From: Acidobacteria bacterium UBA2994 | GTDB lineage: Bacteria > Acidobacteriota > Vicinamibacteria > Vicinamibacterales > UBA8438 | Assembly (NCBI GenBank): GCA_002346545.1 | Contig: DEAA01000032.1 | Span: 123,312-177,373, forward strand | DNA length: 54,062 nt | Reading direction: 5' to 3' | Translations under genes and position numbers: made by a program | The notes under the pieces: model-generated | What the model was told of the DNA's origin: nothing | Seen by the model: the letters and a program-made list of their open reading frames with translations, nothing else | Database searches by the model: none | Shown: positions 1 through 54,062 of the stretch, piece by piece | How the letters are laid out: every line of letters begins with the position of its first letter | Position numbering within the stretch: position 1 is the first letter of the stretch

Positions 1-2
1 GG

Positions 3-713
3 ACCGGCTGGCTGGTCGATGGCTGGGTGCTTCCCAAGCTGCCGAGCTTGATCTTTGCCGACCGCGAGCAGAACGACGTTGCGGTGATGCTCGGGTCGTT
101 GTCCGACGAGGGGACCACGCTCTACGCTGGGGTCCCCGAGCTGCCACGAGACGAGTTCGAGCAGAACATCCGCAACCAGTACGGTGGTCACGCGACGGCG
201 CTGCTCACTGCCTACGAAGCTGACGTGGATAGTTCGACCCGGACCGCCGGTCAGGCCATCCAGGCCGACCGTAGCTTCACCTGGCAGATGAGGGAGTGGG
301 CACGCGCGGTGGCTGGCAGCAACGACGTCTACCTCTACTTCTTCAGCCATGCGCCCCCGGTGTTCCGGTTGTATCGTCCTGAGGCTCCCGAGCTCAGTGG
401 GTATGAAGTGGGCGACCGCTCGGCCGGCGCGTACCACTCGGGTGATCTGGCCTTCGCGTTCAACAACGTGGGGCTTGTCGGTGTGGGGTGGGACGACCGT
501 GACCGCGAGCTGTCGGAGGAGCTGTCGAGCTACTGGGTGAACTTTGCCCGCACGGGCAACCCGAATGGTGACAGACTTCCCGAGTGGCCAGCCTACGACG
601 AAACGGGTGAGCAGGCCATCGAGTTCGCGACGTCCGGCACCGTACCTACGAGCAAGGTGCGAGCGGACAAACTAGACCTATTCAATGATTCGTATCAGGT
701 CGGGGGGAATTAG
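3..713 (+). CDS. Carboxylesterase type B, C-terminal part (cut by window edge)
   Basis: The reading frame is open from base 3, so the 5' part lies outside the window; the GTG at 27 is internal. The visible 236 codons match the last third of the type B carboxylesterase (para-nitrobenzyl esterase) family of alpha/beta hydrolases. Recognisable pieces are VDGWVLP near the left edge, a GAYHSGDLAFAFNN stretch carrying the catalytic histidine, and the near-C-terminal YWVNFARTGNPNG signature followed by LPEWPAYD. The serine nucleophile region and any signal peptide are not visible. Such enzymes hydrolyse carboxylic esters and are often exported in this kind of bacterium; the substrate cannot be told. 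It ends with TAG at 711-713, and a hairpin-like inverted repeat lies about 20 nt downstream. Confidence 0.9.
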   Translation, partial: TGWLVDGWVLPKLPSLIFADREQNDVAVMLGSLSDEGTTLYAGVPELPRDEFEQNIRNQYGGHATALLTAYEADVDSSTRTAGQAIQADRSFTWQMREWARAVAGSNDVYLYFFSHAPPVFRLYRPEAPELSGYEVGDRSAGAYHSGDLAFAFNNVGLVGVGWDDRDRELSEELSSYWVNFARTGNPNGDRLPEWPAYDETGEQAIEFATSGTVPTSKVRADKLDLFNDSYQVGGN

Positions 714-733
714 GCGGACCTCTGAAGGCTGTA

Positions 734-765
734 GGTCGGCTGGAGCGTAGGCGACCGAGCCGACC
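734..765. repeat. 8-bp inverted repeat downstream of the esterase
   Basis: GGTCGGCT (734-741) and AGCCGACC (758-765) are perfect inverted copies separated by 16 nt. The position just after the esterase stop suits a transcript-end hairpin, but no T-run follows, so an intrinsic terminator is not shown. Nothing else is visible between 714 and 865. Confidence 0.4.
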
Positions 766-871
766 CAGCCCACCGTCCCTCCGGGGAGCGCCCAGATCTT
801 AGTGGAGTGGTATCTGCGGCCAACAGAGGGGCTCCCGGCCAGCAGTTACACCGTCGACGCTAGAGGTGCCG

Positions 872-1603
872 ATGACCAGGTGGGTGGATCCGCAGGCGCG
901 CGAAGTGGAAATCTTGATCGCCCTCGCCTCGTTTGCCGGGCGCGACATTCTGGAACTCGGGTGCGGTGATGGCCGGACTGGACGCCGATTGTCGGAGATG
1001 GCCAGATCGGTACTGGCTGTCGACTCGAACCCCGCGGTGATTGCGAAGGCCGAGGCGGCGGCGCAGGACACCGGTCGCAAGAACTGCCGGTATCTCGTTC
1101 ACGACAGCGGCGACCTCGACCTACCTCCAGAGAGTGTAGACGTCGCGCTCTTTTCCAGGTCCTTGTGATGACACGCTCGTGAGCGCGTCGGTGACGCGCT
1201 GCGCCGGGTGCACGGCTGGCTCCGTCCGGCTGGTACGCTCATCGTGTTCCAGCCGCTGGACGAGCCAATGGCGCTGGCAGTGAGGCGCACGGGCAAAGAT
1301 CGACCGATGGGGGCCGCGCTTCACAGCGCGGAAGCCGGCGCGGACATCCGAGCGGCGCATCGGCAAGTGGTGGAGCTCGTGGGGGCCGGAGCGTTCCGCG
1401 TGATCAAAGAGACGTCCGCGGCGCTCGAGGTCCACTTCCGATCGCGCAACGATTGGACCGAGTTCGTCGAGCGTCCCAATACAGGCGAGATCTCGGTGGA
1501 CTTCGACGACCTGGATCTGGCACTTGGTGCCGTCGAGCGTGGAGAGGCGTTGCTGGTGGGTACCGAGGAGACGTTCTTTGGCGCCTACGAAAAAGAGGAG
1601 TAG
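872..1603 (+). CDS. Class I SAM methyltransferase with two in-frame UGA codons (candidate selenoprotein)
   Basis: One frame runs from ATG 872 to TAG 1601-1603, interrupted only by TGA TGA at 1166-1171. GAGG at 863-866 supports ATG 872 over GTG 866. The first half holds the SAM-binding motif ILELGCGDGRTGRR, an acidic strand end (VLAVDSN) and the strand VDVALFSRSL directly before the two TGA codons. The second half carries on as a normal methyltransferase: HARERVGDALRRVHGWLRPAGTLI, given here in pieces, is the helix plus the LRPxG motif, followed by VFQPLDEP and an intact C-terminal domain. The 143 codons after the TGA pair contain no other stop and keep family features, so simple decay looks unlikely. 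From memory, unverified, relatives carry SLCC or SLHH at this spot, so the TGAs would replace a Cys or His pair. Read through, the product is 243 residues. The alternative is a pseudogene or two short proteins. The substrate is unknown. Confidence 0.6.
1182..1200 (+). promoter_or_regulatory. SECIS-like hairpin downstream of the tandem UGA
   Basis: AGCGCGTC (1182-1189) pairs perfectly with GACGCGCT (1193-1200) around a GGT loop, giving an 8-bp GC-rich stem. The loop begins 21 nt after the first TGA and 18 nt after the second. Bacterial selenocysteine insertion elements are typically a stem-loop just downstream of UGA with a small apical loop having G in its first positions, so this hairpin fits. 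GC-rich coding sequence forms hairpins by chance, so the match is suggestive only. Confidence 0.45.
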
Positions 1604-1922
1604 TGACAACGAGTTCGCACAGATCTTCGATGGTCTCAGGGGTGCCTCAGTCGATGGTTTCGTGTCGGCGGACATCATCTGCAAGAGATAGACCAGGCGT
1701 GGTCGCATTGCAGTGCTGATGCCTCCCCGAGCAGATCGCCGAAGCCCAACGCCTGGCCCGAGAGTGGGACGAGGCGCACCTGCGCTAAGTTTCATGGGAA
1801 CTCACCCGGTGCCTGACTCCAGTCTTACAGCGTTTCTCGACACCTTCGCCACCTGGTAGCCGTACATGAAACGGGCTCACCGCTGTGGGTGCGCCCGTGA
1901 ACGTTTCTTCCCGGCGTTGGTT
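1604..1922. other. Gene-free stretch with a short protein remnant
   Basis: There is no supportable intact gene in these 319 nt. A short stretch resembling the C-terminus of a Sel1-repeat protein lies at 1723-1788. GTTTCATG near 1789 and CATGAAAC near 1865 form a distant inverted pair of unclear meaning. No convincing promoter or terminator was found. Confidence 0.5.
1723..1788 (+). pseudogene. Remnant resembling a Sel1/TPR-repeat protein C-terminus
   Basis: The frame reads LPEQIAEAQRLAREWDEAHLR then TAA when split as LPEQIAEAQ and RLAREWDEAHLR. This closely resembles the end of Sel1-repeat proteins, which often finish with a (T/S)PEQ(I/V)AEAQRLAREW-like helix. In-frame TGA at 1717-1719 closes the frame just upstream and no start or repeat units are visible, so this is a relic rather than a gene. 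The resemblance is from memory and the stretch is short. Confidence 0.4.
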
Positions 1923-2927
1923 CTACCGCTCTGGTAGCTTCGTGACCTTCTGGGTGTTCAGGTTTCGCGCGCCAGCCATGATCCCGGTCAGGCCGTAGTT
2001 TCCCTCGTGGCAGGCGTATTCGTAGATCGGCCCGTCGGTGCGTCGGAAGGGGATGGCGGCCGACCAGGGCTGGGTGTAGTTGTTCGGATCCCCGATCGTG
2101 AACTCGTACATGACCGTGTCTAGGTCTAGGCGCGTGAACCGCTCGATCAGGTGGGTATCTTGCGACGACCCTCGGAAGTTGGTGGCCTGACGGAAGTTCT
2201 TGGTCGCGATCACTAACGTCTCACCCTCCCAATGGGCGCGTGAGTCGCCGCTCCATTGCCGGATGTCGCTATGCTCGGGGTTCTCGCTGATAGGAATGAT
2301 CCGGGTGTTGTGAATGTGCTCGTTGGTGATGGTGAGGTAACCCGGAACCTGGAGGATAAGCACGTTGTTGTTGTACGACCCTGGTCGCATCGGCGGACCA
2401 GCGTTCGATCCCATCATGCAGCGGTCGCCCAGGGTGCGATCCAGGTAGTGGTCGGCGAAGCCGTTCCTGACGTTCAGGCGTCGGATCTGGGCGTCTACCC
2501 GGAATTCGTCCGTGTAGGGGATCCGGCCGCTCGGCGGATCGGTGACAAGGGACGTCCGCTTGTCACTGGTTAGCTCGATGCCGCGTTCGTACCAGAACTC
2601 GTTGTATGAGAGTACGCCGCCCTCCTCGCGTGACTGATATCCGGCGCTCGGTGCACCCGTCTCCGGGTCGAAGAGATCCCGGTTCAGCCGGGTGCGCTCC
2701 GACGCCTCGAAGGCGGCAGCCTCTTCCGTGCCAAGCCGATCTTTGCCTTCCAGCGAGCCCGGGCGCTCGAGCGGCGTCAAAGTCCGGAACGTGAAAATTC
2801 CGGAGATGTCCGGTTGGCCATCCGGTGTTCGCATCGGCATGCCGTCACCGCCCGACTGGGCCAGCGCTGGGCTAGCAGCCACCAGAGCTAGAAGGAGTCC
2901 GCACGCCGTGGCTCGGATCGCACGCAT
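1923..2927 (-). CDS. Secreted protein of unknown function (QPDISGIF / EYACHEGNYGL family)
   Basis: This is a 334-residue protein with a clear signal peptide (hydrophobic core GLLLALVAASPALAQ, cleavage after the first ~23 residues). A strong ribosome binding site, GGAGGA (complement of 2932-2937), sits 4 nt before the ATG. After the signal come TPDGQPDISGIF and TPLERP, and the C-terminal part contains WEGETLVIATKNF, IERFTRLD and YEYACHEGNYGL. This set recurs in large paralogous families of secreted proteins that I associate with Acidobacteriota genomes; no catalytic motif is obvious and I cannot assign a function. A second copy of the C-terminal module lies at 53664-54062. It is divergent from the cytochrome gene at 3057, with 129 nt between them that would hold both promoters. 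Confidence 0.85.
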   Translation of the reverse strand: MRAIRATACGLLLALVAASPALAQSGGDGMPMRTPDGQPDISGIFTFRTLTPLERPGSLEGKDRLGTEEAAAFEASERTRLNRDLFDPETGAPSAGYQSREEGGVLSYNEFWYERGIELTSDKRTSLVTDPPSGRIPYTDEFRVDAQIRRLNVRNGFADHYLDRTLGDRCMMGSNAGPPMRPGSYNNNVLILQVPGYLTITNEHIHNTRIIPISENPEHSDIRQWSGDSRAHWEGETLVIATKNFRQATNFRGSSQDTHLIERFTRLDLDTVMYEFTIGDPNNYTQPWSAAIPFRRTDGPIYEYACHEGNYGLTGIMAGARNLNTQKVTKLPER

Positions 2928-3056
2928 TAGTTCCTCCAGGTCAACAGGGGAGTTCGCTGTGATCGCGCCATCCTACCAATGGTCAGGCGCCGGTTCCAAG
3001 TGCGGGGCAGTTGCGGGCTGCGGTAGCATGGACTGGAATTCCAAGCGGGAGGAGCG

Positions 3057-3563
3057 GTGACCACACGGATTCTCTGGATCTCTGGACTGGCGGCCGTCGT
3101 GCTAGCTGGCGGACCGTCGTTCGCGGCGGCCCAGGGACCGAGCGACGCGAACATCCGAGCGGGGCGGCGAATCTACACCCAGAAGGCGGACTGTCAGGCG
3201 TGTCACGGTTGGTCTGGTGACGGCGTGAGGATGGATCCCCAGTCGCCGGACGGCGCGAACCTCCGCGTGTCGACACTGGATCGCGACCAGCTCATCTTCG
3301 TGATCAAGTGCGGGTTGCCCGGTCGCGATATGCCGGCGTTCGACCGACTGTCTTACTCGGACGACCGGTGCCTTGGCCGGACGCAGGCAGACCTGGACCG
3401 CATGGGACTGAGGCTTCCGGACCCGGCCGCCACGCTGCAGAACCGCGAGGTTGAGCGACTGGCTGACTTCTTGCTAGCGAAGGTCGTCGGGCAGGGAGAG
3501 ATGACCCGTGAGAAGTGTGTCGACTTCTGGGGCGAAGAAGTCGACGTCTGCAACGAGTTCTAG
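3057..3563 (+). CDS. Secreted monohaem c-type cytochrome
   Basis: This is a 168-residue protein starting at GTG 3057, chosen because GGGAGGAG (3047-3054) sits just upstream and an Ala-rich signal peptide follows (WISGLAAVVLAGGPSFAAAQ). The single haem-binding motif is CQACH, with DMPAFD further on supplying a plausible axial methionine. Four extra cysteines occur: IKCG, DRCLG, and two close to the C-terminus (EKCVDFWG, DVCNEF), which could form disulfides in the periplasm. Small soluble cytochromes of this kind accept electrons from PQQ alcohol dehydrogenases, and one is encoded just downstream on the opposite strand (3786-5549). That partnership is inference from proximity; the two genes are convergent, not an operon. 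Confidence 0.88.
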   Translation: MTTRILWISGLAAVVLAGGPSFAAAQGPSDANIRAGRRIYTQKADCQACHGWSGDGVRMDPQSPDGANLRVSTLDRDQLIFVIKCGLPGRDMPAFDRLSYSDDRCLGRTQADLDRMGLRLPDPAATLQNREVERLADFLLAKVVGQGEMTREKCVDFWGEEVDVCNEF

Positions 3564-3604
3564 TCGAGTGGCTTTAGGGACAGGCGACATCTGAGCACGG
3601 TGAG

Positions 3605-3763
3605 GTGCACGCAGTGGTGGCGTTGGTCGCGGGTAGCCTGCTGGTGGCGGCTCCTGCCTCGGCCCAGCGGAACAGTCTCTTGCTCGAGCTGCCGCAGCAG
3701 GTTTTCAGCCGCTGGTACGGCTTTCCTCTTAGCTTTCTCGGCTCCGAGGTCCACAGACGGTAG
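3605..3763 (+). CDS. Possible small secreted protein or gene remnant
   Basis: An open frame of 52 codons runs from GTG 3605 (alternatives GTG 3614, 3617) to TAG 3761-3763. The first ~20 residues look like a signal peptide (VALVAGSLLVAAPASAQ with an AxA cleavage site), followed by about 30 residues, RNSLLLELPQQVFSRWYGFP onward, rich in hydrophobics and ending in EVHRR. A signal peptide in an otherwise gene-free gap is not expected by chance, but there is no good ribosome binding site and I know no homologue. It may be a tiny exported protein or the 5' relic of a lost gene. Confidence 0.3.
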   Translation: MHAVVALVAGSLLVAAPASAQRNSLLLELPQQVFSRWYGFPLSFLGSEVHRR

Positions 3764-3785
3764 AGCGGGTCTTTAGGTCGGCCGA

Positions 3786-5549
3786 TTAGCGCTCATCCAG
3801 CGCGAAGACGAACAGGTAGCTCGATGTCTCCAGGTTGTCGTACTTGACCGGATGCAGGTGGCGCCCGCTCGATTGCACGGCCAGATACTGGCGCGGTCCG
3901 ATCGAGTAGGTCACCGGCGCGCCTTTGAGCGGCGTGCCCACGTTGAAGCGCCAGAGCTCTTCCAGTGTCTCGTCGTTGTAGGCGACCACCCAGCCGTCCT
4001 GGAGGGCGGTGAACACCAGTTCGCCGGCGGTGGCGACCACGCCAGAGCGGATCTCGATGTCGGTCACTGCCTTGCCGATTACTTCGTGACTGACTGCGTC
4101 GACTGCAGTCAGTGCGCCGTAGTAGAGGTCGCTGTCGGTCTCCCGACGCTCGCTGTTGCGGACGTCCACGTTGCCGTCGGGCGACACAGGAACCATCTCG
4201 GCGCCAGTCTGTGAGAAGCAGCCCTCGGTACCCACGCCGTAGGCGATGTGCTTGACCGGGTTGTAGGCGAGCGGCTGATGGGCGACGCCGCCGTGCCAGG
4301 TCGGGCAGGTCCGCTTCATCTCGTCACGGTCGCTGCGCAGGGCGCGCGCCTCTGGATTGTATATCTGTACATCCAGGTTCGGGTCGTACTCGAGCGGCAT
4401 ACCGGTTTCGGAGTTCAGCCCGGCGGTCCAGTTCAGGTCGTTGACGTATTTGTTTCCGCGGATGAAGCTGCCGTCGGTCCGGTCGAGCGTGTAGTAGAAG
4501 CCGTTGCGCCCGAAGTGGGAAACTACCTTGCGGAGCTCGCCGTCTATCTCCAGGTCGTAGAGCATGTGCACGCCCACCTCGTCGTAGTCCCACGAGTCAT
4601 TGGGCGTGTACTGGAAGTGCCACTTGAGTTCCCCGGTGTCGACGTCAAGCGCCACCGCGGAGTTGGTATACAGGTTGTCGCCTGGCCGATACTCGGCGTC
4701 ATAGGCGGGGAAAGGGTTGCCGGTGCCGACGATGTAGAGGTTCTGCTCGGCATCGTAGGCCCCGGTCTGCCAGATACCACCCCCGCCCGTCTTCCAGGCG
4801 TTGTGGTTGTCCTTCCAGGTTTCGCTGCCAGGCTGACCCGGCTCTGGCACCACATACCAGCGCCACAGCTCTTCGCCGGTGTCGACGTCGAGCGCGGCCA
4901 CCCAGCCTCGGGTGCCCCCGTCGCCAGCGCCGTTCTGCACCAGTACTTTACCGTTGGCCACGAGGGGCGCGGTGAGGAAGCGTTCCCGCCGGCCAAATTC
5001 GTTCTGTCCGGCGACTTCGACGTCCCAGATGATCTCGCCGTTGTCTCGATCGACCGCAATGACCCGTCCGTCGGGAAGGTTGTTGATCACCTTGTCTTCC
5101 CAGAGTGCGATTCCCCGGGTGCGGGAGGTGTTACCTTCGTGGTCTACGCCGGGGTCGGCGATCCACACGAAGTCGCCATAATCCGGGTTCCGGGCGTCGA
5201 TCTTGTAGATGGTGCCCCAGCCGTCGGCCGTGTACATGAAGCCGTTGTCGATGAGCGGGTTGACCTCGCTCTCGGGGCCGTTCCGTCCGGTGTCCTGCAT
5301 GCCGCCCAGCGCCAGCGCCCACACCATCCGGAGGTCGGAGACGTTCTCTCGGTTGATCTGAGTGAGCTTCGAGTAGCGTGTCGCCTCGTAGTTCCCGTTC
5401 ATGTGGAGCCAGTTCTGCGGCTCGTTCCCGGCATTGATCAGGCGATCGAAGTTGACCGTGAGGCTGTACTGCCCCTCAACGGTGATGGCGAGGGCAGCGA
5501 TGACCGCTGCGCAGGCGAGCAGCCGATTCAGCCTGAAATGCTGGCGCAT
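3786..5549 (-). CDS. PQQ-dependent alcohol dehydrogenase (methanol/ethanol type quinoprotein)
   Basis: This is a 587-residue periplasmic enzyme with a signal peptide (LACAAVIAALAITVEGQ). The rest is the eight-bladed propeller of type I quinoprotein alcohol dehydrogenases: repeated DVDTGEELW-type tryptophan-docking motifs, NWLHMNGNYEATRYSKL near the N-terminus, GGGGIWQTG around 254-263, and VGTGNPFPAYD at 274-284. The catalytic aspartate region is NDSWDYDEV; D321 is the likely base and D323 sits two residues later, where lanthanide-dependent members have an extra metal ligand and calcium-dependent MxaF has alanine. No vicinal Cys-Cys pair is present near residue 105, where methanol dehydrogenases have their disulfide. 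It oxidises an alcohol and passes electrons to a cytochrome; the neighbour at 3057 is a candidate. It lies downstream of the decarboxylase operon after a 65-nt gap. Substrate unknown. Confidence 0.93.
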   Translation of the reverse strand: MRQHFRLNRLLACAAVIAALAITVEGQYSLTVNFDRLINAGNEPQNWLHMNGNYEATRYSKLTQINRENVSDLRMVWALALGGMQDTGRNGPESEVNPLIDNGFMYTADGWGTIYKIDARNPDYGDFVWIADPGVDHEGNTSRTRGIALWEDKVINNLPDGRVIAVDRDNGEIIWDVEVAGQNEFGRRERFLTAPLVANGKVLVQNGAGDGGTRGWVAALDVDTGEELWRWYVVPEPGQPGSETWKDNHNAWKTGGGGIWQTGAYDAEQNLYIVGTGNPFPAYDAEYRPGDNLYTNSAVALDVDTGELKWHFQYTPNDSWDYDEVGVHMLYDLEIDGELRKVVSHFGRNGFYYTLDRTDGSFIRGNKYVNDLNWTAGLNSETGMPLEYDPNLDVQIYNPEARALRSDRDEMKRTCPTWHGGVAHQPLAYNPVKHIAYGVGTEGCFSQTGAEMVPVSPDGNVDVRNSERRETDSDLYYGALTAVDAVSHEVIGKAVTDIEIRSGVVATAGELVFTALQDGWVVAYNDETLEELWRFNVGTPLKGAPVTYSIGPRQYLAVQSSGRHLHPVKYDNLETSSYLFVFALDER

Positions 5550-5614
5550 GCCGAATTCTCCTTAGCTAACGATGACGGCCATAGCTTACACCGGCTGCTC
5601 GGCCAGGCTGTCGT

Positions 5615-6706
5615 CTAGCCCAGCATTTGCACCAAGGTGAGCAGGATGCCGCCCGCGATCACCGAGCCGAGCTGACCGGCCGTGTTGGCGCCCATCGCGT
5701 GCATCAGGACGTGGTTGGTGAAGTCTTCTTCCTGGGCCACCTTCTGGACGAGTCGGCCGCTCATCGGGAAGGCGCTGATTCCGGCCGCTCCGACGAGCGG
5801 ATTGACCTTGCCTCTGGTGACGGTCGCCAGAACCTTGCCGAAGATGATGCCAGCCACGGTGTCGAAGGCGAAGGCGATTAGGCCCAGCAGCAGGATAAAG
5901 AGCGTCTGCTGCTGAAGGAACGTGTCAGCCTGCATCAGGCTACCGACGGTCAGACCCAAGAAGATTGTAGAGAGGTTCGCCAGTTCGTTCGACGCGGTGT
6001 TGGCTAGCTGGTTCACTACGCCCGATTCTTTTAGGAGGCTGCCGAACATCAGTGTCGCCACGAGTGGCGCCGAGGCTGGTACCAGCATGCCGACCACGAT
6101 TGTGACCACGATCGGGAACGCGATGACGGCACTGCGCGGCACCGGTCGAGGCGCGTACTCCATCCGGATGCGCCGCTCCTTACTGGTCGTGAACATCCGC
6201 ATCAGCGGCGGCTGGATGATCGGTACTAGGCTCATGTACGAGTAGGCGGTTACAGCGATGGCCGGCAGCAGCTCGGGCGCGAGTAACGACGACACGTAGA
6301 TACTGGTGGGGCCGTCGATCGCGCCGATGACGGCAATCGACGCCGCCTCGTTGAGAGGGAAACCGACCACTGTCGCCAAGATCAACGTGGCGAAGATACC
6401 GAGCTGTCCAGCGGCGCCCAGAACGGCGAATAGTGGCTGCGATAGCAGTGGACGGAAGTCCATCATCGCGCCGATGCCGATGAAGATGAAGAGCGGAAAG
6501 AGCTCGGTGTCGATGCCGAAATCGAAGAGTAGCGCGAGCATGCCCTCCGGCTGGTTCATTGGCGAGTTTGGCAGGTTGCCGAGTAGGACACCGAAGCCGA
6601 TCGGTAGTAGCAGCGTCGGCTCGTACTCCTTGCCGATGGCCAACCAGATAAGCAGGCCGCCGACGCCGAACATCAGGAGCGTTTCTGGTCCGATCGCGGG
6701 AATCAT
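5615..6706 (-). CDS. Na+-translocating decarboxylase, membrane beta subunit (OadB/MmdB/GcdB family)
   Basis: This is a 363-residue, very hydrophobic protein with around ten membrane segments. It belongs to the beta subunit family of sodium-pumping decarboxylases: it begins with a short hydrophobic stretch then LPIGFGVLLGNLPN, and carries GAIDGPTSIYVSSLLAPEL, LMFGSLLKESGVV and, near the end, ISAFPMSGRLVQK and MGANTAGQLGSVIAGG. This subunit decarboxylates carboxybiotin and couples it to Na+ export. It is the last gene of the four-gene set at 5615-9554, 52 nt after the biotin carrier gene. The alpha subunit is a methylmalonyl/propionyl-CoA type transferase, so methylmalonyl-CoA is the likelier substrate, with glutaconyl-CoA the main alternative. 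Confidence 0.93.
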   Translation of the reverse strand: MIPAIGPETLLMFGVGGLLIWLAIGKEYEPTLLLPIGFGVLLGNLPNSPMNQPEGMLALLFDFGIDTELFPLFIFIGIGAMMDFRPLLSQPLFAVLGAAGQLGIFATLILATVVGFPLNEAASIAVIGAIDGPTSIYVSSLLAPELLPAIAVTAYSYMSLVPIIQPPLMRMFTTSKERRIRMEYAPRPVPRSAVIAFPIVVTIVVGMLVPASAPLVATLMFGSLLKESGVVNQLANTASNELANLSTIFLGLTVGSLMQADTFLQQQTLFILLLGLIAFAFDTVAGIIFGKVLATVTRGKVNPLVGAAGISAFPMSGRLVQKVAQEEDFTNHVLMHAMGANTAGQLGSVIAGGILLTLVQMLG

Positions 6707-6758
6707 GATCCGGTTCCGGGTTGGGTATAGGCTGGGGCGGTTTGCGACACGGAAGCGT

Positions 6759-7208
6759 CTAGGTTGGGACGAAGGTCACGAGCGGCTCGCCTTGAACCAC
6801 GCGGCTACCTTCGGAGACGTGCACGTTGGCCACGGTACCGTCCCAGGGGGACCGAATTACGTTCATCATCTTCATCGCCTCGAGCGTTACCAGTTCGTCT
6901 CCGCGGCCGACCTTCTGGCCAGACTTCACCGACACGCTCGCCACGACACCTGGGATCGGTGCTGTCATTGCCTTTGGCCCGTCGACCGCGGGGGCGTCCC
7001 CAGAGGTCGCGAGCGGGTCAATGGGCGCTGCGGGCGCCGGACCAGGGGTGGGCGCCTCTTCGGCGGGCTCAGGCTCGTCTGGCCGCGCGGGTTCAACGTC
7101 GACCGAGAATGCGAATCCGCTCAGTCGGGCCGTGACCGGACGCGCGTCCGGGTCGTCGATCTCGACATCGTAGATACGACCGTCCACCGTGACCCGATAT
7201 CGCTTCAC
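6759..7208 (-). CDS. Biotin carboxyl carrier subunit of the decarboxylase
   Basis: This is a 149-residue protein from GTG 7208, which overlaps the upstream stop by 4 nt (GTGA). Residues 1-40 form a small beta-rich start (RYRVTVDGRIYDVEID), 41-78 are a flexible Pro/Ala/Glu linker, and 80-149 are a biotinyl domain. The biotinylation site is EAMKMMN with Lys113; relatives have AMKM. The carrier swings carboxybiotin between the carboxyltransferase (7614-9554) and the membrane beta subunit (5615-6706). The linker composition is typical of the gamma subunits of methylmalonyl-CoA and glutaconyl-CoA decarboxylases. Confidence 0.93.
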   Translation of the reverse strand: MKRYRVTVDGRIYDVEIDDPDARPVTARLSGFAFSVDVEPARPDEPEPAEEAPTPGPAPAAPIDPLATSGDAPAVDGPKAMTAPIPGVVASVSVKSGQKVGRGDELVTLEAMKMMNVIRSPWDGTVANVHVSEGSRVVQGEPLVTFVPT

Positions 7209-7579
7209 CGTCTCGTCCTCGCACGCGACCGGGGCTGGTTCAGCCGCCGGGTGTGATGCAGCCGACGCCAGTCGGTGTCGGCCGAGGTAACTAACGCAGC
7301 CGGACGTTCGGCCTGGGCGCAGGCGAGCGCCACGGCAATCGCCACCGCGCGGCGCTGGCGGTCACGCTCCGCCTCCTCTTTGTCCTCTCCGTCTGGCTCG
7401 GGCTCATCAGAGGCGGCGCTACTCTCGAGAGCTTCTGCTGCCGAAGAAACGGCGGCCGGTTTGAACAGCCACTGGGCGGTCAGCAGATACATCAGCCCGA
7501 TGAGGCCGGCGAGCGCCATAAAGAGCAGCGCCGTGCCGATGGCCGAAATCTGCAGTACCGTCTCGAGCTGCGGCGTCAC
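7205..7579 (-). CDS. Small membrane subunit of Na+-pumping decarboxylase (OadG family)
   Basis: This is a 124-residue protein from GTG 7579, preceded by AGGAG at 6 nt spacing. One transmembrane helix (ALLFMALAGLIGLMYLLTA, about residues 17-35) is followed by a cytoplasmic tail that is acidic in the middle (SSAASDEPEPDGEDKEEAE) and basic at the end (RAVAIAVALACAQ then an Arg-rich stretch). OadG/MmdD proteins share this plan and act as assembly and anchoring subunits that hold the soluble transferase on the membrane. It sits between the transferase and biotin carrier genes, overlapping the latter by 4 nt. The tail sequence is poorly conserved in the family, so the call rests on topology and position. 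Confidence 0.85.
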   Translation of the reverse strand: MTPQLETVLQISAIGTALLFMALAGLIGLMYLLTAQWLFKPAAVSSAAEALESSAASDEPEPDGEDKEEAERDRQRRAVAIAVALACAQAERPAALVTSADTDWRRLHHTRRLNQPRSRARTRR

Positions 7580-7613
7580 GCGTGTCTCCTGCCTTCTGCG
7601 TGTGACATCGAGC

Positions 7614-9554
7614 TCAGAGAGGAATATTCCCGTGCTTCTTCGGTAGCACCGGGGTCTGCTTGTCCCGCAGGAACTCCAGGGCGGCGGCCACCTTCATCCG
7701 CGTTTCTCTGGGATAGATGACATCGTCTATGTGACCAGATGACGCCGCGACGAACGGTGAGTTAAACCGTTCGGTGAACTCATTCTCGAGTCGTTTCCGT
7801 TCGCTGTCCCGGGTGGCCGGATCAACCTTGGCCAGTTGGCGAGCGTACAGGATACTCACCGCGCCCTTGGGGCCCATCACGGCGATCTCGGCCGACGGCC
7901 AGGCCAGGCAGACGTCGGTCCTGATCATCTTGCTGCTCATCACGATGTAGGCGCCGCCGTAGGCCTTACGAAGAACCACCGAAATCTTGGGTACGGTGGC
8001 CTCGGAGTAGGCATAGACGATCTTAGCCCCGTGCCGGATGATGCCCTGGTGCTCCTGTCCGGCGCCAGGCAGGAAGCCGGGGCAGTCGACCAGCGTTACC
8101 AGAGGGATGTTGAACGCGTCGGCAAACCGAATGAACCGAGCGATCTTGTCCGACGAGTTGATGTCCAGCACCCCGGCCAGATGCGACGGTTGATTGCCGA
8201 TGCAGGCGATGACACGTCCCTGTAGCCGCGCGAAGCCAACCACGGCGCTGGGGGCGAAGTCGCCGTGAATTTCGAGGAACGAGTCACGGTCAGTGAATCC
8301 CCGGATGGCGTCCCGCATGTCGTAGGCCATTTCGGTCGAGGCTGGAATCAAGCGGTCGAGGGCCCCAACGTCCGGGTCGAGCCGCGCGTCGGGCTCTAGG
8401 TTCGGCGGATCGTCTGCGTTGTTCGACGGAAGATACCCCAGCAGCTGCCGAGTAAAGGCGAAGGCGCCGTTCTCGTCTTCGGCCACGTAATGGGCGACGC
8501 CGGAGGTGCCGGCATGGACCTGAGCGCCTCCAAGGGTCTCGGCATCGACCTCTTCGCCGGTGACGGTCTTGATGACGTCCGGGCCAGTGATGAACATGTA
8601 GCTGCTGCCGCGTGTCATCACGACGAAGTCGGTCAGCCCTGGCGAATAGACGGCACCCCCGGCGCATGGCCCGAGCATGAGGCTGATCTGGGGCACCACG
8701 CCGCTTGCCTGGGTGTTACGCCAGAACAGGTCGCCGAATCCGGCTAGGCTCCAGACTCCCTCCTGGATCCGAGCGCCGACCGAGTCCAGCAGGGCGACGA
8801 TCGGGAGGCCAGCGCTCGTCGCCGATTCGAGTAGTCTCGACAGCTTCTGCGCCTGAACCTCGGAGAACGAGCCGCCCATCACCGTAAAGTCCTGGGCGAA
8901 GACGGCCACTCGCCGGCCGTGAATCAACCCGAAGCCGGTCACGATGCCGTCTCCAGCGTAACGCTGCTTCTCGAGTCCGAAATCGCTGTGTCGGTGTTCG
9001 ATGTAGGGCGCGATCTCCTCGAAGGAGCCGTTGTCCAGCATCCTCGTGATCCGTTCGCGAGCCGTCAGCTTTCCACGGGCATGCTGGGCGTCGATACGCT
9101 TTTGCCCGCCCCCCAGGCGTACCTCTGCTCGTCGTAGCGCCACGGGGTCGTCTGGTGACGGCGGCGTCTCGGGTGCTTCGGGCTCTGTGGGTGGCGCGGG
9201 CGCTAGCTCGGGGGCCGCGCTCGATGTGGCTGGGACCTCGGTCGTCGTCGGTGGTTCGGCCGGTGTCGACTTCGACCGCAGGCTCACGTTCGGGTCGCCG
9301 GCCGAAGCGAGCGCTTGCTGTTCGCCCGCCTCGAGCGCCGGGCTCGCCGTCGGCGCCGTGGCGGCCTGCCTAGCCTTTCGGCGTCGTACCCAGGCCCGCA
9401 ATGAGGCCCACACCGCGGCGCCTGCTACGGTAGTGCCCACCGGGATGCCCAGAAGCTTGAGGGCGCTACCATCGGATGGATCGCCCGCGGAGCGGGTCGC
9501 CGGGTGATCGGCGTCTGAGGCGGACGGCGTCGGGTCGACGGGTGAATCAGCCAT
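7614..9554 (-). CDS. mmdA: Acyl-CoA carboxyltransferase alpha subunit (MmdA type) with membrane-anchor-like N-terminus
   Basis: From ATG 9554 this is a 646-residue protein; TTG 9566 would add four residues and neither start has a clear ribosome binding site. The last ~510 residues are a standard carboxyltransferase of the propionyl/methylmalonyl-CoA family: RIDAQHARGKLTARERI, GIVTGFGLIHGRRVAVFAQD, GGSFSEVQAQK, the oxyanion-hole region GGAVYSPGLTDF, VDCPGFLPGAGQEHQGIIR, and the typical VMGPKGAVSILY near the end. It moves CO2 from a CoA ester to biotin. The first ~135 residues are unusual: a polar start, one hydrophobic segment (LLGIPVGTTVAGAAVWASL), an Arg-rich flank, then a long Pro/Ala/Glu/Thr linker. 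Normal MmdA proteins are about 510-520 residues and lack this. It is the first gene of the decarboxylase operon. Confidence 0.93.
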   Translation of the reverse strand: MADSPVDPTPSASDADHPATRSAGDPSDGSALKLLGIPVGTTVAGAAVWASLRAWVRRRKARQAATAPTASPALEAGEQQALASAGDPNVSLRSKSTPAEPPTTTEVPATSSAAPELAPAPPTEPEAPETPPSPDDPVALRRAEVRLGGGQKRIDAQHARGKLTARERITRMLDNGSFEEIAPYIEHRHSDFGLEKQRYAGDGIVTGFGLIHGRRVAVFAQDFTVMGGSFSEVQAQKLSRLLESATSAGLPIVALLDSVGARIQEGVWSLAGFGDLFWRNTQASGVVPQISLMLGPCAGGAVYSPGLTDFVVMTRGSSYMFITGPDVIKTVTGEEVDAETLGGAQVHAGTSGVAHYVAEDENGAFAFTRQLLGYLPSNNADDPPNLEPDARLDPDVGALDRLIPASTEMAYDMRDAIRGFTDRDSFLEIHGDFAPSAVVGFARLQGRVIACIGNQPSHLAGVLDINSSDKIARFIRFADAFNIPLVTLVDCPGFLPGAGQEHQGIIRHGAKIVYAYSEATVPKISVVLRKAYGGAYIVMSSKMIRTDVCLAWPSAEIAVMGPKGAVSILYARQLAKVDPATRDSERKRLENEFTERFNSPFVAASSGHIDDVIYPRETRMKVAAALEFLRDKQTPVLPKKHGNIPL

Positions 9555-9643
9555 GTAACCGGGCAATTATAGCGGTTGCGGCTTTCCGCCGGTGGGTTGA
9601 TCCGCTCGGTTCGGACGGAGAACCAGTCTGGGACTGCGTCCCC

Positions 9644-10582
9644 TCAGTCGCTGTACTCCTCGTACACAATCGGCAGCAGATCCACAGCCGTCCACGAAGG
9701 TACCCCGCCCCAGCGCTCGTCGAGGTGCGCGGTAGGCCTGGCCGCCAGTACCTCGTCGAGGCTCGCGCCATTACTGATGAGCGTCTGCACCCGGTCGCGG
9801 ATGTCGGTCATCATCCCGAGCACCTCTTCGAGACCCGCCTGGTCCGTGAAGCCGAACCCGTGGCCTGGAATGACTTTGGTCTCGGACCCGGCCAAGTCGA
9901 TGGCCAGCTCAATGGCCTCGACCATGCCGCTGAAGGTGCCGCCGTTGCGCACGTCGACAATCGGATACATGTTGGTGCGAAACACGTCGCCGGTGTGCAG
10001 TACGTCGGCCGAGGGGAAGTAGACGAAGCTGTCGCCGCCAGTGTGTGAGGGAGGGACCAGGAAAGATCGCACTGCTTCACCATTGACGTGAAAGGTGATC
10101 TCCTTGTCGTAGGTCACCACTGGCCGTGCTTCGGGCGGCGGCTGGTCGAAGAACACACCGCCCCGTCGCGGAATGCGGATGCGGTCGAGCATCTGCTCAC
10201 GCACCAGATCGTGCGCAAAGATCAGCACCCCGTGGTCGGCCAGCTCGGCGTTGGCCCCGATGTGATCCGGGTGGATGTGGGTGTTGATCAGGAAGCGGAT
10301 GGACTCGTCGGTAAGTCCGGAGAGCGCGTCCAGGATCGGCTGACTCTCGGCCGAGAACTGCGCATCGACGAGTAGGACGCCGTCCGGGCCGATGAGGGCG
10401 CCGAGATTGCCGCCTGCCGTCGGGGTCTGCAGTGTGTAAACGTCGCCGGAGACGTGGATGGCTTCGAGCGGCGGTGGGGTCGCTGGTTGGGCACCGGCGG
10501 TCAGTGAGGGCCCAGCCCCGACCAGTAACAGCGCGGCCGCCACAGCCATCAGGCTGCACAGGGCCGTGATTCGTATCAACAT
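9644..10582 (-). CDS. Secreted metallo-beta-lactamase-fold hydrolase
   Basis: This is a 312-residue protein with a signal peptide (MAVAAALLLVGAGPSLTAGAQ). The metal site of the fold is intact: THIHPDH with His102, His104, Asp106 and His107, then His180 (PPSHTGGD), Asp199 (LHTGDV) and His241 (IPGHG). This full set binds two zinc ions, and the protein would be periplasmic. Many secreted members of this group are annotated only as MBL-fold hydrolases, and the real substrate is not deducible. It lies upstream of the mmdA gene on the same strand, separated by 89 nt, and reads towards it, so co-transcription is possible. Confidence 0.9.
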   Translation of the reverse strand: MLIRITALCSLMAVAAALLLVGAGPSLTAGAQPATPPPLEAIHVSGDVYTLQTPTAGGNLGALIGPDGVLLVDAQFSAESQPILDALSGLTDESIRFLINTHIHPDHIGANAELADHGVLIFAHDLVREQMLDRIRIPRRGGVFFDQPPPEARPVVTYDKEITFHVNGEAVRSFLVPPSHTGGDSFVYFPSADVLHTGDVFRTNMYPIVDVRNGGTFSGMVEAIELAIDLAGSETKVIPGHGFGFTDQAGLEEVLGMMTDIRDRVQTLISNGASLDEVLAARPTAHLDERWGGVPSWTAVDLLPIVYEEYSD

Positions 10583-10795
10583 CGGTCATACCCTATCGAA
10601 TCGCTGCCGATGGGGCTATCAGATGCTCTGAGGCGACCGAAATCAGTTGCGGGCGACCGACCAGGTCCTACGAGAGGATAAGCCCTAGCCCGGTTTTTCT
10701 CACAACGGTGCCGGAGGGGTGCTCGCCTTGTACCCGCTTATGGCACTTCCCCCAGGGGGTGCTTCGTCACGGCGCGGAGCATGACTTGTCGGGGC

Positions 10796-11536
10796 TTAGT
10801 GAGCCTCCCGCCACAACCACACCACGTCGATCAGAAACGAGCAGAGCAGCAACACTAGCGCGGTCGCAGCTGCCACGGTGGCAAGTGGCAACGGGATGAT
10901 GGGGCCCAGAGCGATCAGGAGCGCCACGCCCTGCATCACGCACCCGGCCTTGCGTCGAAACCGCTCCGGAAGCGGGGCGGTCAGCCAGCGCCAGATCCCG
11001 CCCGCTGCGAAGAAGACGTAGCGGGGTAGGCCGAGGAGTACTACCCAGCCGTCCACCCGCCCGCTACGCCATACGAGGGTCGCCAGCACCAACATCAGGA
11101 ACGAGTCGAGCTCCATGTCGAACCGTGCCCCGAATGGCGTGGCCGAGCCGGTGCGGCGAGCCACTTGGCCGTCGAAGCCGTCCATGACCAGAGCCATGGT
11201 GGCAACGGCAATGATCCACCAGGCGCCCTGGATGGACGACGCGACCGAGTAGGGGATGCTCGCCGCTAGTGCCAGCACGAGCCCGGCCCGGGCGAGGGTC
11301 ACCAGATTGGCTGGCCCGAGTCCCTGGTGCGGGCCGGACGGGGCGAGGCGATACAGGACGATCCCGAGCATCGCGTAGAGCACCAGCGCCAGCAGTAGAT
11401 AGCTAGCCGGAAGGACGAACCACGACGCGGTGGTGCCAGCCGCCGCCACCAGCGGTCCGAGCCCGAGACCGAGCTCGGTTAGGCGGCGACCAGGGGAAGC
11501 CTCGGTGGCAGTCTTGTGGTGGGCGTCGGCGCTCAT
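10796..11536 (-). CDS. CDP-alcohol phosphatidyltransferase family membrane enzyme
   Basis: This is a 246-residue integral membrane protein. It carries the complete family signature DGx2ARx8Gx3Dx3D: Asp122, Gly123, Ala126, Arg127, Gly136, Asp140, Asp144. These residues bind the metal and CDP moiety and move a phosphoalcohol from a CDP-activated donor. Hydrophobic segments flank the motif. The family includes phosphatidylglycerophosphate, phosphatidylinositol-phosphate and related synthases; sequence alone does not give the alcohol. Its ATG (11536) is only 21 nt from the ATG of the divergent dehydrogenase (11558), so the two must share or overlap control signals. That suggests a role in the neighbouring cluster rather than bulk lipid synthesis. 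Confidence 0.88.
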   Translation of the reverse strand: MSADAHHKTATEASPGRRLTELGLGLGPLVAAAGTTASWFVLPASYLLLALVLYAMLGIVLYRLAPSGPHQGLGPANLVTLARAGLVLALAASIPYSVASSIQGAWWIIAVATMALVMDGFDGQVARRTGSATPFGARFDMELDSFLMLVLATLVWRSGRVDGWVVLLGLPRYVFFAAGGIWRWLTAPLPERFRRKAGCVMQGVALLIALGPIIPLPLATVAAATALVLLLCSFLIDVVWLWREAH

Positions 11537-11557
11537 GGGGTAAGGTTCCTCAACACC

Positions 11558-12547
11558 ATGTCGGAGCCTATCACCGCTCGTCAGTTCTGGATTCGCGCGC
11601 CTGGGGTCGGCGAGATCCGCGAAGGGGCGCTGCCTGGCGCCGGACCAGACAGTGTGATGGTTGAGACCCGCTTCTCAGGGATCAGCCGGGGTACGGAGGC
11701 ACTCGTCTTTCGCGGCGAGGTGCCGCCGTCCGAGTATCAGCGGATGCGGGCGCCCTTCCAGGAGGGTGACTTCCCTGGACCGGTCAAGTACGGCTATAGC
11801 AGCGTCGGTCTGGTGGTTGACGGCCCGGCCGAGCTCCGCGACCAGATGGTGTTCTGTTTGCATCCGCATCAGGACCGCTACCTAGTCCCGGCGTCCGCGG
11901 TGACGCTGCTCCCGCCCGAGGTGCCGGCCTCGCGCGCTGTGCTGGCCGCGAACATGGAAACGGCGGTCAATATCCTGTGGGACGCGACGCCCCGGGTGGG
12001 CGACCGCATCGTGGTGGTTGGTGCAGGGGTGGTGGGTCTTCTGTCGGCTTGGCTCGCCACCCGGCTGCCCGCGGCCGACGTCAGCGTAGTGGATGTCGAC
12101 CCAGGCCGCCGGGCCACGGCCGAATCGCTCGGACTGGCCTTCAGCACCGAAGCGCCGGTCGGGGCAGACGCTGATCTGGTGATCCACGCCAGCGGTCAGC
12201 CGGCCGGGCTGGCGGCTGCGCTCGAGGCGGCCGGCGTGGAAGGTACCGTCATTGAGGCCAGTTGGTATGGCAGCCGGTCAGTGTCGGTGCCGCTGGGTGA
12301 GGCGTTCCACGCCCGCCGGCTGACGATACGGAGCAGTCAAGTTGGGCGGGTACCGGCTGACCGCACCCCGCGATGGGATCATGGCCGCCGACTCGCAGTG
12401 GCGCTCTCGTTGCTGAGTGACCCGAGGCTTGACGCGCTCCTCAGTGGAGAGAGCAGTTTCGACGAGCTCCCGATTACGATGCGGACGCTGAGCGAGGGAC
12501 CGGCGGGCGTGCTCTGTCACCGCATTCGCTACCGTGACGACGGGTGA
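11558..12547 (+). CDS. Medium-chain dehydrogenase/reductase lacking catalytic-zinc cysteines
   Basis: This is a 329-residue protein starting at ATG 11558, since sequence upstream of this Met does not look like the family. The N-terminal GroES-like part contains [18 protein letters not shown] and [15 protein letters not shown]; the usual zinc-binding cysteine of alcohol dehydrogenases is replaced here (SGISRGTE). The NAD(P)-binding motif is [15 protein letters not shown], then an acidic strand end [24 protein letters not shown] and [19 protein letters not shown] follow. It is usually labelled zinc-binding alcohol dehydrogenase, but redox chemistry without catalytic zinc is more likely. It is the first gene of a tight plus-strand run to 15799 and ends inside or just before the PTPS-like gene. 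From memory, this family often travels with that PTPS-like family. Confidence 0.88.
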
Positions 12548-12575
12548 GTCCCGCGAGAGAGGAGTCGAGATCCCG

Positions 12576-12974
12576 GTGTACAGCCTCAACGTTCGTGACC
12601 ACGCGATGATCGCCCACAGCTTCCAAGGCGAGATCTTCGGGCCCGCGCAGCGCCTCCATGGTGCGACCTACGTCGTGGACGCCACCTTCCGTCGCGCCGA
12701 GCTCGATGACGATGGGCTGGTAGTCGATATCGGGCTCGCCAGCGAGCAGCTGCGGAACGTGCTGGCCGGACTGAACTACCGCAATCTCGACGACGAACCG
12801 GCGTTTGCCGGGCGTAACACTACCACCGAGTTTCTGGCTCATCACATCCATGACCAGCTATCTGCCGCGATTCACAACGGCTCCCTCGGAGTGGGTGCCC
12901 AGGGGCTCACCAGTCTTACCGTGACGCTCCACGAGTCGCACATCGCCTGGGGTAGCTACGAAGGACCGGTGTGA
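12576..12974 (+). CDS. 6-pyruvoyltetrahydropterin synthase / QueD homologue with altered active site
   Basis: From GTG 12576 this is 132 residues, the usual size; GTG 12534 would add 14 unmatched residues and overlap the dehydrogenase. AGGAG-like sequence lies about 11 nt upstream. The fold is recognisable from [11 protein letters not shown], then [27 protein letters not shown] and a late [11 protein letters not shown]. Canonical enzymes bind zinc with one His in the AAH region and two in HGHxY, and use a Cys just before that motif. Here His14 and His28 remain, but the second His of the motif is Ala30 and no Cys is present between residues 14 and 32. So the normal dihydroneopterin-triphosphate reaction is doubtful, and it may handle another pterin- or pyrimidine-like substrate. 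It overlaps the glycosyltransferase gene by 4 nt. Confidence 0.85.
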
Positions 12975-14047
12975 CGGCGGCCGAGCTAGACGTGGTGGTG
13001 CCTGGGGCGATCACCCAGCGCACCGGCGGTTACATCTACGATGCGCGGATGGTAGACGGTCTACGCGGACTCGGTTGGACGGTCAGGGTCCACGAGTTGG
13101 CGGGACGGTTTCCCGACGGGGGTGAGGGCGGGGAGCGCGCCCTCCGTAGCACGCTCGCGAACATGGCCGACGGGCGGTTGGTGCTGATCGACGGCCTCGC
13201 GGCGGGCGCGTTGCCGCGCCCGGTCAGTGAGGCATCGGACCGGCTACGTGTCGTTGCACTGGTCCATCACCCGCTCGGCGATGAGAGCGGTCTCGACACC
13301 AAAACGAGCGAACGTTTCCTCCACTTAGAGAGGGAGACCTTGTCGGCGTGCCGCGGCGTCGTCGTGACCAGCCGCTTCACCCAGGGCCGCCTCGCCGGCC
13401 TGGGTGTGCCAGAGGGGCGCATTCGGGTGGTTCGACCAGGCACCGACCCTGTCGTCGCTGTTCGGGCGCCGGAAGCGTCGCCGCCCGTGCTGCTGACCGT
13501 CGGCTCCGTGGTGCCGAGGAAGGGTCAACTCGAGCTGGCTCGCACCCTCGCGCGGCTGTCCGCGCTGCCGTGGGAGTGGGTGTGTCTCGGGAGTCTCGAT
13601 CGGGACCATGCCTATGCCACGGCAGTACGAGACTGTCTCGATGAGGCCGGGTTGTCCTCGCGCGTCCGCTGGCTCGGCGAGTGTGACGGCGACACCGTAC
13701 ATAGGTGGTATCGGCGGGCGAGCCTGTTCGTGATGCCGTCGTACTACGAGGGATACGGGATGGCGCTCGCCGATGCCGTGGCCTACGGCGTACCGGTGGT
13801 CAGCACCACCGGAGGGGCCATTCCCTACACCGTTCCTGCCGCAGCGGCGTTACTGGTGCCGCCGGGGGATGAGGTCGCCCTCGGCGCGGCGCTCGAGTCG
13901 TTGCTTTCATGCAAGGGAGGCGAGGAACGCCGTGCGACCCTAGCCGCTGCGGCTCGCGACGAGGCGACGAAGCTGCCGGGCTGGGGTGACATGGTCCGGT
14001 CGTTTGCCCGCGCGCTCGAAGAGTTGGCCCCAGATGGAGCGATTTGA
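12971..14047 (+). CDS. GT4-type glycosyltransferase
   Basis: This is a 358-residue protein from GTG 12971, overlapping the PTPS-like stop (GTGA). It has the two-domain GT-B layout: an N-terminal Gly-rich start [20 protein letters not shown], the mid-protein [20 protein letters not shown] that opens the donor domain, and near the C-terminus [19 protein letters not shown] followed by [15 protein letters not shown]. The [10 protein letters not shown] stretch replaces the EXFGxxxxE motif, with Asp where the second Glu usually sits. No membrane segments or signal peptide are visible, so it acts in the cytoplasm on a nucleotide-sugar donor. Its place between a PTPS homologue and a methyltransferase suggests it glycosylates the small molecule made by this cluster, which is inference. 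Confidence 0.9.
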
Positions 14048-14861
14048 CGACGCCTGGCTCACGCTGCGCGAGCCCATCGATCATCGCGCCAGGGCGTCGG
14101 CGCTCACCGACCGACTGTCGCAGGCCTGGAGTGCAGCCGGTTGGTCGCGTGTGGTGGATCTCGGCAGTGGCACCGGTTCCAACCTCCGCTTCCTGGATGG
14201 GCGTCTGGCAGAGGTCGAAGAGTGGACACTGGTCGAACAGGACCCGGACCATGTCGCGCGCTTGCGCGCTGTGTCCCCGACCTCGGGTCGGGTCGACGTG
14301 CAAACGCGGGATCTGGCCTCCTCAGCGGTCGAGGGCGTCTGGTCCGCCCACCTGGTGACTGCCTCCGCGCTGCTCGATCTCGTGTCCAAGTCGTGGCTGG
14401 AAACGCTGGTCGGCGCCTGCGCCGATGCGGGGGCGGCGGCCCTGTTCGTCTTGAGCTATGACGGCCAGGTGGGGTGGGAGCGGGCCAGCGGGACGGGTTC
14501 ACTCGAGGCGAGCGCCCTCGACACGCTCGTCCTTGATGCGGTGAACAGCGATCAACAGCGAGATAAGGGGTTCGGTCCAGCTCTCGGTTCCCTCGCTGGT
14601 GTGACCGCCGAACGGTTGTTCCGGGCGGCCGGCTACCGGACCTGGCTCGAACCAAGCCCCTGGCGGCTGGCCGCTACTGAGGCCGCGTTGGTACGTAGGC
14701 TGGTCGCGGGGTGGCAGGAGGTGGCCGCCTCGGTCGAGCCGAACCAAGTGTCGGAACTGGCCCGCTGGGCAGACGACCGTGTGCGGTCGCTGGCGGCCGG
14801 ACATGTGACCGTCGAGGTGGGACACGTCGACCTACTCGCGCTGCCTCCTGGAAATCGATGA
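14034..14861 (+). CDS. SAM-dependent methyltransferase of the pterin-like cluster
   Basis: This is 275 residues from ATG 14034, which lies 14 nt inside the end of the glycosyltransferase gene. The class I SAM motif is VVDLGSGTGSNLRFL, followed by an acidic strand end WTLVEQDPDHVA and the post-II region WSAHLVTASALLDLVS. The second half (AGVTAERLFRAAGYRTW, SPWRLAATEAALVRRLVAGW) has no motif I can tie to a substrate. Homologues are usually just called class I methyltransferase. The 14-nt overlap with the gene before and the 4-nt overlap with the gene after imply translational coupling and a dedicated role in the cluster. Confidence 0.87.
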   Translation: MERFDDAWLTLREPIDHRARASALTDRLSQAWSAAGWSRVVDLGSGTGSNLRFLDGRLAEVEEWTLVEQDPDHVARLRAVSPTSGRVDVQTRDLASSAVEGVWSAHLVTASALLDLVSKSWLETLVGACADAGAAALFVLSYDGQVGWERASGTGSLEASALDTLVLDAVNSDQQRDKGFGPALGSLAGVTAERLFRAAGYRTWLEPSPWRLAATEAALVRRLVAGWQEVAASVEPNQVSELARWADDRVRSLAAGHVTVEVGHVDLLALPPGNR

Positions 14862-15799
14862 AACGCTCGGGTCCACTGCTTCGAATCGGCGTCAGCGTGG
14901 CGCTGTTGGCAGTAGTGGGCTGGTGGCTGGACCTACGAGCCGTGGCGGCACGGGTGGCCGCCATGGACCTCGGATGGGTGGCGGCCGCGCTTGGCCTCTC
15001 TGTGGCACAGGTGGCGCTGCTGGCCTGGCGATGGCGCTACACCGCCACGCAACTCGGCGTGGGGTTACCGTTCGGGACCGCCTGGCGGGAGTACTATCTG
15101 TCGATCTTCCTGAACCAGGTTCTGCCCGGAGGTGTGCTGGGTGACGCGTCGCGCGCCTGGCGACAGGCGCGGGTGCTGACACCGCCTACTGACAACGGCG
15201 GACCTGCCGCGCGGGCCGTGATCTTCGAACGACTGTCGGCGCAGGCCGTCATGACGACCGTGGCGGTGGTGTCGTTACTGACGCTTCCCGCGCAGGTAGC
15301 AGGGCCAGGCTCCGTCCTGGCCGGCACCATTGCTTTCGTGGCCCTCATCGCGGCTGGAGTCTTTGCCTGGGTGCGCCGCCAGGGATCACGCGAATCTCTG
15401 GCTGACCAGGTTATTCGCGAACTTATTACCGCGCACTTCACTCCCTCAATCTTTCTGGTCCAGTTCCTCACTGCCGTGGCGGCGGTCGCAAGCTATTTGC
15501 TTACGTTTCTGTGTGCCGCCCGAGCGGTCGGTGTGGAGACTGATGTTGCGGTGCTGCTGCCGTTGGTAGCGCCGGTCCTGATGACCATGCTCCTTCCGGT
15601 GACGGTGGCCGGCTGGGGGTTGAGGGAGGGTGCGGCGGCTATGCTCTGGAGCGCGGTCGGGCTGACGGCAGCCGACGGGGTCGTGGTGTCGGTGGCCTAT
15701 GGCGTGCTGGTGCTTTTAAGCAGTTTACCTGGTGGACTCATGCTGCTCCGGTCGCCGATGCGGACGGTGCGAAGGACGTCGGCAGAAGGAGGCTCCTAG
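14858..15799 (+). CDS. Flippase-like membrane protein (lysylphosphatidylglycerol synthase TM / UPF0104 family)
   Basis: This is 313 residues from ATG 14858 (ATGA overlap with the methyltransferase). It has about eight hydrophobic segments, and the family hallmarks are present: WRWRYTATQLG, YYLSIFLNQVLPGGVLGDA with the conserved asparagine and GDAxRAW, FERLSAQ, then a late VTVAGWGLREGAAAMLW. Members of this family are the membrane half of MprF-like flippases or stand-alone proteins in glycolipid loci. There is no synthase domain here. In context it may move or expose a lipid-linked product of the upstream glycosyltransferase. The gene ends 4 nt inside the convergent RibD-like gene. Confidence 0.87.
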   Translation: MKRSGPLLRIGVSVALLAVVGWWLDLRAVAARVAAMDLGWVAAALGLSVAQVALLAWRWRYTATQLGVGLPFGTAWREYYLSIFLNQVLPGGVLGDASRAWRQARVLTPPTDNGGPAARAVIFERLSAQAVMTTVAVVSLLTLPAQVAGPGSVLAGTIAFVALIAAGVFAWVRRQGSRESLADQVIRELITAHFTPSIFLVQFLTAVAAVASYLLTFLCAARAVGVETDVAVLLPLVAPVLMTMLLPVTVAGWGLREGAAAMLWSAVGLTAADGVVVSVAYGVLVLLSSLPGGLMLLRSPMRTVRRTSAEGGS

Positions 15800-16677
15800 G
15801 CCCCGGTCTCGGCTGGCTCGGGGTGGCCTTCGAGAGCCAGATCGAAGAGCACATCGTCGCCCAGGTGGAACACGCGTGTGGGGGGGCGCAGGGCTTGGTC
15901 GAGCAGGGTGACCGGTGGCAGGGTGAAAGCTGCGCGTCCGGACCCGATGATCAGAGACGAGACGGCGACGTGCAGGCGCGTCAGAACGCCCGCGGCCAGG
16001 AATTCCGAGACGGTGACTCCGCCACCCTCGACCAGCACCCTGCGCAAGCCGCGTGTCGCTAGCACCTCCAGCACGTCGGCCGGTGCGAAGCGCGGGCGCG
16101 CTCCCTTCTCGGTCCTGGTCGCCAGCGTGAGACGTTCCACCTGCCCTCCGTGGGGAGAGGCCGCCGCGGCCGGACCGGTGAGAATTAGGGTCGAGCCCGC
16201 CGCATTGGTCAGCACTGCGCGATCGCTCGATACCCGACCGCTCGGGTCCAGCACGACGCGGACGGGGTCCGGGCCCTCGGCCTGTCTGACGTTTAGTTGG
16301 GGGTCGTCGAGGTCGACGGTAGTCGCGCCGACCACGACGGCGTCAGCGATGGCGCGGAGACGGTGCAGGCGCCGGATGTCCTCGGGACCGGTCACATAGT
16401 GGGAATGGCCTTCGATGGTGGCGATGCGGCCGTCAAGGCTCTGGCCGATCTGACCGACGACGAAGCTCGGGGTACGCTGTAACGGTATGAAGATGTCGAG
16501 CAAGGTTGCCGCCTCGGGGGTGATCGGGCCCGACACCTCCCAGGCACCGTCCCGGGCCACCTCGAGCCAACCTCCGTCGCGTGCAGTATCATGAACGCGA
16601 ACGGTCGATGGCGTGCTCGCGGAAACCGGAGGCACGGCCCGGAGGAGGTTCCAGGCGGTGGCTTCGTTGATCTGCAC
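15796..16677 (-). CDS. RibD C-terminal-type (pyrimidine/dihydrofolate) reductase without deaminase domain
   Basis: This is 293 residues starting at GTG 16677. Residues ~75-280 are the RibD_C/HTP reductase fold: FVVGQIGQSLDGRIA, a later RLRAIADAVVVGATTVDLDDP, the nucleotide-binding LRRVLVEGGGVTVSEFL and a final IIGSGRAAFTLPP. These NADPH enzymes reduce the ribosyl chain of aminopyrimidines in riboflavin synthesis or pterin-like substrates. The zinc deaminase half of true RibD is missing, and the first ~75 residues match nothing I know. It is divergent from the GTP cyclohydrolase II gene (46 nt apart), and the pair plausibly act in sequence on a GTP-derived pyrimidine. This may be a second copy devoted to the cluster instead of vitamin synthesis. 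Confidence 0.88.
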   Translation of the reverse strand: MQINEATAWNLLRAVPPVSASTPSTVRVHDTARDGGWLEVARDGAWEVSGPITPEAATLLDIFIPLQRTPSFVVGQIGQSLDGRIATIEGHSHYVTGPEDIRRLHRLRAIADAVVVGATTVDLDDPQLNVRQAEGPDPVRVVLDPSGRVSSDRAVLTNAAGSTLILTGPAAAASPHGGQVERLTLATRTEKGARPRFAPADVLEVLATRGLRRVLVEGGGVTVSEFLAAGVLTRLHVAVSSLIIGSGRAAFTLPPVTLLDQALRPPTRVFHLGDDVLFDLALEGHPEPAETGA

Positions 16678-16723
16678 CCTTTAACCATACCGTCTCAGAT
16701 AACGGTAACGTGACGTCGAGCTG

Positions 16724-17893
16724 ATGTACGAGGCTGAACGCGGTCTTTTCGATCTACGGCGCGGGCGTCCCCTTCACCTCGTGACGGGAGAGGCCGAGGG
16801 TGCGGTCTCGGGAGTGCTGCTGGCTGCGGCCGAGGGGCTTACCCATGAGACCCTATCGCTACTGCGGGCGGTCTCAGAGGGACCGACCCGGCTGTCGGTA
16901 ACTCACCACCGGGCTCATTCGATGGGCCTGACGCCGCCTCCCCCTGCCGGACACGTCGATCGATCGGCCGGACACCACACGGGCGATGTGAGCCTGCTGG
17001 TCGATGTCGATGCGACACCGGAGTCCATCTGGAGGCTTGCGAGCGGGCTCCCACGCAAGGGCGGGGCGCCGGTAGAAATGAGCGCCGCCTCAGGTCCCGA
17101 GATCGCAGGACTGACGCTATCGCGACTCGGGCAGCTGTTGCCCGCGGTGGTAAGTGTGTCGCTTGGCGAGCCGCTCGACGACGGATTGCAGTCCCGCCTT
17201 GACAGCCGGACCATTCTGACCGTCTCGAATGAGCAAATAGCCGCACTGGCCGCGAACGCGCGCGTGGAGGTGACCCACGTTAGCGACGGCCCGGTGCCGC
17301 TCGAGGAAGCTGAGGACGCCCGGTTTGTTTGCTTCCGCGAGGCCAACGGTATTTTGGAGCACGTGGCGATTCTCATCGGCGCCCGCGACATGTGGCCAGA
17401 TCCGGTGCCGGTGCGGCTCCACTCGGCGTGCCTCACGGGCGACTTGTTCGGCAGCCTGCGGTGTGATTGCGGACAGCAGCTTCGCGGCAGCCTGCGGGTG
17501 TTCTCGGCGCGCGGCGGCGGCGTGCTGCTCTACCTGGCCCAGGAAGGTCGTAGTATCGGGCTCGGGAATAAGCTGCGCGCTTACACCCTGCAGCAGGAAG
17601 GTCTGGACACGGTCGACGCGGATTGCGCGCTTGGCTTCGGGCCTGACGAGCGGCGGTATGACGCAGCGGTTGAGATGCTTCGCTACCTTCAGGTCGAGCG
17701 GATTCAGCTGCTGACCAACAACCCAGAGAAGGTGCGCGCGCTCCAGGTCGGTGGGATTGAGGTGGCGGAGAGGCAGCCGCTCTACGGCACGCTCAATCGG
17801 CACAACCTGCCGTACGTCAAGGCAAAGGTCGACCGCGCCGGCCACTGGTTGACCGATATGCTGTCCGGACCGATGCGCGGTAAGCGCTCCTAG
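16724..17893 (+). CDS. ribA: GTP cyclohydrolase II with a divergent N-terminal domain
   Basis: This is a 389-residue protein. Residues ~190-389 are a full GTP cyclohydrolase II: zinc cysteines Cys236, Cys247 and Cys249 (same spacing as the E. coli enzyme) in ACLTGDLFGSLRCDCG, then LAQEGRSIGLGNKLRAYTL, GLDTVDAD and LLTNNPEK. It opens GTP to a diaminopyrimidine with loss of formate. Residues 1-185 have the outline of a RibB (DHBP synthase) domain (LVTGEAEGAVSGVLLAAAEG) but lack the acidic DDEDREN-type catalytic loop, so that half is probably inactive in DHBP formation. The position beside a RibD-like reductase, a creatininase and a PTPS homologue suggests supply of a pathway other than plain riboflavin. 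Confidence 0.9.
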   Translation: MYEAERGLFDLRRGRPLHLVTGEAEGAVSGVLLAAAEGLTHETLSLLRAVSEGPTRLSVTHHRAHSMGLTPPPPAGHVDRSAGHHTGDVSLLVDVDATPESIWRLASGLPRKGGAPVEMSAASGPEIAGLTLSRLGQLLPAVVSVSLGEPLDDGLQSRLDSRTILTVSNEQIAALAANARVEVTHVSDGPVPLEEAEDARFVCFREANGILEHVAILIGARDMWPDPVPVRLHSACLTGDLFGSLRCDCGQQLRGSLRVFSARGGGVLLYLAQEGRSIGLGNKLRAYTLQQEGLDTVDADCALGFGPDERRYDAAVEMLRYLQVERIQLLTNNPEKVRALQVGGIEVAERQPLYGTLNRHNLPYVKAKVDRAGHWLTDMLSGPMRGKRS

Positions 17894-17909
17894 CTTTCCC
17901 TCGACCGCC

Positions 17910-18707
17910 TCAGGTCAACTGGTCTACCGGAAATTCCGCCGTATCGATGAAGATCTCCGCCAGTACCTGGCCGTAGTGGGCGACGAGTGTAGCGCCGAGC
18001 GCCGCGGTGCCGAGCGAGGCGTCGCCGACCGCGCCGGACGGGTGCAGATCCTCGGCGCGCCAGGCCCAGGACGCTTCTCCCTCCGGGGCCAGCCGGTTAA
18101 GCGTCTCCTCGAGTACCTCGGCCTTGGAGGCGAATCGAGCGACCTGGGTGTCCCGCACCAGGTCCGGTCGGAGATGGCGCATTATCGCGGTCTCCACGGC
18201 CCCACCGTGGAGTCCATGTCGCCACTCCGACTCAGGGAGATCCACTTCTGGCCGCGAGAAGGTCATGTAGCCGGCCTTCACGACTAGGAGGTTCCATTCG
18301 TCCCTAAGCTGGAGCGCCGCTGTGTCGATGGCGCCGGCGTTCCCACCGTGGGCGTTGAATAGCACCAGACGACGCACACCCGTCGCTGCGACGGCCGCGC
18401 CCAGCTGGCATACGGTCTCGATGAGCAGTTCCGGAGCAAGGCTGAGCGTGCCCGGGAACTGCCGGTGCTCCCGGCTGGTACCGACCGTGACGGCGGGCAG
18501 GATTGAGAGGGCTGCCTCTGCTCCGACCCGGGCGATAGCGTCGTCGAGTAGGCCGTGCGCGATCTCCAGATCGGTCGAGAGCGGCAGATGCGGTCCGTGT
18601 TGCTCGATGGCGGCCAGCGGCAGCACAACCACTGGATCCCGTTCGACGAGGGCGGTGACGTCGCGTGTCGTCAGGTCCTGCCACTGGACGCTGGGGCGGG
18701 TGATCAT
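17910..18707 (-). CDS. Creatininase family amidohydrolase
   Basis: This is 265 residues from ATG 18707. Upstream in-frame codons overlap the neighbouring methyltransferase stop and do not look like the family. Metal-binding and family motifs are intact: LPLAAIEQHGPHLPLSTD (Glu, His and Asp ligands), NAHGGNAGAI and GLHGGAVETAIM. The family includes creatininase, the mycofactocin protein MftE, and the archaeal deformylase ArfB that removes formate from a GTP-derived formylaminopyrimidine. Given the adjacent GTP cyclohydrolase II and RibD-like reductase, an amide or formamide cleavage on a pyrimidine or pterin is the attractive guess. It is convergent to the cyclohydrolase gene with 16 nt between them and follows the methyltransferase gene by 8 nt. 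Confidence 0.9.
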   Translation of the reverse strand: MITRPSVQWQDLTTRDVTALVERDPVVVLPLAAIEQHGPHLPLSTDLEIAHGLLDDAIARVGAEAALSILPAVTVGTSREHRQFPGTLSLAPELLIETVCQLGAAVAATGVRRLVLFNAHGGNAGAIDTAALQLRDEWNLLVVKAGYMTFSRPEVDLPESEWRHGLHGGAVETAIMRHLRPDLVRDTQVARFASKAEVLEETLNRLAPEGEASWAWRAEDLHPSGAVGDASLGTAALGATLVAHYGQVLAEIFIDTAEFPVDQLT

Positions 18708-18715
18708 GAGCGTGG

Positions 18716-19564
18716 TCAGGCCCGGCGCCTGAAGTAGGCGAGATCGTAGCCGATCCACCCCTTGGAGAGACAGGTGTGCAGCGCATTGCCGCCGACGAGG
18801 TGTCCAGCCCGCGTACCGTCGAGCGGCAGCCAGCCGAACAACGCGATAAACAGCGCGATCAGACGGTCGCGAGGGCGTCCCAGTCGGAGATGGGGTGTCA
18901 GTTCGTGGGTCCGCTCGTGGCCGAAGCCGCCGGCGTCGGCGAGCCGAACGAGCTCATTGCCGTCGACCAGGCTGTTCAGGTGCCAGCCGCGCCTGAATCG
19001 CTCCACGGTACCGACCGCTTGTGGCGACGGGGTCGGTCGGCGGAAATCATCGCAGATGAGGAGCCGCCCGCCTGGTCGGATCAGGCGGGCGCAGGTGGCG
19101 AAGAAGGCGCTCGGGTCGGGGGTATGAACGAACGATTCGATGGCGTAGGCCAGATCGACGGGTGGCAGAGAGTCCGGCGGACGCAAGAAATCGGCTTCGA
19201 TGCACTGGAGCCGATCGCCGAGGCCGCAGGCGTCGATGCGGCGGCGCGCATGGTCGACCTGTACCGGACTAACGGTGAGCCCGATGCCACGGATCGGGTG
19301 GCGCTCGGCGAGGTAGCAGAGGCTGGCGCCCACGCCACAGCCGAGGTCGAGCACCGTCGGTGGTTCGCAGGTCGTAGAAAGCTCTGCTGTTGCCGCACCG
19401 ATACGTTCCTCTATGTAGCGGAACGCATCTGCCTCCCGCTCGATTCCCGGGGCCCAGACCGCCCGGTGTAGCGCGCCCACCGCACCCCCCTGGCCGTGGG
19501 CAACAAAGTCATCGGTATGACGGTCGTAGTAGCGGCTCACGTCCGCCGCATCGAACTCAGACAT
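18716..19564 (-). CDS. Class I SAM-dependent methyltransferase
   Basis: This is 282 residues from ATG 19564, which lies 8 nt inside the end of the FkbM gene. The SAM site is TVLDLGCGVGASLCYLAER, followed by IGLTVSPVQVDHARRRI and the strand VDLAYAIESFVHTPD, then LIRPGGRLLICDD. This is the arrangement of small-molecule C-, O- or N-methyltransferases related to UbiE and tocopherol methyltransferases. The last 80 residues (LFIALFGWLPLDGTRAG onward, WIGYDLAYFRRR) are moderately hydrophobic and may cap the substrate pocket. It reads as an operon with FkbM upstream and creatininase downstream. The substrate is unknown. Confidence 0.88.
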   Translation of the reverse strand: MSEFDAADVSRYYDRHTDDFVAHGQGGAVGALHRAVWAPGIEREADAFRYIEERIGAATAELSTTCEPPTVLDLGCGVGASLCYLAERHPIRGIGLTVSPVQVDHARRRIDACGLGDRLQCIEADFLRPPDSLPPVDLAYAIESFVHTPDPSAFFATCARLIRPGGRLLICDDFRRPTPSPQAVGTVERFRRGWHLNSLVDGNELVRLADAGGFGHERTHELTPHLRLGRPRDRLIALFIALFGWLPLDGTRAGHLVGGNALHTCLSKGWIGYDLAYFRRRA

Positions 19565-20315
19565 GGTCGAGCCTGGCGTAGACGTCACCGGATCGGGCCT
19601 GTCCAGTCGGGGACCGGAGGGCGTCAAGAAGTTGTTCGGCCGTCAGCCAGTCCTCGCTGACGAGGGAGTAGGATTCGCCCGGTGACCAGTTGTACCGGTA
19701 GGGACCGAGGACAGACAGCCGATTTACGCAGGCTGTGGCATAGTCGAGGGCCCCAGGCAGATACTCGAACGAGACTGTCGGAACGGCCTCGGTCAGTCCG
19801 GCCAGTACCTCCGGCTCGGCCCCTTCGACGTCGAGCTTGACGAAGCTGGGGCGTCCGTAACGGATGATGAGCTCGTCTAACGTGATGGCCGGGACGTCGA
19901 TGGCGCGGTTCCAACTGACCTCGGCGAAGACCGGATCCTGTTCGCGCGCCTCGCGCCAGTCGTGCGCCGTCGTCGTCATCGTCGGCGCCCGGTCACTGAT
20001 GGCTAGTCGTACCCGCCCGGGCCGCTCGGCCGCGGCCGCTTCGACTACCTCGACCTGCGGCGTGTCTCCGACGATCCAGCGAAGGAGTTTCGCGACATCC
20101 GGTTGCGGCTCGAGAGCGATCACACGGCAGCCCAGTCTCACCAGCGCTCGGGTACGGTTCCCGACGTGTGCGCCCAGATCGAAGACGAGATCATTCGGTC
20201 CGGCAAAGGTGCGATACAGACGCCTGAGCCTACGCTGTCGCAGCGGGATCCCGTGATAGATCAACAGGGACCGCGCCAGGCTCAGCGAGCGTCGGACGGC
20301 GGCGATCGTCAGCAT
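19557..20315 (-). CDS. FkbM-family methyltransferase
   Basis: This is 252 residues from ATG 20315. The SAM motif is LVFDLGAHVGNRTRALV with the acidic VIALEPQPD, and the FkbM signature appears as SFVKLDVEGAEPEVLAGL followed by VSFEYLPG. FkbM enzymes are typically O-methyltransferases acting on sugars or polyketide-type hydroxyls. It is the first gene of a minus-strand run (FkbM, methyltransferase, creatininase) and is divergent from the membrane phosphatase-superfamily gene at 20360, with only 44 nt between starts. That tight divergent layout repeats what is seen at 11536/11558 and 16677/16724. A sugar-methylating role after the glycosyltransferase step is plausible but unproven. Confidence 0.9.
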   Translation of the reverse strand: MLTIAAVRRSLSLARSLLIYHGIPLRQRRLRRLYRTFAGPNDLVFDLGAHVGNRTRALVRLGCRVIALEPQPDVAKLLRWIVGDTPQVEVVEAAAAERPGRVRLAISDRAPTMTTTAHDWREAREQDPVFAEVSWNRAIDVPAITLDELIIRYGRPSFVKLDVEGAEPEVLAGLTEAVPTVSFEYLPGALDYATACVNRLSVLGPYRYNWSPGESYSLVSEDWLTAEQLLDALRSPTGQARSGDVYARLDHV

Positions 20316-20359
20316 GCTTGTCCATTCTGTGGTCGACCGCGGCCAGTTACAATGGCGGC

Positions 20360-21997
20360 ATGTGCCTCGTCGCGACCTGGCTGACCCGTGCCGCCCGGTG
20401 GTCGGGTCTGGGTTGGCTGTCCGTGCCGGCAGCATTACTCCTGCTGAACGTCTCACTCACCTTTGCGAACATCTGGCCGACTCCAGGGATCCGGTTGACC
20501 GCCGAGCTCTCCCTCGAGGCGTGGGGCGCGGTGCTCCTGATGACCCTGGCCCGGCGCTGGTTTGATGGTCCCTGGCCTCGGGTGGCGTCGGTGGGCGGAG
20601 GATTCTGGCTCGCGCTGGTCGTAGGCCGTTATGTTGAGGTGACGAGCCGTGCCCTCTACGGGCGTGACCCTAACCTGTACTGGGACCTTAGACACCTGCC
20701 AAGCGTTGGCGCGATGTTCGCCGAAGTGGCCGATCCGTGGCTGAAGGCGGGCGTCGTCCTGGCGGCCGTTACCGGACCGGTATTGGCTTATCTCCTGTTT
20801 AGACGTGCCTGGATCACCCTGGTGGAGGCGGCGCGCACGCCCCGCCTTAGGGACGGAATTGCGGTGGTGGCGGCGCTGATGGTGTCGGCGGGCCTGGTCG
20901 CGCGGGTGGGCGGTGCCGAAGTCGGCATCGGGGTGGCCGAGCCGGTGGCTCCGGTGTTCGCTAGGGAGCTGACGGAGCTGGCTTATGAAGCAAGCGGTAC
21001 CGGGTTGCGGGATCTGGGGCCGGCGCCGCGTCTCGATTCCGATCTCTCCCGTCTCGATGGGGCCGACGTGTTCCTGTTTTTTCTCGAGTCCTACGGGGCC
21101 GTGAGCTGGGAGCGTCAGGCATTCGCAGAGGCTCTGGCACCGAGACGCGCCGTGCTGGCCGCCGACATCGGGGAGACGGGCCGCGGCGTGGTGTCGGCGT
21201 ACGTTGATTCGACGACCTTCGGCGGAGAGTCGTGGCTGGCCCATATCAGTCTACTCTCCGGCACCGAGGTGCGAGACCAGAGCACCAACACCCGGTTGAT
21301 GGCCCAGGAGCGAGACACGATGGTCAAGCTCTTCGGGCGGCGAGGTTACCGGACGACGGCCATTATGCCCGGGATGCTGGTCGGGTGGCCCGAAGGGGCG
21401 TTCTACGGGTTCGACCGGATCTACGATCACGATGCTATTGACTACCGAGGGCCGCCGTTCGGGTGGTGGTCGGTCAACGACCAGTTTGCGTTGGCCAGGG
21501 TGGACGAGGCGGAGATCGCGGCCTGGCCGAGGCCTCCCGTCTTCACCTTCTTCGCCACCATCACCACCCACGCGCCGTTCGTGCCCACGCCGCCGTTCCA
21601 GCCGGACTGGGCGCGCGTGCTGTCTGACGAGCCTTATGATGCCGCCGACCTCGACGCCGCCTGGTCGGCGTGGCCGAATTGGTTGGACCTCGGGCCGAGC
21701 TACCTGACGGCGATGGACTACGCCTTCGCTAATGTTGGCGGGTATCTTCGCTTGCGGGCCGACCGGGAACTTGTGATGGTCTTGGTGGGCGACCATCAGC
21801 CGCCCGCATTGGTCAGCGGCGAGGCGGCGACCTGGGCCGTGCCGGTTCACGTGATTGCGGACCGGCCTGCAGTGCTCGATCGGCTCGTGACGCGACACGG
21901 TTTCGCCGAGGGCCTGGTGCCGTCGAACGGCGTCGTCGCGCAGATGGACACTCTGCTGCCGATCCTGCTTGACGCGTTTGGTGACCCGGTGCCGTAG
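20360..21997 (+). CDS. Membrane alkaline-phosphatase-superfamily enzyme (sulfatase / LtaS-like)
   Basis: This is 545 residues from ATG 20360. The N-terminal ~200 residues hold several membrane segments; the remainder is an extracytoplasmic domain of the alkaline phosphatase superfamily. Visible markers are VFLFFLESYGAVSWER (metal-binding Glu), the nucleophile region DSTTFGGESWLAHISLLSG, FFATITTHAPF and the late MVLVGDHQPP (Asp-His metal ligands). The plan matches enzymes that transfer phosphoglycerol or phosphoethanolamine from a phospholipid to a glycan or lipid. No sulfatase C/S-x-P-x-R motif is present, so sulfatase activity is unlikely. With the CDP-alcohol phosphotransferase at 10796 and the flippase at 14858, it may modify an exported product of this block. 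Confidence 0.85.
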   Translation: MCLVATWLTRAARWSGLGWLSVPAALLLLNVSLTFANIWPTPGIRLTAELSLEAWGAVLLMTLARRWFDGPWPRVASVGGGFWLALVVGRYVEVTSRALYGRDPNLYWDLRHLPSVGAMFAEVADPWLKAGVVLAAVTGPVLAYLLFRRAWITLVEAARTPRLRDGIAVVAALMVSAGLVARVGGAEVGIGVAEPVAPVFARELTELAYEASGTGLRDLGPAPRLDSDLSRLDGADVFLFFLESYGAVSWERQAFAEALAPRRAVLAADIGETGRGVVSAYVDSTTFGGESWLAHISLLSGTEVRDQSTNTRLMAQERDTMVKLFGRRGYRTTAIMPGMLVGWPEGAFYGFDRIYDHDAIDYRGPPFGWWSVNDQFALARVDEAEIAAWPRPPVFTFFATITTHAPFVPTPPFQPDWARVLSDEPYDAADLDAAWSAWPNWLDLGPSYLTAMDYAFANVGGYLRLRADRELVMVLVGDHQPPALVSGEAATWAVPVHVIADRPAVLDRLVTRHGFAEGLVPSNGVVAQMDTLLPILLDAFGDPVP

Positions 21998-22010
21998 AGA
22001 CGTGCGACAG

Positions 22011-22892
22011 ATGTTTCGGAGTAGCCTCGCGGTCGTCGTTCTGGTCCTGGTCGTCCCGCTTATTGCGCTGGACGGCGCTGCGGCCCGTGCGCAGTCGGTA
22101 CTCGACGTGATGACGTTCAACATCCGCACCGCCGCCGGGCGTGACGGCGAGGATGCGTGGTCGCTCCGTCGCGATCTCGTCGTCGAAACCATTCGGGCCT
22201 CGGCACCGGACTTGATCGGTATGCAGGAGGCACTGGATTCCCAGATCGAGTATCTGCAGGCGGCCTTGCCAGAGTATCGCTGGCTTGGCATCGATCGGGG
22301 GCTCAACGGCGGCGTGGGGTTGAGCGAGTACACCCCTATTTTCTACCGGTACTCCGAGCTGAGTCCGATCGAGTCAGGGAACTTCTGGTTGACTGACACA
22401 CCAGATACTCCACCGCTCCGGACGAGCGGGCGCCGTCGCCGTAGTGGCGGCCGGATTGTGACCTGGGCGCGCTTTCATCATCGGCTTTCGGGCCAGCAGA
22501 TTTACGCCTTCAATACCCATTTCACCCTCAGACGGGGTGCGCCTCAGCTCGCCTCGGCCGAGCTGGTCGCCGGCCGCGTGGCGGCGCTTCCCGCCGGCAC
22601 GCCAGTCGTGGTCCTCGGGGATTTCAACAACGACGCCGAGGTCAGCGACACCTGGCGTGTGGCCACCGGGCACGGGCTTCGCGATGTCTGGGTCGAGGCT
22701 GCAGAGACCCACGGTCCACGCTCAACCTATGGCGACTTCGGTCCGCCCCGTCCCGATCTGACCGAGCGCGTGGACTGGATTCTGGTCGATGGTCCGATTC
22801 TGGTGCGCCGAGCGGAGACCGTCGTCCACAACGACGAGGGGCGTTTTCCGTCAGACCACTATCCGGTGACTGCCGTGCTGGAGGTGCAGTGA
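22011..22892 (+). CDS. Secreted endonuclease/exonuclease/phosphatase-family hydrolase
   Basis: This is 293 residues from ATG 22011 (GTG 22002 is an alternative). A signal peptide (LAVVVLVLVVPLIALDGAAARAQ, cleavage near residue 28) leads into the EEP fold: VMTFNIRTAAG, metal-binding Glu in LIGMQEALDSQ, FNTHFTLRR, VVVLGDFNNDAEV and the terminal FPSDHYPV. All catalytic positions look intact. Secreted EEP proteins cleave phosphodiesters or phosphomonoesters; this could be a nuclease, a phospholipid-type or a sugar-phosphate hydrolase. It follows the membrane phosphatase-superfamily gene by 13 nt on the same strand, so the two are probably co-transcribed. Confidence 0.88.
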   Translation: MFRSSLAVVVLVLVVPLIALDGAAARAQSVLDVMTFNIRTAAGRDGEDAWSLRRDLVVETIRASAPDLIGMQEALDSQIEYLQAALPEYRWLGIDRGLNGGVGLSEYTPIFYRYSELSPIESGNFWLTDTPDTPPLRTSGRRRRSGGRIVTWARFHHRLSGQQIYAFNTHFTLRRGAPQLASAELVAGRVAALPAGTPVVVLGDFNNDAEVSDTWRVATGHGLRDVWVEAAETHGPRSTYGDFGPPRPDLTERVDWILVDGPILVRRAETVVHNDEGRFPSDHYPVTAVLEVQ

Positions 22893-22937
22893 TCGGTCGC
22901 CAGGCGGTCTTTTCCGGTGGTCGTGGGCTAAGCCGCG

Positions 22938-24164
22938 TCAGTATGCGGGTGGCAGATCCAGTAGCACCCGTCGCCGGCGGAGTTCGTCATAGCGGCTGCC
23001 AAACTGCGCGGGATTCAACCGTTCCGTAAGGTCGGCCTCCAGGGTCAGCTCTTCCGGAAGGTAGCGCCGGCATCCCCCGAACTCCTCCTCGTATTCCAGT
23101 GTCGGGAACGAGAGTGTCAGCACCGTTGCTGACCCACGAACGTCTGTTGCGTAGAGCGGGTTGACGGCTAGCCGTCCCCGTATGGCTGCCGGGGCAGGCG
23201 CCGGGTGGGTCACGAACGTCTCGGCGGGCGCCGCGATCAGGCTGACGGTAGGTTCGTCCTGCAGCGCCTGCGGATGGGTGGGGCGATCGAGCTCGAGCAT
23301 GCTGCCGTCCAGCAGGCCGTCGAGCAGCTGGCGGTCGCTGAACAGTCTGGGCGACCGGGCCGCGAATAGTCGACGGTAGGCGGGTGGGCTAAGCGTGTCG
23401 CCGGCCGAGATGTTTTCTCCCCAGGCGCTGTGTAGGTGTGGGAGGTAGATGGGCGCGTCCCGGTGGGCAACCCGCAACGTCTCGTCGGCGGCAAGCCGCT
23501 TGTTCCAGAGATACGGGAAGGCATCGGCCAAGAGCACCATACCGAACGCGTCGTCAGCAAAAGGGAGTGGCGCCTCGGCGTCACAGCAGACCGCGTCGGA
23601 GCCAGGGCTCACGAAACGCCTGGCAAGCCAGAGCTTCCAGAGGTGTAGGTCGGCCATGAGTGCCGGCGGTGCGCTGGATGGCCGAAGACGATCCAGTGTC
23701 CAGGTCATGTGACCGGAGCCGGCACAAAGGTCGAGATACGGGGCATCGGCCGGCGCCGAGGCGGCCAGTGCGGTCAGGATGGCCTCGGCTACCAGGTAGG
23801 TCGGATCGGCGAATCGGTGGACGAAATAGGTACGTTCTCCGTCCGGCTCGAGCGCCGCGATTGCCGCCCGATAGCTTGTAGCGTGGGCTAGGGCGGCACC
23901 ACGGTCGGTGTCCGAGGCCAGTCCCAGGAGATGGTGGAGTGCTTCGGCGTGCCGTCCAGATTCGAGAAGCACGATAGCTTGTCGTGTATCGTTGTCGGCT
24001 CGCAACACCGGAATCCGGTCGACGAGGGGAAATGCACAGCACTCGCAGCCGAGCACCGCATGGACTATCTCCTGACCGTGGCGGACGAGAGCGGCGTTGT
24101 CGGCCACTTCAAGCGGGGTTCCGCAGTATGGGCAACGGAGACGTGAAAGGAGCTCTAGGCGCAT
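22938..24164 (-). CDS. Methyltransferase with N-terminal Trm112-like zinc ribbon
   Basis: This is a 408-residue protein. Residues 1-55 form a zinc ribbon, with Cys11/Cys14 (RCPYCGTPLEV) and Cys40/Cys42-43 (GCECCAFPLVDRIPVL), as in Trm112-type domains at the start of many small-molecule methyltransferases. A helical stretch follows, and a class I methyltransferase core occupies about 145-270 (PYLDLCAGSGHMTWTLDRL, AVCCDAEAPLPFADDAFGM). The C-terminal 130 residues have no motif known to me. It is the last gene of the five-gene minus-strand operon that starts with the ABC exporter at 28993. Its ATG overlaps the PIG-L stop by 1 nt (TGATG), implying coupled translation. Confidence 0.82.
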   Translation of the reverse strand: MRLELLSRLRCPYCGTPLEVADNAALVRHGQEIVHAVLGCECCAFPLVDRIPVLRADNDTRQAIVLLESGRHAEALHHLLGLASDTDRGAALAHATSYRAAIAALEPDGERTYFVHRFADPTYLVAEAILTALAASAPADAPYLDLCAGSGHMTWTLDRLRPSSAPPALMADLHLWKLWLARRFVSPGSDAVCCDAEAPLPFADDAFGMVLLADAFPYLWNKRLAADETLRVAHRDAPIYLPHLHSAWGENISAGDTLSPPAYRRLFAARSPRLFSDRQLLDGLLDGSMLELDRPTHPQALQDEPTVSLIAAPAETFVTHPAPAPAAIRGRLAVNPLYATDVRGSATVLTLSFPTLEYEEEFGGCRRYLPEELTLEADLTERLNPAQFGSRYDELRRRRVLLDLPPAY

Positions 24165-24967
24165 CAGCGGGAATGAGTTAGGCGCAAGCGGTCAAGGAAC
24201 GTTGCTCGGAGTGTGCCCAGTGGCGCCAGTCGATAGTGTTCGATACCGAGCAGACGGGGCGTGTCCTCTTCACTGATATGCGGAAGTGCACAGGTCCGCT
24301 GCTGGCTCCGGTGGCATCGCAGCGCCTTGTATTTTCGACGCGCGAACTCGCTGGTGTCGAGTACGTGGGTTGGGTTGGGGGCAAGCGAGCCGAAGGCGTC
24401 GGGGTTGTCCACACCGAGAATTGTGCGAGGTGGCTGGGCGCCCGGCTCGGTCCGGTCGAGGGCCATGTTCATGACCGCCCGCATCGCGCCGGCCGGCGTC
24501 GAGGCGTAGTAGAGCGCTGGAGCGTCGGCGCCCATCGCGGCCACGGCGGTGGTGACGCGCTCGTGAGTGGCGACGTGGTCGGGATGCCAGTAGAGTCCGT
24601 CTTCGTCGAAGGTCACCACCACCCGGGCGCGTATTTCTTCGATCACCCGCCGGACATCCTGTTCGAGCGTGGCGGCGTTGACCCAGGGTAGCATGCCGTC
24701 GGGGTGGGTCAGGAGCCGGATGTCGTGGAGGCCCAGTGCCTCGCCAGCCGCTTCGAGCTCGCGGGATCGGAGCTCGCCGAGCGCGAAACTTCCGGCCGGG
24801 GCGTCCGGGTCGATGCTGCCGCCTTGTTCGCCATGGGTCAAAGACAGCACGACGACACGGGCGCCCAGCGCGGCGGTCCAGGCCAGCAGGCCCCCAGCGG
24901 CAATCGACTCATCGTCGGGGTGGGCGAAGATGCCCAGCACGACCTGTTCGGACAGGTCCAGATTCAT
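24164..24967 (-). CDS. PIG-L family deacetylase (LmbE type)
   Basis: This is 267 residues from ATG 24967, which overlaps the glycosyltransferase stop by 4 nt. Zinc-binding motifs are complete: FAHPDDESIAAGG at the N-terminus and WHPDHVATHE around residue 130, with SLTHGEQGG between. PIG-L enzymes remove acetyl groups from GlcNAc-containing small molecules, for example in mycothiol, bacillithiol, GPI or antibiotic synthesis. Next to a GT4 gene, the simplest reading is that the transferase adds an N-acetyl sugar which this enzyme deacetylates. A cysteine ligase such as BshC or MshC is not visible here, so a thiol pathway is not established. Confidence 0.9.
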   Translation of the reverse strand: MNLDLSEQVVLGIFAHPDDESIAAGGLLAWTAALGARVVVLSLTHGEQGGSIDPDAPAGSFALGELRSRELEAAGEALGLHDIRLLTHPDGMLPWVNAATLEQDVRRVIEEIRARVVVTFDEDGLYWHPDHVATHERVTTAVAAMGADAPALYYASTPAGAMRAVMNMALDRTEPGAQPPRTILGVDNPDAFGSLAPNPTHVLDTSEFARRKYKALRCHRSQQRTCALPHISEEDTPRLLGIEHYRLAPLGTLRATFLDRLRLTHSR

Positions 24968-26037
24968 GACGCTGGTGACGCTGCGGGTAAGGTGGCCGCG
25001 GCCGTCTCGATGACCTGTTGGTAAACCGCTTCGTGCTCCCGTACCATCCGGTCTGGTCCGAACCGCTCGAGCGCGCGCCGCCGGATGCTGGCCCGGTCGA
25101 GGGCGGTAACAGTGGCGAGGGCATCCGCCATCTGGCTGACGCTGTCGCACAGCGCACCGCACTCGGGTTCGATGAGCTCAGCGACCGCGCCGCGGTCGAG
25201 AGCAACGACCGGGGTGCCGCACATCATCGCCTCGGCCAGCACGAGGCCGAAGGGCTCGGCTCTCTGCACTGGATAGACCAACGCCGCAGCGCGTTGGAGG
25301 AGTCCGATTTTAGTGGCCTGGTCGGTTTCTCCCACATAGCGAATCTGCTCACCGTCAACCTGCGGCGCCACGACCTCGTGGTAATAGTCGTTCTCGGCGG
25401 CCGCCAGTAGCAGGGTGCGGTCCGATCGACGCGCCACCTCGATGGCTTCGAGTACCCCCTTGCCTTCGACGAAACGCCCCAGGAACAGGAGGACGTCTTC
25501 TCGGTCTGATCCAGGTGTGAACAGTTGGGGGTCGACCGCATGATGCACGATGCCGGCGACGTTGAGATCGCCGAACAGACTGGCCTGGGTCTCCGAGATC
25601 GCGATGAACGGGGCGTCGGCATACCGCGACCAGAGAGCCACCTCAGCTGCGCTCGGGGCGTGATGCAGCGTCTGTAGGAGCGGAACCCGGCAGAGGCGGG
25701 TGAAGGGCAGCGAGAGCGGTTGGTACTCGGCCTGATAATGGATGATGTCGAAGCTGGTCGCACGCTCGATCGCGGCCGCGAGATTGAAGAGCTCGCACAG
25801 CTCCCAGGGCCAGAGGTCGGTGTCCTGGTGGTAGCCCTCCCGAAACACGACCTCGAGAGAGGCCCGGGTCCGCGAGGTGCCGGTGGCAAATAGGGTGACC
25901 GCGTGCCCCCGGTCGATGAGGCCGTCAGCCAGCATTGCGGTGACCGTCTCGACCGAGCCGGAGAGCTTCGGCGGGATCGACTGCGCCACCGGGCCGACCA
26001 GCGCGATGCGCATTGCGTCAGGTTGCTCCGTACTCAT
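24964..26037 (-). CDS. GT4-type glycosyltransferase paired with PIG-L
   Basis: This is a 357-residue GT-B enzyme. The N-terminus, ALVGPVAQSIPPKLSGSVET, carries the glycine-rich acceptor loop; the donor domain starts with VLLFLGRFVEGKGVLEAIEV, and RAEPFGLVLAEAMMCGTPVV holds the family EX7E motif with both glutamates. CDSVSQMADAL follows near the end. No signal or membrane segments. It overlaps the upstream glycosyltransferase-like gene and the downstream PIG-L gene by 4 nt each. Pairing with a deacetylase resembles MshA-MshB and BshA-BshB, but the operon also has an exporter and a second transferase, which fits a secreted glycoside better. Donor and acceptor are unknown. Confidence 0.9.
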   Translation of the reverse strand: MSTEQPDAMRIALVGPVAQSIPPKLSGSVETVTAMLADGLIDRGHAVTLFATGTSRTRASLEVVFREGYHQDTDLWPWELCELFNLAAAIERATSFDIIHYQAEYQPLSLPFTRLCRVPLLQTLHHAPSAAEVALWSRYADAPFIAISETQASLFGDLNVAGIVHHAVDPQLFTPGSDREDVLLFLGRFVEGKGVLEAIEVARRSDRTLLLAAAENDYYHEVVAPQVDGEQIRYVGETDQATKIGLLQRAAALVYPVQRAEPFGLVLAEAMMCGTPVVALDRGAVAELIEPECGALCDSVSQMADALATVTALDRASIRRRALERFGPDRMVREHEAVYQQVIETAAATLPAASPAS

Positions 26038-27155
26038 GCGAACGCCTGCTCGAGAAACGGTGGTAGGACCCGGTCGGCGGCGAATGTCTCGCGGGCGATC
26101 TCGCGGGCGTGCGCCGCGTGTCGTGGGTAGTCGGTGTCGATCGCCTCGATACCGGCGGTCGCTTCATCCGGAGTGCTGAAGGCCAGCAGGCCCGTACCGG
26201 CTGGCACGTGGTCGCTCCACCCAGTGTCCTGGACCAGGGCGGGGCGACCGGCGGCGAGGTAGCACTCGGTCCGGTCGCTGAACCAGCCCGAGCGGTGGTG
26301 AACATAGGCGTGCTTGGCGACACCGAATTCAGCCCAGGAGCTCTGGATGAACTCCCGATAGGCGTCCGGCGTGCGAGAGACCTCCATGGCCGGTAACGGC
26401 GACCAGCCATGGTCTGCTAGCAGGGGCAGGGGGCCATTGACCGCAAGGGCGAACCGCTTCGGCGCCCGGTCCGGCAGGGTGATGAACTGCACGAACTCGC
26501 GGTCCTTGTTACCGTCGACGTCGGTGAAGCTCTCCGTCCGCCAGGTCATTACGGTGGTGAAGCGTTCTCGCGTGGCCGGTGTGGACGTGCGCCAGTCCTC
26601 GATGGTCACTGGTTGCCAGGTGTGGATCCAGTCAAACTCGCCGGTCGGGACGTCACAGTCGGCGTGGCCGATGTTTGCGCCAAAGGTGAACAGCCGGTCG
26701 AACCGGCGGAAGAAGTCGACATACCAGTCGACACCCTTGGCAATGGCCAGCTGAGTGAAGACGGGATCGGAGTCGATGAAGACCTTCTTCGGAATGCGGA
26801 AATACTCGTCCCGCCAGAACCAGGCGCCTCCCGACAGATTGATAAAGAGGTCGGCACCTTGACAGTAGCGTTGCAGCGCGTCCCGTGACATGCCGTGGTA
26901 GGTGCCATCGTAGTTGACGTAGCACCACCGTTCACCCAGTCCCAGCGGAGTCAATGTGTCTGTGATGTAGCCTGTGCCGTAGCTGGGTTCTTCGGTTAGC
27001 GTGTTTTGCACCGGGTCGTAGGCACACTCGCCCGTATCCTCCACGTAGCAGAGCTCGTGGCCAAGTGCTCGCAGACCCGCCAGATACATACGTGCGCACC
27101 AGGCCACGCCGCCGAAAGGATAGCGCCCTACGATGCCAGCCAGCAGGATCCTCAT
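26034..27155 (-). CDS. Glycosyltransferase-like protein (CgeB-like group)
   Basis: This is 373 residues from ATG 27155, which overlaps the ABC exporter stop by 4 nt. The start ILLAGIVGRYPFGGVAWCAR and the C-terminal HHRSGWFSDRTECYLAAGRP, followed by ALVQDTGWSDHVPAGTGLLA, match a poorly studied glycosyltransferase group in which an acceptor loop and a late donor-site segment are seen but the middle (INLSGGAWFWRDEYFRIPKK, VFIDSDPVFTQLA) is diverged. The YLAAGRPALVQDTG region is the equivalent of the nucleotide-sugar site. It likely adds a sugar to the same product as the GT4 enzyme that follows. The exact family and specificity are uncertain. Confidence 0.78.
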   Translation of the reverse strand: MRILLAGIVGRYPFGGVAWCARMYLAGLRALGHELCYVEDTGECAYDPVQNTLTEEPSYGTGYITDTLTPLGLGERWCYVNYDGTYHGMSRDALQRYCQGADLFINLSGGAWFWRDEYFRIPKKVFIDSDPVFTQLAIAKGVDWYVDFFRRFDRLFTFGANIGHADCDVPTGEFDWIHTWQPVTIEDWRTSTPATRERFTTVMTWRTESFTDVDGNKDREFVQFITLPDRAPKRFALAVNGPLPLLADHGWSPLPAMEVSRTPDAYREFIQSSWAEFGVAKHAYVHHRSGWFSDRTECYLAAGRPALVQDTGWSDHVPAGTGLLAFSTPDEATAGIEAIDTDYPRHAAHAREIARETFAADRVLPPFLEQAFA

Positions 27156-28993
27156 CTGGGCGAAAGATCCTGGAGGAGTTCGTCGACGGTCGAGGTGCTG
27201 GAGACGTCGAGTGAGCGTCCCAGCGAGAGCCTGGCGCACATGGCCCGATACAGCGGCGTCGAGGCCAGCAGCGCCTCGTGAGTACCCTGGGCCAGTATCC
27301 GGCCGTGATGGAGTACCAAGATCCGGTCGGCATCCTGAATAGTGGATAGCCGGTGGGCGATGACCAGCGTCGTCCGACCCCGTCGGAGTAGGCGGAGTGC
27401 GTCGAACACCTCCGCTTCCGAGAGCGCGTCGAGCGACGAGGTGGGCTCGTCCAGAATGAGGATGGGCGCATTCTTCAGCAGCGCCCGTGCGATGCCTATG
27501 CGCTGCCGCTCTCCGCCCGACAGCGACGCGCCCGCTTCGGCGACGTTGGTGGCGTATTTTTCAGGGAAGCGGGCAATGAAGTCGTGCGCGTGGGCGGCAT
27601 TTGCCGCAGCCTGGACGTCTGCATCTGAGGCGTCGAGCCGTCCGTAGCGAATGTTGTCGGCGATCGAGCCGGTGAAGAGCACCGGAGTCTGGGGGACCAG
27701 CGCGATCCGGTCGCGAAGCGAGTCCAGTCGATAAGCGGAGACCGGCCGTCCGTCGAGCAGCACCTGGCCACGAGTAGGTTCGAGCAGCCGAGGTATAAGG
27801 TTGGCGAGCGTCGTCTTGCCGGCGCCTGTTAGCCCGACCAGCGCCACCAGTTCGCCAGGCTGGGCGGCAAAGCTGACGTCTTCGAGCACTGGTCGCTGGC
27901 CGTCATACGAAAAGTCGACCGCGTCGAACCGGATCCGCCCCTCGAGCTGGTCGGCGAGGACAGCGTCGGGTTGGTCCTCCTCCGGGGGCAGTGCCAGCAA
28001 TTCCTGGACTCGTCTGGCGCTGACCACCGCCTGTTGCAGAGAGCCGGTCGTTCGCGCAATCTCGGACACCGGGGCATAGACGGCCGACAGGTAGGCGATG
28101 ACTACGAGGAGGCTCCCCACAGTCAACTGGCCGTTGAGCACATGCAGGCCTCCGACCAGCAGGACGAGGGCGGTGCCCAGCAGAGTGATGGCGGTTACCG
28201 ATAGCGAGAACCGTGATTCCTGCCACGTGAGGCCGAGGCGCGCCCGCATTGTCTTGGCACCGGCGGCCGAAAACCGTTCGAGCTCATGACGCTCGCGGCC
28301 GAAGCTCTTGACCGCAGCGATCGAAGAGAGAACCTCGAACGCGCGCTCGATTAGGGTAGATTCGCCGAGCTTCACAGACTCGGCGCGCTCGCTGATCGGT
28401 CCGGTGTTGCGCCGTAGCGACAGATAGAGGAACGGCAAGACGATGAGAGCCAGCAGCGCCAGCGTCAGGTCGACATAGGCCAGGACGGCGAACATCACCG
28501 CCAGGTTGAGGCCAGCCAAGAGCAGCGGGAAGACGCCACCGATAATGAGGTCGTCCACACAGTAGGCATCGGCGTCCAGGCGATACACGGCGTCGGCGGT
28601 CCGGTGTGTGATGTGGTGGCCGAGAGGCAAGCGCTGCAGGTGCTCCAGCAGCTGCTCCCGTAGGGCGTAGATCACCCGCTGTCCCACCCCAACCTGGAGC
28701 TGGGTGTGGATCACCCGTACCATCTCGCCGCCCAGCTGAATGACGACGCCCGCCACCACCACGGCGACGAGCAGAGCGGTGGCGCTCGAGATCATCGTCC
28801 CGGGAAGGAGCGCGGTCAGCCCGGAGGAGAGCGGGGTCTCGCCGAGGACGCTGTCGACCAGGACCTTCAGTGGCCAGGGAGCGAGCGTGGCCAGGCCTAC
28901 CTCGGTCAGCGCCAGGGCCACGATGGCCGCTGCCCGCCAGCGGTAGGGGCGGAGAAACCCCAGCGTCCAACCGAGTAGCGCCACGCCCTGCAT
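27152..28993 (-). CDS. ABC exporter half-transporter (membrane domain fused to ATPase)
   Basis: This is 613 residues from ATG 28993. It has an N-terminal exporter-type membrane domain of about six helices (residues ~10-300), then one ATPase domain with Walker A GLTGAGKTT, Q-loop region IALVPQTPVLFTGSIADNIR, signature LSGGERQRIGIARALL, Walker B ILILDEPTSSLD and H-loop IAHRLST. Homodimers of such proteins export lipids, glycolipids or peptides. It heads a minus-strand operon of five overlapping genes with two glycosyltransferases, a deacetylase and a methyltransferase, so it probably exports their product. It is divergent from the DUF5916 gene (128 nt), the likely promoter region for both. Confidence 0.93.
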   Translation of the reverse strand: MQGVALLGWTLGFLRPYRWRAAAIVALALTEVGLATLAPWPLKVLVDSVLGETPLSSGLTALLPGTMISSATALLVAVVVAGVVIQLGGEMVRVIHTQLQVGVGQRVIYALREQLLEHLQRLPLGHHITHRTADAVYRLDADAYCVDDLIIGGVFPLLLAGLNLAVMFAVLAYVDLTLALLALIVLPFLYLSLRRNTGPISERAESVKLGESTLIERAFEVLSSIAAVKSFGRERHELERFSAAGAKTMRARLGLTWQESRFSLSVTAITLLGTALVLLVGGLHVLNGQLTVGSLLVVIAYLSAVYAPVSEIARTTGSLQQAVVSARRVQELLALPPEEDQPDAVLADQLEGRIRFDAVDFSYDGQRPVLEDVSFAAQPGELVALVGLTGAGKTTLANLIPRLLEPTRGQVLLDGRPVSAYRLDSLRDRIALVPQTPVLFTGSIADNIRYGRLDASDADVQAAANAAHAHDFIARFPEKYATNVAEAGASLSGGERQRIGIARALLKNAPILILDEPTSSLDALSEAEVFDALRLLRRGRTTLVIAHRLSTIQDADRILVLHHGRILAQGTHEALLASTPLYRAMCARLSLGRSLDVSSTSTVDELLQDLSPR

Positions 28994-29121
28994 CTTATCA
29001 AGGGGGCCTCCCGGTCGCGGCGCTCGTACGGAGTCGCCGCCGCACTTCTGCCACTGTCTTTCGAGGCTGAGGGGATAAGATCCACGGACCCAGATCCACC
29101 GAATCAATTGCCTCTGACCTG

Positions 29122-31740
29122 ATGCGTTCGCTACTTGTCTCGATGCTCGTGCTCGTGCCGCTCTGGGCGCATGCCCAGTTACCCACCAAGCAGGCGCGCG
29201 CCGTACGGGTAGACGACGGAGGTGTGCGGATCGATGGTTCGCTCGACGAGGCGGTGTGGAGGAGGGCGCCGGCGGTGACTGACTTCGTGCAGGCCGAACC
29301 GGATGAGGGAGCTCCTCCGACCGATCGGATGGAGGTTCGCTTTGCCTATGACAATGGGGCGCTCTACGTCGGTGCGCGAATGTTCAGCGCTGCGCCGGTC
29401 CAGGCCCCGCTCAGTCGCCGTGATGACGGTGGTCAGGCAGAGTCGATCCAGATCGAGCTGGACACTTACTTCGACCGCCGTACTGCCTACATGTTCGGCG
29501 TTACTGCGGCAGGGGTGCGGCTGGACCACTACCATCCGCGCGACAGTGAGGGGAACCGGGACCTGGAGTACGACCCGGTGTGGCAAGCGCGTACCGTGCG
29601 GACCGCCGACGGTTGGACCGCTGAGTTGTGGCTGCCGTTTTCGCAGCTTCGATTCAATGAACGCGCGGAGCGCGTGTTCGGACTCAACATCAAGCGGGAC
29701 ATCCCAGCCACCAACGAGGAGGTCTACTGGGCGCTGGTTCGTCGCACCGAGAGTGGATGGGCTTCGCGATTTGGAGAACTCCGGGGTATCGAAGGCGTGG
29801 AGCCTCGAGGCCGGCTGGAGGTGCTGCCCTACGTGGCTGCGTCATCGCGGCTGACTGGTGACCGCGACCACGACAATCCATTCGACGATGGTAAGAACCT
29901 CGGAGGACGGCTGGGTGCGGACGTGAAGGTCGGGCTCGGACCAAATCTGACCCTCGACGTCGCTTTCAATCCCGATTTCGGACAGATCGATGCTGACCCG
30001 GCCGAGGTCAATCTGACTGTGTTCGAGACCATCTTCTCCGAGCGACGGCCCTTCTTCCTCGAGGGGAACGACGTGCTCACGGCTGGTACTGGTAACTACT
30101 ACTACTCGCGCCGTATCGGGGCGCGGCCCTCAGGCGCGGCATCGGGCGACTTCGTCGACCGTCCCGAGACGGCCACCATCCTCGGGGCTGCCAAGCTGAC
30201 GGGACGTCTGGCCTCCGGCACCTCGATCGGGCTGCTGGGGGCGGTGACCGACCAGGAATTCGCGCGGACGTCGACCGACGGTGTGCTCGGAAGTACCATG
30301 GTTGCCCCGCGGTCTGGGTGGGGGGTCGCCCGGGTTATTCAGGAGGTGGGAGATCAGGGCTCGACCGTGGGCGGTCACCTAACGATGCTCCATCGGGGCA
30401 TGGCGCCAGGCGATCCCCTGGCGGCGGTTTTGAGTCGGAACGCGATCACGGCAGGTGCTGATACCCGGATCCGGTTCTTGGACCAGGGCTACGAGGCGTC
30501 GTTCAACGTCGGCATTACTCACATCGACGGCGAGCCGGATGCGATTACCGGTTTCCAGCGCCGGAATTCCCATTTGTTTCAGCGGATCGATTGGGAGGAC
30601 AGCCCGTTCGATCCTGATCGCCGGGCGCTCGACGGGGCTCAGGTGACGGGGCGGATTAGCAAGCTGTCTGGGCGCCACTGGATCTGGAATGCGAGCTTCA
30701 TGATCGAGTCGCCCGAGTTTGAGCCCAGCGACTTCGGGCGGCTGAACTTTGCCGGCGACTATACCTGGCGTGCACAGCTGACCTATCGTGAGACGGTGCC
30801 CGGGCGCTGGTTTCGAGCGTACTCGTTTGGGCCCAATCTCACCCATTACTCCTACTTCGACCGGACCCTGGGCAATCGCTATAACGTCGGGGCGAACGCG
30901 AACGTGACGTTCCTTAACTTCTGGTCCACGAGCGTCAGCGCGACGCGTTATCTGCGGGGACTCGATGCGCAGCTGACCCGCGGTGGTCCGGTGATGGGGG
31001 TTCCGCTCGGGTGGGGCGTGAACTGGTCGTTGCGGAACCGCGCCGGGTCGCAGACCCGGTTCAGTACCCGAGCCCGCTATCAGTCCAACGAGCTTGGCGA
31101 CTACACCTGGCGGATCGGTGCCGGACTGTCGGTGCGCCCGTCGCCGTCGTTGGAGTTGTCGGTAGAGCCGGACTATCGGAGCGAGCGGGGGACGCGAGCC
31201 ACCTTCAGCGGGCCGATCAATCGGCAGTATCTAACAACGTTGGCCGGCGGCCGCCCGGGAACGTTCGGTCGCCGCTATGTGTTTGGGTTCCCGGACCGGA
31301 CGACACTGGCGATGCAGTTCCGGGTGAGCTATACCTTCAAGCCGGACATGACGCTGGACGTCTACGCGGAGCCGTTCGCCGCCAGTGGCCGCTATCTCCG
31401 TTACGGCGAAACGCACTTGCCCGGAGAGCGCGATCTGCGGATCTACGGCGAGCAGGGCAGCACCATCGTTCGCCAGGAAGACGGGACCTACAGTGTGACC
31501 GACGGGGGCGACACCTTCGTGCTGCCGAACCGCGACTTCAACATCCGATCCTTCCGGAGCAACGTTGTGTTGCGCTGGGAGTGGCGGCCAGGGAGTACGC
31601 TGTTCGTGGTTTGGCAGCAGAACCGGGATAGCTTCGAGTCGCAGGGGAGCCACGTAGGATTCGGCGACCTCTTCGAGTCGTTGTCGGCCATCGGCGACAA
31701 CATTCTTGCCGTGAAGACGACGATCTGGACGTCCAGGTAG
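29122..31740 (+). CDS. DUF5916 outer-membrane-like protein with CBM9-type N-terminal domain
   Basis: This is an 872-residue protein with a signal peptide (LLVSMLVLVPLWAHAQ). Residues ~25-210 are a carbohydrate-binding-module-9-like sandwich (RIDGSLDEAVWRRAPAV, VRFAYDNGALYVGARM, WTAELWLPFSQLRF). The remainder is the DUF5916 region, with NLTLDVAFNPDFGQIDADP, FFLEGNDVL and many alternating aromatic strands (YYYSRRIGARP, FRVSYTFKPDMTLDVYAEPF) ending in a strand-like tail, which suggests a beta-barrel in the outer membrane. The family is common in Bacteroidota and Acidobacteriota, is often near proteases or transporters, and has no settled function. It stands alone here, divergent from the exporter operon. 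Confidence 0.88.
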   Translation: MRSLLVSMLVLVPLWAHAQLPTKQARAVRVDDGGVRIDGSLDEAVWRRAPAVTDFVQAEPDEGAPPTDRMEVRFAYDNGALYVGARMFSAAPVQAPLSRRDDGGQAESIQIELDTYFDRRTAYMFGVTAAGVRLDHYHPRDSEGNRDLEYDPVWQARTVRTADGWTAELWLPFSQLRFNERAERVFGLNIKRDIPATNEEVYWALVRRTESGWASRFGELRGIEGVEPRGRLEVLPYVAASSRLTGDRDHDNPFDDGKNLGGRLGADVKVGLGPNLTLDVAFNPDFGQIDADPAEVNLTVFETIFSERRPFFLEGNDVLTAGTGNYYYSRRIGARPSGAASGDFVDRPETATILGAAKLTGRLASGTSIGLLGAVTDQEFARTSTDGVLGSTMVAPRSGWGVARVIQEVGDQGSTVGGHLTMLHRGMAPGDPLAAVLSRNAITAGADTRIRFLDQGYEASFNVGITHIDGEPDAITGFQRRNSHLFQRIDWEDSPFDPDRRALDGAQVTGRISKLSGRHWIWNASFMIESPEFEPSDFGRLNFAGDYTWRAQLTYRETVPGRWFRAYSFGPNLTHYSYFDRTLGNRYNVGANANVTFLNFWSTSVSATRYLRGLDAQLTRGGPVMGVPLGWGVNWSLRNRAGSQTRFSTRARYQSNELGDYTWRIGAGLSVRPSPSLELSVEPDYRSERGTRATFSGPINRQYLTTLAGGRPGTFGRRYVFGFPDRTTLAMQFRVSYTFKPDMTLDVYAEPFAASGRYLRYGETHLPGERDLRIYGEQGSTIVRQEDGTYSVTDGGDTFVLPNRDFNIRSFRSNVVLRWEWRPGSTLFVVWQQNRDSFESQGSHVGFGDLFESLSAIGDNILAVKTTIWTSR

Positions 31741-32055
31741 CTACTGGATACCGCCTTTGGGGACGTAGCGGTCGTCGGCAAAGGCCCCCAGGACTTCGCC
31801 GATCAGGGGGTGAGCGATGGGACCGGCGTCCCGGGCGGCTGTCAGATGCCGCTCGGCCACGTAGGTAGTGTGATCGCCATGATCGACCAGCACGTGATAC
31901 CAAGGCTGATCCTTCGGGGGACGGGAGCGGGCGACCTCGTCATACCACTCATCGGTGCCCTGGAAGGTGGCGTCGACGTCGTAGATGACGCCCCGATAGT
32001 CGAATTTCTCATGGTGTACCACCTGTCCCACGAAGAACCGCACTGTCTGCTCCAT
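31741..32055 (-). CDS. hspQ: HspQ / hemimethylated-DNA-binding (YccV) protein
   Basis: This is a 104-residue protein with the complete HspQ signature: FVGQVVHHEKFDYRGVIYDV at the start, then WYDEVARSRPPKDQPWYHVL and LVDHGDHTTYVAERHL. In E. coli HspQ affects degradation by Lon and binds hemimethylated DNA. The gene abuts the stop of the DUF5916 gene (31740/31741) convergently with no spacer. The upstream 323-nt gap contains its promoter region, but no motif stands out. Function is transferred from the family. Confidence 0.92.
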   Translation of the reverse strand: MEQTVRFFVGQVVHHEKFDYRGVIYDVDATFQGTDEWYDEVARSRPPKDQPWYHVLVDHGDHTTYVAERHLTAARDAGPIAHPLIGEVLGAFADDRYVPKGGIQ

Positions 32056-32378
32056 GGCACCGGATTCTACACCTGAGCTGCACTCCGGCCGATTCGCGTT
32101 CCACCTTGGGGAAGGGGAGGCGCGTCAAGAAGCACACGCCCGGCCGGCTCGATGAAACTAGCTTGACGCGACGACACATTCTGCAATGGACTATGAGTTC
32201 GATGCTGGGCTCAACCGGAACGCCAACCCAGAGCTTGTTGACCCGACTGAGCTAGCCCGATCGGAGACTGTTCATCGGGTGCGCGGCCACAAGCCAGCGG
32301 CCGGCCTGGTTTGAAGGTGGGATTCAGGCTGTCTGACGCTTCGTGAAGCAGTTCTTCGAGCGCGCGATGGCTGTCTGA
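32056..32378. other. Gene-poor stretch between hspQ and the bacilliredoxin gene
   Basis: In these 323 nt the only coding candidate is a 42-codon frame from ATG 32186 to TGA 32312-32314 (MDYEFDAGLNRNANPELVD start) with no recognisable relatives or strong ribosome binding site, probably not a gene. An inverted repeat lies at 32121-32170. I see no tRNA, terminator or clear promoter. Confidence 0.5.
32121..32170. repeat. 9-bp inverted repeat with 32-nt spacer
   Basis: CGCGTCAAG (32121-32129) and CTTGACGCG (32162-32170) are perfect inverted copies. They lie 66 nt or more upstream of the hspQ start codon. The long spacer makes a protein-binding site pair as likely as a hairpin. No function is shown. 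Confidence 0.4.
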
Positions 32379-32759
32379 TCAGGCCTGGATTTGACGGACG
32401 AGGACGTCAGCCGAGACATCGTTGTGGGAGCCGTCCCAGACGACCTCGCCGTTTCTGATGACGAAGGCTTGCGGAGACTGGTGCTGGATGCCCAAGCGGT
32501 CGGCCACCTGATTCGAGAGCGCCCGTTCCTCGATCACCTTCAACACGTAGACCGGCCATTCGGGGTGATCGGCCGCGAAGTTCCGGACCTCGCGGAAGCT
32601 CCAACTCGAGACGACGCAGCGAGTGCTGTGCTTGTAGAGGATGGCCCGCTCGCTGGCCAGGACCGTGTCCAGTGTCTCCTGATCTTCAATCTCGGGCAGG
32701 TAGGCCCTGGCGGGAGGCGTGTCCGGAGACGCGGTTTTTTCTCGGCGACGAAAGAACAT
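32379..32759 (-). CDS. ytxJ: Monothiol bacilliredoxin (YtxJ/BrxC family)
   Basis: This is a 126-residue protein with a thioredoxin fold. The active site is YKHSTRCVVSSWSFREV with Cys48, matching the monothiol bacilliredoxin pattern where a single Cys is followed by Ser three residues later; the usual Pro after Cys is Val here. The later HQSPQAFVIRNGEVVWDGSH contains the cis-Pro loop and ends with a HxD-like segment typical of the family. The role would be removal of a low-molecular-weight thiol (bacillithiol in Firmicutes) from oxidised proteins. It suggests the organism may make bacillithiol, but no Bsh gene is certain in the window. It is divergent from the DUF423 gene (26 nt). Confidence 0.88.
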   Translation of the reverse strand: MFFRRREKTASPDTPPARAYLPEIEDQETLDTVLASERAILYKHSTRCVVSSWSFREVRNFAADHPEWPVYVLKVIEERALSNQVADRLGIQHQSPQAFVIRNGEVVWDGSHNDVSADVLVRQIQA

Positions 32760-32785
32760 CTTCTGTATAGGTATTATAAGGGGTC

Positions 32786-33160
32786 ATGGTAGCTGGTTGG
32801 TTCGCGACAGGGGCGTTACTGTGTGGGTTGGGCGTGATCCTTGGGGCGTTTGGGGCCCATGGGCTGCAGAGCAGGCTGAGCGCCGACATGCTGGCAACCT
32901 ACGAGATCGGCGTGCGCTACCACATCAGCCACGCCCTGGGCCTGCTGGCCGTGGCCTGGGCTGCCTCTCGCTGGCCGGGTGCCTCGACCACGGCGGCCGG
33001 CTATCTCTTCGTCGCCGGCATCCTCATTTTTTCCGGCAGTCTCTACGTCCTGGCCATCACCGGCATCCGCTGGCTTGGCGCTATCACGCCGATCGGCGGG
33101 GTGTGCTTCATCGCCGGCTGGGTAGCGCTGGCGGTGGGGGCTTTGAGGGCCGGCGGGTAG
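32786..33160 (+). CDS. DUF423 small membrane protein
   Basis: This is 124 residues from ATG 32786 with four hydrophobic segments. The family signature is present at the N-terminus: GLGVILGAFGAHGL followed by ATYEIGVRYHISHALGLL, and FSGSLYVLAITGIRWLGAIT, then PIGGVCFIAGW. This matches the YgdD/DUF423 family (about 125-130 residues), whose biochemical role is unknown. It is a single gene, facing the dienelactone hydrolase gene, which ends 21 nt away on the opposite strand. Confidence 0.93.
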   Translation: MVAGWFATGALLCGLGVILGAFGAHGLQSRLSADMLATYEIGVRYHISHALGLLAVAWAASRWPGASTTAAGYLFVAGILIFSGSLYVLAITGIRWLGAITPIGGVCFIAGWVALAVGALRAGG

Positions 33161-33181
33161 GCATCGGCCTCCGGCCGGCGC

Positions 33182-34069
33182 CTATTTCAGGTGCTCCCTG
33201 AAGAACTCTACCGTTCTCGGCCAAGCCAGCTCGCTGGCGGCTAGGTTCGCGCCCTCCCGTCGTTCTTGAGCCCGCAAGAAGCCGTGGCCGGCGCCGTCGT
33301 AGACGATCACTTCGAACGACTTGCCGGTCATGCCGGCCTCGGCGTCCGGAATAGTGGCGTTCACTCGTTCGTCATTGCCGCCATACAGGCCAAGCACTGG
33401 TGCGTTAACGTTGGCGTAGGGCCGGGCGTCGGTGGGGGAACTGCCGTAGTAGACCACTGCGGCGTCGAGCGCTGGTTGGTCGATAGCGTAGTTGAAGCTG
33501 GCGCCGCCACCCCAGCAGAAGCCCACGGTACCGAGCTTGCCGTTCCCTGACAGGATCGAGAGCGCGTAGGTTCGCACGGCGTCGAGCCGACGGGTGCGCT
33601 CGCCAGGTTCAAGGCTCCGGATCGTGGCTACGACGTTATCCCGGGCTCCGAGCGAGTGAGTGCCTCCGCCGTCCGGGCCGAGGCCGGACAGGAGATCCGG
33701 CGCCACTGCAATAAATCCGTCGGCCGCAAACTGATCCGCCACGCCCCAAACCCAGTCAGTCAGCCCGAAGATCTCGTGGATTACCAAGACGATCGGCGCT
33801 GGTCCTTCCCGCTCGGGATACACCACCCATGCCGAGGTCGGGACCTCGCTGCCGGGCAGCGTGATGTCAACCCACTCTCCATGCCGCGGCGAACTGTTGA
33901 GCCGCTCAGCTGCCGTCTCTTCGCTCGGCGGCAGTGCGAATGCTGCCGGCTCGTCCATGACGGTGCGCTTGGTCTGGGTAGGGGCGTCCTCCGGATTACC
34001 TCCACACGCCACCGTGACGGCAAGGGCCGTCACCATCGAAATTTCCCGCCCTTGTCGACTTCCTTGCAT
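33182..34069 (-). CDS. Dienelactone hydrolase family lipoprotein
   Basis: This is 295 residues. The N-terminus (basic residues, a hydrophobic core TALAVTVA and Cys22 in VACGG) looks like a lipoprotein signal, so ATG 34069 is preferred over ATG 34036. The alpha/beta hydrolase core carries VIHEIFGLTDWVWGVADQFA, the nucleophile elbow GTVGFCWGGGASF with Cys as nucleophile, the acid loop LYGGNDERV and AGHGF with the catalytic His. Cysteine in place of serine is diagnostic for dienelactone hydrolases. A substrate in the periplasm is likely, perhaps an ester rather than dienelactone. It is upstream of nothing obvious and transcribed towards DUF423. Confidence 0.9.
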   Translation of the reverse strand: MQGSRQGREISMVTALAVTVACGGNPEDAPTQTKRTVMDEPAAFALPPSEETAAERLNSSPRHGEWVDITLPGSEVPTSAWVVYPEREGPAPIVLVIHEIFGLTDWVWGVADQFAADGFIAVAPDLLSGLGPDGGGTHSLGARDNVVATIRSLEPGERTRRLDAVRTYALSILSGNGKLGTVGFCWGGGASFNYAIDQPALDAAVVYYGSSPTDARPYANVNAPVLGLYGGNDERVNATIPDAEAGMTGKSFEVIVYDGAGHGFLRAQERREGANLAASELAWPRTVEFFREHLK

Positions 34070-34215
34070 CTGCCCTGCTTTCTTTCTCCGTTTCTGTGCC
34101 TTTGTAGGGAGGGGACCCTAGCCCCGCCTTACAGGAACAGCCCACTTAGCTTGCTCCACCTACGAACTGAAACTGCCTAAAGCCAAGACTGGTTGGCGCG
34201 GCAATACAGTCGCCC

Positions 34216-35073
34216 CTAATACAACTTCAGCGCGGGCGTGTCCGGCGGGCACAGACCGACGTCGACGGCTTGGCGGTGCAGTAGTCCGAGCGAGACGCGG
34301 CCGAGCTCGCCAAGGTCGCTCGTCCACTCGTTCACATAGAGGTCGACATGCTTGAACATCACCTCCTCGGTGAGCTCCTGGGCGTAGCGTCGCATCGTGG
34401 TAACCGTTTCGTCCCGGTGGGCATGCGCGTAGGCGAGAGAGTCCGTCAACACGTCCCTCACCGTGGTGATCAGTTCTCGGCCGAGCCCGTGCCGGACCAG
34501 GATGCCTCCGAGCGGCAGCGGCGATGACGTCGCTTCTTCCCAACGCGCTCCGAGATCCTCGATGAGGGCCAACCCCTGCTGCTGCCAGGTGAAACGCCCT
34601 TCGTGGATGCAGACCCCGAAGTCGGCATCACCGTTCTTGAGCGCCGGCATGATGTCTGAGAATACCACCTGGCTCAGTTCGCCTTCGCCAGGGTGAAACA
34701 GCTTGTAGAGTAGGGTGGCCGTCGTGTGCTCACCCGGACACAGGACCAGGGCCGGGTGGGCGTCGTTGTCCGGCCGCAGCGAGTCTCGCGGGTGGGTGCC
34801 CGGTCGAGCTGCCAGGAGTAGAGGACCGACACCAAAGCCCAGCGCCGACCCAGTGCGCAGCACTCCAAGGTCACCTGACAGGAGCACCGCGGTGTGGAAG
34901 CTGGCCTTGGCCACGTCGAAGTCGCCGGCACCCAGACGCTGATTGAGTTCCTCGACGTCGAGCAGCTCGGTCTGGAACTCGAGACCCCTCAGATCGACCC
35001 GCTGTTCCAGAATACCGTGGAAGGCGAAAGTATCGTTCGGGCAGGTCGAGATGCCCAGATGAATGGGAGTCAT
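34216..35073 (-). CDS. mqnD: 1,4-dihydroxy-6-naphthoate synthase (futalosine menaquinone pathway)
   Basis: This is a 285-residue protein of the MqnA/MqnD family with a periplasmic-binding-protein-like fold. The starting LGISTCPNDTFAFHGIL and the later ARPGTHPRDS, HTTATLLYKLF and TSSPLPLGGILVRHGL identify MqnD rather than MqnA. It converts cyclic de-hypoxanthine futalosine to 1,4-dihydroxy-6-naphthoate. Its ATG overlaps the stop of mqnB by 4 nt, fitting the pathway: MqnB acts two steps earlier. MqnA, MqnC and MqnE must be elsewhere. The presence of these genes supports menaquinone synthesis by the futalosine route. Confidence 0.93.
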   Translation of the reverse strand: MTPIHLGISTCPNDTFAFHGILEQRVDLRGLEFQTELLDVEELNQRLGAGDFDVAKASFHTAVLLSGDLGVLRTGSALGFGVGPLLLAARPGTHPRDSLRPDNDAHPALVLCPGEHTTATLLYKLFHPGEGELSQVVFSDIMPALKNGDADFGVCIHEGRFTWQQQGLALIEDLGARWEEATSSPLPLGGILVRHGLGRELITTVRDVLTDSLAYAHAHRDETVTTMRRYAQELTEEVMFKHVDLYVNEWTSDLGELGRVSLGLLHRQAVDVGLCPPDTPALKLY

Positions 35074-35729
35074 GCGCTCCAGTCCGTATGGGTGACGAGG
35101 TCAGAGGCGACGGTCCATGCCGCGTCGAGGGCGTCGCCAATCTGCCAGCCATCCACCTTCCGATCGCCGACATGGTTCGAAATTCCTCGCACGATGGCCA
35201 CTGGGACCTTGGCCAGGCGGGCTGAGAGCGCCACCGCGAAGCCCTCCATGTCCTCGGCGATCGCGCCGGGACACTGATTCATGCGGTGACCAGCGTCTTC
35301 GGCCGAGATAGAAGCGGCGCAGGCGGTAAGGAGAGCGCCGTCGGCGGGCGGTACCGGGGAGGCCAGTTCGAGCTGGTCGTCAACCCGTACGTTCGCATCG
35401 GGGTCGTTCCAATGAGGGAAGCCCATGGCGCCGGCAGGGACGAATGCCGGACCGCTTCCGACGCCGATGCCGTGCATCATCACCCGGCCGAAGGTGGTGG
35501 CCGTCCCGATCGGCAGTGCCTCGGGATCGAAGGTGCCGGCAATACCGACGAGCAGGACACGGGTCGGACTGAATCTAGCAAGGAGCTCGGCCGTCCTGGC
35601 GGCCGCTGTCACAGGCCCGAACCCACAGAGCTCGGTCCGAGCGTCACTCCCGAAGCCCGGTTGGCGAGCCAGGAGGCGACGCTCGAGCTCGGTCGGGACG
35701 AGGACCAGGGTGCTGCGAGCCGCCGCCAT
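35070..35729 (-). CDS. mqnB: Futalosine hydrolase
   Basis: This is a 219-residue member of the nucleoside phosphorylase/hydrolase family. RVLLVGIAGTFDPEALPIGT near the middle, FGRVMMHGIGVGSG, and the C-terminal MNQCPGAIAEDMEGFAVALS plus IVRGISNHVGDR are the futalosine hydrolase pattern, with the catalytic Glu-Asp-Met-Glu and the base-binding Asp near the end. It releases hypoxanthine from futalosine. It is sandwiched between malic enzyme upstream (stop and start share 1 nt, TGATG) and mqnD downstream. The link to malic enzyme is probably just co-transcription. Confidence 0.93.
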   Translation of the reverse strand: MAAARSTLVLVPTELERRLLARQPGFGSDARTELCGFGPVTAAARTAELLARFSPTRVLLVGIAGTFDPEALPIGTATTFGRVMMHGIGVGSGPAFVPAGAMGFPHWNDPDANVRVDDQLELASPVPPADGALLTACAASISAEDAGHRMNQCPGAIAEDMEGFAVALSARLAKVPVAIVRGISNHVGDRKVDGWQIGDALDAAWTVASDLVTHTDWSA

Positions 35730-37147
35730 CAGCCCTTCGTCTCGCGGCGGGCGACGCCGGTCTCTCGTGCCGCGCCGGACACCGCCCGGGCCACCGCTTT
35801 GACCACTTCCCGGTTAAAGACACTCGGGATGATGTAGTCCTCATGGAGCTCGGTGGCCGGGATCACGCCGGCGATCGCCTCTGCGGCAGCATGCTTCATC
35901 CTGTCGTTGATTACTGTGGCCCGGGCATCGAGGGCGCCTCGGAAGACCCCAGGGAAGGCGAGTACGTTATTGATCTGGTTCGGGTAGTCCGAGCGGCCAG
36001 TGGCCATGATCCGCACGTGGGGCGCCGCCTTTTCCGGCATGATTTCTGGGGTCGGGTTGGCCATGGCAAAGACCACCGCGTCCCGGTTCATTTTTTTGAC
36101 CATGGGCACCGTGAGCACGCCGGGTCCGGACAGCCCCACGAAGACGTCGGCCCCCTCGATCACGTCGGCCAGGCTCCCGTGTTCCTCGTTTGGGTTGGTG
36201 TGATCGGCATACCACTGTTTCATGAAGTTCATGTTCTCGGTTCGACCGCGATAGATCGCGCCGGTGCGGTCACAGCCGATGAGGTTCTTCACGCCGTAGT
36301 CCATGAAGATCTTGCTGACGGCAACGCCCGAAGCTCCGACTCCGTTGAAGACGACCTTGAGCTCGTCGGGAGTCTTTTTCACCAGGCGCAGCGCGTTGAT
36401 CAGCGGCGCCAGGGTGACGATGGCGGTGCCGTGTTGGTCGTCGTGAAACACCGGGATGTCGAGTTTTGCCTGGAGCCGCTCCTCGATCTCGAAGCATCGC
36501 GGTGCCGAGATGTCTTCCAGGTTGATGCCGCCAAATGTGGGAGCGAGATGGCTCACGGTGTCGACGATGGCATCGGCGTCGGTGGTGTCGAGCGCCAGCG
36601 GGAAGGCGTCCACTCCGGCGAACTCTTTGAAGAGCGCGCATTTGCCTTCCATGACCGGCATTGCCCCGGCTGGCCCGATGTCGCCCAATCCCAGCACTGC
36701 GGTACCGTCGGTGACCACGGCGACCGTGTTCTTCTTGATGGTCAGCGAGTAGGCATCCTCGGGTCGATGATGAATCGCCATACAGACCCTGGCGACCCCC
36801 GGGGTGTAGGCCATCGACAGGTCGTCTCGGGTTCGGATCGGGGCCCGGCTCACTACTTCGATCTTGCCGCCGAGGTGCAGCAGGAAGGTGCGGTCCGAGT
36901 GATGCAAGAGCGTGAATCCGCCCAACGATCGAATTCCCTCGATCAGCTCGTTTGCGTGGTCGTCGTCACGGGTGTTAATGGTCAGGTCGCGCACCATTAG
37001 CCCGTCGCCGACCGATACTAGGTCCACCGCGCCGATATCGCCGCCCAGGTGGCCTATCTCCGAGGCCAAGCGGCCCAGCATCCCGCTGTCGTTCTTGAAC
37101 TCCACCCGCACGGTCAGGCTGTTGCTGACATTCGTGGTCTCAGCCAT
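35729..37147 (-). CDS. NAD(P)-dependent malic enzyme with N-terminal ACT domain
   Basis: This is a 472-residue protein with AAGGA 8 nt before the ATG. Residues ~9-85 are an ACT-type regulatory domain (LTVRVEFKNDSGMLGRLASE, LGGDIGAVDLV). The malic enzyme part follows: AYTPGVARVCMAI, the substrate loop VVTDGTAVLGLGDIGPAGAM, GGINLEDISAPRCFEIEERL, the nucleotide site VVFNGVGASGVAVSK and SGPGVLTVPMV. It oxidatively decarboxylates malate to pyruvate. ACT fusion implies allosteric control by a small molecule, possibly an amino acid. It lies directly downstream of a dicarboxylate symporter and upstream of mqnB. This class of small prokaryotic malic enzyme is typically 400-470 residues. Confidence 0.94.
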   Translation of the reverse strand: MAETTNVSNSLTVRVEFKNDSGMLGRLASEIGHLGGDIGAVDLVSVGDGLMVRDLTINTRDDDHANELIEGIRSLGGFTLLHHSDRTFLLHLGGKIEVVSRAPIRTRDDLSMAYTPGVARVCMAIHHRPEDAYSLTIKKNTVAVVTDGTAVLGLGDIGPAGAMPVMEGKCALFKEFAGVDAFPLALDTTDADAIVDTVSHLAPTFGGINLEDISAPRCFEIEERLQAKLDIPVFHDDQHGTAIVTLAPLINALRLVKKTPDELKVVFNGVGASGVAVSKIFMDYGVKNLIGCDRTGAIYRGRTENMNFMKQWYADHTNPNEEHGSLADVIEGADVFVGLSGPGVLTVPMVKKMNRDAVVFAMANPTPEIMPEKAAPHVRIMATGRSDYPNQINNVLAFPGVFRGALDARATVINDRMKHAAAEAIAGVIPATELHEDYIIPSVFNREVVKAVARAVSGAARETGVARRETKG

Positions 37148-37212
37148 GCAATCGCGTCCTTCGTTGTAGTTCGGGGTCGGTCGACACCCCAGCCTATCGC
37201 ATGACGGCGTCG

Positions 37213-38463
37213 TTAGGAGGATGAGAAGGCGCGGTCGACGACCGCCGAGCCGACCGAGTCACCAAACGCGTTGACCGCCGTTCGGAACCGGTCCAGCAGC
37301 CAGTCCACCGAAAGGATGAGGCCGATGTATTCCACGGGGAGACCGACCGCGTTCAGCACGATGATCATCGTGACGAGCCCAGCCTCCGGGATACCGGCCG
37401 CCCCGACCGCGGCCAGGGTTGCCGTGATGGCCACCACTACTTGCTGGGTGAGCGTTAGCTCGAAGCCGATGGCCTGGGCGATGAAGATCGCGGCGGCCGC
37501 CTCGTAGAGCGCGGTGCCGTCCATGTTGACAGTGGCACCTAGTGGAAGCACGAACTCGGACGAGCGCTTCGATACTCCGGCCTTCGAGACGGCGCACTCC
37601 ATTGTGACCGGGAGGGTCGCGGTCGAGCTGGCTGTCGAGAAGGCGGTCAGCAGCGCCTGGCTCATCTGTAGCAGGAACCGGAACGGGTTGCGGCGGGTGA
37701 AGAGCCAGAGGATCAGGGGCAGCGTGACGAGCGCATGCACGAAGAGCCCGGCCAGCACGGTGCCGAAGTAGGCGCCAGTCTGCCGGAGTACGTCGGCAAG
37801 ATTGCCTTCGAGCTGGGCCTCTCCGAATCGGGCGGTCACCAGGCAGAAAATGCCGAGCGGTGCGAGGCGCATCAGTAGCAGGATGAAGGCGAGCAGGGCG
37901 TCGTTGACCTGCACGATCATCTCGGCGATTGCGTGTACGCGTCGGCCCATCGTGGTGAGCATGCCGGCGAAGATCACCGAGAACACGATGAGGGGCAAGA
38001 GGTTGGTTTCGGCCGCCGACTCGATCAGGTTGTCGGTGAAGAGCATCAGTAGGAGATTGCGCAGAATGGCGTTGAGCGAAGCGTCTTCCTGCTCGGCGGT
38101 AACACCTTCCCCCGCGGTCGCCATCTCCTCCAGCGTGGCCTGATCGATGGTCCCGACGCCGGGCTGGATCACGTTCACCATCACCAACCCCACGATGACG
38201 GCGAGCACGGTGGTGGTGAGGTAATACAGGATGGCGAGTCCACCCGGGCGGCCCAGTTTTCGGACGTCGCCCAGCCCGATGATGCCGCTCATCACACTCG
38301 CCACGACCAAGGGCACGACCATCATTGTCAGCAGGCGTAAAAAGACCTCTCCTCCCACCTCGAACCCGACCGCCGCCGAGGGACTGGCGAATGCCAGCGC
38401 TACGGCGGCGACGATCGCGATACCGATGTAGAGAGTGAGGCGGTTGGAGGGCTTACCGGACAT
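37213..38463 (-). CDS. Dicarboxylate/amino acid:cation symporter (DAACS family)
   Basis: This is 416 residues from ATG 38463, chosen because AGAGG (complement of 38471-38475) sits 7 nt upstream; the earlier Met at 38484 has none. Eight or so membrane helices are predicted by eye. The family motifs are present: FLRLLTMMVVPLVVASVMSG, a serine-rich re-entrant loop AFSTASSTATLPVTMECA and LPLGATVNMDGTALYEA with the NMDGT sodium/substrate site, then GAAGIPEAGLV. It imports C4-dicarboxylates or acidic amino acids with Na+ or H+. The malic enzyme gene lies 65 nt downstream on the same strand, so uptake of malate or succinate feeding it is a sensible idea. Confidence 0.94.
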   Translation of the reverse strand: MSGKPSNRLTLYIGIAIVAAVALAFASPSAAVGFEVGGEVFLRLLTMMVVPLVVASVMSGIIGLGDVRKLGRPGGLAILYYLTTTVLAVIVGLVMVNVIQPGVGTIDQATLEEMATAGEGVTAEQEDASLNAILRNLLLMLFTDNLIESAAETNLLPLIVFSVIFAGMLTTMGRRVHAIAEMIVQVNDALLAFILLLMRLAPLGIFCLVTARFGEAQLEGNLADVLRQTGAYFGTVLAGLFVHALVTLPLILWLFTRRNPFRFLLQMSQALLTAFSTASSTATLPVTMECAVSKAGVSKRSSEFVLPLGATVNMDGTALYEAAAAIFIAQAIGFELTLTQQVVVAITATLAAVGAAGIPEAGLVTMIIVLNAVGLPVEYIGLILSVDWLLDRFRTAVNAFGDSVGSAVVDRAFSSS

Positions 38464-38476
38464 TCCGTTACCTCTT

Positions 38477-39865
38477 TCAGGCACGCAGGTCGTAGCACCG
38501 CAGGCGGGGTGCGGCGCCCGTCAAGATGTCACGCGTGTTCTGCACGAAGTAGAGCAGGCCCCGGCTCAGCACCGGAAGCGTCCAGGATTCCTGGGCGGCG
38601 GAGAGCCAGGCACGTGAGATCTCCCGGTAGCCGTCGGGCGACAGATCCAGCCAGAGCAGGTGTCCAAGCTCACCCAGCGCCAGGAACTGACCATCTACTG
38701 CCATGAGCGATCCGCGCGCCGTTGAGACCATGGCTTCGCGCTGGCGGCCGCCTTGTTCGAAGGTTTCCCGCCAGACTGGCGCTTCGCGCCAGACTGCCCG
38801 TCCGTCGGTCACGTCCACGCAGGCGATCGAGGCGTCGCCCTGGTTCCGGCCGTCGTAGCCGTAGAGGTAGCCGTCCTGGTGGATCGGGGTGTTGAAGTGC
38901 AGGGCGAACGCTTGGGTGGTCCAGAGGACCTCATGGCGGAAATCCGGCAAGACCTGGACCAGTGCGCCGCCGGTGCGATAACTGGCCGAGACAAACACCT
39001 TGTCGTCGAAGACGACCGGACAGGACGCGTTCACGGACTCGTAGGTGCGGCTGCGGAACGGAAACGCGAAGTCGATGGCGCCCGTCGCCGGATCGATCGA
39101 CAGCAGTCCTCCGGTCGGGGGATCGGATTCGCCACCAGCGAAGACGAAGACGCGTGGCTCGCCGTGCATGACAGCTGGCACGGGTGAGGCATAGCTGGGC
39201 CCCCACTCGCCGGTGCCCCAGAGTTCTTCCCCGGTGTCGACGTCGAAGGCGACGACACAGGGGCCGCCCGGAGCGCCGACGTTCACGATCAATCGTGACT
39301 CCGCGATCAGAGGGGTGGATGAGACGCCGAAGAAATCTTGGTGCGCACCGTAGTCATTGCGGAGATCCCGATGCCAGACAGCCTCGCCCGTCTCGAGCTC
39401 GAGGCAGTGTAGTCGCCCTTCGGCGCCGAAGGTGAAGACCCGTCCTGCGTCGATGACGGGGCTAGATCTGGGGCCGTCGTTATAGCCGTAGCGGTCCCGA
39501 TAGGTTGTTGCATAGTTGAACTGCCAGCGCGATTCCCCCGTCTCGGGGTGGAGGCACTCCACGATCTCGCGGTCGCCAACCCGATGAAAGAACACCAGGT
39601 GGTCGCCGGCGACGGCCGGCGACGTGTAGCCCGTCCCCTTCTCCATTTCCCAGACCAGCGGCGGCGGGAGCTCCCGGCTGAGATGGCTCTCGGTCGACAC
39701 GGCGTTGTGGGTTGGGCCTAGAAACGAGCGCCAGTCGTGGGTGACCGCGTCCGTCGATAGAGGACGAGGGCGGCCTGAGGGTGCCGATTGCCCTCGGGCG
39801 ACGGAGGCCAGCAGCGTCTGACTAGCCAGAGCCTGCAGCAGCGCCCGGCGCGACAGCGTATGCAT
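38477..39865 (-). CDS. Tat-exported PQQ-like beta-propeller protein
   Basis: From ATG 39865 this is a 462-residue protein; ATG 39874 would add three residues. The N-terminus, HTLSRRALLQALASQTLLA, carries a twin-arginine motif (SRRALL) and a hydrophobic core, so it should be exported folded. Repeated propeller blades follow, with outer-membrane-YfgL/quinoprotein-like strands such as DWRSFLGPTHNAVS, LHCLELETGEAVWHRDL and VVAFDVDTGEELWGTGEW. None of the catalytic Asp or metal residues of PQQ dehydrogenases is apparent, so it is a structural or binding propeller rather than a proven oxidoreductase. It ends 13 nt before the symporter start and may be co-transcribed with it. Confidence 0.87.
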   Translation of the reverse strand: MHTLSRRALLQALASQTLLASVARGQSAPSGRPRPLSTDAVTHDWRSFLGPTHNAVSTESHLSRELPPPLVWEMEKGTGYTSPAVAGDHLVFFHRVGDREIVECLHPETGESRWQFNYATTYRDRYGYNDGPRSSPVIDAGRVFTFGAEGRLHCLELETGEAVWHRDLRNDYGAHQDFFGVSSTPLIAESRLIVNVGAPGGPCVVAFDVDTGEELWGTGEWGPSYASPVPAVMHGEPRVFVFAGGESDPPTGGLLSIDPATGAIDFAFPFRSRTYESVNASCPVVFDDKVFVSASYRTGGALVQVLPDFRHEVLWTTQAFALHFNTPIHQDGYLYGYDGRNQGDASIACVDVTDGRAVWREAPVWRETFEQGGRQREAMVSTARGSLMAVDGQFLALGELGHLLWLDLSPDGYREISRAWLSAAQESWTLPVLSRGLLYFVQNTRDILTGAAPRLRCYDLRA

Positions 39866-39916
39866 GGCGGGCATCGTACCCGCTGGGTGCACACCCGTCC
39901 AGATGAGGGTCGACGC

Positions 39917-39922
39917 TATAAT
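39917..39922 (+). promoter_or_regulatory. Possible -10 element upstream of the small protein gene
   Basis: TATAAT matches the sigma-70 -10 consensus exactly and lies 30 nt before the GTG at 39952. No good -35 is present at the expected distance (about 39894-39899). A perfect TATAAT in such GC-rich DNA is notable, but one hexamer does not prove a promoter. Confidence 0.4.
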
Positions 39923-39951
39923 CCTGGAGTTTTTGAGAAAGGACGCGGATC

Positions 39952-40257
39952 GTGTCGAACGATGCCCCGAAGAGCGCAGTCGAGTTGGTGATGGAGCGGC
40001 TGCGGCAGCAGGACGATGCCGCCGAGCCACCGCCGCTGCTAACTGATGACCAGAAGACCCGGATCGCTGACGCCAGGCGCGACCACGACGCCAAGGTGGC
40101 CGAAGCCGAAATCCTGTTCGGTGCCAAGATGGCGGTTGCCTTTGAGCCTGAGGCGCGCGCCCAGTTGGAGGCGAACCACCGGCGCGACCTGTCGCAGTTC
40201 GCCTCGAGTCGCGACAAGAAGGTCGCCGCCATTCGCGGTGGGCAGGGCGACTCGTGA
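39952..40257 (+). CDS. Small charged coiled-coil-like protein of unknown function
   Basis: This is 101 residues from GTG 39952, preceded by GAAAGGA about 9 nt upstream. The protein is rich in Asp, Glu, Lys, Arg and Ala, with no Cys and no hydrophobic segment. Residues ~30-95 look like one long helix (DDQKTRIADARRDHDAKVAE, then RAQLEANHRRDLSQFASSRD), so a coiled coil is likely. I recognise no family. It overlaps the PqiA gene by 4 nt (GTGA), so the two are probably translated together and the small protein may help or regulate the membrane protein. Confidence 0.7.
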   Translation: MSNDAPKSAVELVMERLRQQDDAAEPPPLLTDDQKTRIADARRDHDAKVAEAEILFGAKMAVAFEPEARAQLEANHRRDLSQFASSRDKKVAAIRGGQGDS

Positions 40258-40823
40258 AAGGGGTTGTCGTCGCGCTGACGCTGGTCAACTTCATCCTGCT
40301 GGTGCCCGGCGTCACTCAGCCGATCTACAGCGTGCACATCGCCACCGAGGTCCAAGCCTCCATCATCCCTGACCCGGTTGAGGTGACGGTGTATGAGCAG
40401 ACACGATCCATTCTCGGCACGGTGGCTGAGCTGTGGGAATCAGCCGATTACCTCGTGTCGTTTCTGATCCTGCTCTTCAGCGTCATCGTGCCGGTCGCCA
40501 AGGGAGGGATGTTGCTGACGTCGATCTTCGTGACTACCGAGGCGCTCAAGCAGCGGCTGGTCCAGGTGGTCGACGTCATCGGGAAGTGGTCGATGGCTGA
40601 TGTGTTCGTGGTGGCCATTTTCTTGGCCTACCTGGCCACGCGTGACCAGGGACAATCGAATCAGTTCAGCGTCGAGGCGCCCCTGCCGCTGCTGCCGGAT
40701 ATTGAGGTGGCGATGGAGACCCATCTCACCTCGACGCTAGGGCCCGGGTTCTACTATTTCCTCGGCTACTGTCTGTTTTCGGTGTTTTGGGCCCAGGTGC
40801 TGCGCTACCGGTTGCGGGCGTAA
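40254..40823 (+). CDS. Paraquat-inducible protein A (PqiA-like) membrane protein
   Basis: This is 189 residues from GTG 40254. Membrane segments flank a periplasmic stretch; the family markers are TRSILGTVAELWESADYLVS, FLILLFSVIVPVAKGG and the cytoplasmic VIGKWSMADVFVVAIFLAYL. This is a single PqiA domain of about 190 residues, roughly half of E. coli PqiA, and lacks the N-terminal zinc-ribbon cysteines. PqiA-type proteins act with MCE proteins in lipid transport across the envelope; no MCE gene is present here. The short coiled-coil protein encoded just upstream is its likely co-expressed neighbour. Confidence 0.88.
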   Translation: MKGVVVALTLVNFILLVPGVTQPIYSVHIATEVQASIIPDPVEVTVYEQTRSILGTVAELWESADYLVSFLILLFSVIVPVAKGGMLLTSIFVTTEALKQRLVQVVDVIGKWSMADVFVVAIFLAYLATRDQGQSNQFSVEAPLPLLPDIEVAMETHLTSTLGPGFYYFLGYCLFSVFWAQVLRYRLRA

Positions 40824-40995
40824 CTTTGGTGCGTCATGACCTGGGAGTGATGGTGGCGGCGGCCTTGAGCCTGATTCGGACGTACGGCAAGGCGCGGAGA
40901 CGGTGGCCCGATGGTTCCTTGCTGCCGTTCGCCCGGTGATACCATCCAGTTCAGGCGACAGATCGCCCTGATGGCGGTCAGGGAGGAGCACTAGC

Positions 40996-41544
40996 ATGAC
41001 GTTTCGGACACCGCTGGTATTGGCGCTGGCCCTTGTGGTCACGTTGGTTGGGGGCAGTGTGGCATCGGCGCAGGATGCGCCCGTCGTGGTGATCGACACG
41101 TCGATGGGTGTCATCACGGTCGAGTTGAATCCAACGGCCGCGCCAATCACGGTCGAGAACTTCCTGCAGTATGTCGATGATCGCCACTACGATGGGACCA
41201 TTTTTCATCGTGTCATCGATGGCTTCATGATCCAGGGTGGGGAGGGCAGGAGGCTGGGCAAGTCGACCCGGGACCAGATCAAGAACGAAGCTGAGAACGG
41301 TCTAACGAACGACAAGTACACGCTTGCCATGGCCAGGACGGCCGCGGTAGATAGTGCCACCGACCAGTTCTTCATCAACGTGAATGACAATGCGTTCCTG
41401 AACAACGGCGTCCGCGATTTCGGCTACGCTGTCTTCGGCAAGGTCACGGCAGGCATGGACGTAGTCGATGCCATCGCGGTTACACCGGTGGCGAACAACG
41501 TGCCGAATACGCCGGTCGTAATGAACTCCGTTCGTCGACAGTGA
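40996..41544 (+). CDS. Secreted cyclophilin-type peptidyl-prolyl isomerase
   Basis: This is 182 residues from ATG 40996 with a good ribosome binding site, GGAGGAG at 40982-40988. A signal peptide ([20 protein letters not shown]) leads into a small bacterial cyclophilin domain with [40 protein letters not shown] and [13 protein letters not shown]. The active-site Arg in FHRVI and the Phe and Gln of FMIQGG are intact. It is expected to help fold periplasmic proteins by proline isomerisation. It is monocistronic as far as can be seen, with 172 nt of non-coding sequence before it. Confidence 0.93.
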
Positions 41545-41909
41545 TCCCCCGTCCCGGCTGGTGCTCCTCTGCGTGACGGCTTGGTCGTCCTGAAGGACCA
41601 CTCGTCGGGACTGCTGAGCGGTCCGGCTAGGTGAGCCCGCAGAATTCCTTGCGTAGCGACTGAGTGTCCCATCTGGCGTCTCTGGAGCCGTCGGGTTCCT
41701 CGAGGTCAGTGAGCATTATCTGTTCCAGGTCCTCGATGTGGCGGCAAGCGGTATCGATGTGGCGCGGCTGGTAGCGACGCAGCGTTTACGGCTCGTGGTG
41801 ATGTCGGAAGATCAGTGCGCCTCGTTGCGCCTGATACGCCCGGTAGCCCAGCAGGACCGCGCGCTACGCTCATCAGTACCACGACACCCTCCACACTGGA
41901 ACTGAAGCG
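41545..41909. other. Gene-free stretch before the MtfA-like gene
   Basis: I find no supportable coding region, RNA gene or terminator in these 365 nt. Frames across the region give no recognisable protein motif. It must contain the promoter for the MtfA/ABC-F operon, but no clear -35/-10 pair was found. Confidence 0.5.
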
Positions 41910-42923
41910 ATGGCCGAGCAGTACCAGGGATGGATGAGGCGCACGCGGCGGTGGGCGCTGGTGTTCGCGGTTCTGACCGCACTGGTCGGCTGGTTCCTGG
42001 CCATGGTGCCAATTAAGGCCGGACGGCCGGCGGTCACGACCCTCATGCTGGCAACCCTGCCAGCGGTGGGCGTGTTCGTCTGGCGGACGGGTCAGATCCG
42101 GCGCCGGCGCGAACTCCTGGCACAACCGTTTCCCCCGGAATGGGAGACGGTGCTACAGCGAGACGTGGTGTTCTTTCGTGCGCTCGATCCTGAGGCACAG
42201 CGGCGGTTTCGTGAAGATCTGCAGGTCTTTCTGGGCGAGAAGCAGGTCACGGGCATCAAGATGGAGCTCGACGTCACGACCCGCGTGCTGACCGGAGCGA
42301 GCGCCATCATCCCGATCTTCGGGTTCCCAGACTGGGAGTGGGACCAGATTCAGGAGGTGCTGGTCTATCCGAATCGGTTCGACGGCGAATTCGACTTCGG
42401 AGACCGTCGTGAGAACAACATCCTGGGCATGGTCGGTACCGGCAGTCTCAACCGGTTGATGATCTTGGCCAAGCCAGATCTCATCAACGGATTCAGGAAC
42501 GCCACCGACAAGCGAAACGTCGGTGTCCACGAATTCGCCCATCTGGTCGACAAGACCGACGGTGTGATCGATGGGGTGCCAGGGGTTGGGCTTGCTGGCG
42601 GCGCGGTGCAGCCGTGGCTCGACCTGGTCCGCCGTAAGATGGCCGAGATCGAAGGTGGCCGGTCGGACATTGATCGGTACGCCCTCACGAACGAGGCGGA
42701 GTTCTTTGCCGTGACGGCCGAGTATTTCTTCGAGCGCCCGGGGTTGATGCAGCGCAAGCACCCCGAGCTCTATCGCACCTTGGAGCGTGTGTTCAATCAG
42801 GACCTCGGGAGCCGCCTCGGCGCGATCGGGAATGAACTGAAGCGCAGACACCGGAAGTTCGGTCGGAACTCACCCTGTCCTTGCGGTAGTGGCCGCAAGT
42901 TCAAGAAGTGCTGTCTGCAGTGA
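41910..42923 (+). CDS. Membrane MtfA-like zinc peptidase (M90) with C-terminal SEC-C motif
   Basis: This is a 337-residue protein. Two hydrophobic segments lie near the N-terminus (ALVFAVLTALVGWFLAMVP and TTLMLATLPAVGVFVW). Residues ~75-310 are an MtfA/DgsA anti-repressor-type domain: LVYPNRFDGEFDF, VGVHEFAHLVDKTDG with the zinc HExxH, and NEAEFFAVTAEYFFERP with the third ligand region. The last ~18 residues are a SEC-C zinc motif, NSPCPCGSGRKFKKCCLQ, as found at the end of SecA. E. coli MtfA has about 265 residues with neither feature. SEC-C may help find ribosome- or Sec-linked substrates. It overlaps the ABC-F gene by 4 nt, pointing to a shared translational or proteostasis role, which is inference. 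Confidence 0.9.
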   Translation: MAEQYQGWMRRTRRWALVFAVLTALVGWFLAMVPIKAGRPAVTTLMLATLPAVGVFVWRTGQIRRRRELLAQPFPPEWETVLQRDVVFFRALDPEAQRRFREDLQVFLGEKQVTGIKMELDVTTRVLTGASAIIPIFGFPDWEWDQIQEVLVYPNRFDGEFDFGDRRENNILGMVGTGSLNRLMILAKPDLINGFRNATDKRNVGVHEFAHLVDKTDGVIDGVPGVGLAGGAVQPWLDLVRRKMAEIEGGRSDIDRYALTNEAEFFAVTAEYFFERPGLMQRKHPELYRTLERVFNQDLGSRLGAIGNELKRRHRKFGRNSPCPCGSGRKFKKCCLQ

Positions 42924-44824
42924 CGCCGCTCATTCAGTTGGAGCAGGTGTCTCACGCCTACGGGCACGTGCCGTTGCTCGACGAGGCGAATGTGCAGGTG
43001 GCGTCCGGAGAGCGGGTGGCCGTGGTCGGCCCCAACGGAGCCGGGAAGTCGACGCTGCTGCGTATTCTGCATGGAGCCCTGGCGCCCGACGGCGGCCGCG
43101 TGCACCGGGGAGCCACCGTGCGTACCGGGCTGCTGGTGCAGGACGTGGCAGATGCGTCGTCCGACTCGGTCTTCGACCTGGTGGCGCATGGGCTTGGGGC
43201 GCTCGGAGATTTGGCGAGGGACTATCACCGAGCGGCGCTGGAGGTGGCTCGCGAGGCGACTCCGGAACGACTCGAGTCCCTGGGGCATTTCCAGCAGTTG
43301 CTGGAGAAGCAGGACGGTTGGCGGCTTGAACAGCGGGTCGAGCAGTTGATCGCGAGGCTCGGGCTGCCGCCAGACGAACTGGTCGACCGTCTGTCCGGGG
43401 GTTGGCGCCGGCGGACGTTGTTGGCTCAGGCGCTGGTGGCCGAACCGGACGTCCTCCTGCTCGACGAACCGACGAACCACCTCGACCTGGAGACCATCGC
43501 GTGGCTCGAGACGTTGGTGGCCAAGTACCAGGGCGCCGTGGTGCTGGTGACCCATGACCGTCGATTCTTGAAGACGGTGGCGACCCGGATCGTCGAGCTC
43601 GATCGGGGGCAGGTGACCTCGTGGTCCGGCGACTACGAGAACTATCTGCGCCGGCAGGAGGAGCGCGAGACGGACGAGGCAGCGCGCTGGGCCAGACTCG
43701 ACCGAAAACAGGCGGTCGAGGAGGCCTGGATCCGTCGAGGGATCAAGGCGCGCCGGACCCGTAACGAGGGCCGCGTGAAGGCGTTGCAGGCGATGCGTCA
43801 GGCGAGAGCCACTCGGAGACAGCGCAGTGGGCCTGTGCGTCTCCGGGCGACCCATGCGGGTGATCCAGGCAGGGTCGTGTTCGAGGTCGACGATCTGCAC
43901 AAAGCTTATGGGGAGACCCGCGTGATTCACGGCTTCTCGACCCACGTGTTGCGGGGAGACCGGATCGGGCTCATTGGCCCCAACGGTGCGGGCAAGACCA
44001 CACTTCTTCGATTGCTGCTCGGCGCCGAGGAACCGGACCGGGGAGAGGTGCGGAAGGGGCACCGGGTCGAGGTGGCGTACTACGATCAGCAACGTGAGCA
44101 GCTCGACCCTGACCGGACGGTCTTCGAGACGGTGGGAGAGGGAAACGACACGGTGACGGTGGCCGGTGCGTCGCGGCATGTACACGGTTATCTTGAGGAC
44201 TACCTGTTTTCCCGCGAGCGGGTGCGCTCTCCGGTGCGCGCCCTCTCGGGAGGCGAGCGCAATCGGCTACTGCTGGCGCGGCTCTTCACCCGACCGGCGA
44301 ACGTCTTGGTGCTTGACGAGCCGACGAACGATCTCGATGTCGAGACCCTGGAGCTGCTTGAGGCGCAGCTCGTGACCTGGCCCGGCACGGTCTTGCTCGT
44401 CAGTCACGATCGGGCGTTTCTGGATAACGTAGTGACCAGCACGCTGGTGTTCGAAGGTGAGGGGCAGGTCCGCGAGTATGTCGGCGGTTATGACGACTGG
44501 TTGCGGCAGCAACCTGCGCCGTCGGGCGACACGGACCCGGCCGAGGTGCGGCCCAGGCCCGCATCTCGCAAGATGTCCGATGGCTCGGCGAGGTTGTCTT
44601 ACAACGAACAGCGGGAGCTGGTGGCACTCCCGGGGCAGATCGAAGCTCTGGAGCGCGAGCTGGATACGTTGAACGCCATGGTCGCCGGACCGACGTTCTA
44701 CCAGGAGGCGGCCGACGCTATCAAGGAGACGATGGCCCGGCTCGAGAGCGTGCAGGAGCAGGTGGGCCAGGCCTACGGTCGTTGGGAGCAGCTCGAGGCG
44801 CGGCGCGGGAGCTTCCGGGGATAG
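42920..44824 (+). CDS. ABC-F ATPase (Uup-like)
   Basis: This is 634 residues from GTG 42920, which overlaps the peptidase stop (GTGA). It has two ATPase domains in one chain and no membrane segments. Domain 1 has Walker A GPNGAGKST, signature LSGGWRRR and Walker B LLLDEPTNHLDLE; domain 2 has GPNGAGKTT, LSGGERNR and LVLDEPTNDLDVE. A linker between them is rich in Arg/Lys (RRGIKARRTRNEGRVKALQA). The C-terminus is a Uup-type coiled coil (RELVALPGQIEALERELDTL onward). Uup-type ABC-F proteins act on ribosomes or DNA junctions. A hypothetical gene follows 7 nt later. Confidence 0.93.
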   Translation: MTPLIQLEQVSHAYGHVPLLDEANVQVASGERVAVVGPNGAGKSTLLRILHGALAPDGGRVHRGATVRTGLLVQDVADASSDSVFDLVAHGLGALGDLARDYHRAALEVAREATPERLESLGHFQQLLEKQDGWRLEQRVEQLIARLGLPPDELVDRLSGGWRRRTLLAQALVAEPDVLLLDEPTNHLDLETIAWLETLVAKYQGAVVLVTHDRRFLKTVATRIVELDRGQVTSWSGDYENYLRRQEERETDEAARWARLDRKQAVEEAWIRRGIKARRTRNEGRVKALQAMRQARATRRQRSGPVRLRATHAGDPGRVVFEVDDLHKAYGETRVIHGFSTHVLRGDRIGLIGPNGAGKTTLLRLLLGAEEPDRGEVRKGHRVEVAYYDQQREQLDPDRTVFETVGEGNDTVTVAGASRHVHGYLEDYLFSRERVRSPVRALSGGERNRLLLARLFTRPANVLVLDEPTNDLDVETLELLEAQLVTWPGTVLLVSHDRAFLDNVVTSTLVFEGEGQVREYVGGYDDWLRQQPAPSGDTDPAEVRPRPASRKMSDGSARLSYNEQRELVALPGQIEALERELDTLNAMVAGPTFYQEAADAIKETMARLESVQEQVGQAYGRWEQLEARRGSFRG

Positions 44825-44831
44825 GGGAACG

Positions 44832-45425
44832 ATGCGGCAGGAGTGGTACGGGAACGATCGCGATCTCGTCAAGTGGGGCGCGCTGGTCCATCTGGCAGAG
44901 CGGGAACAGGTACAGGCGGTCATTCAAGTGGCCATGTGCCGGCCGGATGGAGAAATGCCGCAGCTGCAGACTTCGCGGGGCCGGGTGAGGCCGCCTGAGG
45001 CGGTTGCCGCCCACTTCCGCGATCTCAAGGACATTAGGCGCTTGGGCGAGGTAACTGGACTGTCGATCGAGGTGCTGCGTGAGCCGTTCAGCGACCGTCG
45101 CCGCTATTTCTCACGAGTGGTTGACCGGGTCCGAGTTCCCCGAGAGACACCCCTCGTGTTGTTCCTCGACCCCGACATCGGTGTGGTTGCTGAGCAGCCC
45201 GGTCCCGAGCACGTCTCCTCGGAGGAGGTGGCGACCCTCTTCGAGGCGCTGCAACCTGGCGACCTGTTGGTCTGCTACCAGCACGGCCGTCGCCATAAAG
45301 ACTGGCGTGGGCAGGCGCGCCGCGCGTTTGCCAACGCCCCCGGGCTGCCATCCTTCGACGTGGAGGTGCTCACCTCAGAGCGAGCACGAGATGTGCTCAT
45401 GCTAGCGGTGCGCAAACCTCAATGA
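44832..45425 (+). CDS. Protein of unknown function (RDLVKWG family)
   Basis: This is a 197-residue protein that I do not recognise by name. Distinct pieces are EWYGNDRDLVKWGALVHLAE at the N-terminus, HFRDLKDIRRLGEVTGL, LVLFLDPDIGVVAEQPGPEH and, later, GDLLVCYQHGRRHKDWRGQA. The LFLDPDIG strand resembles the catalytic DPP/DPD strand of Rossmann-type methyltransferases such as RlmJ relatives, but the N-terminal SAM motif is missing, so that is only a hint. There is no signal peptide and the codon usage matches neighbours. It is 7 nt after the ABC-F gene and overlaps the next gene by 4 nt, so it is part of the MtfA/ABC-F run. Confidence 0.75.
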   Translation: MRQEWYGNDRDLVKWGALVHLAEREQVQAVIQVAMCRPDGEMPQLQTSRGRVRPPEAVAAHFRDLKDIRRLGEVTGLSIEVLREPFSDRRRYFSRVVDRVRVPRETPLVLFLDPDIGVVAEQPGPEHVSSEEVATLFEALQPGDLLVCYQHGRRHKDWRGQARRAFANAPGLPSFDVEVLTSERARDVLMLAVRKPQ

Positions 45426-46504
45426 GAAGCCTGTTGCCGTGGATAGTTGTGCTGACCGCTTCGCCCGCCTGGGCGCAGAGTGATTTCTGGTTCAGCGATG
45501 AACTTGTCCCCTATCGCACAGTGGTTGACGCGTATCGGAGTGGCGATTACGACGTGGCGGTTGGCGAGGTGCTGTCGCTCGAACCGGACGTGGTGCATGC
45601 GCTCATAGACCGGGTGCGGGATCCCGACCGTCGGTTGATTGGTACTGACGCGCGTCCGGCTCTGGCGGAACAGTTGTTCAGGAGCGCCGCCATGCTTCAT
45701 CTAGATGCGGCCGAGCAGGTTTGGCTGCGGGGACGGGAACGCGCGGCCAACGAGCAGATCGAGGTGGCCGTACGCTGGATCGAGCAGGCCGCTCGCGATC
45801 CGGAACCGTCCGAGTCGTTCCGGCGGCGCTGGTATCGCTCGGTCGCTCTGCTGACGTTCGAGCGCGGCGGATGGCAGGGCGGTGTCGCGTTCGCCGAGGT
45901 CGCGATCGAGCGTCTGGTCGACGATGTTGCGTTGTTGACGATGTCTGCCTGGTTCTACGAAGGGCTCGCCCTCGCCCCGGTGATACTCGATGGGACTGGC
46001 GAGGGCCAACTGCGGGGGCTCCAGGAGCGGAAGCAGGCGCGCCTGCTGAGCGCGGTGCGTCGTGCGGGTGCCGCCTGGCAGCGTTCGTCCGACGAGGTTG
46101 AAGCCGGCCTACGGCTGGCGCGAGCGCGGATGCTTCTCGGACAAGGCGACTCGGTGCGGGCGTTGCTCGAGGGGATCGCGGTGCGAGGGGATCTTGGTGT
46201 CGAGGAGGCGTATCTATGCCGACTCTTGCTTGCCGAGCTGCTTGATGAGGCTGGCGAGACAGCGGAGGCGGAGCGCCGGCTCTGGGAGGCGATCGACCTG
46301 TTGCCCGACGGACAGTCCGCTCGGGTGGCGCTGGCTTGGAGCTTGGACCGCGGCGGTGCCAGAGAGCAGGCAGCGGCGGTGCTCGATCCGTTCCTGGCGG
46401 CGTCGGCCACCAGTGGATTACCCGATCCCTGGGTTGACTTCCGTCTGGGGGTTGGCGCGGGTCCTGAACTGCGGGCCGACCTACGACGCGAGGTCGAGCC
46501 ATGA
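45422..46504 (+). CDS. Secreted TPR-like protein upstream of a VWA protein
   Basis: This is 360 residues from ATG 45422, overlapping the previous stop by 4 nt. A signal peptide is present (LPWIVVLTASPAWAQ). The body is helical with repeat-like segments of Ala, Glu, Leu and Arg (REQAAAVLDPFLAASATSG, LCRLLLAELLDEAGETAEAE, RRLWEAIDLLPDGQSARVAL), typical of tetratricopeptide scaffolds. No catalytic motif is visible. It overlaps the VWA gene by 4 nt, and such pairs in this lineage are envelope proteins that probably act together. Function unknown. Confidence 0.8.
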   Translation: MRSLLPWIVVLTASPAWAQSDFWFSDELVPYRTVVDAYRSGDYDVAVGEVLSLEPDVVHALIDRVRDPDRRLIGTDARPALAEQLFRSAAMLHLDAAEQVWLRGRERAANEQIEVAVRWIEQAARDPEPSESFRRRWYRSVALLTFERGGWQGGVAFAEVAIERLVDDVALLTMSAWFYEGLALAPVILDGTGEGQLRGLQERKQARLLSAVRRAGAAWQRSSDEVEAGLRLARARMLLGQGDSVRALLEGIAVRGDLGVEEAYLCRLLLAELLDEAGETAEAERRLWEAIDLLPDGQSARVALAWSLDRGGAREQAAAVLDPFLAASATSGLPDPWVDFRLGVGAGPELRADLRREVEP

Positions 46505-47421
46505 CCGCCCAGGGGTGCGCCGTCGCGGTCGCGCTGGTGCTGAGTTTGGTCGCGCCGGCGGCGGCCCAAACCTTCCGTTCGGCGGTCGATGCGGTGTCGG
46601 TCGACGTCCTGGTGACTAGGCGTGGTGAGCCGGTCACTGATCTCACTCTGGCCGATTTCGCCCTGGAGGACAACGGTGTCGAGCAGCGGATCCAGAGTCT
46701 CGAACTGGACGGGGTCCCGATCACGCTGCTGCTGGTGCTCGACGTTAGCGGCAGTGTCGGAGGGCGCGGGCTTGAGCAGCTCAAGGTCGCGGCGCGTGCG
46801 GCCGGAGAAGCGCTGCGTTCAGACGACCGGGTAGGGTTGGTGACGTTTTCGGATCGAGTGAGGCTCGGTCTCGACCCGAGTGCGTCGGCTGATGCGCTCC
46901 CAGCGGCGTTGTCGCGGGTCAGAGCCGGTGGAGCGACCGCACTGTATGACGCGACGTTTACTGGACTGGCGCTTCGAGAGCGCACCGAGGGGCGCACCCT
47001 CATGCTGGTGTTTAGCGACGGCGACGACACTGCGAGCTGGTTAGACCCGCGGGATGTGTTGGACGTCGCGCACCGGAGCGACGTCGTGGTGTACGGCGTC
47101 GTTCTCGATAGAGGACCGTCTGACTCATTCGTCACCCGCGAGCGACAGGCATGGGTCCGGGAGTGGTTTCCTCTCGAGCCGGACCTCTTTCGTCGGGCCT
47201 ATCTCGGTCGGCTGGTGAGTGACACTGGTGGATCCCTGCAGATCTCGAACGATTTGGGAAGGTTGCGGGAATTGTTTGCCCGTGTCATCAGCGAGTTCCG
47301 GAGTCGCTATGTGCTGACTTACGCGCCGAGCGGGGTGGGCGACAGCGGGTGGCACGCACTTGAGGTGGCCGTCGAAGGACGCGGGCTCCAGGTTACTGCG
47401 AGGCGGGGATACCTCCGCTAG
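46501..47421 (+). CDS. Secreted VWA-domain protein (VWFA-related acidobacterial type)
   Basis: This is a 306-residue protein with a signal peptide (AVALVLSLVAPAAAQ). An N-terminal stretch, VDVLVTRRGEPVTDLTLADF followed by ALEDNGVEQRIQSLELD, is the hallmark of the VWFA-related group common in Acidobacteriota. The VWA domain has an intact metal site: LLVLDVSGSVGGRG with the DxSGS motif, the mid TALYDATF threonine and SDGDDTASW. It ends with LTYAPSGVGDSGWHALEVAV. VWA domains mediate metal-dependent protein binding. It ends exactly where the convergent VWA-like gene ends (47421/47422). Confidence 0.9.
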   Translation: MTAQGCAVAVALVLSLVAPAAAQTFRSAVDAVSVDVLVTRRGEPVTDLTLADFALEDNGVEQRIQSLELDGVPITLLLVLDVSGSVGGRGLEQLKVAARAAGEALRSDDRVGLVTFSDRVRLGLDPSASADALPAALSRVRAGGATALYDATFTGLALRERTEGRTLMLVFSDGDDTASWLDPRDVLDVAHRSDVVVYGVVLDRGPSDSFVTRERQAWVREWFPLEPDLFRRAYLGRLVSDTGGSLQISNDLGRLRELFARVISEFRSRYVLTYAPSGVGDSGWHALEVAVEGRGLQVTARRGYLR

Positions 47422-48204
47422 TCAGCGTGGAAGTTTGTGCGTGGGCCGGTAGTGGGACGCGCGCGCGACCGTGTCCGATTGGTTGACGCGTACGCGGGGT
47501 ACCGCGGTCGCATTTGCCGCTCGATACGTGAGGAGATAACGGTGGCCCAGTTCGGCGCCGATGCCGGAGAGGGTGTCGCCGAAGTCGGCTGGGCTGCCGA
47601 TGATCTCGAAGCGTCCTCCGCTGCCGATGGCGAGTGCCGTTAGGTTCTCCAGTGGGCGATCGGTCACGCTGATGCCGTAGAGCGGGATACCGTGTGCCGC
47701 CAGGGCGTCGCGGACACTGTCCAGATCGCCGGTCAGGTCAGCTGCCTGTCGTCGTCCCCTCACCTGTGAGGACTGAAAGTCGGAGCGCGCCATCTCGCTG
47801 GCCTGGCCGAGCATGATCACGACCGGGTGTGTGGCGCCTCGGTCGTGGAGATCGCCGACGGCTTGCATGATGGCTGCATCGAGCGGGCCATCGACGCTCT
47901 GCATGTCGACGACGCTGTCGGCATCGAGCGCCGAGATGAATTGAGTCAGGGCGCTGTTGAGTTGTCGCTGGGTAACGGCCAGACCTTCGAAGAGAGCCAC
48001 TACCTGTACGGTCGTCGGTAGCGCGGTTATCGAGACCACCTCCAGGGGAGCGCCGTCGTGATCCAGCGACACGCCGGCGGTGGTCAGGTCGGTCACGGGT
48101 GCGCCCGTCTGGTCGAGCACGCTGATCAGGAGCTGGGGTTGGGCCGCGGTCGAGGGAGCGACCAGTAGCGCCGCAATCAGCAGGCGCAGGGGCATCGGGG
48201 TCAT
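47422..48204 (-). CDS. Secreted VWA-like protein with degenerate metal site
   Basis: This is a 260-residue protein with a signal peptide (LRLLIAALLVAPSTAAQ). It follows the same plan as its neighbour: ISVLDQTGAPVTDLTTAGV, VSITALPTTVQVVALFEG and a late HRYLLTYRAAN. The DxSGS metal-binding loop is replaced by ALFEGLAVTQRQ, and the second region reads GATHPVVIMLGQASEM, so metal binding is probably lost. GIPLYGISVTDRPLENL and LAIGSGGRFEIIGSPADF are typical of VWFA-related proteins. Its start is 4 nt inside the end of the NHL-repeat gene upstream, so the two are co-transcribed on the minus strand. Role unknown. Confidence 0.85.
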   Translation of the reverse strand: MTPMPLRLLIAALLVAPSTAAQPQLLISVLDQTGAPVTDLTTAGVSLDHDGAPLEVVSITALPTTVQVVALFEGLAVTQRQLNSALTQFISALDADSVVDMQSVDGPLDAAIMQAVGDLHDRGATHPVVIMLGQASEMARSDFQSSQVRGRRQAADLTGDLDSVRDALAAHGIPLYGISVTDRPLENLTALAIGSGGRFEIIGSPADFGDTLSGIGAELGHRYLLTYRAANATAVPRVRVNQSDTVARASHYRPTHKLPR

Positions 48205-49241
48205 CGCGGGATGTACTTCTTGAGATCGCCGCGCCCGACCTCAGCGCCGAAGATGTTCCCATCGGTGTCGACGGCCAGGCCCTCGGCTCCACTGGTCACG
48301 CCGCGCTCCGCGTGGTCGGGTACGAAGCCTGTCACGATGCCGTCGAGCGCACGTCCGATTCTGATGCCACGACGGACGTTCGGATTGTGGCCGTAACCGC
48401 CCTCGTTCGTACGGGATTCAGAGTCGGCGACATACAGTCGGTCCCTGTCGTCGATGTCCAGCCCGCTGGGCCGACCGAACTGGGTCCACGATTCCAACCA
48501 GGTCCCGTCCTGCTCGAAGATTTGGATCCGATTGTTTCCGCGGTCGGCTACGAACAGGCGTCCGCGTTCGTCGAGAGCCAGGTCATGGGGCGTGTCGAAC
48601 TGGCCATCGTCGGTGCCGTGGCCGCCCCATTCATGCATGTAGTTGCCCTGGGCATCGAAGCGGACGATCCGGGCGTTGCTGTCGGGTCCGTGGCCGTCGG
48701 CGACGAAGATGTCACCTTCAGGCGACACCACCACCGCGGACGGCTGGTTGAAGTGGTTCGGACCGTTGCCGGCCACCCCCGCTTCACCCAGCGTCAGCAT
48801 CAAGTTACCGCGCGCGCTGAACTTGAACACCTGATGGCCCCGGTCGTTCGGGGGATCGGTTCCGTGGTCCGTGACCCAGACGTTCCCGTTACCGTCGACG
48901 TAGAGCCCGTGCGGCAGGTTGAAGCGTCCTGCCCCGAAGCTCCCCCGGAGTCGACCCGACTGATAGAAGACAAGGATGGGGTCCAACTCCGAATCGACGC
49001 AACTGTTGCCCCCACAGCGGTCGATGGCCCAGATCGCCCCATCGACATCCACGACCACCCCAGACGTCTGGCCCCAGCGGCGCCCATCCGGGAACTTCGC
49101 CCAGTTGAGGACGGTGATGTAATCGTTTGGCAGGGTGTTGGGTGGGGCCGAGTCCTGTCCCGAGACCGATAGCGTCGCCAAGAGCCAGAGCAGGCCCGTA
49201 GCCACCGGCGCTCGCCCGAAGGCCCGGAGTGGGCTTCGCAT
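48201..49241 (-). CDS. Secreted NHL-repeat propeller protein
   Basis: This is a 346-residue protein with a signal peptide (TGLLWLLATLSVSGQ). Five or six NHL repeats follow: NLPHGLYVDGNGNVWVTDHG, HFNQPSAVVVSPEGDIFVAD, FDTPHDLALDERGRLFVADR and LDIDDRDRLYVADSESRTN among them, each ending with a Val/Ala-Asp motif. The layout resembles peptidyl-alpha-hydroxyglycine amidating-lyase-like propellers, which are used here mainly as binding scaffolds. No catalytic residues are assignable. A Cys pair (DRCGGNSCVDSELD) near residue 75-80 may be a disulfide. Co-transcribed with the VWA-like gene downstream (4-nt overlap). Confidence 0.9.
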   Translation of the reverse strand: MRSPLRAFGRAPVATGLLWLLATLSVSGQDSAPPNTLPNDYITVLNWAKFPDGRRWGQTSGVVVDVDGAIWAIDRCGGNSCVDSELDPILVFYQSGRLRGSFGAGRFNLPHGLYVDGNGNVWVTDHGTDPPNDRGHQVFKFSARGNLMLTLGEAGVAGNGPNHFNQPSAVVVSPEGDIFVADGHGPDSNARIVRFDAQGNYMHEWGGHGTDDGQFDTPHDLALDERGRLFVADRGNNRIQIFEQDGTWLESWTQFGRPSGLDIDDRDRLYVADSESRTNEGGYGHNPNVRRGIRIGRALDGIVTGFVPDHAERGVTSGAEGLAVDTDGNIFGAEVGRGDLKKYIPR

Positions 49242-49252
49242 CCTGCCGCGGA

Positions 49253-52174
49253 TTATACCGACTGACCTTGGTGGGAGGGGGCCGGATCCAGAGCAGTCGA
49301 CAGTTCAGCCAATAGCTCCACTGGATGTGAGGCCGTGGTCTTGGCGAGATCGTGCACCTGATGGCGGCATGACACGCCCGAGGCGACCAGTCGCTCGTCG
49401 GACGAGAGTGCGCGGGCGGCTGGCAGCAGACGGCGTTCGCCGATCGCGGCCGACACGTCGAAGTGCTCGGTGGCGTAGCCGAATGAGCCGGCCATGCCGC
49501 AGCAGCCCGCATCGAGGGTGACAACCTCGGCGCCGGGGATTCGAGACAACAATGCCTGGGCCGGCGGCACCAGACCGAGCGACTTCTGGTGGCAATGGCC
49601 GTGAAGGAGGAGCCGGCGTGGTCCAGGCCGCAGATCGAGCGATACTGCGCCGGAACCGAGGGCGGCTTCGAGCCACTCCTCGAAGAGGCGGCTCGCATCG
49701 GCGACCGCCCGTGCCTGCTTCCGCAACTCGCCGCCGCGCACCAGGTCGGGTAGGTCGTCCCGGAGCGCCGAGAGGCAGCTAGGCTCGAGTACCACCAGCG
49801 GCCGACCGGTGGCGATCCGCTCGTGTAGCGCCCGCACCGTGACTTCGGCCTGACGCCGGGCCTCAGAGAGCAGGCCCTGCGAGATCAGCGGCCGGCCGCA
49901 GCAGACAGCGGGGCCCAGTTCGATCCCGACGCCAGCCCGGTCGCAGAGCGTCGCCGCGGCGAGGCCGATGTCGGGGTGGTAGTAGTTGGTAAACGTGTCG
50001 CGGAACAGCACGACGTCCGGCGGAGCGGTGGGAGCGGACCGCTCGGACCAGCGTTCCGAGAGCGGGGTGTCGGCCCAGGCCGGCAGCGGACGGCGCCGGT
50101 CGATGCCGAGCAGTCGTTCGTTAAGTGCTCGGACCCAGTCCATCCGGAGCCAGGGATTGACGATGCGGGCTAGAGGGCTGAGGGCGGCCGAGAGACGATG
50201 GATGCGACCGAGCACCCGGGCGCGGAGCGGCGTGCCGTGACGGCTATAGTAATCTGCCAAGAACTCGGCCTTGAACCGGGCCATGTCCACGCCGACCGGA
50301 CACTCCGACTTGCATGCCCGGCATTCGAGACACAGGTCCAGCGACTCGTACACGCCGTCGTCTCCGAGTCCAGTCTCGCCCAGTTGTCCGTTCATGGCCG
50401 AACGGAGCGCGTTGGCGCGGCCACGCGTCGAGTGAGCTTCGTCGCGCGTGGCCATGTAGGACGGGCACATGGTGCCGTCGAGTGTCTTGCGGCAGGCGCC
50501 GACGCCGCTGCACATTTCTACCGCGCGTCCGAGTCCACCGTAGCTGTCGTAGTCGAAGTACCCCTTCTGGGTCGGTGTGTCGTACTCCGGCCCGTAGCGA
50601 AGATTTGCGGTGAGGGGAGGCGTATCGACAATCTTGCCCGGGTTGAAGAGCCCGTCAGGGTCGAACGTCCGCTTGATCGTGCGAAAGGCGTCGTAGAGCT
50701 CAGGTCCGAACATCCGTTCGATGAAGGGACCACGGACCAGTCCGTCTCCGTGCTCGCCCGAAAGCGCTCCGCCATACTCCAAGACCAGTTCCGCTATGTC
50801 GTTGGCGATCGCTTCGAACTGCTGTACGCCATCCGCCGTTTTGAGGTTGACGACCGGGCGGACATGGAGACATCCGACTGACGCGTGGGCATACACGCCG
50901 GTACGGCTGCCGTGGCGTTCGACGATTTGCAGAAACCGCTCGATGTAGTCTCGGAGCTTCTCGGGCGCGACCGCCGTGTCCTCGACGAAGGAGATGCTCT
51001 TGGCGTCGCCCTTCATTGCCATCGACAGGCCGAGGGATGACTGACGCAGCTTCCAGATTCGCGCCTGGTCGGCGGGAGTCGTGGCCCGCGACGCATGTGC
51101 CGTGATGCCTCGCAGTGCCAGGTCCTGCTCGATCGCGTCCAGGCGCGGCGGAAGTTTGGCCGGGTCGTCGTCGTAGAGTTCGACGCAAAGCAGCGCGCCT
51201 GGCGTGTCGTCGCTCTGCAGCACGGCGCGGCGTAACTTGTTGAGCGCGGGATTCTCGCGAGCGTGGTCGAGGATGAAGCGGTCCATGACCTCGATGGCCG
51301 ATGGGCCATGCTCGAGGATGACGGGGGTAGCTCCGAGGGCGTCTAGCAGGCGATCGAATTCGAGCGCCATTACGGCCTTGGCGTCGGGTAGCGGCACTAG
51401 GTTGATGCGCGCTTCCACCACCACACCCAGCGTGCCCTCCGATCCGACGATCAACCGCGACAGATCGACGGGCGCTGACGGGTTCGTGAAGGCATCGAGG
51501 TTGTAGCCGCCCACCCGGCGCATGACCTTCGGGAAGCGGCGGGCTATTTCATTGGCATGCCGGTGCCCGAGTCGGCGCACTGTCTGATAGCAGCGCCCTT
51601 CCAGAGTGTCGGGATGACAGTGGCCGTCCAATTCGTCTCCCGCCATCGGACGGAAGTGCGCGACGGAGCCATCGGCCAGGGCGACATGGAGGTCCAGCAC
51701 GTGGTCGATAGTCTTGCCGTACAGTACCGATCGCGCACCGCTCGAGTTATTGCTGATCATCCCGCCCACCGTGGCCCGGTTGGCGGTTGAGATATCTGGA
51801 GCGAACCGGAGCCGATGGGGGGCGAGCGCTGCATTCAACTCGTCGAGAACGATGCCCGGTTCTACCCGAGCCCAGTGTTCCTCAATATTGACCTCTAGTA
51901 CCCGATTGAATCGCTTACCGACGTCCAGCTGGAGCCCGTGGCCGATGGCCTGTCCAGCCTGGGACGTGCCACCGCCGCGAACCGTAATCGACTGGCCGTG
52001 GCGTCTGGCGATTGCGATCGTACGCAGGATGTCCTCGCGCGACTGCACCACCACGACTCCGGTGGGTTCGATCTGATAGACGCTGGCGTCGGTGGAGTAG
52101 AGGGAGCGGCTGACGGCGTCGAACCGCACCTCTCCGGAGACCGCGGCTTCGAGATCTCGCTGAAGCTGACTCAC
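49253..52174 (-). CDS. FAD- and Fe-S-containing 2-hydroxyacid dehydrogenase (GlcD-GlcF-like fusion)
   Basis: This is a 973-residue protein from GTG 52174. Residues ~1-480 are a VAO/PCMH-type FAD domain: VVVVQSREDILRTIAIA, the FAD loop VRGGGTSQAGQAIGHGLQLD and NSSGARSVLYGK, then GEHGDGLVRG near 470. The C-terminal half has ferredoxin-type Fe-S motifs (SGVGACRKTLDGTMCPSY and LDLCLECRACKSECPVGVDM) followed by two cysteine-rich CCG modules (PAVCCGRPLISQGL, DAGCCGMAGSFGY). Such fused proteins oxidise D-lactate, D-2-hydroxyglutarate or glycolate and pass electrons to the quinone pool. It faces a glyoxylate aminotransferase gene across 132 nt, which favours glycolate as substrate, but that is inferred. 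Confidence 0.93.
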   Translation of the reverse strand: MSQLQRDLEAAVSGEVRFDAVSRSLYSTDASVYQIEPTGVVVVQSREDILRTIAIARRHGQSITVRGGGTSQAGQAIGHGLQLDVGKRFNRVLEVNIEEHWARVEPGIVLDELNAALAPHRLRFAPDISTANRATVGGMISNNSSGARSVLYGKTIDHVLDLHVALADGSVAHFRPMAGDELDGHCHPDTLEGRCYQTVRRLGHRHANEIARRFPKVMRRVGGYNLDAFTNPSAPVDLSRLIVGSEGTLGVVVEARINLVPLPDAKAVMALEFDRLLDALGATPVILEHGPSAIEVMDRFILDHARENPALNKLRRAVLQSDDTPGALLCVELYDDDPAKLPPRLDAIEQDLALRGITAHASRATTPADQARIWKLRQSSLGLSMAMKGDAKSISFVEDTAVAPEKLRDYIERFLQIVERHGSRTGVYAHASVGCLHVRPVVNLKTADGVQQFEAIANDIAELVLEYGGALSGEHGDGLVRGPFIERMFGPELYDAFRTIKRTFDPDGLFNPGKIVDTPPLTANLRYGPEYDTPTQKGYFDYDSYGGLGRAVEMCSGVGACRKTLDGTMCPSYMATRDEAHSTRGRANALRSAMNGQLGETGLGDDGVYESLDLCLECRACKSECPVGVDMARFKAEFLADYYSRHGTPLRARVLGRIHRLSAALSPLARIVNPWLRMDWVRALNERLLGIDRRRPLPAWADTPLSERWSERSAPTAPPDVVLFRDTFTNYYHPDIGLAAATLCDRAGVGIELGPAVCCGRPLISQGLLSEARRQAEVTVRALHERIATGRPLVVLEPSCLSALRDDLPDLVRGGELRKQARAVADASRLFEEWLEAALGSGAVSLDLRPGPRRLLLHGHCHQKSLGLVPPAQALLSRIPGAEVVTLDAGCCGMAGSFGYATEHFDVSAAIGERRLLPAARALSSDERLVASGVSCRHQVHDLAKTTASHPVELLAELSTALDPAPSHQGQSV

Positions 52175-52306
52175 GGTGGGCAGTTTACCCTAGCCGTCCG
52201 GGCCTTCACCTCGGACCGTGCGCCGGTTCGGTGGTAGATTGTCGGCGCAGGCCGACAGTGCGTGCCACCGTCAGCGCGGACCCAGTTGCATCCGAGCGTG
52301 AAGCCC

Positions 52307-53470
52307 ATGTCCTACCGAGCCGGTCGTCACTTTCTCCAGATTCCAGGACCGACCAACGTCCCTGAACGCGTGTTGCGGGCGATGGCTCGTCCCACGATTG
52401 ATCATCGTGGCCCCGAGTTCCAGGCGCTGGGCCACGCGGTGCTCGACGGGGTCCGCCAACTCTTTCGCACGACGTCGCCGGTGGTCATCTATCCGGCGTC
52501 CGGCACGGGCGCCTGGGAGGCGGCGCTGGTCAATACGCTGTCGCCGGGTGATCGGGTGTTGATGGCCGAGACAGGCCACTTTGCCGCGCTCTGGCAGGGC
52601 GTGGCCGAGAAGCTCGGGCTCGAGGTTGCCATGTTGCCGAGCGACTGGCGCCGTGGGGCGGATCCTGAGGCGATTGAAGCGTACCTGCGAGCCGATGCCA
52701 ACCGATTGGTTAAGGCCGTGTGTATCGTGCACAACGAGACATCGACCGGTGTGGCAAGTCGGATTCCGGCATTGAGACAGGCGATCGATCAGGCTGGGCA
52801 CCCGGCGCTCTTCATGGTCGATACCATCTCCTCACTGGCGTCGATGGATTATCGGCACGATGAATGGGCGGTCGACGTAACCGTGTCTGCGTCGCAGAAA
52901 GGGATCATGCTACCGCCGGGCCTCAGCTTTACTGCATTGAGTGAGCGCGCGCTCGGCGCCCATCTCGAGGCGACCTTACCTCGTGCGTTCTGGGACTGGA
53001 CGGCGATGCTGGCGGCCAACGAGAAGGGGTTCTTCCCGTACACCCCGGCGACCAACCTTCTCTACGGGCTGCAGGAGGCACTGGTGATGCTCGCCGACGA
53101 AGGACTGGATCAGGTCTTTGCCAGGCACGCACGGCATGCGGCGGCGACCCGCGCCGCAGTCACGGCCTGGGACCTGGAGCTGGTGTGCCAGCACCCAGAT
53201 GAGTACAGCGCGTCGTTGACTGCGGTGGTGGTGCCGGAGGGACACGACGCCGACCAGCTGAGAGCGATCGCCCTCGACGAGTACGACCTTTCGCTAGGGG
53301 TGGGCCTGGGGCGTCTCGCGGGGAAGGTGTTCCGGATCGGTCACCTGGGCGACTTGAACGACCTTAGCCTGCTCGGCACGCTGGCCGGGGTAGAGATGAG
53401 CCTCATCCGGAGCGCGATCCCTCACACCGGGGGCGGCGTCCAGGCCGCGCTGCGTTTTCTCTCAGCGTAG
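52307..53470 (+). CDS. Pyridoxal-phosphate aminotransferase (serine/alanine-glyoxylate type)
   Basis: This is 387 residues from ATG 52307; the upstream GTG at 52262 would add 15 residues that do not match. The class V aminotransferase pattern is clear: FLQIPGPTNVPERVLRAM at the N-terminus, IYPASGTGAWEAAL, the loop NETSTGVAS, FMVDTISSLASMDYRHDEW and the PLP lysine Lys198 in VSASQKGIMLPPG. This matches serine-glyoxylate/alanine-glyoxylate aminotransferases, which convert glyoxylate to glycine. It is divergent from the FAD/Fe-S dehydrogenase, so the pair may form a glycolate-to-glycine route. A short non-coding stretch with two G-runs follows the stop codon. Confidence 0.93.
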   Translation: MSYRAGRHFLQIPGPTNVPERVLRAMARPTIDHRGPEFQALGHAVLDGVRQLFRTTSPVVIYPASGTGAWEAALVNTLSPGDRVLMAETGHFAALWQGVAEKLGLEVAMLPSDWRRGADPEAIEAYLRADANRLVKAVCIVHNETSTGVASRIPALRQAIDQAGHPALFMVDTISSLASMDYRHDEWAVDVTVSASQKGIMLPPGLSFTALSERALGAHLEATLPRAFWDWTAMLAANEKGFFPYTPATNLLYGLQEALVMLADEGLDQVFARHARHAAATRAAVTAWDLELVCQHPDEYSASLTAVVVPEGHDADQLRAIALDEYDLSLGVGLGRLAGKVFRIGHLGDLNDLSLLGTLAGVEMSLIRSAIPHTGGGVQAALRFLSA

Positions 53471-53663
53471 GGACTCTTCGCTTGGCCCGGGGGGGGGCGT
53501 GCTGCTGCAGAGTGAGGAGGACCAGGATCTCGCCTCGGTATCGATGACCACGACGTTGCCGGGGGGGTGTGTTCGTCGACGACCACCCACTCGGCAACGT
53601 CCTAGTATTTCGCGGCGATTGTTTACGTAGCCAGCGGTTCGGAAGCAAGCACTTTGGCGGCAA
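53471..53663. other. Non-coding gap with G9 and G7 runs
   Basis: Runs of nine G (53489-53497) and seven G (53561-53567) sit in an otherwise gene-free 193-nt gap. A 17-codon stretch reading VFVDDHPLGNVLVFRGDCLR then TAG follows the second run (53569 onward) but has no start and may be the end of a decayed gene. Long G-runs can slip or be sequencing artefacts. No terminator is clear. Confidence 0.5.
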
Positions 53664-54062
53664 TTACTGTCCGCCGGCGTCGTCCTCTGCTCGACCGGAG
53701 CGCAGGCTGTTCTCGAGCCCGTAGTTTCCTTCGTGACAGGCGTACTCGAAGATCTGATACCCGCTATCCCTGTTCAGTGGCATGGCCACGGTCCAGGGCG
53801 AGGTGAACGGCTCGGGATCGTCGATGGTGACTTCGTAGTTGATGGTCTGGTCGTCAAGCCGGGTGAAGCGCTCGACAATAGTTAAGGCCTCGCTCTGCTG
53901 GATGCCCCTGAGCCCGCGGCTTGCGATGTTGGTGCCGATCGTGCCCTGATCGTTATAGTTCGCCGTTTCGACGATCAGGGTGTCGCCCTCCCAGCGTCCG
54001 CGAGGGTCGCCATTCCACAGCCGGATCTTTTCCGAGAGCGGGGGGCGGTCGTCGATCGGGAT
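53664..54062 (-). CDS. Secreted protein family paralogue, C-terminal part (cut by window edge)
   Basis: The minus-strand frame is open from the right edge to TAA (complement of 53664-53666), giving 132 visible codons of a protein whose start lies outside the window. Visible stretches are RLWNGDPRGRWEGDTLIVET, IVERFTRLDDQTINYEVTID and YQIFEYACHEGNYGLENSL, which line up with WEGETLVIATKNF, IERFTRLD and YEYACHEGNYGL of the protein at 1923-2927. It is therefore a paralogue of that secreted family of unknown function, ending with RAEDDAGGQ. The family typically has many copies per genome in this group. Confidence 0.85.
   Translation of the reverse strand: MPIDDRPPLSEKIRLWNGDPRGRWEGDTLIVETANYNDQGTIGTNIASRGLRGIQQSEALTIVERFTRLDDQTINYEVTIDDPEPFTSPWTVAMPLNRDSGYQIFEYACHEGNYGLENSLRSGRAEDDAGGQ

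Follow-up and report, generated by a model that had tools for sequence, protein, structure and literature searches.

Can two adjacent in-frame UGA codons belong to a working bacterial gene, or do they mark its decay? The question is raised by positions 872–1603 (forward strand) of a 54,062-nucleotide stretch of DNA from Acidobacteria bacterium UBA2994 (contig DEAA01000032.1), the whole of which is called the window here. A single frame opens with ATG at 872, runs for 243 codons and ends at its true stop codon, TAG at 1601–1603. The only in-frame stops within it are TGA at 1166–1168 and TGA at 1169–1171 (codons 99 and 100), which directly follow the peptide ...VDVALFSRSL. A reading made from the letters alone (the sequence-only reading) had described a frame intact but for TGA TGA at 1166–1171, and re-reading of the window sequence confirmed this. 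From comparative sequence analysis we conclude, with a probability of about 0.94, that 872–1603 is the gene of a methyltransferase selenoprotein carrying a selenocysteine–selenocysteine (Sec-Sec) pair.

A methyltransferase frame and its nearest known families

Translated through the two UGAs, the frame gives a protein in which Pfam Methyltransf_25 covers residues 26–121 and spans the break, at 59.3 bits. AlphaFold2, run with the pair written as Cys, predicted one confident methyltransferase fold across both halves (pLDDT 96.2), with the pair following strand 4. On the frame, Pfam and the model, the N-terminal half (872–1165) comprises the predicted SAM-binding Rossmann part up to strand 4, with GCGDG at codons 30–34; on AlphaFold2 and short database homologues, the C-terminal half (1172–1600) would hold the remainder of the methyltransferase fold and further C-terminal strands. 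The domain, the Rossmann fold and the glycine-rich motif expected of a class I SAM-dependent methyltransferase were all found.

Among the best 25 of 36 NCBIfam matches, none reached its cut-off for the window protein. The best was CpaM (NF043040), a corrinoid protein-associated methyltransferase, which all 43 members of our family alignment A4 also match at E ≤ 1e-5; the window protein, however, scored 42.4 bits against a cut-off of 180, over residues 19–126 only, and thus falls outside that family. MduS (NF045649) likewise combines a methyltransferase domain with two Sec residues, but the window protein reached 24.7 bits against a cut-off of 380, over profile positions 43–145 of 338 only, which places it outside MduS, whose motif is given as CxxU in the table of the available part of a review (PMC13188914). 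The methyltransferase/UXPK-star double selenoprotein (NF047649) is alike in being a methyltransferase with two Sec residues and unlike in score (20.7 bits against 460) and in motif, UxxG for UXPK-star in that part of the review (PMC13188914). ArsM and its Sec forms (NF008823, NF041536 and NF041537) are SAM methyltransferases that use Cys or Sec, and PDB arsenic methyltransferase chains match the family profile at about 4e-8 over the SAM-binding part. ArsM proteins have several conserved arsenic-binding cysteines, which lie apart in the sequence. The window protein differs from them in scoring 15.8 bits against 263 (NF008823), 18.1 against 575 (NF041536) and 23.8 against 510 (NF041537), the cut-offs of both ArsM selenoproteins remaining out of reach, and the motif of the ArsM selenoproteins is UxxG according to the same part of the review (PMC13188914).

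The review's table of 119 prokaryotic selenoprotein families, in the part available, prints no UU motif, some of its rows giving no motif at all (PMC13188914). No tandem-UGA bacterial methyltransferase appeared among the literature matches listed, and an earlier description by Haft and colleagues is possible. On the NCBIfam scores and the review's motif table, we place the protein in a new double-selenoprotein family, marked by its neighbouring Sec residues.

Conservation of the UGA pair and of the hairpin behind it

Searching 100 genomes, the window's own included, with the read-through protein gave a match in 54: the own genome, six genomes with two internal TGA codons (34–44% identity) and 47 where the only matches were general methyltransferases free of stops. 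The one genome of the same genus that was covered (77% complete) gave no match. The seven TGA TGA proteins were aligned (A1) and used as a profile query, which at E 1e-18 or better matched 14 of the 162 genomes of the order and, over the class, the identical 14 carriers among 193 genomes. Over a sample of the phylum it matched 7 of 396 genomes, namely four new carriers, two known ones and one genome (G255) whose copy has His-His at the pair. The carriers thus counted, window included, number 18 and span 14 genera and eight families; in 18 of 18, TGATGA aligns at the motif after strand 4. Distribution of the gene is patchy among the genomes searched, and most carriers are draft assemblies.

The codons behind the UGAs do not drift freely. 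In protein-guided alignments, dN/dS downstream of the UGAs was 0.20–0.49 in 10 of 10 pairs compared; upstream it was 0.19–0.37 in eight pairs, 0.76 in one almost unchanged pair and not computable in one. These values come with several dS above 1 and with compared pairs that share genomes; both halves of the gene look to be under constraint. The sequence-only reading had named homologues in close relatives with stop-free codons other than Cys at the pair, or frameshifts elsewhere in sister copies, as signs of decay or error. The sister copies keep TGA TGA, whereas one carrier copy of the 18 (L111, G116:C54) is frameshifted late in its C-terminal half, where two frames match, with TGATGA and the hairpin retained; this is either an assembly error or decay.

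Behind the pair, at 1182–1200, lies a SECIS-like hairpin. In the window, AGCGCGTC (1182–1189) pairs with GACGCGCT (1193–1200) in an 8-bp stem closed by the loop GGT at 1190–1192 (GGU in the RNA), as the earlier claim of a stem starting 10 nt past the second TGA with a GGT loop had it. Seven of these base pairs are common to all 18 genomes. Among the carriers the GGU-type loop begins 17–18 nt past the second UGA and 20–21 nt past the first (18 and 21 nt in the window). All seven consensus pairs form at the exact offset in 18 of 18 TGA TGA genomes, against a background of 7 among 3312 codon-phased positions elsewhere in the carrier genes; six non-Sec homologues, a small control picked as ungapped, formed two to five pairs at the same offset.

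All 17 distinct sequences form the seven pairs, and three of these pairs are altered on both sides with pairing kept. The covariation score was 0.318, against a shuffled mean of 0.150, and was matched by none of 500 shuffles, while slid structures scored at most 0.083. The percentage paired was also reached by none of 500 shuffles and far exceeded every slid structure; for two-sided changes 18 of 500 shuffles reached the count, and in pair types the hairpin did not rise above shuffles (355 of 500 as high). RNAalifold recovered the identical helix unaided. Third codon positions track their stem partners: Ala is written GCT, GCC or GCG, the third base of an Asp or His codon is C or T, and one pair is G-U. 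When the peptide was held fixed and synonymous codons were redrawn by pooled usage, all seven pairs arose with p = 0.02–0.17 per gene, probabilities that are not freely multipliable because the genes are related, although UU forms four separate groups in the tree described below. Trained on 16 other sequences with the window held out, a covariance model ranked the window hairpin first (47.8 bits, E 1.3e-10; next match 9.1 bits); in 626 kb from 84 loci lacking the gene, it found nothing better than E 0.022.

Folding energy was no better than that of dinucleotide shuffles (66 nt, z 0.72, 148 of 200 as good; 32 nt, 57 of 200 as good) and is therefore not counted as evidence; it is conservation that lifts the hairpin above chance. 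The window hairpin has an energy of −15.1 kcal/mol (32 nt), energies having been computed in 5 of the 18 carriers, and Rfam gave no match over the window or over 1100–1400. The available part of the review sets bacterial SECIS limits at a loop of 3–9 nt, a stem of 4–16 bp, a G within loop positions 1–2, a distance of 16–37 nt from the UGA and an MFE of at most −7.5 (PMC13188914). The window hairpin lies within these limits, with both UGAs inside the 16–37 nt range, in agreement with the distance claimed by the sequence-only reading. The SECIS of E. coli fdhF is alike in that its GGU-type loop (GGUC) starts 18 nt past the UGA, and unlike in serving one UGA rather than two and in having a longer, interrupted stem.

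Selenocysteine machinery and the residues found at the pair

The genome that holds the window (4.12 Mb, 96% complete) encodes a SelB that lies in a single frame (346 bits, cut-off 242), SelA (443 bits), SelD (292 bits) and a tRNA-Sec with a UCA anticodon (69.9 bits). With selA, selB, selC and selD all present, the absence of selB or selC that had been named as counting against a selenoprotein was not seen. This UCA tRNA resembles Sec and Ser tRNAs in its long variable arm and its G discriminator. The SelA match falls in two pieces (G000:C66:17608–18675 and 19040–19279), about 365 bases apart and in different frames, either through an insertion or through a frameshift.

Across the carriers, a tRNA-Sec was found in 17 of 18 (no match in G038) and SelB above cut-off in 15 of 18, made up of 11 of the 14 in the order and all four found in the phylum sample. 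Fourteen carriers have both, and every carrier has at least one. On re-search, G119 and G132 (80–85% complete) gave only sub-cut-off SelB matches. In another carrier genome the SelB match is divided into two neighbouring pieces (G086:C90:12378–14331). Within the order, SelB exceeds the cut-off in 113 of 162 genomes (11 of 14 carriers, 102 of 148 others); it is so widespread that its presence, though needed, neither discriminates nor amounts to a correlation.

A search from the window alone returned just two distant methyltransferases, and homologues were gathered with profiles of A1 and of a further alignment, A2 (best 120 of 240 and best 120 of 720 matches). Cys-Cys occupies the pair in 104 of the 145 retrieved homologues of 200–300 aa, a count that shows the Cys form to be common rather than giving its frequency, since these best matches were tilted towards Cys (U was written as C in the queries, and A2 was built mainly from Cys-Cys proteins). 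Named holders of Cys-Cys include a Thaumarchaeota MAG (P0145) and a Heimdallarchaeota MAG (P0179). The other homologues of this length are mostly of His-His types, many of them shift-aligned, with a few RC, CA and RQ; the last three combinations occur in P0003, P0016, P0156 and P0188, so that one or both thiols can be missing. The expectation that relatives would carry CC or HH here was borne out: the TGA pair at 1166–1171, the proposed Sec99-Sec100, aligns with Cys-Cys in full-length homologues and with His-His in more distant ones. An in-frame UGA at the Cys position of homologues, in several species, is the pattern by which bacterial selenoproteins are recognised, and it is present here. 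None of the compared loci was recognisable as DNA of a Cys-Cys relative, and a search of the class around G277 contributed just one homologue, G435, of a non-Cys type.

Retrieval also brought in 53 proteins shorter than 200 aa. Twenty-one of them are C-terminal halves that start at profile position 106 or 114, all 11 of those listed beginning with M, and 18 break off immediately ahead of the pair, at profile position 98; this suggests that gene callers split such genes in two. Seven N-terminal fragments stop one position later, at 99, with the ending SLC, as do two further proteins. The SWSLC-ending fragments are P0060, P0063, P0066, P0070, P0072, P0073 and P0084, and the further two are P0083 and P0097. 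To judge the stop codon from the protein ends, these resemble what Cys-Sec genes would yield if truncated at the second codon of the pair, and on their account we gave up the idea that both residues always switch together. In a tree of 54 proteins (16 UU, 26 CC, 4 other and 8 HH), UU requires four changes in all, and two or more are unavoidable given the branches with strong support; UU and CC groups are intermixed. On this tree, Sec and Cys have probably been exchanged more than once at the pair.

Weighing the readings and the role of the pair

The sequence-only reading had put forward a Sec-Sec selenoprotein, and TGA TGA in 18 genomes, the conserved hairpin, the Cys-Cys homologues and the Sec machinery together support it. 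Three other readings of the locus were weighed and rejected. That two point mutations, or a sequencing error, gave TGA TGA in an ordinary pseudogene whose downstream half is decaying would account for the interrupted frame and for the frameshifted G116 copy; we find it barely credible, given an identically placed TGA TGA in 18 genomes from 14 genera, dN/dS of 0.20–0.49 past it in 10 of 10 pairs, a hairpin conserved at a fixed distance and one intact predicted fold, and the remark that the locus does not have the look of a pseudogene stands on the same evidence. It is extremely improbable that the tandem stops instead end an N-terminal protein and that the C-terminal half is made from an internal start such as the GTG at 1208. 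Such an arrangement could explain the 21 of 53 short proteins that are C-terminal halves from position 106 or 114, the 11 listed beginning with M, but gene callers yield proteins of this kind after in-frame stops; the cut would divide a single predicted Rossmann fold behind strand 4, the Cys-Cys homologues each form one chain, and TGA TGA is there in 18 of 18 carriers. That a selC*-type tRNA inserts cysteine at the UGAs, giving a Cys-Cys rather than a Sec-Sec product, or that some other residue is put in there, is very improbable too. It has in its favour the many Cys-Cys homologues and the selC* Cys tRNAs described in some bacteria in the available part of PMC7609411; the UCA tRNA here, however, has a long variable arm, a G discriminator and 69.9 bits as tRNA-Sec, SelA, SelB and SelD are present, and a SECIS hairpin would be useless under such decoding.

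Under the Sec-Sec reading, SelB and Sec-tRNA would use the single hairpin twice, on successive codons. The pair would sit in the loop that follows strand 4 of a class I SAM-dependent methyltransferase, a position that, given the fold, points to the predicted active site, and may be present as a vicinal diselenol that becomes a diselenide when oxidised. Our best guess at its role, tentatively held, is that it captures a soft, thiophilic substrate beside the SAM methyl group; candidates would be a trivalent metalloid or metal, or a thiol or selenol compound. It is possible, if on balance unlikely, that the pair serves instead as a redox switch or regulatory vicinal diselenide and not as a ligand. 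The available part of the review regards most uncharacterised selenoproteins as probably redox in function (PMC13188914). Against such a role stand the SAM methyltransferase fold and the A4 alignment, in which the invariant and nearly invariant columns hold no Cys besides C99 and C100, so that no other resolving Cys of this kind is seen there; in the seven-row A1, though, C31 of GCGDG never varies.

The surroundings of the gene gave no substrate clue common beyond one bacterial family among the loci compared. Over 17 loci together with the window's first 16 kb, shared neighbours were confined to one bacterial family or genus, and the remaining shared ORFs are the gene itself or ORFs antisense to it, the simple ORF picker used favouring antisense frames in GC-rich DNA. 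Ten chosen neighbours, when scanned, proved to be a cyclase, a carboxylesterase, VanY, coproporphyrinogen oxidase, a TPR protein, a histidine kinase and four without domains. A 224-aa ORF on the opposite strand (1121–1795, −) overlaps the gene and belongs to an ORF cluster common to five loci; it is probably a by-product of GC-rich codon bias. Elsewhere in the window, 5615–6706 and 7614–9566 (−) are the closely spaced genes of an oxaloacetate decarboxylase beta subunit and of a carboxyl transferase, which may form a decarboxylase cluster of the sodium-pump type.

We give even odds to the full proposal, in which one hairpin would direct two Sec insertions, Sec-Sec would form a substrate-capturing centre, and the family would have shifted among Sec-Sec, Cys-Sec and Cys-Cys more than once. 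A Sec-Sec pair is unusual protein chemistry, and it raises the questions of how SelB serves two adjacent UGAs from one hairpin and what advantage a vicinal diselenol has over a dithiol in a methyltransferase. The Sec-Sec, Cys-Cys and probable Cys-Sec homologues are natural sets for comparison. If the proposal is true, evolution would already have carried out, within one active site, the experiment of exchanging Sec and Cys at two positions.
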